Origin: a virus
Strand: one strand, 5' to 3'
Virus record (IMG/VR): IMGVR_UViG_3300044699_000069
Coordinates: 1-37,149 of that record
DNA: 37,149 nucleotides
This document shows positions 1 to 37,149 of the stretch, in pieces. The notes below the pieces were generated by a model. It did not search any database. It was not told where the DNA came from and saw only the letters and a program-made list of their open reading frames with translations. The position numbers were made by a program, and so were the translations under genes. How positions within the stretch are numbered: position 1 is the stretch's first letter; the number at the start of each line of letters is the position of its first letter.

Positions 1-179
1 CGGCCGACCACGGCCCGGCGCCGGCCATCCAGCGCGTCTCGATGTCGAGGCCGACGAGCTGGGGGACGCCGGCCGGGAACGCGGCCTGGAACGCGGCGAG
101 CTGGGCACCGGTGAAGGCTGTCGAGCTCCGGGGCGTGGACCTTGATCCGGCGCCCACCCAGGAACGCATACGTGATCAT
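1..179 (-). CDS. DNA polymerase (family A type), N-terminal fragment
   Basis: Only the first ~60 codons are inside the window; the gene runs off the left end. The start is ATG at 179, overlapping the stop of the upstream zinc-ribbon gene (ATGA). The translation begins MITYAFLGGRRIKV and, after one apparent single-base loss near position 118, continues to GLDIETR. An Asp-x-Glu in this context is the Exo I motif of 3'-5' proofreading exonucleases, which sit at the N-terminus of many phage family A polymerases. It lies downstream of the primase-helicase, as expected for a replication operon. It could instead be a stand-alone 3'-5' exonuclease, because the polymerase domain is not in the window. 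Confidence 0.6.
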   Translation of the reverse strand, partial: MITYAFLGGRRIKVHAPELDSLHRCPARRVPGRVPGRRPPARRPRHRDALDGRRRAVVG

Positions 180-330
180 GAGACAGTCACTCTCCGTGAA
201 CCTCGGGCCGTGGCCGGGTGGCACGTCGGACAGGCGAACCAGTGACCATCCACCAGCACCTCGGGGCCCCGCACTGGGTGCAACGGGGGGCTTCCGTGGT
301 CGCTAACGCCTGAATCCTTTCAGGATAACA
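176..330 (-). CDS. Small zinc-ribbon protein
   Basis: A reading frame of about 50 codons ends in TGA at 176-178, overlapping the ATG of the downstream polymerase gene. It encodes two CxxC knuckles about 16 residues apart (RCTQCG and ACPTCH), followed by a short basic tail; this is a typical zinc ribbon. One single-base loss near 262 separates the two knuckles into different frames. No good start codon is visible, so the 5' end is approximate. Similar tiny zinc ribbons are common in actinophage replication regions and usually have unknown function. Translational coupling to the polymerase suggests co-expression. I cannot assign a specific role. Confidence 0.5.
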
Positions 331-351
331 GACTCCCGAGCGCTTGTAACT

Positions 352-532
352 GTGGCAGTTGTGGCAGTTCCGGCCCCTACTGTTACTCCGTGGGGGACGA
401 ATGGTTTTCGAGTTGAGTAACCGGCTCACTACTCTCCGTAGCAAGGAGTGCTTGCGCGTCTTGATCCACGGGTGAAAACTCCACGTCTCCGTAGGTAGTA
501 ACAGTAGGGTCCGGAACTGCCACAACTGCCAC
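352..532. repeat. 36-bp near-perfect inverted repeat with internal 9-bp tandem repeats
   Basis: The left arm (352-387) and right arm (497-532) are reverse complements at 35 of 36 positions; the single mismatch is in the GGCCCCT/GGACCCT region. Each arm carries two adjacent copies of GTGGCAGTT. The arms are 109 nt apart. The right arm lies inside the last ~45 codons of the primase-helicase gene, and the left arm contains its TAA stop (383-385) and the following untranslated bases. On the mRNA this would form a very long hairpin. Possible roles are a replication origin with iterons, a terminator or mRNA-stability element, or an inserted MITE-like element. Confidence 0.9.
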
Positions 533-2735
533 GCTTCCCATGATCGACTCGTACAGGTCGCGGACATTCCCCTCGTTCCAGGTGTTCTCCGGACGAATAC
601 GGACATTCCACCCTCTCTTACCGGTGCCCCCTTCCCTAACCTCCCGGGCTCCAGGCACCCGGCCAGCCGTCCGGCGAACGCTTTACGCCCGAGCTCGGCC
701 GCGCCCACCTCGGCCGCCCAGCGCTTGAACGCCGAGTAAAGCTCACTCACCGTAGCCCCCAGCCGGTCGCCCTCGGTGAGCTCGCACCGGTCGTCCACCC
801 ACTGGCGCACCCGGTCGCTCGCGCGCTCGAACAGCTCCACCACGCGGGGTCGGCAGCGAGCGCGCCACCCCTCGCGCGCCGCACCTGCCAGGCCGTCACC
901 AACCGCACCGCGATACCCGGCAGCTCGGCCCGGAGCTGGGACTCCAGCGAGGGTCCTCGTGGCCCTCGAACGAGCGGCCGAACAGCACCGGCACCATGCG
1001 CGCGACGTAGGCGCGGCTGTTCTCTCCGACGGCCGGCAGCTCGTTGGCCGAGAAGGCGAACAGCGCCCGGTTGCGGAACTCGAACTGGTGCCCGTACTTG
1101 CGGTTGGCCGTGATCACGTCCTCACCGGTGAGCCGCTTGAACAGCGACAGGTCCCGCACGTCGGCCGCCCGGACGTCCGCGTCCACGTTCAGCCGCTTCC
1201 CGTACAGGTTGGCCGCCGCGAAATGATCATCGGAGAGCTGGTGCAGGCTCACCCCGGCCACGAACTCGGGCCCCAGCAGGGCCTCCAGGAGCCGGAGAAA
1301 CGTCGACTTGCCCGAGCGCGCCGGGCCGAACAGGAACAGGGCCTTGGCCGGCGACGAGCTGGCGTCCAGGATCGCGCTCGCGGCCTCCAGCAGGATGTCG
1401 GCCTGGGCACCGGCCGAGCCCTCCAGCCACTCCTTGAACACCGGCGCCTCGGCGTCCGGCACCCAGTCCACCGTGAGCTGGTGCGTCGAGCGGTAGGCCG
1501 GGCTGTGCGCCAGCAACTCCCCGGTCTCCAGGTCCAGCATCCGTTGCGGAAGTTGACCAGCGGCCGGTCCGCGTACTCCGGCAGCCGCTCACCGAGCCGC
1601 GCGAGCTCGGCCACCAGGAACTCCTCCACGTTCGCCCGGCGCCCGGTGGTGTAGGCGTCGCCCAGCCGGTCGGAGATGGCCCCACGGACGGCCAACGGGT
1701 CGATCACGTAGACACCGTCCCGGTAGACGGCCACCGTGTCGTCGCGCGCCAGCACGGCGCTGTGCTCGTCCCTGATCGCGGCGGCCAGGTGCTCCACCAG
1801 GAGCGCGCCGTCCGCGTCGAACCAGGGCGACACCCCACCCTCCCGGTCGGCTTTCTTGGCCTCGGGGCGGCGCGCGTGCGGGCATCAGGGGCTTGTCCGA
1901 CGGCCTCATGGCCTCCGTGTCCGCAATCAGGCCCTCCAGGAGCCTGGTGCGGCGCTCAGAGGCCACCCCGCCCAGGACGTCGTCCAGCCCGGACTTGCCC
2001 CCGGCCGGGAGCCGGACGAACCGCACCTCCCGGGCCCCGTTCATCCGGAGCGCGGCGCCCAGCTTGTCCCGGCGTCGTAGACGGCCCGGTTGGTGCCGGC
2101 GTCCGCGTCGAGCACCACGAACACCCGGCGCCCGTCCACCACCTCCAGGTGCGCGCTCGGCACGCCGGCCGTCATCCAGCTCTGGCAGCCGGCGATGCCG
2201 TAGACGGCCCAGCCCTCGGGCGCGTACGCGGCTGCCGCGATGGCCTGGCACGTGCCCTCCACCAGCAGGACGTTGGTCACCGAGCTGTCCGGGCGCGCCG
2301 CGTGGAGCACCGAGCGCGCGCCCTTGGCGAACACGTACTTGGCGGTAACCCGTCGGCCGTCCTCGGTCTCGCGCACCACCGGGACGTCGGGCCGGAGCTG
2401 GAGCTCCACGGCGCCGTCCGGGCCGACGTACCGGAACAGGAGCCCGGGCAGGTAGCCGGCCTCTACCGTCCAGTAGTCGGGCGCGCCGCGGTGGCAGGTC
2501 ACTCGGGCCCTGGACCGACGTCACGCCGGCCAACCAGGCCGTCTCCTCACTGATCGCCCGAGCCGCGAGGAGGGCCCTCTGGGTGTCACTGAAGGATGTT
2601 GCTGTGGGCAGATCGTCAGTCAACGCGATACGCTCCGCTCGTCTCTCGGATTCCGGTCTAGGCCGGGTGTCGGTCCAGAGCACGCGACGCGCGGTCGCCC
2701 CGGGTACGCCGGGGAGGGGCCGCGCGTCGTGTCAT
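383..2735 (-). CDS. Primase-helicase: Toprim domain plus D5/SF3 helicase
   Basis: This ~780-aa replication protein is broken by at least six apparent single-base losses, but its domain order is clear. The Toprim-like part has VLLVEGTCQA and FVVLDADAG (the catalytic Glu and DxD). A D5-N-type region follows (around 1540-1830). The SF3 helicase has Walker A FGPARSGKSTF, the ITANRKYGHQFEF segment and FSANELP typical of D5-family helicases. The D5 C-terminal winged domain is VDDRCEL...SELYSAFKRW. The acidic tail ends at TAA 383-385 inside a long inverted repeat. I prefer ATG 2735, which overlaps the stop of the HTH gene (ATGA); GTG 2683 is an alternative without a clear ribosome site. Its role is priming and unwinding at the phage replication fork, next to the polymerase. 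Confidence 0.85.
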
Positions 2736-2947
2736 CTTCCGCCCGCTGGGCGCGGCTGTACAGCCGCTTGGACCTCCTCGCGGCAGAACCGGACCCAGTA
2801 GCCGGCCGGGCCCTTGGTGAACTTCTGGATCAGCTCGGCACTCGCCCAGCGTTCGATCGTCCGAGGCCCGACGTTGGCCAGGCCGGCGGCCTCGTCCTTG
2901 GTGATCAGACACCCGGACGCGCCCTCGGTGTGCTTGTGCTCGGTCAC
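2732..2947 (-). CDS. Small helix-turn-helix protein, excisionase/MerR-like
   Basis: An intact 71-aa frame starts at GTG 2947, which overlaps the TGA of the preceding gene. The central stretch LITKDEAAGLANVGPRTIER fits an excisionase-type winged HTH (HTH_17): a helix that chooses a site, 'xxxTIERW', then a wing with aromatic residues (GPAGYWVRF). Such proteins bind DNA either as recombination directionality factors or as small regulators. No integrase or attachment site is visible in this window, so a regulatory or replication-accessory role is as likely as excision. It is coupled to the primase gene downstream by an ATGA overlap. Confidence 0.7.
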   Translation of the reverse strand: MTEHKHTEGASGCLITKDEAAGLANVGPRTIERWASAELIQKFTKGPAGYWVRFCREEVQAAVQPRPAGGR

Positions 2948-3174
2948 GCGCTCCAGCCCTTCATCTGCACCAACCACGCCTTGAACGTGATCAGCGGGTG
3001 CTCCCGGACGTACTCCTCGTATTCGGTCGCCCAGCCGTTGGTGGCGGCCTCGGCCTGCTGGACGTCGTTCTCCCGTGCGGCCTGGTACTCGGTCACGAAC
3101 GATCGGTGACGGCAGGCCCGGTGACAGCCCGGCGCGTCGCCGCGCCGGGCCACCATCCCCTTGGTGCACGGCAT
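2944..3174 (-). CDS. Hypothetical 76-aa early protein
   Basis: An intact 76-aa frame starts at ATG 3174 in a TGATG overlap with the upstream gene and ends in a GTGA overlap with the HTH gene. The N-terminus is rich in Cys, His and Arg (PCTKGM...CHRACRHRSF), which could bind a metal ion. The middle is a charged, probably helical segment (EYQAARENDVQQAEAATNGW) and the C-terminus is hydrophobic and aromatic (ITFKAWLVQMKGW). I do not recognise a family. Tight coupling on both sides supports that it is a real gene of the leftward early operon. Confidence 0.6.
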   Translation of the reverse strand: MPCTKGMVARRGDAPGCHRACRHRSFVTEYQAARENDVQQAEAATNGWATEYEEYVREHPLITFKAWLVQMKGWSA

Positions 3175-3833
3175 CAGGCCCTCTTACCTCGTCGCCAGCC
3201 TCTCGGCCGCTTGTCGCTGTCCGGGCCCTTACCTCGGGGGCCGTCGTACTTCGGGGGCTCGGCCCCACCCTCACGCGCCGGACTCTTCCGGAACTGGTTG
3301 CGGCCCCTGCCACCCCTGCCCGTGGGGTTGCCGCTCTGGTCACCCCGGCGGCCCTCCTTGGGGTAGACCGGTTCGATCATGCCGGGCGCCGGAGCGCCCG
3401 TGCACAGCCGGTGGCCGCAGTTGATCAGGCACGAACAGAGGTTGACCGAGCCCGAGCCGGTACAGCGCCGGCACGTGGCCGAGCGCCCGGCACCGGCCGC
3501 TGGGTTCTGACCGAGCGCCGGGGGCTTGTCCGAGTCCCGACGGAATCGGCCGCCCCGGCGCGGCTTCTCCTCCCCGGTCACGCCGGCTCGTCCGGCGAAT
3601 CCAGCGCTCGGTCCTGGGGTTGATGTTGAACCCCGGACCCAGGGCGCCGTGACGCGGGTGACGTGGGGCACCCGTTGGCGTCGAACGGGCACCCGAACCC
3701 GGGACCGGTGCCCCAACGGATGGCCGGTCCAGCGAACCGCGCGGCCCACTCGGCCCGGGCCGTCTCCCGCTGGCGCTCCAGCTCCTCCTCGCGCGACCCG
3801 GTCCCTCCGCATCCTGTCCATGACTCTCGGCAT
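3174..3833 (-). CDS. Cys-rich early protein with C-terminal FRKSPAR tag
   Basis: This is the first gene of the leftward operon: ATG 3833 follows a GAGGAG ribosome site and lies ~40 nt downstream of the minus-strand -10 box. Several single-base losses disrupt it. The assembled product has a charged N-terminal helix (REEELERQRETARAEWAARF), a GFGCPFDANGCP segment, and a Cys cluster (TCRRCTGSG...NLCSCLINCGHRLC) that looks like a zinc-binding site. Near the end, at 3242-3300, it carries NQFRKSPAREGGAEPPKY, a near copy of the N-terminal tag in the two plus-strand proteins at 4745 and 5080. The C-terminus is very basic. Its function is unknown; nucleic-acid binding is plausible from the basic and Cys-rich composition. 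Confidence 0.55.
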   Translation of the reverse strand: MPRVMDRMRRDRVARGGAGAPAGDGPGRVGRAVRWTGHPLGHRSRVRVPVRRQRVPHVTRVTAPWVRGSTSTPGPSAGFAGRAGVTGEEKPRRGGRFRRDSDKPPALGQNPAAGAGRSATCRRCTGSGSVNLCSCLINCGHRLCTGAPAPGMIEPVYPKEGRRGDQSGNPTGRGGRGRNQFRKSPAREGGAEPPKYDGPRGKGPDSDKRPRGWRRGKRA

Positions 3834-3870
3834 GTCGTCTCCTCGGTGCTCGTGTCGGTCCGTCGGTGCC

Positions 3871-3900
3871 AGTATCGCATCCTGTCGCTAGCTTGCGCAA
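3871..3900 (-). promoter_or_regulatory. Leftward early promoter
   Basis: The minus strand reads TTGCGC (3900-3895), an 18-nt spacer, then GATACT (3876-3871). It points at the leftward replication operon, whose first ATG is at 3833. Its -35 box lies in the palindrome CTTGCGCAAG, shared with the rightward promoter. Confidence 0.5.
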
Positions 3901-3921
3901 GTCTACGCTAGTCGGTAGGGT
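3893..3921 (+). promoter_or_regulatory. Rightward early promoter
   Basis: TTGCGC (3893-3898), a 17-nt spacer and TAGGGT (3916-3921) fit a sigma-70-type promoter 40 nt upstream of the first rightward gene (ATG 3961, with AAGGAG upstream). The flanking CTAGC and GCTAG half-sites around CTTGCGCAAG suggest an operator that could control both directions. Confidence 0.55.
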
Positions 3922-3960
3922 GGTCCTCGGACCGACATCCGCACGACCAAGGAGACGACG

Positions 3961-4351
3961 ATGCCCGTCCTGAAGAACCCCCGGACCCTGCTCGTCAAGC
4001 ACACCCGCGACCTGAAGCGGCTTCCGAGAGCATCACCACCACCTGATGACGTGGTCACGCGTCGCGCACCGTCTGGGAAAGCGGGCACCACCCGTCGGCC
4101 GCGCCCGGCCAACGAGCACGTGGACCACCGGCCCGAGCTCTGGGTGACGCGCGCCGGCGAGCTGGTGGCCATGTCCAACGTCATCCAGGAGGCGGACCTG
4201 CTTGATCAGGTTCAAGATGGCCCAGCTCGGCCGCTGACGCCCGAGGCGTCGACATCGGCGCGCGGGAGGCCCTGAGCCGGCTCACCCCGGTGGAGGTCGC
4301 CACACTCCTGGCCCTGGAGGTCTGGGACGGCTCCCTCCCCAGGTGCCGTGA
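3961..4351 (+). CDS. Hypothetical first rightward early protein
   Basis: ATG 3961 follows AAGGAGACGACG and is the first start after the rightward promoter. The frame opens MPVLKNPRTLLVKHTRDLK, runs through LWVTRAGELVAMSNVIQEADLLDQV, and after a one-base loss near 4245 continues VDIGAREALSRLTPVEVATLLALEVWDG. The expected stop is TGA 4349-4351, overlapping the next start. The middle (4020-4130) has low-complexity basic sequence and may contain a further frame error. No family is recognised. The helical, Leu-rich C-terminus could mediate oligomerisation. Confidence 0.45.
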
Positions 4352-4739
4352 TGGTGTGGCCCGAGGCCATCGTGGCCGGCATCGGCGCCCTGGGTGCGAG
4401 CGCGGCCTACGTCGCGCACAAGGCGCGCAACTACACCGGGGGCTGGTCGGAGGGGGACATCAACCGGTTCAACGCCCGGAACGGTACCTACGACGCCGGC
4501 CTGGAATACCGACGAGTACAACCGGCGGCAAGCCACCCCCGCCGTTCCAGCCCCCGGCCGCGCCCCCGGCGTACTACTTCCTGCCCCAGAGCTCGGCCCC
4601 GACGACCGACTGGGCGACGTTCTACGAGGCCCAGGACGCCGCGCGCCGGGAGGGCACCTCGCGGTTCGGTGAGGGTGGCTGGCGAGAGAGCCCCGAGGAC
4701 ACCCAGCCTCCCCCGTACGACGGACCGACAGGACGGTAA
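4348..4739 (+). CDS. Hypothetical protein with N-terminal hydrophobic helix and Pro-rich tail
   Basis: The start is GTG 4348 or ATG 4351, overlapping the upstream stop. The N-terminus MMVWPEAIVAGIGALGASAA is a hydrophobic helix that may insert in the membrane. It is followed by GGWSEGDINRFNARNGTYDAGLEYR, then, after two apparent single-base losses (near 4508 and 4540), a Pro-rich region (FQPPAAPPAYYFLPQSS), an aromatic segment TTDWATFYEAQDAARREG and a C-terminal PPPYDGP. The stop is TAA 4737-4739. The related PPKYDGP string also occurs at the end of the Cys-rich minus-strand protein (3174-3833), hinting at a shared origin of these small early proteins. Function unknown. Confidence 0.5.
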
Positions 4740-4744
4740 CGGCC

Positions 4745-5083
4745 ATGATCAAGTTCAGGAAGAGTCCGGCGCGCAACGGTGGCGCCCAGCCCCCGAGCTG
4801 GCGCGAACAGCACGGCCGAAACCAGGTCCGTCGTGACGCCGATCGGCTGTGGGCGCGCATCACGAGCGGCCAGGAGGGCGACTGGCAACGCCCCGGCTGG
4901 ACCTTGCACCCGGGCTACACCTGGGAGGACTACGTCAGGGACGGCCAGCCGTCCCAGCGCCAAGTCCTGCGCCGGGTGGAGGCCCTGGACCTCCTGGTCT
5001 CCGAGGGCAAGCTGACCAAGATCACAGGCACCAACGGCATGGAGTACATGATCAACCGAGGCCCGGGAGGGTGGTTCAGGTGA
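4745..5083 (+). CDS. FRKSPAR-tag protein A with probable winged-helix C-terminus
   Basis: An intact 112-aa frame. The N-terminus (residues 3-18) is KFRKSPARNGGAQPPSW, nearly identical to the start of the next gene and to a stretch in the 3174-3833 protein. The middle is charged and aromatic (WARITSGQEGDWQRPGWTLH), and the C-terminal half (PSQRQVLRRVEALDLLVSEG then KLTKITGTNGMEYMIN) has the helix-turn-strand pattern of a winged helix-turn-helix. I infer DNA binding, perhaps as an early regulator. It begins five bases after the previous stop and overlaps the next gene by GTGA. This is one of the few undamaged genes in the left half, so its sequence is reliable. Confidence 0.65.
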   Translation: MIKFRKSPARNGGAQPPSWREQHGRNQVRRDADRLWARITSGQEGDWQRPGWTLHPGYTWEDYVRDGQPSQRQVLRRVEALDLLVSEGKLTKITGTNGMEYMINRGPGGWFR

Positions 5084-5442
5084 AGTTCCGCAAGAGCCCA
5101 GCACGCAACGGCGGCGCCAAGCCCCCGAGCTGGCGTCAGCGACGCCGGATGGAGCGCGAGGCCACGCGGGACCTCCAGGTGGCCACCGACTCCCTGTGGA
5201 TCTACACCAAGTTTCTCCGGGAGACTTCCAGCTCGGGTTCCGCCCGGCGACGGACCTGCGCCCGCGCGTCGTGACGCCGGCCGAGCTGGGCGCGCTGTTG
5301 ATCTCTCAGGGTGGAGCGCGGCTGGTCCGAGCGCCGAGTCCAGGAGGCACTGGAGCACGGCGTCCGGGACGGTTGGGTCCGGCGCGTCGCCACCACCGAC
5401 GGCCGGCGTGGCTACGCCGTCGTGCCCGAGCGGTTCCGGTAG
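5080..5442 (+). CDS. FRKSPAR-tag protein B, paralogue of the upstream gene
   Basis: GTG 5080 overlaps the TGA of the preceding gene. The N-terminus KFRKSPARNGGAKPPSW repeats the tag of its neighbour, followed by a basic helix (RQRRRMEREATRDLQVATDSLW). After two single-base losses (near 5222 and 5312) the C-terminus reads VTPAELGALL...GWSERRVQEALEHGVRDGW and RRVATTDGRRGYAVVPERF, a convincing winged-helix pattern with helix-turn-helix plus wing. The stop is TAG 5440-5442, inside the promoter of the helicase gene. The gene pair looks like an old tandem duplication. DNA binding is inferred; no specific family is recognised. Confidence 0.6.
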
Positions 5443-5462
5443 AACCTGAAAGCTGTTAAGGT
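5433..5462 (+). promoter_or_regulatory. Promoter for leaderless helicase mRNA
   Basis: TAAGGT at 5457-5462 is preceded by the shared motif CTGAA-N4-GTTAAG and lies exactly 6 nt before the ATG at 5469, so transcription would begin at about the start codon. The -35 (near 5433-5439, TTCCGG) is weak compared with the other copies. Confidence 0.5.
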
Positions 5463-5468
5463 GACCTC

Positions 5469-7184
5469 ATGACGACGAACCCGAGACACCCTGAGCTGGA
5501 ACTCCGGCCCTACCAGCACCAGGCCATCAGCGCCCTGGACGCGGCCTGGGCCGGCGTCCGGCGTCCGAGCGCCGGGCCACGCTCCCACGAGGCCGTCAAC
5601 CGGCCGGCGTGCGTCCTGCCGACCGGTAGCGGTAAGACCGTGATCTTCAGCCGGCTCGGGGCCCGGGCGCACGCGGCCGGCGGCCGAGCGCTGTTCCTGG
5701 TCCACCGGGACGAGCTGGTCACCCAGACCGTGGCCAAGCTGAAGATGTCGGCGCCGGGGGCCTGGATCGGCGCCGTCAAGGCCGAGCAGAACGAGGTGGA
5801 CGCGGACCTCGTGGTGGCCAGCGTCCAGACCTTGGCGCGCGAGTCCAGGCGAGCCATGATCTCCCAGCGCGGCCTGATGCTCGGCGTGGCCGACGAGGCC
5901 CACCACGCGGCGTCTCCGAGCTGGATGACCACCATGGCGCACTTCGGCGCCTACCGGCCGATGGACCACCCCGGCCGCGTCCCGTGGGCGGGCTTCACGG
6001 CCACCATGGCGCGCGAGGACCGGCGCGGCCTGGGCGACGTGTGGGAGGAGATCGCGTTCAGTCGGTCCATCGGCCAGATGGTGGCGGACGGCTACCTGGT
6101 CAAGCCCGTCGGCCGACGTGTCCAGGTGGAGGACTTGAACCTGGCCAAGGTGCGGGCGAGTCGGGGGGACCTCCAGGCCAACGACCTGGGGGACGCGCTG
6201 ATGGACGCCGGAGCGCCCGGCGCGGCGGCGCGCGCCGTCCTGGAGCACGCCAAGGACCGCCACACGGCAGCGTTCTGGCCGACGGTCGCCACGGCCGAGG
6301 CTTTCGTGGACGAGTGCAAGGCCCTGGGTTTGACAGCCGAGCTGATCGTGGGCACGACCAAGACCGAGGACCGGCGCGCGGCGTACGAGCGGTTCCGCAC
6401 CGGCGAGACGTCGGTCTTGTCGACGCCATGGTGCTCACCGAGGGCTGGGACGCGCCGTGGTGCGATTGCATCCTGATCGGTCGTCCGACCCAGTCGCGCT
6501 CGCTGTTCATCCAGATGATCGGCCGAGGTCTGCGGCCCTGGACGCCGGCCGGCAAGACCGATTGCCTGGTCCTGGACCTCATGGGCGCGAGCGAGCGCAA
6601 CGGGCTGGCCACGCTGGCCGAGCTGGACCTGACGCCGGACGACGAGGACAAGCCCGAGCGCAAGACCAAGCCCAACGACGTGGACGAGGAGCTACTGGAC
6701 GAGCTGGACGAGGACGGCGCGCTCTGGGAGGAGCCCACCGGCCCCCCTGGTGGCGCGCGACGTCGACCTGTTCGCGGACTCCCCGAGCCTGTGGCTCCAG
6801 ACCGAGGACCGGGGCTGGTGGTTCATCCCTCACCGACGGCGCCGTCTACTTCCTCTACCCCCAGAGCACCGGCATGTTCGCGCTCGGCCGCGCCCAGACC
6901 GGCAACGTCCGCAAGGTGGAGCGGCTGGAGAAGGACATGAGCCTGGAGTACGCCATGGCCTGGGCCGAGACCTACGCGCGGAGGAGGACAGCCCGTTCGG
7001 CACCATCAGCCGGAGGACGGCCAAGTGGCGGCAGGGCCGCGCCGCGCCGACGCGCCAGCAGGTCACCATGGCCAAGTTCCACGGCGTCCCCGAGGAGCTG
7101 ATTCTGGCGTGCCAGACCAAGCGCGAGCTGGCCGACTTGATCAGCGTCCGGATGGCCACCAAGGTCTTGGCCAAGGTGTCTTGA
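5469..7184 (+). CDS. SF2 DEAD/DEAH-type DNA helicase
   Basis: This ~570-aa ATP-dependent helicase shows motif [10 protein letters not shown], motif II VADEAHH, motif III AGFTATM, the C-terminal RecA lobe with [14 protein letters not shown] (after restoring one G at ~6420), and motif [11 protein letters not shown]. An N-terminal [12 protein letters not shown] is the Q-like motif of type III restriction/RecG-like helicases. After the helicase core come an acidic linker ([18 protein letters not shown]) and a C-terminal domain. About four single-base losses interrupt it (near 6420, 6745, 6827, 6985). There is no ribosome site; the -10 box is 6 nt from the ATG, so the mRNA is probably leaderless. 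Likely role: unwinding in phage replication or recombination, together with the downstream nuclease. Confidence 0.85.
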
Positions 7185-7209
7185 CCTGGGTTCTGAATGC
7201 TGTTAAGGT
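7181..7209 (+). promoter_or_regulatory. Promoter for the nuclease block
   Basis: TTGACC (7181-7186), a 17-nt spacer and TAAGGT (7204-7209), with the shared CTGAA-N4-GTTAAG motif in the spacer and -10. It overlaps the end of the helicase gene. The next start (ATG 7256) has a strong AAAGGAGG site, so this transcript has a ~40-nt leader. Confidence 0.65.
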
Positions 7210-7255
7210 TCAGGTGTTCGGCCGGATGGTCCGGCTGAGCAGAAAGGAGGCCATC

Positions 7256-7515
7256 ATGGCCACCTCCCTCTCCACCCAGCAGGCCGTCAACGCGGCGCGT
7301 AACGCGCTGTTCGCGGCCGAGGCTCGCGGGGACGTCGTCCCCGAGTCCTGCCTGGGACGAGGTGGCCGACGCTCAGCGCGCGCTGGACGATGTGGTCTTC
7401 CTGCCGTCCGGTCTGATCCGGGGCCTGTACCTCCTGGATGGCCCGCCCGGCCTCGCGGACGCCGGCCGGGCCACTCGGTGCGTAAGATGTTCAGCAACGG
7501 ACCGACACCACCTGA
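7256..7515 (+). CDS. Hypothetical ~85-aa protein
   Basis: ATG 7256 follows AAAGGAGG at ideal spacing and is the first start after the 7181 promoter. The product begins MATSLSTQQAVNAARNALFA, then after a base loss near 7349 continues SWDEVADAQRALDDVVFLPS, GLIRGLYLLDG and RATRCVRCSATDRHHL. The final CVRC with following His residues could bind zinc. The exact stop is uncertain because of frame errors: candidates are TAA 7483-7485 and TGA 7513-7515. No family is recognised. Predominantly helical. Confidence 0.5.
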
Positions 7516-7528
7516 GAGAGACCCCACC

Positions 7529-8847
7529 GTGGGCATCAGCAAGGCGGCCGACAGCCGGCCGCACGACGAGACCGACCGGCCGCCCGGCCACCCCATGGAC
7601 CAGTACGACCGTACCTCCTCCGGACCCGTCCGGCGAGCGTGACGGCCTGGTCCCGTTCACCCGTGCCAGCACGGTGAAGGGCCGCGTCCAGAACAGCGAG
7701 GCCCTGAAGGCGTACAACGAGAAGATGCTGGCCAAGGGCCTGGCCGTCTCGCCGGACCTGGTGGCGCTCGCGGCGCGCCACGCCGCTCAGGGCGCGCCGG
7801 GTGCGCACGCCACGTTGCTCGACATCACGGAGCAGGCCAAGGTGCGCGCGGGCGCCCGAGCGGCGGCCAACTCGGCTCGGCGCTCCACGCGTTCACCGAG
7901 CAGGTGGACATGGGCGAGCCGCTGGAGGAGGTGCTGGAGCGCGTCCCGGACAGCCTGAAGGCCGACGTCCGGGCCTACGTCGAGATGCTGGCGCGCGAGG
8001 GCCTGACGCCCGTGCCCGAGCTCGTGGAGCGCGTGGTGGTCAACCGCAAGCTCCAGACCGGGCTCACCTGGGACGGCAAGCCGAGCTCGCGCGCCAACGC
8101 GGCGGCCGGCGTGGCCGCACGGTTCGACCGGATGTATCTGTGGACCGATCCTCGGGACGGCGTCCAGTACCTGATCCCCGGGACCTGAAGACCGGCACAG
8201 AACGCCGTGGCCTACGGCTCGCTGGAGACGTGCGTCCAGGAGGCCATCGCGGCGCGCGCCGACTGGATGTGGAACGAGGACCCGAGGCTACGAGGACATG
8301 CCTCCCCAGGTCGCCGGGCCCGGCGCGCCGGTGGAGGACCCGCGTTCGGCCACCCAGCCTCGCTCCGGATGGACATCGGCCTCCTGATCCACCTGCCGGT
8401 GGGCACCGGGACGTGCGAGGCCGAGGAGCTGGACCTGGAGCTCGGCTGGCGCGTCGCCCAGCTCGCCGTGGAGCTCATGCTGGTGGACAAGGCCAAGGAC
8501 CACTGTCACCGGCCGTTCGCGGCCCGGCGCGAGCTGGCCGCGTTCCCCAGCGGTTCGTCCAGGCCGACCCAACGCCCGAGGAGGCCGCGCCCGAGCTGGC
8601 ACCCGATCCGATCGGCCCCGGGGTCAGCGGCACGCCGGCACGCCAGCGACGCCGGCACTCGACAACGGCGCGACGCCGGACGGTCGGGCAAGGCAGCCGA
8701 CGGGAGCGAGCTGGCCCCGCTGGCGCGCGACGTCGGCGCCCAGCGCGCGTGCTCGTCCTGTGGCCGGTGGGCCACCGGAAGGGCTCGCCCAAGTGCTGGG
8801 GTGACCAGACCCCGCCAAGCTCTCCCACGAGCGGCCGGGCCCGATGA
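7529..8847 (+). CDS. Cas4/RecB-like PD-(D/E)XK exonuclease with CCHC zinc knuckle
   Basis: GTG 7529 follows GAGAGAG. The product is ~440 aa once four or more base losses are repaired. The nuclease core follows the RecB/Cas4 order: a His-containing SALHAFTEQVD, an acidic ELVERVVVNRKLQTGLTWDG region, GVAARFDRMYLW, then LIGDLKTG (the D-x-K metal-binding motif) and the YGSLETCVQEAIAARADW helix carrying the Q/Y motif. A further domain has IGLLIHLPVGTGTCEAEELD, typical of the C-terminal part of phage RecB-like exonucleases. The tail carries CSSCGRVGHRKGSPKC, a CCHC zinc knuckle. Likely role: DNA end resection in phage recombination or replication. It ends in an ATGA overlap with the next gene. Confidence 0.7.
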
Positions 8848-9509
8848 CCGGCCGGCCGAGTGCCGCGGCCCCCATCGCCTACGTGCCCCCGGACGAGGAG
8901 CCCGAGCCGGCCACCGTACCGGTGCCGGCCGGCGTCATCGCGTGCGGCCCCGACGGCGCCGTGACCGAGCTGACGCCGGGCGACGCGGCGGCAGTCCAGG
9001 AGGTCATGGACCAGCTCTCGGCCAAGGGCCGAGGACAAGCCGTGCCCGCACGCCGGGGGCTTTACCCGCGCGCTGGTGGGCGACCCGTTGCACCCCGAGG
9101 AGCCCCCGGCCGAGCGGTTCGTCTGCGCCGACTGTGGCCAGGAGACCGAGCGCGCGGCCGACGCGCGGCGCGCTCGGGAGGCCATGGACAATCCGGGGCC
9201 ACGCCCGGCCGCCCAGGACCGGCACCGACGAGAGCGTTCACGACCCCGCCGAGGTAGACAGTGTGCCGGGTGACCCCGCCCACTACCGGCCGCGCGCACG
9301 ACGTCGGTGGGGCCTGGTACGGCCACCGCTGGACCACGGCGACCCGTTCGCCGGACAGCCCAAGGACCCGAGCTCGTCGCCCGAGGACCGCATCCGCAAG
9401 TGCACCAAGCGCGAGGAGCTTGTCCGCGCTCCGGCGCGAGGGCCTGGCACAGGGCTGGTGGACGGACGACCACACCACGCTGGGGCTGGAGATTCTGCGG
9501 TCCCTGTGA
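8844..9509 (+). CDS. Zinc-binding hypothetical protein(s) downstream of the nuclease
   Basis: ATG 8844 overlaps the nuclease stop. The frame encodes a Pro/acidic N-terminus (MTGRPSAAAPIAYVPPDEEP), then VIACGPDGAVTELTPGDAAA, a helix AVQEVMDQLSAKG, and after a frame error CPHAGG...FVCADCGQETERA, a likely zinc site. Further errors precede a C-terminal part ending EDRIRKCTKREELV and LRREGLAQGWWTDDHTTLGL, stop at 9507-9509. This may be one ~220-aa protein or two adjacent genes; the junction near 9225 is unclear, with a GAGGTAGACAGTG possible second start. No family is recognised; position suggests a DNA metabolism accessory. Confidence 0.45.
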
Positions 9510-9510
9510 C

Positions 9511-9539
9511 CTGCGCTGTAGCGACAACTAGCGTAAGGT
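9511..9539 (+). promoter_or_regulatory. Promoter of the second rightward block
   Basis: CTGCGC (9511-9516), 17 nt and TAAGGT (9534-9539). It resembles the 3893 promoter: similar -35 (TTGCGC) and an ACTAG string just before the -10. The next start is ATG 9655, giving a leader of about 110 nt in which no clear structure was found. Confidence 0.45.
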
Positions 9540-9654
9540 TGCGAAACGAGGGGCCAGGTTGGCCACAACGCCATCAGCGCCGGATCACACCGACCGGAAC
9601 CTGCCCCTCGGCTCCACAGACCAGGACAGAACGAACGGAACAGAGGAGCAGACC

Positions 9655-10149
9655 ATGGGCCTGAAGCCCGCACGCAACACCTTCCTGGGCGCCGCAGACC
9701 TGAAGGGGTGTCTGGTGGTCGTCCAGGCCCACGAGAAGGGCACCGCGCCGAGCACCGTCCCCGGCGCGGCGGCCGGAGCGACCTACGACTGGGTGCGCGC
9801 CACGGTGGCCGTCCTGGACGGCGAGGTCTCCGAGGCGCTGGCCGAGCAGGCCGCGCGGCGCCGAGCTGCCGATCGTGCTGGAGGACATCCGGTTCGACAA
9901 GGGCGCCATCGTCAACGAGCTGAGCCCCACCGTCGGTGGGTACGACGCGGACGGGACGCCCAAGCTGAAGGTGGGCCGGATCGGCACGTACACGGACAAG
10001 TTCCGCAACCCGGGACGTCTCCGGCTGGACGAGCCGACGGACACGCCGAGTTCAAGGTGGCGGCCGACTACGTCAACGCCAACCCGGACGTCTTCCCCGA
10101 GCGCGACCCGTTCGCGGCCGAGGGCAAGGCCGCCAAGGCGTTCGCCTGA
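9655..10149 (+). CDS. Hypothetical ~165-aa protein, possible ssDNA-binding type
   Basis: ATG 9655 follows GAGGAGCAGACC. With two base losses repaired (near 9858 and 10015) it reads MGLKPARNTFLGAADLKG, CLVVVQAHEKG, YDWVRATVAVLDGE, LPIVLEDIRFDKGAIVNEL, GTPKLKVGRIGTYTDKF and ends AEGKAAKAFA. The alternation of beta-strand-like segments with charged turns could form an OB fold, and the gene follows the helicase and nuclease block, so an ssDNA-binding protein is possible. That is inference: I do not recognise a definite SSB signature, and the usual acidic SSB tail is absent. Confidence 0.5.
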   Translation: MGLKPARNTFLGAADLKGCLVVVQAHEKGTAPSTVPGAAAGATYDWVRATVAVLDGEVSEALAEQAARRRAADRAGGHPVRQGRHRQRAEPHRRWVRRGRDAQAEGGPDRHVHGQVPQPGTSPAGRADGHAEFKVAADYVNANPDVFPERDPFAAEGKAAKAFA

Positions 10150-10161
10150 TCTGTACCACCC

Positions 10162-10178
10162 CCGGGCATCCTGCCCGG
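10162..10178 (+). terminator. GC-rich hairpin after the 165-aa gene
   Basis: CCGGGCA (10162-10168), loop TCC, TGCCCGG (10172-10178): a perfect 7-bp stem 13 nt after the stop codon. A second GC-rich stem-loop, with one bulge, follows at about 10219-10244. No T-run follows either, so these may be weak terminators or processing structures before the tRNA-like gene. Confidence 0.4.
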
Positions 10179-10253
10179 TCGGCGCGCCACCGTAGGCCGC
10201 TCCTCGTCGTCCAGGGAGCGCCGGGCTGTCACGGCCCGGGCGCCGGCAAGGCC

Positions 10254-10368
10254 AGCTCGGTAGCTCAACTGGCAGAGCACCGGGTGCACCCCGATCCGGC
10301 ACCCGGCCGCGCGGCCTGTGCCGGTGGCACGGGCTGGGAGGCTGCGGGTTCGAATCCCGCCCGAGCTG
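10254..10368 (+). tRNA. tRNA-like gene with oversized, non-canonical centre
   Basis: The ends are a textbook tRNA: acceptor stem AGCTCGG (10254-10260) pairs perfectly with CCGAGCT (10361-10367); TA follows; the D arm is GCTC-AACTGGCA-GAGC (10263-10278); the T arm is GCGGG-TTCGAAT-CCCGC (10344-10360); the discriminator is G. The 65 nt between the D and T arms do not form a normal 17-nt anticodon arm plus variable loop. Instead there is CCGGGTG (10280-10286) pairing with CACCCGG (10300-10306), a GGCC-GCGC-GGCC stem (10305-10316) and GTGCC-GGT-GGCAC (10318-10330). No anticodon can be assigned. No CCA is encoded. It could be a degenerate tRNA, a tRNA with an insertion, or a tRNA-like RNA. Confidence 0.5.
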
Positions 10369-10399
10369 GCCGTAATGCTCCACCCGAGAGGAGGCCGAC

Positions 10400-10528
10400 G
10401 TGGCGAGACACCCGGACGACGTCCGAGGCACCGACAGCGGCCCCAAGCCCCACCCGGACGCCGGCCCCACGCCCGTGACCGACCCTGAGCTGGCCGAGCC
10501 GCGCCCGGACCCCGAGGAGCCGAAGTGA
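10400..10528 (+). CDS. 43-codon acidic, Pro-rich mini-protein
   Basis: GTG 10400 follows a strong GAGAGGAGG site and the frame is open to TGA 10526-10528, overlapping the next GTG start. The product, beginning MARHPDDVRGTDSGPKPHP, is almost entirely Pro, Asp, Glu, Gly and Lys, with no hydrophobic core, so it is probably disordered. No family is recognised. The good ribosome site and the GTGA coupling to a membrane protein gene support that it is real. Confidence 0.5.
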   Translation: MARHPDDVRGTDSGPKPHPDAGPTPVTDPELAEPRPDPEEPK

Positions 10529-10708
10529 CGCCGCTCTGGCGTGCGCTCCGACGCGCGTTCGTGGAGCTCGCGTGCGGGTTCTTGTACGGCGTTCAGGTTA
10601 CTCTGGCGTTCGCGCATGGACGTCGCCATCATCATGTGCGTGACGGCCTGGTGCGGCTACTGGGGCACGGCCTGGGTGTTCCTGATCATCGACCGGATGG
10701 GGTACTGA
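10525..10708 (+). CDS. Small two-helix membrane protein
   Basis: GTG 10525 overlaps the preceding stop (GTGA). The product opens MTPLWRALRRAFVELACGFLYG and, after a base loss near 10613, continues MDVAIIMCVTAWCGYWGTAW and VFLIIDRMGY, stop TGA 10706-10708. Two hydrophobic helices separated by a short basic turn suggest a ~60-aa inner-membrane protein. If no frame error exists, the second helix could be a separate 30-aa protein from ATG 10617. It directly precedes the sugar-modification genes. Function unknown. Confidence 0.5.
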
Positions 10709-10709
10709 C

Positions 10710-11669
10710 GTGAAGATCGGCATCACAGGAGGCACCGGGTTCATCGGGGCTGGGTGGCCAGCGTCGCGCTGGAGCACGGTCACGACGTCGTGCTCATGGA
10801 CCGACGCTCGCGCCCGTTCGGCCAGCAGGACATCGTTCTGACCGGTCCGGCGGCCGGCCAGGTGAGGGGAAACGTCTCGTTCTTCCTGGGCGACGTCCGG
10901 GACGCCACGGCGATGTGCGAGCTGGCCGCCCACGTGGACGGCATCATCCACCTGGCCGCGTGCCTCGGCACCCAGGAGACCATTCAGAACCCTCGGCCGG
11001 CGGCCGAGACCAACGTGATGGGCGGTCTCAACTTCCTGGAGGCAGTCACCCAGTACGGGATCGCGGGTACCTACATCGGCGTAGGCAACCACTGGATGCA
11101 GAACACCTACAGCATCAGCAAGACCACGGTGGAGCGGTTCGTCCACATGTTCAACGCCGAGCGCTGGACCAGCGGGTGTCCGGTCAACATCGTGCGCGCC
11201 GTCAACGCCTACGGTCCGGGCCAGGCCATGGCCCCGCCGTACGGCCCGGCCAAGGTCCGGAAGATCACCCGGCGTTCGTCGCCCGGACGCTCACCGGCGC
11301 GCCGATCGAGGTCTACGGGGACGGCAGCAGATCAGCGACATGGTGCACGTGAAGGACGTGGCCGAGGCGCTGGTCCGTGCGCTGGAGGCGTCGCACGCCG
11401 GCCACCTGATCCCCCATCCGGTGGAGGTGGGCCCCGAGGTGTCCGCCACCGTCAACGAGGTGGCCGAGCAGGTGGTGGCGTCCGCGTTCATCCAGAACGT
11501 GCACGTGCCCCCGGCCGAGGGCCCGACGATCGTTCATCTGCCGATGCGCCCGGGCGAGGAGCTGGGCGCCGTCGTCAAGGCCGACACCAGCACGCTCGGC
11601 GCGCTCGGCATGGACCCCGCCAAGCTGATCGACCTCCGGACCGGGCTCGGGGACACCGTGAAGTGGTAA
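10710..11669 (+). CDS. NAD-dependent sugar epimerase/dehydratase (extended SDR)
   Basis: GTG 10710 gives MKIGITGGTGFIGAW, the Rossmann GxxGxxG NAD-binding motif at the very N-terminus. The catalytic YxxxK of short-chain dehydrogenases is present as NTYSISKTTVERF, and VRAVNAYGPGQ matches the conserved substrate-loop region of nucleotide-sugar epimerases. ISDMVHVKDVAEAL is the usual C-terminal lobe signature. Three single-base losses (10752, ~11267, ~11330) break the frame; each is repaired by one G/C. At ~320 aa it has the normal family length. It probably converts a nucleotide sugar (UDP/GDP/dTDP-hexose) for the glycosyltransferases downstream. The exact substrate cannot be read from sequence. 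Confidence 0.8.
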
Positions 11670-11707
11670 GCCGAGCACTGGTTGCCCGGCTATCGAGCGG
11701 CCACCTG

Positions 11708-12756
11708 ATGCGCGCGCTGTTCTTCACGGCGGCCGACGACGGCGCGAGCTGGTACCGAGCGGACCAGCCGGCCATGACGCTCCGGTGGTCCGGTCACGAG
11801 ACCTGGGTGTCCACGCTCGCCATCCCCAGCGTCATCGCCAAGGCCGACGTCATCGTGGCGTCCCGCCCGGCGCGGCCCGAGGCGCTGGCGCTCCTGGAGC
11901 GCGCCCGGGACCAGGTACGGCTGCCGGATCGTGGCAGACCTGGACGATGACTACTGGGCCATGGGGGAGGAGAACACCCTGGCCTATCAGAGCTGGCACC
12001 TGGACAACGACGGCGCGCTGTTGCGCGGCCTGGAGGCCGGGTGCCGGCTGGCCGACGTCGTCACCGTGGCCAGCGAGGGCGAGGCCGAGGCCGTCATCCG
12101 GAACGCCGGGGTGGAGCCGAGCAAGGTCCGTGTGGTGCCGAACGGGCTCCACGCGTCGATCCTGGGGCTCCCCCGGGACTATGAAAACGGTTTCAGCAAC
12201 GACGGCGTGCTCACCATCGGCTGGGCCGGCACGGCGTCCAGCATCCAGGGCCTGGACCTGTGCGCGCGGGCGCTCGGCCGCGTCGTGACCAAGTACGGCA
12301 AGCGGGTGCGCGTCCGGCTCGTCGGCTTCCAGCCGAGCGCGGCGTCTGACGTCGTAGCGCAAGCACCTGAACGTGCCCGGCGACATCGCGCACGCTGAGT
12401 GGGTGCCCCACGGGGACAGCTACCTGTCACAGGTCGGGGCGTTCGACTGTGTGGTTGGCGCCGTACCAGGGCACGCCGTTCAACAACGCCAAGTTCCCCA
12501 CCAAGGCGCTGGAGGCCGGGTTCTGGGGTACCCCGCTGATCGCCAGTGACATCCGGCCGTACCGGGGTGGATCGACCACGGCCAGGATGGCTACCTGGTG
12601 AGCGAGTACACCCCGCATCTGTGGTCCCGCCACCTGTGCGAGCTGATCGAATCGGCCGAGCTCCGGCGCAAGATCGGGGAGGCCAGCCGGTCCCGCGCGG
12701 CGGCATACTCGCTCCAGGAGGTGGGCCGGCAATGGGAGGCCGTGCTGTTCGGGTGA
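11708..12756 (+). CDS. GT-B fold glycosyltransferase (GT4-like)
   Basis: ATG 11708 opens MRALFFTAADDGASWYRADQ. With four frame errors repaired, the product (~350 aa) shows ADLDDDYWAM, a donor-domain start at VRVVPNGL followed by GVLTIGWAGTASSIQGLDL, LVGFQP, FPTKALEAGFWGTPLIASD (the conserved E-x7-E-like region of GT4 enzymes, K-E spacing) and DGYLVSEYTPHLWSRHLCEL. The C-terminus is EVGRQWEAVLFG, stop TGA 12754-12756 overlapping the lipoprotein start. It transfers a sugar from an activated donor, presumably made by the epimerase; the acceptor (virion protein, DNA or host envelope polymer) is unknown. Confidence 0.75.
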
Positions 12757-13010
12757 CCTTGGGCGCGCTGGCGCTGTGCGCCGTTCTCCTGGGCCTGAGC
12801 GGCTGCACCCCCATGGACGGGCGCGTGACGGCGCGCGAGGCCGCCCAGGCCGCGCCAGGGCCCCGCCCGACCACGCTCCCGACGTCGGCCTACGACGGCA
12901 AGGCTCCACCACGCCCGGACCGGCGCCCGGTGGAGCAGAACCCAAGCTGTTGGATCGCGAGCCCGGGCTGGCCTCGGTGCTCGGAGCTGGAGAGGACCGA
13001 CACCCGATGA
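12753..13010 (+). CDS. Small lipoprotein
   Basis: GTG 12753 overlaps the glycosyltransferase stop (GTGA). The N-terminus MTLGALALCAVLLGLSGC is a short hydrophobic signal ending in the lipobox LSGC, so the mature protein would start at a lipidated Cys (residue 18) on the outer face of the membrane. The rest is Pro-rich (APGPRPTTLPTSAYDG) and probably extended. The C-terminal third may be misread because an alternative frame is equally open. It overlaps the next glycosyltransferase start. Phage lipoproteins of this size often act in superinfection exclusion; here that is inference. Confidence 0.65.
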   Translation: MTLGALALCAVLLGLSGCTPMDGRVTAREAAQAAPGPRPTTLPTSAYDGKAPPRPDRRPVEQNPSCWIASPGWPRCSELERTDTR

Positions 13011-14012
13011 TCATCACCAGGACCGGCGCCCAAGCGCTCTACTGGGCGCGCGTTTGCCACTGTTCAGGGGCCCCAGTGGTGGGGCTGGTTCGAGAAGGCG
13101 GCCGGACTGTGATCAAGGACCACAAGGTGGTCGCCTGGACGCCGTACGGGCGCGAGGCCACGGTGAGCATCCTGGGCCGGTACCTCCGGCGCGAGCACGA
13201 ACGCGGCCTGGTGGACGAGTGGTGGCTGTGCCTGAACACCGATCCGGAGCAGGTCTCGGACCTGAAGTACGCCTACGCGCTCGCCCGGGCCTACCCCTGG
13301 GTGAAGATCGTCCAGCGCCAGCCGCACCAGCCCCGGCGCCGGCCGAAACAGCGCAACACGGGGTATTTCTACACGAACATGACCGATCCGGACACGATCT
13401 ACCTCCGCGTGGACGATGACATCGTTTACATCCACGAGGACGCCGTGGAGCGGCTGGTGGTCCACCGAATCGAGCACGCCCAGGGGGTGGCCAGCTTCCC
13501 GATCATGTGGAACAACGCCATCATCTCGTGGTTCGCCCAGCAGGCCGGCGTCATCCCGGCGGCCGGCACCTTCACCCCGCCCGGCCGGATCGAGAGCCTG
13601 GAGGGCTACACCTGGCCCCAGGTCGGCGCGCTGTATTGCATGGACCCGTGGGCTGGGCGGACGGCCGATTCGCGGTCGCCCTCCACCGGCTCCTCCTGGA
13701 CCGCGTGCGCGCCGGAAAGGCCGAGGAGCTGTACCTGTACCAGGACTACCAGCTCCCGCTGGGGCTCCAGTTCTCCGTGTCGATGTTCGCCAGCTCGGGC
13801 CGGCTGTACGCCGGCCTGGAGCGCCCCGGCGTGCTCGTCCCGGACGAGGAGGAGGGCTGGCACACCGTGCACCAGCCCCAGCGCCTCGGCCAGCCCAACG
13901 TCATCGTGGGGACGCGCTGATCTCTCACTACACGTTCTTTCCCCAGGGCCCGGTGGTGCGCTCCACCGACGTGCTGGACCAGTACCGTCAGCTCGCTGAG
14001 CGACTGACGTAG
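13007..14012 (+). CDS. GT-A type glycosyltransferase
   Basis: ATG 13007 overlaps the lipoprotein stop (ATGA). The ~335-aa product has TDPDTIYLRVDDDIVYI, where the DDD provides the metal-binding DxD motif of GT-A glycosyltransferases. Upstream, LVDEWWLCLNTDPEQ and YPWVKIVQR fit the donor-binding Rossmann half; downstream come WNNAIISWFAQQ and, after a base loss near 13655, GWADGRFAVALHRLLLD and YQDYQLPLGLQFSVS. A second error near 13915 leads to DALISHYTFFPQGP and the stop at 14012. It shares a tightly coupled operon with the epimerase, GT-B enzyme and lipoprotein. Confidence 0.7.
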
Positions 14013-14035
14013 ACCAACCCACCAGGAGGCACCCC

Positions 14036-14336
14036 ATGTCCACGTCCCCCAACACCGGCGCGCCGGTGAGCGTGCCGATCGGCGCGCTCCTCCAGGCCCT
14101 CCACGAGCGCTACGGCAAGCTGATCGGGCAACTGATGCAGGAGAACGCCGAGCTCCAGGCCGGGGTGGAGATGCAGGCCGGCGAGCTCCAGTACCTCCGG
14201 TCCCTCCAGGAGGCCCAGCGCGAGCCGGACGAGGCGCCACCGAGCCCGTGGACGCCGGCACCGTCCAGCCGGCCATGGACCTGCTCGGCCGTGGCGCCGG
14301 CCCCGGGACAGCCCCCTGGAGGACGAGCGGCGCTGA
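14036..14336 (+). CDS. Coiled-coil protein at end of rightward operon
   Basis: ATG 14036 follows AGGAGGCACCCC. The N-terminal ~75 residues, VPIGALLQALHERYGKLIG then LMQENAELQAGVEMQAGELQ, form a clear heptad-type coiled coil. After a frame error near 14238 the tail (TVQPAMDLLG) is short and Pro/Gly-rich; the likely stop is TGA 14334-14336, just before the terminator hairpin. It is the last gene of the rightward transcript. No family is recognised; a homo-oligomeric adaptor is the most that can be inferred. Confidence 0.5.
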
Positions 14337-14349
14337 GCTCGGGACATGC

Positions 14350-14381
14350 GAGAGGCCCGGACCACTCGGTCCGGGCCTCTC
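14350..14381. terminator. Bidirectional terminator at convergent junction
   Basis: GAGAGGCCCGGACC (14350-14363), loop ACTC, then its perfect 14-bp complement (14368-14381). It lies exactly between the end of the rightward operon and the end of the leftward late operon (holin). There is no T-run on either side, as is common for actinobacterial terminators. Confidence 0.85.
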
Positions 14382-14384
14382 TGC

Positions 14385-14772
14385 GGCCTCGCGCCTCCCT
14401 GGGAGGCTCCAGCCTCGGCCGGCCGGACGGGCTCGCTCGGGTGGTTGGGGATGGCGCCGACCCCCACGAACGCCAGGATGGCCACGCCGATCTGGATGGC
14501 CTCGGAACCGGTCACGGCGTTGTCGGTCAGCGCGGCGGCCACGACGGTCCCGACGGCGGCCACGAGCGCGCCCAGGTCTTCACCCAGGGGTCCGGGGGCC
14601 CGTAGACCAGGAGCGCTCCGACGGCGGCCACGATGACCTGCCACCACATGCCGGCGTCGTTCAGCGGGGTGTGGTCGGTCATCGCGCCCTGGAGGACGAC
14701 GAACGCGGCCAGCAGGACGGGTGCGAGCTGGACCAGCGCCTTTCGGTAGGCGCTGGGGAGTGCTCGGAGCAT
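14385..14772 (-). CDS. Putative holin, multi-pass membrane protein
   Basis: ATG 14772 follows GAGGAGG five bases upstream. The product begins MLRALPSAYRKALVQLAPVL and has hydrophobic helices LAPVLLAAFVVLQGAM, WWQVIVAAVGALLVYG, LGALVAAVGTVVAAAL (after a base loss near 14580) and IQIGVAILAFVGVGAI, followed by a short polar tail. No stop is found in the expected frame before the terminator hairpin, so the 3' end is approximate and another lost base is likely. Location directly downstream of the endolysin, small size and several membrane helices support a holin that permits endolysin release. Confidence 0.65.
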
Positions 14773-14785
14773 GGTGCCTCCTCGT

Positions 14786-15084
14786 TCAGCCCCCAGCCCC
14801 ACTGGCCGGGGGAGCCTCCGGATGGGTGCTCCAGCCGCTCCACGGCGGCCTGGAGCGCCTGGACGTCGGCCTGGACGGTCCCGAGCACGTTGACCACCTG
14901 GGCCAGCGTGCGGCCCTGAGCGGCCAGCGCTCGCACGGCGCCGGCGGCCTGGCCGGCCGAGTGCTGGACCAGCTCCCCGAGCGACTTGGTGTCGTCCGGA
15001 TCGTCGCCCAGCCCATGTCGACGTAGTGCATCAGCTTGACGGGGCCTCCACCACGGCCTTGGCGATTTCCTGGGCTGTGGGCAT
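14786..15084 (-). CDS. Endolysin C-terminal region or separate internal-start protein
   Basis: ATG 15084 is preceded by AGGAGGAGGACGAC, a strong ribosome site, and opens MPTAQEIAKAVVEAP. After two base losses it continues VKLMHYVDMGWG, DDTKSLGELVQHSAGQ, AAGAVRALAAQGRTLAQVVN and a helix VQADVQALQAAVERLEH, ending GQWGWG with TGA 14786-14788. No stop codon in any frame separates it from the endolysin (15085-15200), so it may be the C-terminal half of that protein, a separately translated fragment, or both. Its helical C-terminus could bind the wall or multimerise. Confidence 0.5.
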
Positions 15085-15592
15085 GTCGTCCTCCTCCTGG
15101 TGTGCGCGCTCGGCGTCCAGGGCCTGGAGCTTTGGTCCGGACGCGCCGGACCTGAGCCGGCGTCGCGTTGATCTCGAAGTGCATTCCGTCGACCGTGCTG
15201 GAGTAGTGCTCACCCAGCGGACCACGCCCTCGTACTCGGCCAGGTGCCGATCGATCGCCGCGCGCTCGGCCGTCGTCCACGTCCGCTTGACGCCGCGCGG
15301 GTGCTGGGTGGCGTTCAGGTCGATGGCCGTGGCGCTCGCGTGGTTGCTGTAACCGGTCTCCTGGTCCCGGATCGGCCGGCTTGGCCCAGCCCCAGTCAAG
15401 CGGTGGGGAGCACCTTGCCGTTCTCCACCACCGGGGTGTTCAGCGGCTCCACGTGCTCGTGGATGAACCGAGCGACGCGCGCCAAGAGCCACGCGACGTC
15501 GCCAGGCTTGATCGCGAGCGCGACCCCGGGACGATCTGGACGCTGGGCGGGCGCTCGTCCAGGACGGCCCAGCCGTTCTGACTACGTGCCAT
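15085..15592 (-). CDS. Endolysin, M15-family (VanY-like) peptidase
   Basis: ATG 15592 opens MARSQNGWAVLDERPPSVQI, an N-terminus typical of actinophage lysins of this type. With three or four base losses repaired, the chain reads VALAIKPGDVAWLLARVARF, IHEHVEPLNTPVVENGK, then GYSNHASATAIDLNATQHPRG, which carries the His and Asp zinc ligands of the M15_4 L-alanyl-D-glutamate peptidases. TWTTAERAAIDRHLAEYEGV and VDGMHFEIN, with the final His ligand and Glu, complete the site. It cleaves peptide cross-links of peptidoglycan at lysis. No signal peptide is present, so export depends on the neighbouring holin. Confidence 0.8.
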
Positions 15593-15603
15593 GCCTGTCA
15601 GTC

Positions 15604-15796
15604 TCTCGCCTACCTGAACGATTGTCACGTAGGCTCCGGTGCCGACGATTCGAACACAGTAGTTGCGGTGCCAGACCACCCCGAAGATCGCGGCCCACGA
15701 GAGCACCCGGAGCGTCGGGCGGCCGGGCATGTCGGGCCACCAGATCGCGAGCACGGCCAGGCTCAGCACGGCTGTGATAACCAGCATGAACGCCAT
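15604..15796 (-). CDS. Small two-helix membrane protein of the lysis region
   Basis: ATG 15796 follows GAGGTG. The product MAFMLVITAVLSLAVLAIWW has one hydrophobic helix at the N-terminus; VLSWAAIFGVVWHRNY forms a second, and the tail is VRIVGTGAYVTIVQVGERL. The frame runs into the endolysin, so a base loss near 15605 probably hides a TGA there. A longer form from GTG 15871 is possible but has no ribosome site. Position just upstream of the endolysin suggests a second holin or antiholin; this is inferred. Confidence 0.5.
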
Positions 15797-15881
15797 GACG
15801 TTGACACCTCGGGGGAGTCGCGCCAACGTACCCGGGAGTAACGGGCGACGAACAAGAGAGAGCCCAGCCACGCCCCGTGAA

Positions 15882-16008
15882 TCAGTATTCCGGTGGTAGA
15901 TCCATCAGTCGCGGCTCCTGTATGCCTCTTCCGATCTTCTCAGCGAAATGATTGGCGGTTTTTCGCGCGTCGTCCAACCCACGGACCACCCTACGCACGG
16001 CAAGCCAT
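15882..16008 (-). CDS. 41-aa hypothetical protein
   Basis: ATG 16008 follows GAGGGAAAG. With one base restored near 15992 the frame reads MACRA, RVVRGLDDARKTANHFAEKI and GRGIQEPRLMDLPPEY, stop TGA 15882-15884. The codon use is normal and the helix-forming sequence looks like a real small protein. It lies in a stretch of tiny genes (15.6-16.7 kb) with visibly lower GC than their surroundings. Function unknown. Confidence 0.4.
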
Positions 16009-16023
16009 CGCTGGTACTTTCCC

Positions 16024-16470
16024 TCAGTCTAGCCGTTGCGCGTTCAACTGCCCGAGCGCCTCGTCCTCGTCAGTCGGCTCAGGAACGTCCGGGGCATGTT
16101 CGGCGCCTCCTCTCTGGTAGCGGGAGCGCCCGAAGTAACGCATCAGTCGTCCTGGGCAAGGGCCCATCAGCTCCCCGACTGCTGCGGCCTGTATGTTGGC
16201 CCTCTCCTCTGACCGTTCGTAGGCAAGCTGCCATAACTGCTCTCGTCTGTGACTCTCAGCCAACCGAGCTTCCCACTGGTCGGTGAGGTGGTCCACCGTT
16301 CGCGATGGCACCAGGTGCCCGCGTAACAGGCTGTACAGCCCTGCCAGGAGTAGTCCGGTCAGCCCTCCGGCGCTGAACACCGAAGTGGTCCATTAGGTCG
16401 GCCGCATTCACGGGACTGGTGAATGTCGGATTGTCCTCCGGGTCAATACTCTGATCCACCGGGACATCAT
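16024..16470 (-). CDS. Single-pass membrane protein with coiled coil
   Basis: ATG 16470 overlaps the TGA of the upstream gene; restoring one C to the CCC just after it gives MMSPVDQSIDPEDNPTF. After a second base loss near 16378 the protein has a membrane helix GVFSAGGLTGLLLAGLYSLL, a basic boundary (RGHLVPSRTVDHL) and a long helical, charged segment (QWEARLAESHRREQLWQLAY then ERSEERANIQAAAVGELMG). It ends GQLNAQRLD at 16024. The 'R-x-LVP-x-RTVD' pattern after one membrane helix is common in small actinophage proteins encoded near lysis genes. The exact role is unknown. Confidence 0.55.
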
Positions 16471-16669
16471 ATGCCGTGTGCAATCAGTGAAGCTACTAAC
16501 GCGCGCTGATAACGTTGCATATCCGTTCGCTGCTGGTTTACGATTTCATGTACCTGGCGCAGGTCACGGAGTGTCTTGAGCAAAAGCGGAATGGCGCCGA
16601 CCAGAAGCGCGAATGAGGTAATCAGCGTCCAACTGCCGCGATAATCCCGGCGACCGAGGACGAGGCCAT
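16467..16669 (-). CDS. 66-aa membrane-anchored protein
   Basis: ATG 16669 lies two bases from the stop of the minor tail gene. With one G restored near 16635 it reads MASSSVAGIIAAVGTLITSF then ALLVGAIPLLLKTLRDLRQV and HEIVNQQRTDMQRYQRALVA, ending at TGA 16467-16469, which overlaps the next ATG. It has one or two N-terminal hydrophobic helices and a polar helical tail. It forms a coupled pair with the following membrane/coiled-coil gene. Function unknown; a lysis-timing role is possible. Confidence 0.5.
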
Positions 16670-16670
16670 G

Positions 16671-17521
16671 TCAGGCCGCCTCATACTCGAACTCGACCCT
16701 GATCTGGTCCGAGTTGGTGAAGTCGAACGGTTGGTGGCGTCCCACCACGCCCCCGTTGTAGTTTGAATCAAGGACGCCGTGGTGGTGGTCCTGGCCTGGA
16801 CGATGACGGCTCGGTGGCCGCCGGAAATGCTGCGTCCAGGACGAGGCCCTGGCCCCACACGATCGGCGTCGTCGCCCGAGCTGTGACCGAATCGAGAAGA
16901 TCAGTTCCCCGGTGACGTCGGCGCCCGAGCTGCCGAGTGATGATCTGGAGCTGGCACCGCACGGTCTTGCCGCGCTGTTCGTACCGGCGTGAACCGTGGA
17001 AGCCCGTGCCCAGCGTGACCGTTGGTGAGCGTCGGGCTCCAGGTGCTCCACGTCGTCCCCCAGCGGCCAGCGAGGCCGAGCTGGACGGCGCGCCGAGCAC
17101 GGACAGCGTGCTGGTTCATCGTCACGGCGCCGGACGCCGTGGTGGTGCCCAGGACGGTCTCGTTGCCTCGACGCGCCACGCGCCGGTGGTCGACAGGCTG
17201 GCCGCGCCGAGCCGGTACAGCCGGTGGTCGCCACCGATCATGAACGAGGCCGAGGCCGCGATGTTGGCCGAGGCGCCCTCGGTGAGCACCTGCACCCAGC
17301 TCGCGCTGATCGGCACCGTGCCCACGCGAGTAGTACAGGCGCTCGGTGTCGGTCTCCCGGACGTCCGGCCGCTGAACGCGGACGCCGGCCGAGTGGAGCT
17401 GGTGAACGGGGCGAACCCCAGGTGGCTGTCCAGCGCCGTCATGTTGGCGTTGACGATGGCCACCGAGTAGTTCTCGGTGGTCGGGCAGGACGAGTAGCGC
17501 CCTTGCTGTGCTGGTGCTCAC
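16671..17521 (-). CDS. Minor tail / tail-tip protein
   Basis: GTG 17521 follows GGGAGGAGAGTGAC. With about six base losses repaired, the ~285-aa product reads YSSCPTTENYSVAIVNANMT, ALDSHLGFAPFTSSTRPASA, ETDTERLYYS, ASWVQVLTEGASANIAASAS, FMIGGDHRLYRLGAASLSTT, VTLGTGFHGSRRYEQRGKTV and ends in the beta-rich SNYNGGVVG and FDFTNSDQIRVEFEYEAA. Repeated short beta strands rich in Ser, Thr and Gly are typical of phage fibre or appendage proteins. It is the last gene of the tail module and so a candidate for host recognition; no specific domain is recognised. Confidence 0.55.
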
Positions 17522-17540
17522 GTCACTCTCCTCCCGGGGA

Positions 17541-18143
17541 TCATGGGCCCGCCTGGCCCGGTCCAGGCGGCGCTGGAGCTGTGCCTTCAGGGTAGAGGTA
17601 CCGTCCCCGTTCGGCGTGGCCTCTACCCTGGCGAGCGCGGCCTGGGTGGCCTGGGCCCGCTGTGAGCGCGGCGCCCGGCCGGGAGCGGCGGACCAGGTCC
17701 GCGCCGGCCAGGTCGGCCAGCTCGGGGTCCAGGTCGCTCGCGAGCACGATGGCCGCCCGGACGTCCGCGTGACGCTGGTCGTCGGCCTTGACACTTGGCG
17801 CCGTTCCCCGTACGTCGGCCGCGCGCCGCGTGCGCTCGCTTGACCTCCTCCACCGGGCCAGGTGCCGCGCCCGGCCGGCGGCCAGCGTCGGCTCGGCCAC
17901 CAGCGCCCGGCACGTCGCCCAGCTCGGGGGTCCGGGAAGTCGGGCAGGCTCTCGTAGGTCACCAGGTCCAGGAGGGTGTCCGTATCGGTGACCCGGATGC
18001 CATACTCCCCGGCGCGCATTGGCCAAGGTCTCGATAGGGAAACAGTGCACGTTCTCCAGGACCGAGCCGTCCTCCTGGTCGATGGCACGCCGGACCTGGA
18101 GCCAACGGCCGGTCTGGACCATCTCCAGAAAGCGCACAGCCAC
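17541..18143 (-). CDS. Tail-module hypothetical protein
   Basis: GTG 18143 follows AAAGGAGG. The N-terminus MAVRFLEMVQTGRWLQVRRA and IDQEDGSVLENVHCFPIETL is followed by GIRVTDTDTLLDLVTYESLP. Frame errors then scramble the middle; ADDQRHADVRAAIVLASDLD, PELADLAGADLV and helical QATQAALARVEATPNGDGTS can be recovered. The C-terminal RRLDRAR region is basic and probably helical. It lies between two minor tail genes and is likely a tail-associated structural or assembly protein. No family is recognised. Confidence 0.45.
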   Translation of the reverse strand: MAVRFLEMVQTGRWLQVRRAIDQEDGSVLENVHCFPIETLANARRGVWHPGHRYGHPPGPGDLREPARLPGPPSWATCRALVAEPTLAAGRARHLARWRRSSERTRRAADVRGTAPSVKADDQRHADVRAAIVLASDLDPELADLAGADLVRRSRPGAALTAGPGHPGRARQGRGHAERGRYLYPEGTAPAPPGPGQAGP

Positions 18144-18155
18144 GGGTGCCTCCTT

Positions 18156-21112
18156 TCAGTTGATAATGATGGTGGCCAACCAGTCGATTTCGATGGCCAA
18201 TGACGTGCTGATCACCAGGGTAAATGCAGTAGTTGAATACGCCGTTAGCTTGTGGTTGAAGTTGGTGGCCGAGCCGTTCCGGACGGCGTAGAAGGGGCGA
18301 GGAGCGGTAACCATCGTCGGCCGTAGGTCATCGTAAAGCTGGTGCCCGCGATCGTGGCGAAAGCACCCGGCATGAACAGGTCATCCGAGCCCAACGACGT
18401 CACCGTGGAGTCGTGGAGCTTTCCCGTGTAACGTGAAATAGTCGTCCTCGAGATCGTGATTCCGGCCTGCATTGTGGTCCCGGTGTCGTCCCCAGACGGC
18501 CATCCGGCAACGCTCGTCCCCGCCCGAGTGAATGCCTGGAAACCTGAGACCAAGCTGTTTGTTGTCCAACCAGTAACCCGCGTAGAACGCGTTTGTTGAA
18601 CGCGTAAAGACCGGCCTTCAGAATGTCACCCGGGAAGTAGCCCGCGATGATCTGGCCACGGTCCGCGTAGTACAGGCCACCCGAGGCACCGAAATCACTC
18701 CGGAGGTACCCGGAGCGCCAGTGACCGGTGGAGTACAACGTCCCGAAGTAATTATCGTTCGCGTCCAGGCTTGACCGAATTCGGATGCCGGACTCGGCAC
18801 CACCGTAATAGCTCTGAGTGTCGATCAGGGAAAAGTCCCCGTTGTCCGAGCTGTAGAACCTGATCTGGCCCTCGCCGCCGGACGGGTTGATCCGTACCCG
18901 GCGGCCGGCCGCGCTCGTGGTCAGCTCTCCCACCATCGACACGTTTCCGGACGTATCGGCCAGGAACGTGTTAATTCCGGACGAATCGTACGTGTAGAAC
19001 CCGGTGGAGTCCATGGTGGCCCGGGCGCCGGCCAGCGCCGTCTGGATGCTCCCAGCCATCAACCACTGGGCCGTGATGCTTCCGGCCGTGACCTTGCTGA
19101 CGGACAGGTCGCTGATGTGCGCGTTGTCGATCAGGACGACCGACACCCCGGCGGCCGGGCTCGCGGCCGAGCGGTTGCCGGTCCGGTCGACGGCCACCAC
19201 CTTGACCTGGACGCCGTCCACCTGGGCGATGGTGAAGGTGCCCACCACCGGCACGCCGGCACGCATCAGGCCGACGTTGGCCTGGAGCTTGCCCACCCGG
19301 GTGGACTCATCCGGGGTGAACGCGGGGTCACCCGAGACGTGGACCTCCAGGTGGTCCAGGTCCGGCTCCAGGTTGAACGTGCCCCCGGCGTTGACGCCGA
19401 GCCGGTGGACCACCTGGACGGCCACCTGGGAGCCGGCCACCTCGGGCGCGGCCGGCTGGGACGGCGCGAGGTTGTCCAGCGCGGCCGGCACGGTCCAGCT
19501 CGCGCTGAACGCCGAGCGGTTCGGCGGGCTCGCGGTGTCGACGGCAGGACACCTGGAACTCGTAGTTGACTCCCGGCGTCAGCTCGCTGACCAGCACCGT
19601 GTTGGTGCCCCAGGGCACGTACTCCGTGCGCCAGTTGGTGTCCGTGATGGCTGGAATGAGCGGTTGCTGGTGGGTGAGGAGCTGGTCATGGTGCTTGCTG
19701 GCCATCTGGAGGTGCGTGGCCGGGTAGGGTTGATCGTCACCGGCCGATGGCGGCACCTCGTAGTGGTCGCCATCGACCACGGTGGAGCCGTCCGTGTTCA
19801 GCGGCGTGGTCCAGGTGAGCTGGACGACGGCCTTGGTGTCCGAGGTGCCCTGGAGCGCCGTCTGGTAGGCGGACGTCGCGCTCGCGCTGAACGTGGGGGT
19901 GGCCGGGATGCTGGAGTCCGGGAGCGGCCGAGAGCCCACCTGCTGGTAGCTGTTCGCCAGGATCTCGCGGTTGAACTGGCCGACCACCACGGTGGTGGCG
20001 CCGGCCTCGGGCACGTAGTAGCGAGACAGGTCGGTCCACGTGCCGTTGCCGTCCCGGAAGGCCACCGTCCAGCCCTCGGGGACCGGCCAAGTCATCTCGG
20101 TGACCTGGACGTAGAGCGGGTTGATCACCAGGCCCCGGTAAACCTGCTCCCGCGCGGGGTCGCTGAAGCCGTTGGCAGGGGTCGAAGATCATGATGGTGT
20201 CGCCCACCACGAACTCGCCCTTGACGTCGTAGGCCGAGGTGTCCAGCGTGACGGCGTAGCGGGTCGAGCTGAAGCGGTTGAGCTGGAGCGTGGCGCGCAC
20301 CAGCGCGTTGCCCCCCGACGTGTCGGCCTCGCTGATCAGCCGGGTGAGCTTGACCGGGTTGCCCCGAATGTCCTTGTACGGCACGACGCCGAGTGAGGCC
20401 GAGCCGGTAGCCGTGGAGCCCTCCTCGCCCTCGGCCAGCAGGACGACGCGCGTGGTGTAGTCGGACAGGTCGCTGTCCAGCTCCAGGTTGCCCCGCATCC
20501 CTACGATGGCGAGGTCTCGGCCCTCGGCCTCGTTCTTGGCCACCAGCATGGCCACCGGCGTCGTCGGTAGAGCGCGGATTCCGGGCCGGCGTCCACCGTG
20601 CCGTTGCCGTTGACGCGCCAGCCCACCGGCACCGTGCTGGAGCCGAACGTGTCCGTGACGTAGGTGAGCGCGTCCCTGGGGGACTGATAGATGAACCTGC
20701 TGGTGAAGGCCCCGCCGTCGCCCGGAACAGCCGTCAGCGTGCCCACGGTGACCGACAGGACGGACGCCAGCAGGGTGGTCACCGTAGCGCTGAAAGTCCC
20801 GGACGCTGTGATCCCGGTCTCGTAGACGTAGCCCTTGCTGTCCTCGTCCCCCAACCAGAACGCCATCCCGGCGCCGCTCAGGATGGTTCTGCCGTCCTCG
20901 CCACCGGCCTCGCGGCGCCGGTACACCCCCACGTAGCGCGCGGCGCTCAGGAGGCTGTCCCCGGCCGCCTGGATGTCGCCCTCGGTCATCCGGCCGGGGA
21001 GCACGGCGAGGTGGCCGAACGGCGTCACGGCGTCCAGGACGTCGGCCGGCGTCTCGGCCCGGAGCGTGAGCTGCCAGGAGCCGAGGGCCTGTCGGACCTC
21101 GGTCACGCTCAC
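18156..21112 (-). CDS. Large minor tail protein with fibronectin-like repeats
   Basis: ATG 21112 overlaps the stop of the upstream minor tail gene. Repairing about five base losses gives a ~985-aa protein. The N-terminal region (VRQALGSWQLTLRAETPADV) resembles tail-hub/baseplate domains; the middle includes TMTWPVPEGWTVAFRD-type beta structure and at least one fibronectin III-like domain (VLVSELTPGVNYEFQVSAVD). The distal part has ISDLSVSKVTAGSITAQWLM and MDSTGFYTYDSSGINTF, a pattern seen in siphovirus tail-tip proteins of Gram-positive phages. The C-terminus (FNHKLTAYSTTAFTLVISTS) is beta-rich and ends at 18156. It is likely the central fibre/tip protein that contacts the host. Confidence 0.7.
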
Positions 21113-22351
21113 CGAACCACCACCATGTCCTCCAGGCCCATCGCGGTGAGGTACTGGGCGGCCATCGCGCTGGCCGCGTCGCCCGACGGCGCGGCCGAGC
21201 CCCCGACGACGGTCCCCAGCGCGAAATCGCGCCGGGTGGCCGCGCTCGCCGTGATCCGCCCACCGTGGTCATGGCCGTGAACGAGCGAGGGGTGATCACC
21301 ACGTAGCGGTTGCCGAACGCGTCGTTGGCCGTCGCGCTGACGTACCCGGCGCTCGCGGGCGCCGTGCCGGCCTCGTTGGTCGCCCGGTAGATGCCCAGCG
21401 TGGTGGCCGCGTCGGTCTGAAGGGTGCCCTCCACGAACCGAGAGCCGCGCCGGAGCGTCAGGTCCAGGATGGCGCGCCCGGCGCCGGACGCCCCGGCGGT
21501 CGACTTGACCAGCCGCACGGTGCCCAGCTCGTAGTCGTTCCGGAGCACCGTCACGGCGTCCCAGCTCGTCAGGCCCCCGGTGGCCGAGCCGGTCACCGAG
21601 ACGTTCCAGTCGATCGACTCCCAGGCCGAGCCGTCCCAGGCCGACACCACGAGGCTGGCCGAGGAGCCCTGGGCGACGCGCACCAGCGCGTTCTCCAGCG
21701 TCCAGGCGCCGGCACTGGCCGTCATCGACAGGTTGACGGCTGTGCGCTCCAGGCCGCCCACGATGACCCGCACACGGCCCAGCCCGTAGTTGGCCAGGGT
21801 CGAGCCCCACCGGGGGCTCGCGGACGCCGGCACGCCCCGGTAGACGGTCACCTGGCCGCCGTCCGCGATGGCCCGGGCGATGCTGCCGGACGGCTGGGAG
21901 CCCACCCCGGTGAAGTAGGCGTACGCGCTCGCGGCGGGCGCGTGCCAGCGCTCGCCGGAGAGCCCGAAATCGTTGGTGCGTGCCACGCCGGTGAGCCGGC
22001 TGGAGATGTCCACCCCGTTCTCCGGCCCGATGCGGACGAGCTGGAGCGACCATTCGGTCTTGACCACCTCGTTGCCCCAGTTGGTCACCGGGCCGGCGTT
22101 GGCGTCCGTCACGAGGTAGAACCCCGAGTGATCGGTCTTGTCCGTGAAGATCACCGGCACGTAGCGGCCCAGGAGCGCCAGGACGTCCTCGGTCCGCTGG
22201 GCCACCTCGGCCAGCGTGTTCGGGGGGCTGGACTCCTCACCCCGGATGGCCAGCGTCGGTCGCCCGTGCTGGCGTTGCGCGCCGGATCGACCTGGAAGCC
22301 CTCCCGGAGCATGAGCCGGCCGAGCTGCAACGTGCCCCACGTGGTGGCCAT
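21109..22351 (-). CDS. Minor tail protein (distal-tail-like)
   Basis: ATG 22351 overlaps the tape measure stop (TGATG). It opens MATTWGTLQLGRLMLREGFQ and, with base losses near 22245 and 21262 repaired, continues EVAQRTEDVLALLGRYVPVI, FTDKTDHSGFYLVTDANAG and long beta-rich stretches (GSGSIAR-type, WTLENALVRVAQGSSASLVV), ending AAQYLTAMGLEDMVVVR. At ~414 aa and immediately after the tape measure, it occupies the usual place of a distal tail or first minor tail protein, which caps the tube and holds the tip. The domain assignment is by position and composition. Confidence 0.65.
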
Positions 22352-24446
22352 CAGGCATAGTCCCTCTCGTACTGGGCCAGCATCGCGTGGAGCTTGGCCG
22401 CGAACTTCCGGGCGGCCAGCGGGTCGGTGAAGTCGATCATGCCCTTGATGTTGAGGATGAGCTGGCCGATCGACACCCCGCCGCGCCCGGTGCCGGCGGC
22501 CGGCGTCATGGTGGCCTGGACGGCCGGGTGGACGACGGCGGGCGCCATGGCGTCGATGCGCTGGCGCTCGCGCGGCATCTGGTCGCGATGCCCTGGGTGA
22601 TCCCCGGGGGAATCCAGCGGCCCACCTCGTCAGCGGCCACCTTGCTCGGGGAGCCGATCCCCAAGGCCGACTTCAGGCCGTTGATCACCTGCTGGGCCGC
22701 GTTCTTGGCCGCGTTGATCGCGGCCCCCACGGCCCCCTTCATGCCGCTGGTGAGGCCCCGGAGGATGTTGGCGCCGGCCGAGTACAGCCACGAGCCGGCA
22801 CCCGCGAACACGCTCTTAATCTGGCCGGGCACTCCCGCGATGGCGCGCCGGGCCTTGCCGGGGAGGCTGGAGAGCCACCGGACGGTCCCGGACACCAGCG
22901 AGCTGGCCGAGTTGGTGGCGTTGGTCCGGGCGCTGGTGAAGGCGCCCACCATGTTCGCCCACAGCGAGGAGATGGCGGCCCGAGCTCGGCCGGGGAGCGC
23001 CTGGAAGAACCGGACAGCGTTGTCCACGGCTGTCCGGGTCCAGCTCGTGACGTTCGTCCGGACCGTGTTCCAGGTGCCCACCATCAGCGCCCAGGTGGTG
23101 GAGACGGCGCGAGCGATGCGGCCGGGGAGGTCGATGAAGAACTTGATCCACGAGCCGATCATGTAACCGATCAGGAACAGGCCCCGGTTGGTCATCTCGC
23201 CCAGCCACCGAGCGACGATGCCGGGCAAGGTCGCCAGGAACGAGCCCACTCGGCCCGGGAGCGCGCCGAGCCACGCCACAGCCGTGTTGTAGAAGCTCAC
23301 GATGGCGGCCCCGACACCCTGGAACCAGCCGATGGTCGAGTGGTACCAGCCGCTCACCGTGGAGCCGATGGCCGTGAAGAAACCGACGATGGCGTTACCG
23401 GCCGACGAAAGCCACCGAGGGATATTCTCGGCCAGGTACTGGTATGCCTTGTAAACCGCCACCACAGCCACCACGGCCAGGTTGCTGATAGCCATGATGG
23501 AAAGGAACACGTTCCGGGCGGCCTCGTAATGCGTGGACAACCAAATGAACGCTGTGCCGAGCACCCGGAGCACAGTACCCAGGTCTTCCATGAACATGAA
23601 GAACGATTCCATGATCTTCGGCCAATTCTTGGCCACGGCCAACAGCGCCTCGTTGATGAAAGCCCCCAGCGACATCAAGGGCTCCTCAAAACCGAGAGTC
23701 TGGCCGACTACCGCCATCAGCGCGGTAAGTCCGGGCATCATGTTTTCGATCATCCCGGAAAGGCCACGCGCTAGCGGCACAATCGCGGGCGCCAACGCCT
23801 TGAAAATGGCATTGATCGGGTTGCGCAGGTTGTGGAGTAGCGTGTTGATGATTCCCAGGGCCTGGATCATCGGCTTAAGGAAATGAGTCTTGGCGGCCCC
23901 ACCGAACACGTTCTTGAACGTGTTACCGATACGCTTGGCGGCCTCAATCAGCTTGGGCTCGTCCTTCAGCAGGAATGCCCCGAGCCCGATGAACCCGAGC
24001 CCAATGCCGCTCCCGAGAGCCACGGCCAGCGTGCTGGCGATGCCGGCGGCCAGCATGGTGCCCAGCGACGCGGCCACGCTCCCGACGGCGGCCAGGCCCA
24101 CCGGGGACTTGACGAACCCCATCAGTCCCTCACCGATGGCCCCGGTGATCTTGGGGGTGAACAGCACGCCGGCCGTCGCCTTGACGGCGTCGCCCATCGA
24201 CCGGAGCAGGGACCGGGCGCCGCGTCGGCCACCCGAGCGGCCACCCTTGTCCGCCGACTCCCCGAACACGTCCTCCGTGGTGCTGATGAACCTGCCGCGC
24301 GAGTCCCTGAGCCGGCGGCCCGAGCTCCGGCTGAACTCCTCCCCGGCGTCCTCTCCGGCGACCTGGGCGGCCTCGGTGACCTGGTCCCGGTCATATTTGG
24401 TCTCGACGTCGACATAGGCGTCAGCGATCTTGAACCCGTCGGCCAC
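22351..24446 (-). CDS. Tape measure protein
   Basis: ATG 24446 opens MADGFKIADAYVDVETKYDR, a typical tape measure N-terminus. The ~699-aa chain has long helical and hydrophobic segments (PVGLAAVGSVAASLGTMLAA, GSGIGLGFIGLGAF, NVFLSIMAISNLAVVAVVAV), Trp-rich repeats in which 'T-x-W...V' units recur, and AINAAKNAAQQVINGLKSAL near the end. A base loss near 22590 (GG to G) splits off the last ~75 residues (MPRERQRIDAMAP...LAQYERDYA), whose VSIGQLILNIKGMIDFTDP ending is characteristic of the family. It sets tail length and enters the cell envelope during DNA ejection. Gene length predicts a relatively short tail. Confidence 0.9.
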
Positions 24447-24458
24447 GCCTACCTCCTC

Positions 24459-25126
24459 CTACCCAACGTCGAACAGGTCACCGAGTGCCAAGCCGTCAGA
24501 GTCCGCTCCCAGCGAGCCGGCGGCCCCGAGCTCCAGGTCTCTCACCGTGGCGCCGGCTGGAGCTCCGACCGAACTGGCAGGCCGGTCCTCCTCCTGAGAG
24601 GCCAGCCGGGCAGCCATCACACCCGCGTAGGCGGGCGCTCGCCACGCCAGGGCCATGTACTCCGGCCCCGGTAGTGCCAGTGCTTGTGCCGGGCTCAGGC
24701 CGTAGAACGCTCGGAAGTCCGCCCACAGGTCGCGCTGGTGGTCGAGCACCCATGAGACCTCCTGGGCCCGGCTGGTCAGTTTCCCTCGGCCGCCCCGAGG
24801 ACGTGGTCCGCCACGACGTCCGAGACGGCCCGGAGCTGGGCTGCCGTGGCCGTCCGCTTCAGCGCGGCGTAGCCGTCCTTGCCGAACACCTCCTGGAGGA
24901 GCCACACGATCGCGGCGGCCTCGTTGACGGCCATGCGCTCCAGGCCCTCCAGCGCGAGCTCGGCCGAGACGTCCACGGGCATCCCGTAGACCTCGCCGTT
25001 GGCCGTGAACACGTCGATGGTGCCCCCGTCGGCCGGCCCCCCGAGCTCGATGATCGCAGAGCTCTGCGAGCTGAGCCGGGCGGCCGGCCGACGGTTGGCT
25101 GTTGCGGACTTGCGGGGCGTTGCCAC
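24459..25126 (-). CDS. Tail assembly chaperone, -1 frameshift fusion (GT-type)
   Basis: Ribosomes that slip -1 at GGGAAAC (minus strand, 24785-24779) join the upstream chaperone to this downstream frame. The extension reads GKLTSRAQEVSWVLDHQRD, LWADFRAFYGLSPAQALALP, GPEYMALAWRAPAYAGVMAA and ends ALGDLFDVG, stop near 24459. The 'DFRAFYGLSP' segment is typical of the second chaperone ORF in siphoviruses. As with lambda G/GT, both products would coat the tape measure during tail assembly. The fusion is ~222 aa. Confidence 0.8.
24776..25126 (-). CDS. Tail assembly chaperone, short form (G-type)
   Basis: GTG 25126 is preceded by AGGAGG at five bases and gives MATPRKSATANRRPAARLSS; an upstream in-frame GTG exists but lacks a site. 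The 116-aa protein has GTIDVFTANGEVYGMPVDVS and helical ALEGLERMAVNEAAAIVWLL, QEVFGKDGYAALKRTATAAQ, ending GAAEGN at TGA 24776-24778, one base past the slippery site. Order (major tail protein, this gene, tape measure) and the frameshift define it as the first tail assembly chaperone. Confidence 0.85.
   Translation of the reverse strand: MATPRKSATANRRPAARLSSQSSAIIELGGPADGGTIDVFTANGEVYGMPVDVSAELALEGLERMAVNEAAAIVWLLQEVFGKDGYAALKRTATAAQLRAVSDVVADHVLGAAEGN
24779..24785 (-). promoter_or_regulatory. Programmed -1 ribosomal frameshift site
   Basis: The minus strand reads GAG-GGA-AAC-TGA. GGGAAAC is a canonical X-XXY-YYZ slippery heptamer placed directly before the stop of the short chaperone, and the -1 frame continues GGG-AAA-CTG into the long open frame. 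Confidence 0.85.
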
Positions 25127-25142
25127 AGGTGCCTCCTGAAGA

Positions 25143-25158
25143 TGTTTCACGTGAAACG
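25143..25158. promoter_or_regulatory. parS-like ParB-binding palindrome
   Basis: TGTTTCACGTGAAACG matches the bacterial chromosomal parS consensus TGTTTCACGTGAAACA at 15 of 16 positions; the inner 14 bp (25144-25157) are a perfect palindrome identical to the core used in Streptomyces and many other bacteria. It sits in the 37-bp gap between the major tail gene and the chaperone gene. No ParA or ParB gene is seen in the window. Confidence 0.8.
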
Positions 25159-25163
25159 GCGAG

Positions 25164-25742
25164 CTACGCCGTCTGGTCGACCACTCGGAAGGGTCGGATG
25201 GACGAGGACACGTAGTGCGCCCCGAACGTGGTCTTGAACACGGTCTGTTCGTCCTTCTTGTACACCGGCTCGGTGCCCTCCAGGCTCAGCACCTTGCGCA
25301 CGATCACCCGGCGGTTGAACCCGCCCGCGCTCGCGCCCGGCGCCCAGCCGTCGAACAGGATGGCCTTGTACGTCGGCTGGGTGGCCGCGTTGGTGTTGCT
25401 GGGGTCGAACGTGGAGTACGCCGCGCTCGCCGTGATGGCCGAGCTCGGCTCGTTCAGCGCCAGCGCCAGGTTGGTCAGGGTGGGCTCGGCCAGGTTGGTG
25501 ACCACGCGGACGTCGCGCTTGCTCAGCCGGCGGCCGGGCACGTCCACGATCTGGTCAACGTCCAGCTCGAAATACTCCTGGTTGATGTTGACCGTGACGC
25601 CGTCGTTGGTGCCCCCGGCGTCCGCCCAGGTGCTCGCGGACGGCGTGGTGTTGACGGCCGAGTCTGCGGGCTCGGTGGCACCGAACGAGCTCGTGTAGAA
25701 CACCCCCGGGCCGGCCAGGAGGTTCAGTGCGGTGACGGCCAT
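25164..25742 (-). CDS. Major tail protein (tube)
   Basis: ATG 25742 follows GAGGAGG. The intact 192-aa protein begins MAVTALNLLAGPGVFYTSSF and has the beta-rich middle typical of siphovirus tube proteins: GTNDGVTVNINQEYFELDVD, QIVDVPGRRLSKRDVRVVTN, LAEPTLTNLALALNE and RRVIVRKVLSLEGTEPVYKK. The 'V-D-Q-x-x-D-V-P-x-x-R' region and the C-terminal strand pairs fit gpV-like folds. Its place before the frameshifted chaperones and tape measure confirms the role. It polymerises into the tail tube. Confidence 0.85.
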   Translation of the reverse strand: MAVTALNLLAGPGVFYTSSFGATEPADSAVNTTPSASTWADAGGTNDGVTVNINQEYFELDVDQIVDVPGRRLSKRDVRVVTNLAEPTLTNLALALNEPSSAITASAAYSTFDPSNTNAATQPTYKAILFDGWAPGASAGGFNRRVIVRKVLSLEGTEPVYKKDEQTVFKTTFGAHYVSSSIRPFRVVDQTA

Positions 25743-25820
25743 GCCGTCCTCCTCTGTGGTGCGTAGGGCCGGCCGATTGCCGGTGGCTGGCCCCTCGGTG
25801 CGTGTCGGTCCAGAAGATCG

Positions 25821-26045
25821 TCAGGCTTGCGGCGAGTCCGCCACCGGCCGCCCGGTGGCCGGGCGCTGGCGCGCCTCCCGGGCCTCCTCGGCCGGCGTCA
25901 CCTCGGGCTCGTCGCCCTCCTGGCGTGCCAGGAGGCCCTGGGCGGCCAGCTCGTCGCGCTCGGCCTCGGAGACCTTCAGCGGCACGTCCGGCTGCATCGT
26001 GGTGTAGACGGTCACCATGGGCTCGTCCGGGTTGGGCAGGGTCAT
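25821..26045 (-). CDS. Small acidic tail-region protein
   Basis: ATG 26045 overlaps the stop of the upstream gene. The 74-aa product, MTLPNPDEPMVTVYTTMQPD then VPLKVSEAERDELAAQGLLA and an acidic/Pro-rich tail, looks like a short beta segment followed by a helix. Comparable small proteins sit between the tail terminator and the major tail gene in actinophages; their function is usually unknown. The frame is intact. It may be a minor head-tail or tail-completion component. Confidence 0.55.
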   Translation of the reverse strand: MTLPNPDEPMVTVYTTMQPDVPLKVSEAERDELAAQGLLARQEGDEPEVTPAEEAREARQRPATGRPVADSPQA

Positions 26046-26257
26046 CGGAAGTCCTCTCGTCGTAGCGGCCACGTCAGGCACGCGCACTGGGGGTGCTGCC
26101 GGATCGGCAGCTTGGGGAGCACCGAGTCCGTGACGTCCACGGTCTCCCGGTGAGGGAACAGAAACTCCAGCTCGGCCCGGTTGTCGTGGACCAGGACGGA
26201 CCCACCCCAGGTGATCACCCCCGGGCCGGCCGAGCTCTTGAGCGCCCACAGCGTCAC
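26042..26257 (-). CDS. Hypothetical 71-aa head-tail region protein
   Basis: ATG 26257 overlaps the upstream stop and the frame is intact to 26042. The protein MTLWALKSSAGPGVITWGGS, VLVHDNRAELEFLFPHRETV, DVTDSVLPKLPIRQHPQCAC is beta-rich, with a Cys-rich turn (QCAC) near the end. No family is recognised. It is coupled on both sides (ATGA overlaps), which supports a structural role in the head-tail joining region. Confidence 0.5.
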   Translation of the reverse strand: MTLWALKSSAGPGVITWGGSVLVHDNRAELEFLFPHRETVDVTDSVLPKLPIRQHPQCACLTWPLRREDFR

Positions 26258-26699
26258 GCCGGCACCTCCACCCAGCCGAGGGCCAGGTCCAGGGTGTACC
26301 GGGCGTAGCTGGAGACGTCGCCCGGGACGCGCTGGGGCTCGGTGATGACGTAGGCCGAGCGCACGAACGCGGGCGCGTAGGCCGCTGGGAGGCTCACCCG
26401 GCGCGGCACCGTGGTGTGGACCAGGGTGGCCGCCACGATGGCCTCAGCGAGCTGGGAGGCCAGGTTCCACGGGGGCTTGCCGGACGTCGGCGCGGCACCC
26501 CAGCACGTGACGCCGATGATCGGCTCGCGCATCGGGGTGTACATCGGCGCCGAGCCCCCGGCGGCCACAGCCGTCACGAACCCGCTGGCGCTCCACGTGC
26601 TGTTGTCGGTGGGGAGCGACGTGGCCACGCGCGAGCCCAGGTAGGGATGCCCTGGAGCCACGCCACGGCCACCAGCTCGCTGTTGGGGTGCAGGCTCAT
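26254..26699 (-). CDS. Tail terminator-like protein
   Basis: ATG 26699 overlaps the upstream stop. With one C restored in a CCC run near 26647 the ~148-aa protein reads MSLHPNSELVAVAWLQGIPY then LGSRVATSLPTDNSTWSASG, FVTAVAAGGSAPMYTPMREP, IIGVTCWGAAPTSGKPPWNL and ASQLAEAIVAATL. The sequence pattern (small N-terminal helix with 'W', 'P' and 'V-x-C-W' strands, then helix NLASQLAEAIV) matches siphovirus tail terminators, which cap the tube. The following position before the major tail gene agrees. Confidence 0.65.
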
Positions 26700-27079
26700 C
26701 AGGTCGTCCTGGGCCGACGCTTGGTGAACGCGGCCGGCCGCATGAACGGCTGAGCCGGCGTGCCGGGGTGGTGGACGACGGGCCCGAAGTATTCGCCGGT
26801 CTCGGCGTTGTGGAGCGAGTAGGGCCCGTGCGCGCGGATGACGTGCGGTGCCGAGCCGTACTCGGTCGGGGCCCAGTGCTCGGTGCCCACCCAGACACGC
26901 CAGTGCGTCGCTGAGACCTCGCCTGTCCGAATGCTGGACCGGAGCTCGCCGGTATCCACCGGCACCCGGCGCCGCGCGTCCTGGGCGATGTCGTGCGCCA
27001 TGTTCCGGGTGAGCCTGCTCAGGTCGCCCTCCAGGTGGGCGAGGCCGGCGGGGTCGATGACCACGCGTGCGATTGCCAC
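26699..27079 (-). CDS. HK97 gp10-like head-tail/tail component
   Basis: GTG 27079 gives an intact 126-aa protein MAIARVVIDPAGLAHLEGDL with RNMAHDIAQDARRRVPVDTG ELRSSI. The helix followed by 'R-x-x-P-V-D-T-G-x-L-R-x-S' is the hallmark of HK97 gp10-like proteins, as is the C-terminal PAQPFMRPAAF. These act at the head-tail interface or in tail completion. It lies between the two moron-like genes and the tail terminator, which is the usual order in this phage type apart from the moron insertion. Confidence 0.85.
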   Translation of the reverse strand: MAIARVVIDPAGLAHLEGDLSRLTRNMAHDIAQDARRRVPVDTGELRSSIRTGEVSATHWRVWVGTEHWAPTEYGSAPHVIRAHGPYSLHNAETGEYFGPVVHHPGTPAQPFMRPAAFTKRRPRTT

Positions 27080-27176
27080 GCTCCACCACCTGCCTCGTCA
27101 GCTCGGCGTCCCTGGGTGACCAGCCGGCCGTTGTCGGGCCCGTGCTTGCTGGTCAAGGCCAGGGTACACGCGCAAC

Positions 27177-27209
27177 GGCCCCGCCCGGGGAAGTCACCGG
27201 GTCGGGGCC
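27177..27209 (-). terminator. Terminator of the 70-aa moron-like gene
   Basis: Minus strand: GGCCCCGACCCGG (27209-27197), loop TGACTTCC, CCGGGCGGGGCC (27188-27177). This makes a 12-bp GC stem with one bulged base, starting 13 nt after the stop of the gene at 27222. The ~100 bp from here to 27079 hold no convincing gene. Confidence 0.6.
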
Positions 27210-27221
27210 GAAGTGCGGGGG

Positions 27222-27434
27222 TCAGCGGGTGTAGGTCATGCTGCCGATCCGGGCACCGGTCCGTACGTCGACAACCGGGATCGCCACGGCCATCGGGGTG
27301 TCCGGCAGCTCCAGGATCTTCCGCAGGTGGTCGGCCCGGGCCTGGAGCCATGCCTGGGTGTCCGTGTCGAGCTTGACGCCCTGGGCGGCCAGGACAGAGG
27401 AGGCGTAGATCACGGGGCTCTCGTTCGTCGTCAT
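27222..27434 (-). CDS. Moron-like 70-aa protein with own promoter
   Basis: ATG 27434 lies 6 nt after a TAAGGT box, with no ribosome site, so a leaderless mRNA is likely. The intact product MTTNESPVIYASSVLAAQGV, KLDTDTQAWLQARADHLRKI and LELPDTPMAVAIPVVDVRTG has a helix and a beta-strand end (ARIGSMTYTR). It lies inside the structural operon but has its own promoter (27441-27470) and terminator (27177-27209), the definition of a moron. No family is recognised. It may be expressed separately from virion genes, for example early. Confidence 0.65.
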   Translation of the reverse strand: MTTNESPVIYASSVLAAQGVKLDTDTQAWLQARADHLRKILELPDTPMAVAIPVVDVRTGARIGSMTYTR

Positions 27435-27440
27435 GGGAAG

Positions 27441-27470
27441 ACCTTAACATCGTTCAGGTACCCAGGTCAA
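27441..27470 (-). promoter_or_regulatory. Promoter of the 70-aa moron-like gene
   Basis: Minus strand: TTGACC (27470-27465), an 18-nt spacer with CTGAACGATGTTAAG, TAAGGT (27446-27441). The ATG follows 6 nt later (27434). This is a strong match to sigma-70-type promoters and to the other phage copies of the motif. Confidence 0.7.
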
Positions 27471-27482
27471 GTCCCCAAAACA

Positions 27483-27512
27483 GACGGCCCCCGGGTGGGC
27501 ACCGGGGCCGTC
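27483..27512 (-). terminator. Terminator of the DUF6011-like gene
   Basis: GACGGCCCCCGG (27483-27494) pairs with CCGGGGCCGTC (27502-27512), an 11-bp GC stem with one bulged C and a 7-nt loop. It begins 29 nt after the stop of the gene at 27541 and ends just before the promoter of the next moron-like gene. Confidence 0.65.
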
Positions 27513-27540
27513 CGTCCTCTGTCGCGACCAGAGGGACCTG

Positions 27541-28087
27541 TCAGAACTTGCCAGCGCAGATCGGGCCGATGCCGGCCGCGATGCTGTCCGGGTCGGTGAG
27601 CTCGGCACCGCACGCGATGCAGTAGCCGGTGGTGGCACCGAACTCCTTGGCCTCGTCCAGGGCTGAGCCGGCCGCTCGGGGAGACGAAACGGCGCGCCGC
27701 GCCCGCGTACTCGAACCGGACGCCGTCCTCGTCCTGGATGATCTCCTTGGCCAGCATCCCGCCGTGCCCGCGTGCGGGGTACACCCTGTACAGCTCGCCG
27801 GGCTGGCCCTCGCCGGTCACGCTGGCCCGGTAGACGCCGGCCGAGAGCTGGGCGGGCGCCACCGGCGCGCTGGGCTTCAGGGGCAGGGCCTTCAGGTACT
27901 CGATCACCCTGGACGCCTGAGCCATCGTCATGCCGTGCCGCTCCAGGTGGGCCTGGAAGTGCTGGAGGGTAGGGCCCCAGGGGTACCCGGCCTCGGGCAT
28001 CTCGCGGCTGTCCAGAAGGCTGGTGATGTAGCCGAGCTGCCGGTCCGTGACCGGGCGCTGGGCCTGTGCTGCCGTCGTCATCGTCAT
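27541..28087 (-). CDS. Moron-like protein with DUF6011-type zinc domain
   Basis: ATG 28087 lies 6 nt after TAAGCT, indicating a leaderless transcript. The product MTMTTAAQAQRPVTDRQLGY then ITSLLDSREMPEAGYPWG carries the N-terminal 'T-x-x-Q-x-x-Y-I-x-x-L' helix common to this family. A central part with SAGVYRASVTGEGQPGELYR and FEYAGAARRFVSP follows. After a base loss near 27680 the C-terminus is GYCIACGAELTDPDSIAAGI with GPICAGKF, a CxxC...GIGPxC zinc site as in DUF6011 proteins. It has its own promoter and terminator. DUF6011 proteins are frequent in actinophages; their function is unknown. Confidence 0.75.
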
Positions 28088-28093
28088 GGGGCT

Positions 28094-28123
28094 AGCTTAA
28101 CGTCATTCAGGAGCCCTGGTCAA
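28094..28123 (-). promoter_or_regulatory. Promoter of the DUF6011-like gene
   Basis: Minus strand: TTGACC (28123-28118), an 18-nt spacer with CTGAATGACGTTAAG, TAAGCT (28099-28094). The ATG follows after 6 nt (28087). It overlaps the last codons of the small membrane protein upstream. Confidence 0.7.
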
Positions 28124-28333
28124 GTGCCTCTCGGACCAGCTCTTTCAGCTCGGCCAAGTCCTCCCGGACGGCCGAATCGTCGGCCGCCTCCAGGGCGCTC
28201 ACAGCCGCGTAGACGTTGGCGAAAATGCTGGCCGCGATCACGAACAGCACGCTGTCGCGCCACCACAGCCACGCCGGCACCGCGCTGAGCGTCCAGACCA
28301 GCGCGATGGCCCCGTGACCAGGACGCGCCGGCT
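28107..28333 (-). CDS. Small membrane protein with two hydrophobic helices
   Basis: The frame ends at TGA 28107-28109. With one G restored near 28315 the N-terminus reads SRRVLVTGAIALVWTLSAVP, followed by AWLWWRDSVLFVIAASIFA, then a charged helix (SALEAADDSAVREDLAELKE, LVREALDQGS). Two membrane helices and an acidic amphipathic C-terminus suggest a small inner-membrane protein of ~75 aa. The start codon is not clear; it must lie close to the stop of the GDPD gene. It sits between that gene and the moron promoter, and its role is unknown. Confidence 0.5.
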
Positions 28334-29856
28334 CAGAGGGCGGCCACCGTGATATCACGGAACTGGGCCACGGTGGAGGAGCTGCCGGACGCCAGCCCGA
28401 AGTACCCGCCCCGGTTGGCCGTGTTGTTCGCCGTGACCGACGTCGGACCGACGTCGGTCCGCCGGACGATGACCTGGGTGGGGGTGACGTCGATCTGGAA
28501 GGTCATCCAGGCGCCGGACGCTGGGGCCGAGGTGGCCGCGCTCCCGAGTGAGGTGCCGCTGGACACGCCGGCCGTGTGGGTGAACAGCTCCAGGCTCCCC
28601 GAGCCCCGGAACACGAAATGGTACCCGTTCTTGTTCGTGGTGGCCTGGTGCGCGTACGGCTCGTCACTGGTGTGGCCGAAATACACGTCCGAGTGCTCGG
28701 TGGACAGCGGCAACGTGTTCCACCGCATACCGAACGAGATTCGGTAGCCGTTGGCTGAGGCACCGGGGTCCGGCACCGGGCACATGGACCCCATGGACAG
28801 GGTGGCCGTCGTGCCCTGGGCGAGCTGCACCAGCCCGTTCGCGGCGTCGATCGTCACCAGCTTGTTCGTGGCGCCCTCGTACTCCCCGGCGCGCCGCACC
28901 CCGCCGCTGAAGCCGTCCACCGTGAACTGGGCCAGGTCGTCGCTCAGGTAGAGCGGCGCCGTGCCCATGAACGCGTTGACCCCCAGCGCCTTCAGCCGGT
29001 CGCGCTCGGAGCGCAACCGCACGACGAACCCGATCACGGTCACGCCAAGCGCGGCGGCCTGGGTGCAGGTGTAGGCGATGTTGGCGTCCGTGTCGGCCAC
29101 GTCCACCCCGATAGCGTCGTTAGGCCCCGTGAGGGTGGCCAGGACGGCGTCAATCAGGCTGTGGGAGTCCCCGGAGGTCATGTACACCCAGAGCGGCAGG
29201 CCGGCGGCCCGGGCCGTCAGAGCGTGGTTCGGGAGCGAGCCGTTGGCGTTGCGGTTGAACTTCCAGACCATCCAGTTGCCTGGGCTGGCGAACGTGGTGG
29301 CGGCCCGGAGCGTGCGCGTGGTGTCGCTCTTGGGCTCCAGGAACACCACGCCGTGGCGCTCCCAACGTCGGAGCTCGTTGCCGAGCACGGGCACCCGCTG
29401 GGACGCGCTCCAGCCCGGGCCGAGGGCCGAGGCGCCGATGTCGATGATGGGGACGCTGGTGAGCTGGGCGAGCGAGTAGTCCACCACGTTGCCACTGGCC
29501 GACGTCGTGCGGTCCACCGTGGAGTCGTGCATGACGATCATGTGGCCGTCCGCCGTGGGCTGGGCCGACATCTCGATAGCGACCTGGGACTCCAGCGCAC
29601 TCTGGGAGCCAATCTCGCTGTTCTCCGGGTACTGGTCCGCACCCCCGAGCCGGTGGCCGATCACCCGGTAGGTACCGGCGGCCGGCGTGGTGTAGAACGC
29701 GGCCACCAGGTCTGTGTTGGCGACGGCGGCCTGGGCGGTCGCCAGGGCCGAGGTGGCCGTGAGGTCGGCCACCTGGATGCCGGTCTGGATGTACTGGTCC
29801 CTGGCCGAGTCGTACGGCGTCACGCCGTCGGTGGACGGCAGAATCGTGTACGCCAC
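28333..29856 (-). CDS. Virion-associated glycerophosphodiesterase (GDPD) with lectin-like domain
   Basis: An intact 507-aa gene. Residues ~65-330 form a GDPD domain: VIGHRLGGADQYPENS is the H-R...E-N catalytic motif, DGHMIVMHDSTVDRTT carries the second His and the RTT, and FLEPKSD supplies the metal-binding Glu/Lys. Residues ~340-507 are beta-rich with ISFGMRWNTLPLSTEHSDVY, GYHFVFRGSGSLELFTH, a concanavalin/LamG-like fold. The N-terminal ~60 residues (MAYTILPSTDGVTPYDSARD) are Ala-rich and may attach to the virion. GDPD enzymes cleave glycerophosphodiesters, including teichoic-acid backbones, so a wall-polymer-degrading virion protein is plausible. Its place among head-tail connector genes is unusual for a receptor enzyme. 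Confidence 0.8.
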   Translation of the reverse strand: MAYTILPSTDGVTPYDSARDQYIQTGIQVADLTATSALATAQAAVANTDLVAAFYTTPAAGTYRVIGHRLGGADQYPENSEIGSQSALESQVAIEMSAQPTADGHMIVMHDSTVDRTTSASGNVVDYSLAQLTSVPIIDIGASALGPGWSASQRVPVLGNELRRWERHGVVFLEPKSDTTRTLRAATTFASPGNWMVWKFNRNANGSLPNHALTARAAGLPLWVYMTSGDSHSLIDAVLATLTGPNDAIGVDVADTDANIAYTCTQAAALGVTVIGFVVRLRSERDRLKALGVNAFMGTAPLYLSDDLAQFTVDGFSGGVRRAGEYEGATNKLVTIDAANGLVQLAQGTTATLSMGSMCPVPDPGASANGYRISFGMRWNTLPLSTEHSDVYFGHTSDEPYAHQATTNKNGYHFVFRGSGSLELFTHTAGVSSGTSLGSAATSAPASGAWMTFQIDVTPTQVIVRRTDVGPTSVTANNTANRGGYFGLASGSSSTVAQFRDITVAAL

Positions 29857-29859
29857 TGT

Positions 29860-30255
29860 TCAGCCAATCGTGAAGGGGATGGTCACGGCACCGATGGCCG
29901 CGTAGGTCTGGGCGGGGTCGGTGCTGTCCTGGACGCGCTCCAGCTCCAGCGCGGTGTCGTTGGCGCTCACCGGGTTGGCCATCCGAGACACCGAGGTGAC
30001 GATGTAGGTGGCCCCGGTGACCTCGTCCCGGAACCGGTCGCCGGTCTTGACGTTGACCCCGGGAGAGACGCGGCCTCGCGCGTAGACCACGCTCTGGGCC
30101 CGGTCGTCGGCCTGCCGCGTCGTTGCCCGAGTCTGTTCGATGATCGACATGGCCAGGCCGGTCTGGAGTGCGGTGTCCACGTCCGTGACGTCCCCGAAGA
30201 CGTTGGCGCCGGCCCCCCGGAGCTGAGTGTAAAGGCCGGTCGCCAAGCCGTGCAT
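29860..30255 (-). CDS. Head-closure (stopper)-like connector protein
   Basis: ATG 30255 overlaps the previous stop region. The intact 131-aa protein MHGLATGLYTQLRGAGANVF and ALQTGLAMSIIEQTRATTRQ begins with a helix, followed by a beta-rich part with GVNVKTGDRFRDEVTGATYI and ALELERVQDSTDPAQT. A 'D-x-F-x-D-x-x-T-G-x-x-Y-x-V' segment fits small head-closure proteins. Order (adaptor, small basic protein, this gene) supports a head-tail connector role; the family assignment is by pattern and position. Confidence 0.55.
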   Translation of the reverse strand: MHGLATGLYTQLRGAGANVFGDVTDVDTALQTGLAMSIIEQTRATTRQADDRAQSVVYARGRVSPGVNVKTGDRFRDEVTGATYIVTSVSRMANPVSANDTALELERVQDSTDPAQTYAAIGAVTIPFTIG

Positions 30256-30420
30256 TCAGGCCCCCCGGCGACCGCGTACGGCGTGCTTCCGCGCGGGTAG
30301 ACGGCGGTAGCGAACAACCTTTCCGCCCTTGGTCTGGTGCGCCTTTTTCCGGGCGTATCGACGCAACCGAGGGTTGGCGAAAAAGTAGCGCCACTGGGCC
30401 TTGCTCTCGTAGCCGCTCAT
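30256..30420 (-). CDS. Small basic head-tail protein
   Basis: ATG 30420 overlaps the upstream stop (ATGA) and TGA 30256-30258 abuts the next ATG. The 54-aa, very basic product MSGYESKAQWRYFFANPRLR with RYARKKAHQTKGGKVV is a recurring mini-protein of actinophage head modules ('SKAQWRYFFANP...H'). It may bind DNA or the portal/connector. The frame is intact. Function unproven. Confidence 0.65.
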   Translation of the reverse strand: MSGYESKAQWRYFFANPRLRRYARKKAHQTKGGKVVRYRRLPARKHAVRGRRGA

Positions 30421-30881
30421 ATCGGCAGCTCCTCCCAGTCCCCGCCGCTGAAGTAGTCGCCGGTTTCGGTGAGGAAGAATGCCGGTCCGGACAGCCCCTG
30501 GGGGATGTCCAGGTCCGCCACGCGCTCGGTGCGCGCGCCCTTGTGGCTCAGGTTCTTCAGGGACCGGGCGGCCAGCGGCGCGAGGTACTTGGCCCACTGG
30601 GCCCGAGACTGGACGCTCAGGCCGTCCTGAGAGAGGCTGTCGAACTGGGAGCGGCCCACGAGGTCCGGCTGGGTGGGAATCCAGCGAGCTTGCCAGCAGA
30701 TGGCCACCTGAATGGCCTGGATGTCGCGCGCCGACATGCCGGCCGAGGCTGCCGCCGTCCGGTTGGCGACGATCGACACGATGCTGTCCGCCATCGCGAT
30801 GTAGGTGGTGGACGCGCTCGCGCCGGTCACGTTGGCGACGTCGGTGGGGGTGATGCCCCACGTGTTCACGGTGACGGCCAC
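30417..30881 (-). CDS. Head-tail adaptor (gp6-like connector)
   Basis: An intact 154-aa protein from ATG 30881. MAVTVNTWGITPTDVANVTG and ADSIVSIVANRTAAASAGMS, ARDIQAIQVAICWQARWIPT show the helical bundle with 'DI-x-x-I-x-x-A-x-x-Q-A-x-W' typical of head-tail adaptor proteins that sit under the portal. The C-terminus (GPAFFLTETGDYFSGGDWEE) is acidic and may contact the next ring. Position after the capsid block agrees. Confidence 0.7.
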   Translation of the reverse strand: MAVTVNTWGITPTDVANVTGASASTTYIAMADSIVSIVANRTAAASAGMSARDIQAIQVAICWQARWIPTQPDLVGRSQFDSLSQDGLSVQSRAQWAKYLAPLAARSLKNLSHKGARTERVADLDIPQGLSGPAFFLTETGDYFSGGDWEELPI

Positions 30882-30957
30882 GGCGGCCTCCTCTCACGAC
30901 GTCGGACCGGGCACCGAGCGGCCGGCAGGAGGCACCCCGGACCGGCCGCTCGGTGGT

Positions 30958-31596
30958 TCACTCGGTGGTCTGGTCCGGGCGCTGGCCGACGCCGAGGTGT
31001 CCCGTCGGCATCGTCTCGCGCTCGGCCAGGGTGGTGCCTCCCAGGTCGCCCAGGGCCGCGCTCGGGGTGTAGGTGTGGGCGGCCTCGTCGGGGGCCTGGA
31101 GCGACGCCGGCACGACGGCCACGGCGTACACCAGGTCCACGGTCAGCGCGTCCTCGTCGTCGGCGCCGATCACCTGGTCCAGCTCGGCCGCGCCTGTGGG
31201 GTGCAGGCCGTTGCCGAGCGCGAACTGGAGGGTGGCCACCTTGTTCGATTCGTGCATCGTGGCCATGCTGCCGTCCTCGTCCGTCCAGTCGGACGCGGCC
31301 TCGGCACCGGGCACGTTGCGCGCCACGACGGGCTTGGCGACGTGGAACACCCAGCGGAAGCGGCCATCGGCCGGCCACCGGTCGCCGCCGGGTGTCCGGC
31401 GCTGGACGATCTCCTCCACCGACAGGACGTGCTCGTCGGGGGGCTGGGCGCCCGGGCGCGGCTCGGCGAACGAGGGGACGTCGCGCCGGAGCTCCCCGGC
31501 GCCCTCGGCCAGCTCGGCGTTGGTCTCGGCGCCCTCGGACTCCACCGGGGGCTGGGCCACGCTGTCCCGCGTGGTGGGCCTGCTCTTGGGGGGCAT
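30958..31596 (-). CDS. Hypothetical 212-aa head protein
   Basis: An intact frame from ATG 31596, preceded by GAGGAG. The N-terminal ~75 residues are acidic, Pro-rich and probably disordered (PPKSRPTTRDSVAQPPVESE), followed by a short structured part (LSVEEIVQRRTPGG, GRFRWVFHVAKPVVARNVPG, NKVATLQFALGNGLHPTGAA) and another loose tail. It lies directly downstream of the capsid gene, where decoration or head-completion proteins are found. I do not recognise a family. Confidence 0.5.
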   Translation of the reverse strand: MPPKSRPTTRDSVAQPPVESEGAETNAELAEGAGELRRDVPSFAEPRPGAQPPDEHVLSVEEIVQRRTPGGDRWPADGRFRWVFHVAKPVVARNVPGAEAASDWTDEDGSMATMHESNKVATLQFALGNGLHPTGAAELDQVIGADDEDALTVDLVYAVAVVPASLQAPDEAAHTYTPSAALGDLGGTTLAERETMPTGHLGVGQRPDQTTE

Positions 31597-31682
31597 GACG
31601 GTCTCCTCTCGCGTTCATCGACCAGCGTGCCCCGGTGCCGGCCGGGGGTCGAATCCAGCCGGCACCGGGTGCGTTGCTGGTC

Positions 31683-32654
31683 CTAGCCGGTCTTCTCGGC
31701 CAGGGCGAACGCGTTCTCCGTGCCGAGGACGAACCCCCGGCGCATGGCCGCCTTCATCAGCGCCTCGTCCGTCAGGAAGCCGACGCCGTTGGCCGCGCGC
31801 TGGATCGCGAACCCCGGGTTGGGGGTGGCGATCTGCGCCGACAGGTTGGCCATGCCCTTGATCAGGAAGTCCCGGTTGCCGAACGCCAGGAGCGGGTTGC
31901 CGGTGGGCGAGCTGGTGTTGGTCGCGCTCACCCGGAAGCCCATCGACCACGTGACCGGGAACCCGAACAGGGTGGCCGTCGGGCGGCCCTGGTCCGTGGA
32001 CTCGAAGAAGATCGGCTTGCCGGTCGTGTCGACCACGTTCCGGAGCGCGACCTTCCAGGCCGGCGACGCGACGACGAACGTGTTGCCCTCGTCGTAGAAG
32101 TCCCCGGCCTCGATCAGGGCCAGCACGTTGGACAGCGCGATGTAGCCGGCGGCGCCGGACGCCGTGGTGGAGAAGTTGATGGCCCGGTAGTTAGTGTCCG
32201 CCGTGTAGGCGAACGAACCCGAGGCCGAGTTGGTGGTCCGGAGCGCCTTGTACAGCGAGGTGTACAGGATCGTGGTGCCGTTCTCCGTGCCCGAGGTGCC
32301 CAGGGTGGCGTTGTCGAAGAACTTGGCCATGTTCCTGGCCGCGCCGATGCGCTTGGTGGCCAGGACGTCCACCGACGTGTCCGTCAGGTCCTCCTCGGCC
32401 ACGCGGAGCACACCACCGGCCTTGCGCGCGGTGAGCTGGACGTAGTCGTTGGTGCCGGCGGTCTCGGTGTAGCTCGCGCCCTTGGCCACGGAGCTGATGG
32501 CGAACTCGCCGGACCGGGGCACCTGCTTGGTGTCGGTCAGCATCCGCTCGGGCCGCGCCAGCGCCTCGGTGGCGCTGTTGGTCATCAGGGCCTGGATGGC
32601 CACATCGCCAGTCTCGACGGCGATCCAGCCGGTACCGAATGTCTCGCGTGCCAC
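31683..32654 (-). CDS. Major capsid protein (HK97 fold)
   Basis: GTG 32654 follows GAGGAGATGAC and gives MARETFGTGWIAVETGDVAI; a longer in-frame form from ATG 32675 lacks a site. The intact ~323-aa protein has ATEALARPERMLTDTKQVPR, SYTETAGTNDYVQLTARKAG, EEDLTDTSVDVLATKRIGAA (the spine helix region), an insertion with YRAINFSTTASGAAG, and the conserved end GNRDFLIKGMANLSAQIATP. The arrangement N-arm, E-loop, P-domain, A-domain is that of HK97-type capsids. It forms the icosahedral shell with the scaffold protein encoded just upstream. Confidence 0.9.
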   Translation of the reverse strand: MARETFGTGWIAVETGDVAIQALMTNSATEALARPERMLTDTKQVPRSGEFAISSVAKGASYTETAGTNDYVQLTARKAGGVLRVAEEDLTDTSVDVLATKRIGAARNMAKFFDNATLGTSGTENGTTILYTSLYKALRTTNSASGSFAYTADTNYRAINFSTTASGAAGYIALSNVLALIEAGDFYDEGNTFVVASPAWKVALRNVVDTTGKPIFFESTDQGRPTATLFGFPVTWSMGFRVSATNTSSPTGNPLLAFGNRDFLIKGMANLSAQIATPNPGFAIQRAANGVGFLTDEALMKAAMRRGFVLGTENAFALAEKTG

Positions 32655-32743
32655 GTCATCTCCTCGGCTCGGCACGATGATGGTTGTTGATCATCGCCCA
32701 GCCGTCCGGCTGTGGCAGGTGCCGTGCCGCGCTAACGTCCGTC

Positions 32744-32786
32744 AGCGGGGTGATACGGCGTTCAGCGACCACCGTATCACCCCGCT
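32744..32786 (-). other. Strong stem-loop between scaffold and capsid genes
   Basis: On the minus strand AGCGGGGTGATACGG (32786-32772) pairs perfectly with CCGTATCACCCCGCT (32758-32744) around a 13-nt loop. It lies 13 nt after the scaffold stop and ~90 nt before the capsid start. There is no T-run. It could be a partial terminator, or an mRNA end that stabilises the abundant capsid message. Confidence 0.8.
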
Positions 32787-32798
32787 TGACCTGGAGCC

Positions 32799-33455
32799 CT
32801 AGCGGCGCGTGCTCCGGTTCACCGTGAACCCGGCCGACTCCAGGAGCCGGCGGGACGTCCGGTCACTGGCCGTCTCGGCCGCGCCACCGGACCGGTTCGG
32901 GGTCCGGCGCACGGCCGGCAGCTTGCGCCGGGGGTCGCCCCTGGGCGCGCCCTGGAACAGCGAGGGGTACTCCTGGACGAGCTCGTCCACCTCGTCCTCC
33001 AGGTCGAACACCCCGTTGTCGTCCGGCTCCACGTTCTCCAGGTCCAGGAGCTTGGCCAGCCGGACGGCTTGCTTGGCCGTCCCGGAGAACCCGGCGGCGG
33101 CCAGGTGGGTGGCGGCGGCCTGCTGGGCGGCCACCTGCCAGCCCCCGGCGCTCGCGCTCGCTGGACCCCTTGCCCTCGTCGTCGCCCTCGTCCTCGACGT
33201 CTCCGACGGCGTTCCGCCGGACCGGCCGGCCCTGGCCCTTCAGGAGCCGCGAGATCCGGTCCTCCTGGCGCGCCAGCTTCCGCTTGGCTCTGGCCCACTC
33301 GGCCGCCGTCGGGGGCTCCTCGTCCCCGGCCGGCGGGTTGGCGTCCGGGCCGTCCTCGTCGTCATCGTCGCTGGGCGGCGCGTCGTCGGCGCCCCCGGTC
33401 CGTCGCCCAGGTCCCCCAGGTCGTCCAGGTCCGGGTTGCCGTCGTCCTCGGCCAT
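32799..33455 (-). CDS. Capsid scaffolding protein
   Basis: ATG 33455 opens MAEDDGNPDLDDLGDLGD, an acidic, disordered start. After a base loss near 33402 a further acidic stretch (PPSDDDDEDGPDANPPAGDE) and a helical region (AAEWARAKRKLARQEDRISR) appear, then a second error near 33165 and the C-terminal part AAGFSGTAKQAVRLAKLLDL, DEVDELVQEYPSLFQG and basic FTVNRSTRR. Acidic N-terminus, central coiled coil and basic C-terminus are the classic scaffold plan. It precedes the capsid gene and would direct shell assembly and then leave. Confidence 0.75.
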
Positions 33456-33465
33456 GCGTGCCTCC

Positions 33466-34470
33466 TTACCGGCCCGTCCGGGCCCTCGTACGAGCCCGGT
33501 CCCGGGCTCGCTGTGTGATCACGGCCCGGGCCTGTGGTGACCCTGGCCGGAACCGGAACTGGCCGTCCCGGAAGTTGCGGCGCGCCCGGTCGATCACCGA
33601 GCGCGGGAGCTGGACCAGCGCGGCGTCCGGCAGGCCGGTGGCGCCGTTCACCAGCCGGTCCACAGCCCTGAAGCGTGCCGGGTTGCTGGCGTAGTCGCTC
33701 AGCCCCCGGGCGATCGATCGGGCGGCCTCGCGCGCCAGCCCGATGTCCAGCTCCCCGGGCCGGAGGTTCGTCCGGTCGAGCTGGCACCGGCAGTTGGGAT
33801 GCAGGGGCGGCCCCACCAGCGGCCCGTAGGGCCTGAGTGGGTGGTCACCGTAGCTCAGGCCCGAGGGGAACTCACCATACGGCGCGATGACGCGGCCGGC
33901 GTAGGCCAGGCAGTGCAAGCACGCGTTGCGCTCGGCCACCCAGACCAGGCTCCAGCCGGACTCTGCGGCGGCCTGGTGCTTGCCCATGGCCAACGACCGG
34001 TGGACCACCCAGCCGGCGTCCGTCTCCAGCCCGGTGACGGCGCGCCGAGCGGCGGCCAGGACGGCGGCCACGTCCCCCGGGCGCTCCAGCGGGAGCACCT
34101 GAGCGAGCTCGACAGCGCGCACCAGCCGGCCGCGCGCCCGGTCGTCGGCGCCCATGACCACGCGCGCCAGCACGCCGTCGGGCACGGCGGGACCGGTCTG
34201 CACCCCGCCGAGCACCTGACGCCGGCCGAGCCTCCAGGCCAGGGTCATGGCCGAGACCAAGAGCTCAGCGGCGCGCGGCTGGATGCTCTGGAGCACGCGC
34301 TCCACCACGGACCGGAGGTCTTGGCCGCGCCGGCCGTGCTCTTGGGCGGCCAGGATGACGGCTGTGGCCGCCGCGAGCTGGCGTCGTAGGTCTCGCGATG
34401 CGAGCTCGGCCTGTCGGTCCTCCAGCGTGGTGGCCGCGTGCTCGTTGCGCTCCTGGCGCTCGGTCACCAT
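33466..34470 (-). CDS. MuF-like minor head protein
   Basis: An intact 334-aa gene from ATG 34470, in an overlap with the small gene upstream. The N-terminal half is long-helical (LEDRQAELASRDLRRQLAAA). The C-terminal half holds AGWVVHRSLAMGKHQAAAES, ERNACLHCLAYAGRVIAPYG and PPLHPNCRCQLD, the CxHC and HPNCRC pattern of MuF-like proteins, which bind the portal and may be ejected with DNA. The last ~90 residues are Arg-rich. Placement right after the portal is standard. Confidence 0.8.
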   Translation of the reverse strand: MVTERQERNEHAATTLEDRQAELASRDLRRQLAAATAVILAAQEHGRRGQDLRSVVERVLQSIQPRAAELLVSAMTLAWRLGRRQVLGGVQTGPAVPDGVLARVVMGADDRARGRLVRAVELAQVLPLERPGDVAAVLAAARRAVTGLETDAGWVVHRSLAMGKHQAAAESGWSLVWVAERNACLHCLAYAGRVIAPYGEFPSGLSYGDHPLRPYGPLVGPPLHPNCRCQLDRTNLRPGELDIGLAREAARSIARGLSDYASNPARFRAVDRLVNGATGLPDAALVQLPRSVIDRARRNFRDGQFRFRPGSPQARAVITQRARDRARTRARTGR

Positions 34471-34673
34471 GCCGGGAGCACTCCGGCCAGGCCCAGCATG
34501 ACCTCCAGCACCAGCGGCATGGACGGCGGCCCGGCGGCCCGGTGCCGGCGTTGTTGTACCGGCGCCGTCGCGCTCTTGTATGTCGAGTGGAGGCGTCTAC
34601 CCCCCGTCCTGATGCTGTGACGTGCGACACGTACCCGGTGGCGCGCGGACGTCGACAGCCCCAGCCCGATCAC
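34464..34673 (-). CDS. Small basic protein between portal and MuF genes
   Basis: GTG 34673 overlaps the portal stop (GTGA) and the frame ends at TGA 34464-34466, overlapping the MuF start region. The 69-aa product MIGLGLSTSARHRVRVARHS then IRTGGRRLHSTYKSATAPVQ is strongly basic, with a C-terminal hydrophobic stretch SMPLVLEVMLGLAGVLPAW that could be a membrane anchor or amphipathic helix. No family is recognised. The tight coupling on both sides is the main evidence that it is real. Confidence 0.5.
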   Translation of the reverse strand: MIGLGLSTSARHRVRVARHSIRTGGRRLHSTYKSATAPVQQRRHRAAGPPSMPLVLEVMLGLAGVLPAW

Positions 34674-36221
34674 GGCTTGCCCCCGGCCGGCGGCGTGCTC
34701 GGGGACTTGGGCGGCCCCTTGCCCCCGTCCGCGTCCGTGGCGGCCAGCTCGGCCATCTGGTCCATCATCTCCTGTTGCTTGCGCTCGGCCTCGGCCGCCC
34801 ACTCCTCGGCCTGCTCAGCGGTGTACCCGGCCTCGGTGAGTGTCTGCTCCTGGGGCACGCCGTACTGTTGCTTCAGCCCGATGACCTGCCAGTCCTCCAG
34901 GGACGTGGCCTGGTCCACGGGCTCCCACTGGATGTCCAGCTCGCGGACCTTGATCCCCATCAGCTTCAGGGCGAACAGCCACTCCTCACGGAGCGCGCCG
35001 CGCTGGAGTGTCTGGAGCCGCTGGATCGACGCCACCAGCGGCGCCTCCTCGCGGCGCCGGCTCTCGCCGCTCGGCGCCGTGCCCAGGGACGACTCCTCGG
35101 GCCAGAAGTGCCAGGCCGGCGTCCCGGTGAGCGTGCTCATCAGCTTGATGTAGGTGATGGCGGGCTCCAGGAACAGCTCGGGCGTGGCAGCCTCGAACTG
35201 GCCCACCTCCTTGGTGCCCGGGAAGGTCTGGAGCGAGCCGGGGGCCGCTCGGAGCTGGGAGCTCGTCCCGCCAGTCGCCTGGACGCCGGCCGTGCTGAAC
35301 ACCTCGGCCAGCTCGTCGTCCAGGAACTCGGGCGTGTCGTTGTTGTCGTCCAGATCGGCGTCCGGGTCCAGGAGCCGGTACCGCTGGGGCCAGCCCTGGG
35401 AGTCCGAGGTGTCGAGCTGGGTGCACAGCATCTTGGTCACGGCGTTCTGAGCGCCGTAGCCATCCTCATGGACCGGGCGCCCGTAGGGCAGGCCCGTCCG
35501 GTGATGGAAGAACGGAATCTCCCCGGTGGGGTTCTCCTCCACCGGCTCGGTGACCGACTCGCCCTCGGCCGTCTCTTCCGCGAACTCGGCCCAGCCCTCG
35601 GCCTGGTCAAGCTGGCCGTTCTCCAGGCTCACCCAGTGCTCTATCGTGCCGGCGTAGAACAGGTCCACGCGCCACACCCTGGTGTCGGCGCCGTCGCCCG
35701 CACTGATCTCCCAGCGTCGGATGGCGAACGACTTACGCCGCTCGTTCTCCGGGTCATAGATCACCCGGCAGTGCTTGGGATCATGGACCGTGAACTCCAC
35801 CCCGGCCTGGACCAACTCCTCGTCGGCCGGGCTCGCGCCCTCCAGCTCCTCGTCCTCGTCGTCCACGAGCGGCCACACCATGACGTAGGCGTCCCCGAAC
35901 GTGAACGTCTTCCAGATGAGCTCGGGGTACCACACGTCCATGTCGTTGGCCTGCCACGCCTGATCGATCAGCGTGGTGGCCCGGTCGTCCGTGGGCGCCT
36001 TAATCGTGTTGATCTTGCACCTGTCGACGCGCGAGCGCACCGGAACGCCGAGCAGGTTGAACCGGTAGCGCCGGCTCGCGGCCCTTCAGCTTCTGGGCCA
36101 CCTGGCCGTCGCTGGCGAACACCTCGTCCACGCGGCCCTCGGCGTAGTGCTGAGCCTCCAGGTACGCGGCGTAGTTCTCCTCCAGCTCGGACCAACCGAG
36201 CAACAGGTCCGCGATGCTCAC
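34670..36221 (-). CDS. Portal protein
   Basis: ATG 36221 overlaps the terminase stop. The ~516-aa chain has one base loss near 36075. It starts MSIADLLLGWSELEENYAAY, then RYRFNLLGVPVRSRVDRCKI, DDRATTLIDQAWQANDMDVW, IWKTFTFGDAYVMVWPLVDD, and CRVIYDPENERRKSFAIRRW. The central TGEIPFFHHRTGLPYGRPVH and TKMLCTQLDTSDSQGWPQRY match SPP1 gp6-like portals, and EPAITYIKLMSTLTGTPAWH is the stem/tunnel region. The C-terminus is Glu-rich and coiled (EEWAAEAERKQQEMMDQMAE). It forms the dodecameric DNA channel at the unique head vertex. Confidence 0.85.
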
Positions 36222-37149
36222 GACGCCTCCAGGTAGCTGTCCGTCCGGGGCGTGGTGGCCAGCTTGCGGCCCTTCCCCAGGTAGTGCTGAACGCCGATCA
36301 CGGCGGCGTCCACCACATCATCGTAGGCGTGACGTGGGAAGCCAACGGCCTGCTCCTCCAGTGTGGCGTGGCGCTGGGTGTGCCACACCCGTCGTCTCTG
36401 CCAGAATTCCAGGGCCGTCGCGAACCGTACGTCCTTGCTCTCCGTGCTGTTGATCGTACGCACCCGGACGTTGGGGAGGCCGGTGAAGACGTCCCGCCAC
36501 AGGTCGCCGCCCTGGTTGGTCTCCACCACCACCTCGGACACCTCGGGGTACTCGGCCAGGAGCTCCACCACCCGGGCTTTCAGGTGCTGGCCGGTGAGCC
36601 GGACCTGAGCCGAGTAGCGGATGATCACCCCCGCCTCGTTGATGATCTTCCCCCGAGGGTGCACCCGATCCGGACGTAGGCGCTGTTCCGGCAGCTTGCC
36701 GACGATGGCCAGCCCGGTGTAGTCGCTCGTTTTCCTTGCTCGTGACGGCGGGGTCAATGGCCAGGCACCAGCGCACGGCGCGCCGATTGTCGGGCTCCCC
36801 GTACTGGAAGTCTTCCTTACGCCAATACTGGCCCTCGCGCGCCATGGGGTCATTGTCGAAATTCTTGGCGAATGACCGGGTGTGCCGGAATTCCTGGAGC
36901 CATGTAATCGGCCACTTCTCTGGCCAGATAGAGCGCTCGGTCCCGTCGTCATTGATCAGAATGGGCCGGAAGTAGTGGGCCTGGAATTTCTCGTCCGCTA
37001 TCCACTCGGCGGTTTCCACCCCGGTGGCGTGCTTTACGTGCTGGTGCATGATCGATCCGGGCATGGTGACAGTGCCCACCATGATCACGGCGGCGTAGAT
37101 GTTCAGCGGGAGGATGGCGTCCGTCACCGTGCCCAGCCGCTTCTCGGCC
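36218..37149 (-). CDS. Terminase large subunit, C-terminal part (partial)
   Basis: The gene enters from the right edge and ends near 36218, overlapping the portal start. The visible part includes the end of the ATPase domain (AAVIMVGTVTMPGSIMHQHV, WPITWLQEFRHTRSFAKNFD) and the RNase H-like nuclease: CLAIDPAVTSK...DYTGLAIVG with the first Asp, VSEVVVETNQGGDLW with the Glu, and RHAYDDVVDAAVIGVQHYLG with the last Asp residues. One base loss lies near 36738. It packages DNA into the head through the portal, cutting it at start and finish. The Walker A motif is outside the window. Confidence 0.85.

Follow-up and report, generated by a model that had tools for sequence, protein, structure and literature searches.

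Paired inverted iteron sets at the 3′ end of a phage primase-helicase gene as a probable replication origin core

A large inverted repeat lies at the 3′ end of the primase-helicase gene of this virus, next to a gene for DNA polymerase I, and its position raises the question of whether it acts in DNA replication, acts in the helicase mRNA, or is an inserted element. The stretch analyzed here, referred to as the window, is 37,149 bases long. The repeat consists of a distal arm (352..387, plus strand) and a helicase-proximal arm (497..532, minus strand), each 36 nt long, which are complementary at 35 of 36 positions (97%) and lie 109 nt apart. Each arm contains two tandem copies of the 9-bp iteron GTGGCAGTT. 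The outer and inner copies of the proximal arm are at 524..532 and 515..523 (iterons 1 and 2, minus strand), whereas the inner and outer copies of the distal arm are at 361..369 and 352..360 (iterons 3 and 4, plus strand). The first-pass annotation, which had described a 36-bp inverted repeat with two tandem 9-bp iterons per arm, is confirmed: these four copies are the only ones in the window, compared with 0.27 expected, and four copies were reached in 0 of 100 shuffles. A third block, CCGGACCCTACTGTTACT, occupies the rest of the proximal arm (497..514, minus strand). The central segment (388..496), a candidate melting region, is 44% AT, and the window as a whole 30%. When the full window was scanned for inverted repeats, this one ranked first by far, with a score of 33.5 and a runner-up of 15.5, and no second iteron site was found in the 37 kb outside the arms. 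A search for the exact arm pattern returned no match. A search of viral contigs with GTGGCAGTTGTGGCAGTT alone, which returned mostly repetitive protein-coding sequence of unrelated phages, was set aside.

The adjacent gene encodes a D5-type primase-helicase. Its core, the proposed initiator, is the ORF at 896..1540 (minus strand), which contains D5_N and DUF5906, the domains of D5/P4-type primase-helicases. Among PDB entries, the SaPI5 primase-helicase gives the only strong sequence match and is also one of the best fold matches. The C-terminal part with a predicted winged-helix region follows at 533..895 (minus strand), split across frames in the window. Beyond the repeat, a segment encoding a C-terminal zinc ribbon (CTQCG...CPTCHP; 208..285, minus strand) is present as pieces in two frames, with a frame change near 265. 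The start of the DNA polymerase I gene (1..179, minus strand), truncated by the window end, resembles by eye the frame that follows the helicase in the nearest relative. The proximal arm is in coding frame and encodes ...SVAVVAVPDPTVTT...; the ORF that passes through it (383-658, minus strand, frame 2) terminates at a stop codon at 383-385, inside the distal arm. The initial description of one arm as coding and the other as holding the stop therefore holds for the window’s own frame, but the gene end that it implied is doubtful, as the nearest relative has no stop between its arms. Across 208-1900 (minus strand), the helicase frame of the window changes at about 1560, 890, 600, and 265, whereas that of the relative is open throughout; sequencing errors or gene decay may account for these changes. 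Because the gene shifts frame repeatedly and the intact relative is open between the arms, the stop codon may not be a real gene end, and the repeat probably lies inside the helicase ORF in the window.

The nearest relative, L031 (IMG/VR 3300026075_000030), has a helicase 77% identical to that of the window. Its helicase ORF of 821 codons (2909-5374) runs unbroken through both arms of an inverted repeat into a CxxC...CxxC C-terminal zinc ribbon, such that the zinc-ribbon segment is continuous with the helicase ORF. The L031 repeat (5046-5090/5156-5200) occupies the same site as that of the window; its arms are 45 nt long, 96% complementary, and 65 nt apart, and its iterons, GGGCAGGTT and GGGCAGTTT, differ in sequence from the window iterons. 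The arms of the two viruses have diverged, yet each pair is still self-complementary. The L031 repeat is plainly the same element, differently spelled. In the L031 structure model, which is of modest confidence overall (mean pLDDT of 69.6), the encoded segment 343-419 is predicted to be disordered (pLDDT near 31) and is followed by the zinc ribbon (near 80). A helix-helix-beta-hairpin region, which would fit a winged helix, precedes this segment. A tblastn search of phages and plasmids with the C-terminal tail of L031 gave no match. A small palindrome, CCTGAA...TTCAGG, located in a coding stretch that is conserved (SVILNGIQ in L031), comes after the repeat in both viruses, at 307-325 in the window and just 3′ of the repeat in L031.

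The presence/absence comparison with relatives that the first-pass annotation had proposed thus places a homologous element at the same site in the nearest relative. Because that element has diverged yet remains self-complementary at this site, the repeat is neither an assembly artefact, an option rejected because independent relatives carry the feature, nor an insertion substituting for the original C-terminus, as the same protein is found on both sides of the repeat in L031. That a mobile palindrome, MITE-like or otherwise, entered at the gene end is extremely improbable; a 181-bp MITE-like insertion had been suggested previously. Terminal inverted repeats would suit such an element, as would the second copies in L063 and L055, which are closely bounded by the repeat ends and inverted in orientation. 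However, in agreement with the initial reading, no target-site duplication is seen beside 352-532, the element is single-copy in the window, and in most relatives it keeps its place although its sequence is unrelated. Nor is the site empty in the nearest relative, as sporadic insertion would predict. This constant position with diverged sequence largely refutes a mobile element.

Relatives were collected by a helicase profile search, which yielded 12 genome loci and 35 viral loci. In most members outside the Woodruffviruses, an inverted repeat begins 20-150 bp past the conserved helicase/winged-helix region and spans about 107-155 bp. The recurring layout is two tandem ~9-bp iterons, inverted about a 49-109-bp AT-enriched centre, and the iterons of other viruses differ (GTGGCAGAA, GTGTGGGAA, GCAGGCAGA, GGGGCAGA, and TGGCAAATA, among others). 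Repeats with a score of at least 16 and a centre of at least 25 nt were found in 17 of 35 3′ windows as compared to 11 of 550 control windows, several of the latter being upstream repeats of Woodruffviruses. The recurrence of the layout strongly supports the earlier proposal of an origin with iterons for an initiator. In L038/L056, L057, and L058, the repeat comes after the stop codon or overlaps it. It lies wholly or partly within the open frame in L031, L052-L055, and L059-L063, and is located between the helicase and polymerase genes in several viruses. A CCCT-like block at a position similar to that of CCGGACCCTACTGTTACT is found in the longer-armed L031, L054, L062, L063, and L082. The same layout is present in streptococcal satellite L101, streptococcal phage L091, Loigolactobacillus plasmid L100, and the mycobacteriophages Unicorn and Atiba, the latter with the repeat 3′ of the gene. 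In L041, L063, L073, and L082, the helicase and polymerase I frames are joined without an intervening stop, with the repeat in the junction. These are possible helicase-polymerase fusions, but L063 has an internal GTG preceded by what looks by eye like a ribosome site.

The pattern varies across the family. The Woodruffvirus clade (support 100/99), which comprises Streptomyces phages, has no 3′ repeat and instead carries, in the gap that precedes the primase gene, long inverted repeats scoring 23-47. Those of the Woodruffvirus-type L066 (2301-2550) and L074 (1608-1764) have 36-92 bp arms with TTCCCGCG-type repeats. The iteron design is absent in L039, L075, and L081, and inverted repeats lacking clear 9-bp tandems are found in L054/L055 and L078. 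The same scan found no clear repeat near the gene in seven cultured D5-helicase phages: Arthrobacter Janeemi, Streptomyces Shawty, Curtobacterium Gambol, Microbacterium Didgeridoo, Enterococcus SZ2, Salmonella SP069, and Bordetella BPP-1. The BPP-1 score of 10.5 is not above shuffles; a 3′ stem-loop has been reported for this phage (PMC4234260). A blind search for GTGGCAG iterons in an inverted array identified six viral loci, only three of them beside the helicase of this lineage; one other is near packaging genes, and one is in a phage related to L015. The unrelated phages L015 (3792-4082) and L113 (4267-4381) have in common GTGGCAGTTGTGGCAG iterons in an inverted array within a long non-coding stretch, and L015 has a VapE-like helicase ORF upstream.

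Whether the symmetry is maintained in DNA or in RNA was addressed with the arms themselves, picked as the best repeat per region, with two pairs coming from near-identical viruses. In this set, self-match within arms is 55% at lag 9 versus 18-31% at other lags, and a tandem repeat is detected at p < 0.05 in 18 of 21 arm sets. The arms are 97% identical to their own partners but 41% identical to the partners of other viruses. Among 44 within-arm mismatches, 8 are G-U-compatible and 36 are not, with about one in six expected by chance. This lack of a G-U excess points to selection on DNA rather than on an RNA stem. The centres of 19 relatives average 45% AT versus 33% for the loci, which is a relative enrichment only. 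Where the origin-like site overlaps an ORF, these comparisons indicate that it is the DNA symmetry, and not the protein linker, that is conserved.

The same data bear on an RNA-level element at the end of the helicase mRNA, such as a terminator, an mRNA-stabilising hairpin, or a translational coupling structure; a very stable mRNA end had been among the first proposals. The predicted fold is indeed very stable on both strands (on the gene strand, −105 kcal/mol versus −62.5 ± 4.6 for shuffles; z = −9.3), and a position between the helicase and polymerase genes in several viruses would suit such a role. However, the loops are 49-109 nt long (109 nt in the window), the U-tract is absent, terminator prediction makes no call at the repeat site, and Rfam gives no match for the repeat region. 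The arms are translated through in L031 and others, and neither the 9-bp periodicity nor the mismatch pattern is that of an RNA stem. The repeat is upstream of the gene in Woodruffviruses, and a gene-end hairpin does not explain the distant second copies described below, some of them near packaging genes. An RNA-level role is therefore disfavoured, and we consider it very improbable.

Copy number further delimits the possibilities. The records of L031, L038, L053, L058, and L059 each contain the iteron pair only once per orientation, while L061 and L062 have one additional near-copy close by. L063 has a second complete copy (record G002, 1670-1806) between terminase-like genes, inverted relative to the first and carrying a two-base change that is mirrored in both arms. 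In L054 and L055, 16-19 kb separate the first copy from a second, which is inverted in L055 (record G009, 6614-6733). In L111, the copy at 6356-6469 is the only known copy of the inverted iteron site; it and the copies in L063 and L055 lie amid terminase, portal, or other virion genes. L063 also has a lone iteron pair without an inverted partner (G002, 19841-19858), about 150 bp upstream of the helicase start and beside a strong hairpin, which is a possible autoregulation site. The pair is as would be predicted for a protein with an additional role in regulating its own gene, and a binding-site layout is by itself no proof of an origin. The repeat could thus bind the helicase or another phage protein in an operator-like manner, for autoregulation or partition rather than initiation. 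We regard this as unlikely, given that the full inverted site is mostly 3′ of or inside the gene, where a promoter operator is not expected, and that pRN1 requires this layout in cis in order to replicate (PMC4234260).

Taken together, the repeat is very probably a replication origin core of the PICI/pRN1 type, bound by the D5-type primase-helicase encoded beside it. The repeat itself, its conserved position and layout, the turnover of its sequence with retained self-complementarity, and the constraint at the DNA level are read directly from the sequences compared; from the origin reading we infer the binding protein, ring loading, melting, priming, and origin activity. In the proposed mechanism, the origin core at the 3′ end of the primase-helicase gene would be bipartite, with a tandem pair of 9-bp iterons on one side of an AT-enriched centre and an inverted pair on the other. 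In this lineage, the ORF includes, or once included, this site, which falls in the stretch of predicted disorder linking the winged-helix region to the zinc ribbon. The D5-type (superfamily 3) helicase would bind the iterons via its C-terminal region, load as two oppositely oriented rings, melt the centre, and prime there, together with the DNA polymerase I specified by the neighboring phage gene. To our knowledge, most tailed phages that encode a D5-type primase-helicase have no mapped origin. The layout would provide a simple rule for finding candidate origins from sequence, naming both the exact site and the protein, and the fast turnover of iteron sequence would provide a natural set of initiator-site specificity pairs.

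Several known systems share parts of this design. In phage P4, the helicase-primase initiator binds iterons and two cis sites, ori and crr, lie far apart. The two distant copies in L063, L054, and L055 resemble this arrangement, whereas the window differs in that no second site was found. The D5_N helicase Cch2 of SCCmec and the SaPI Rep act on repeats downstream of their own genes, and Cch2 was shown to bind via its C-terminal domain, as proposed here (PMC7581432). Cch2 differs in that three 5-nt direct repeats suffice for its binding, its inverted repeats being dispensable for binding (PMC7581432). The origins of PICIs are directly 3′ of rep, the gene for an SF3-type primase-helicase, and have two iteron sets around an AT-rich region (PMC6092414). 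Here, likewise, the site is immediately 3′ of the primase-helicase gene, or within it as in L031 and probably the window; short iterons in two sets surround a central region, and that centre is AT-rich in the relative sense given above. The viruses differ from PICIs and SaPIs in that their tailed-phage genomes encode a DNA polymerase I of their own, in that some members of the lineage have the site within the helicase ORF or at its end, and in that the arms reach past the iterons to 36-45 bp.

In pRN1, a stem-loop 3′ of the primase-SF3 helicase gene is required and sufficient in cis, and across the family the structure is kept while the sequence varies, with a stem of about 20 bp and a loop of about 30-60 bp; pRN1 was stated to lack iterons (PMC4234260). 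The pRN1 origin also tolerates relocation on the plasmid. As a positive control, our scan independently recovered the pRN1 stem, TTATGTCCATAGTGTCCAACT, with a 58-bp loop. This stem holds a 9-bp tandem TGTCCA (TGTCCATAG/TGTCCAACT), and 9-bp tandem half-sites are likewise found in pHEN7 (GTCACCACT GTCACAACT) and pRN2 (GGACCGATA GGACAGGAA). The phage repeat shares with pRN1 a large stem-loop 3′ of a primase-SF3 helicase-winged helix gene, constant in structure and variable in sequence. The pRN1 initiator, in contrast, has an N-terminal AEP (Prim-Pol) domain, whereas only D5_N and DUF5906 are detected in the L031 helicase, and the pRN plasmids are archaeal (Sulfolobales), with a non-coding origin. 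The origin of this tailed-phage lineage, in or at the end of the initiator ORF, is in all likelihood a variant of PICI/pRN1-like origins. On the broader idea that the SF3 primase-helicase replicons of archaeal pRN plasmids, PICIs, and actinophages have one origin architecture in common, with pairs of tandem ~9-bp iterons in opposite orientation on either side of a short AT-enriched centre next to the initiator gene, we are evenly divided. If it is correct, the pRN1 stem-loop would be paired inverted iteron sets rather than an extruded hairpin, and the origin in this phage lineage would be written within the initiator’s own reading frame. The comparison brings together the PICI iteron-origin and pRN1 stem-loop literatures as two descriptions of one layout.
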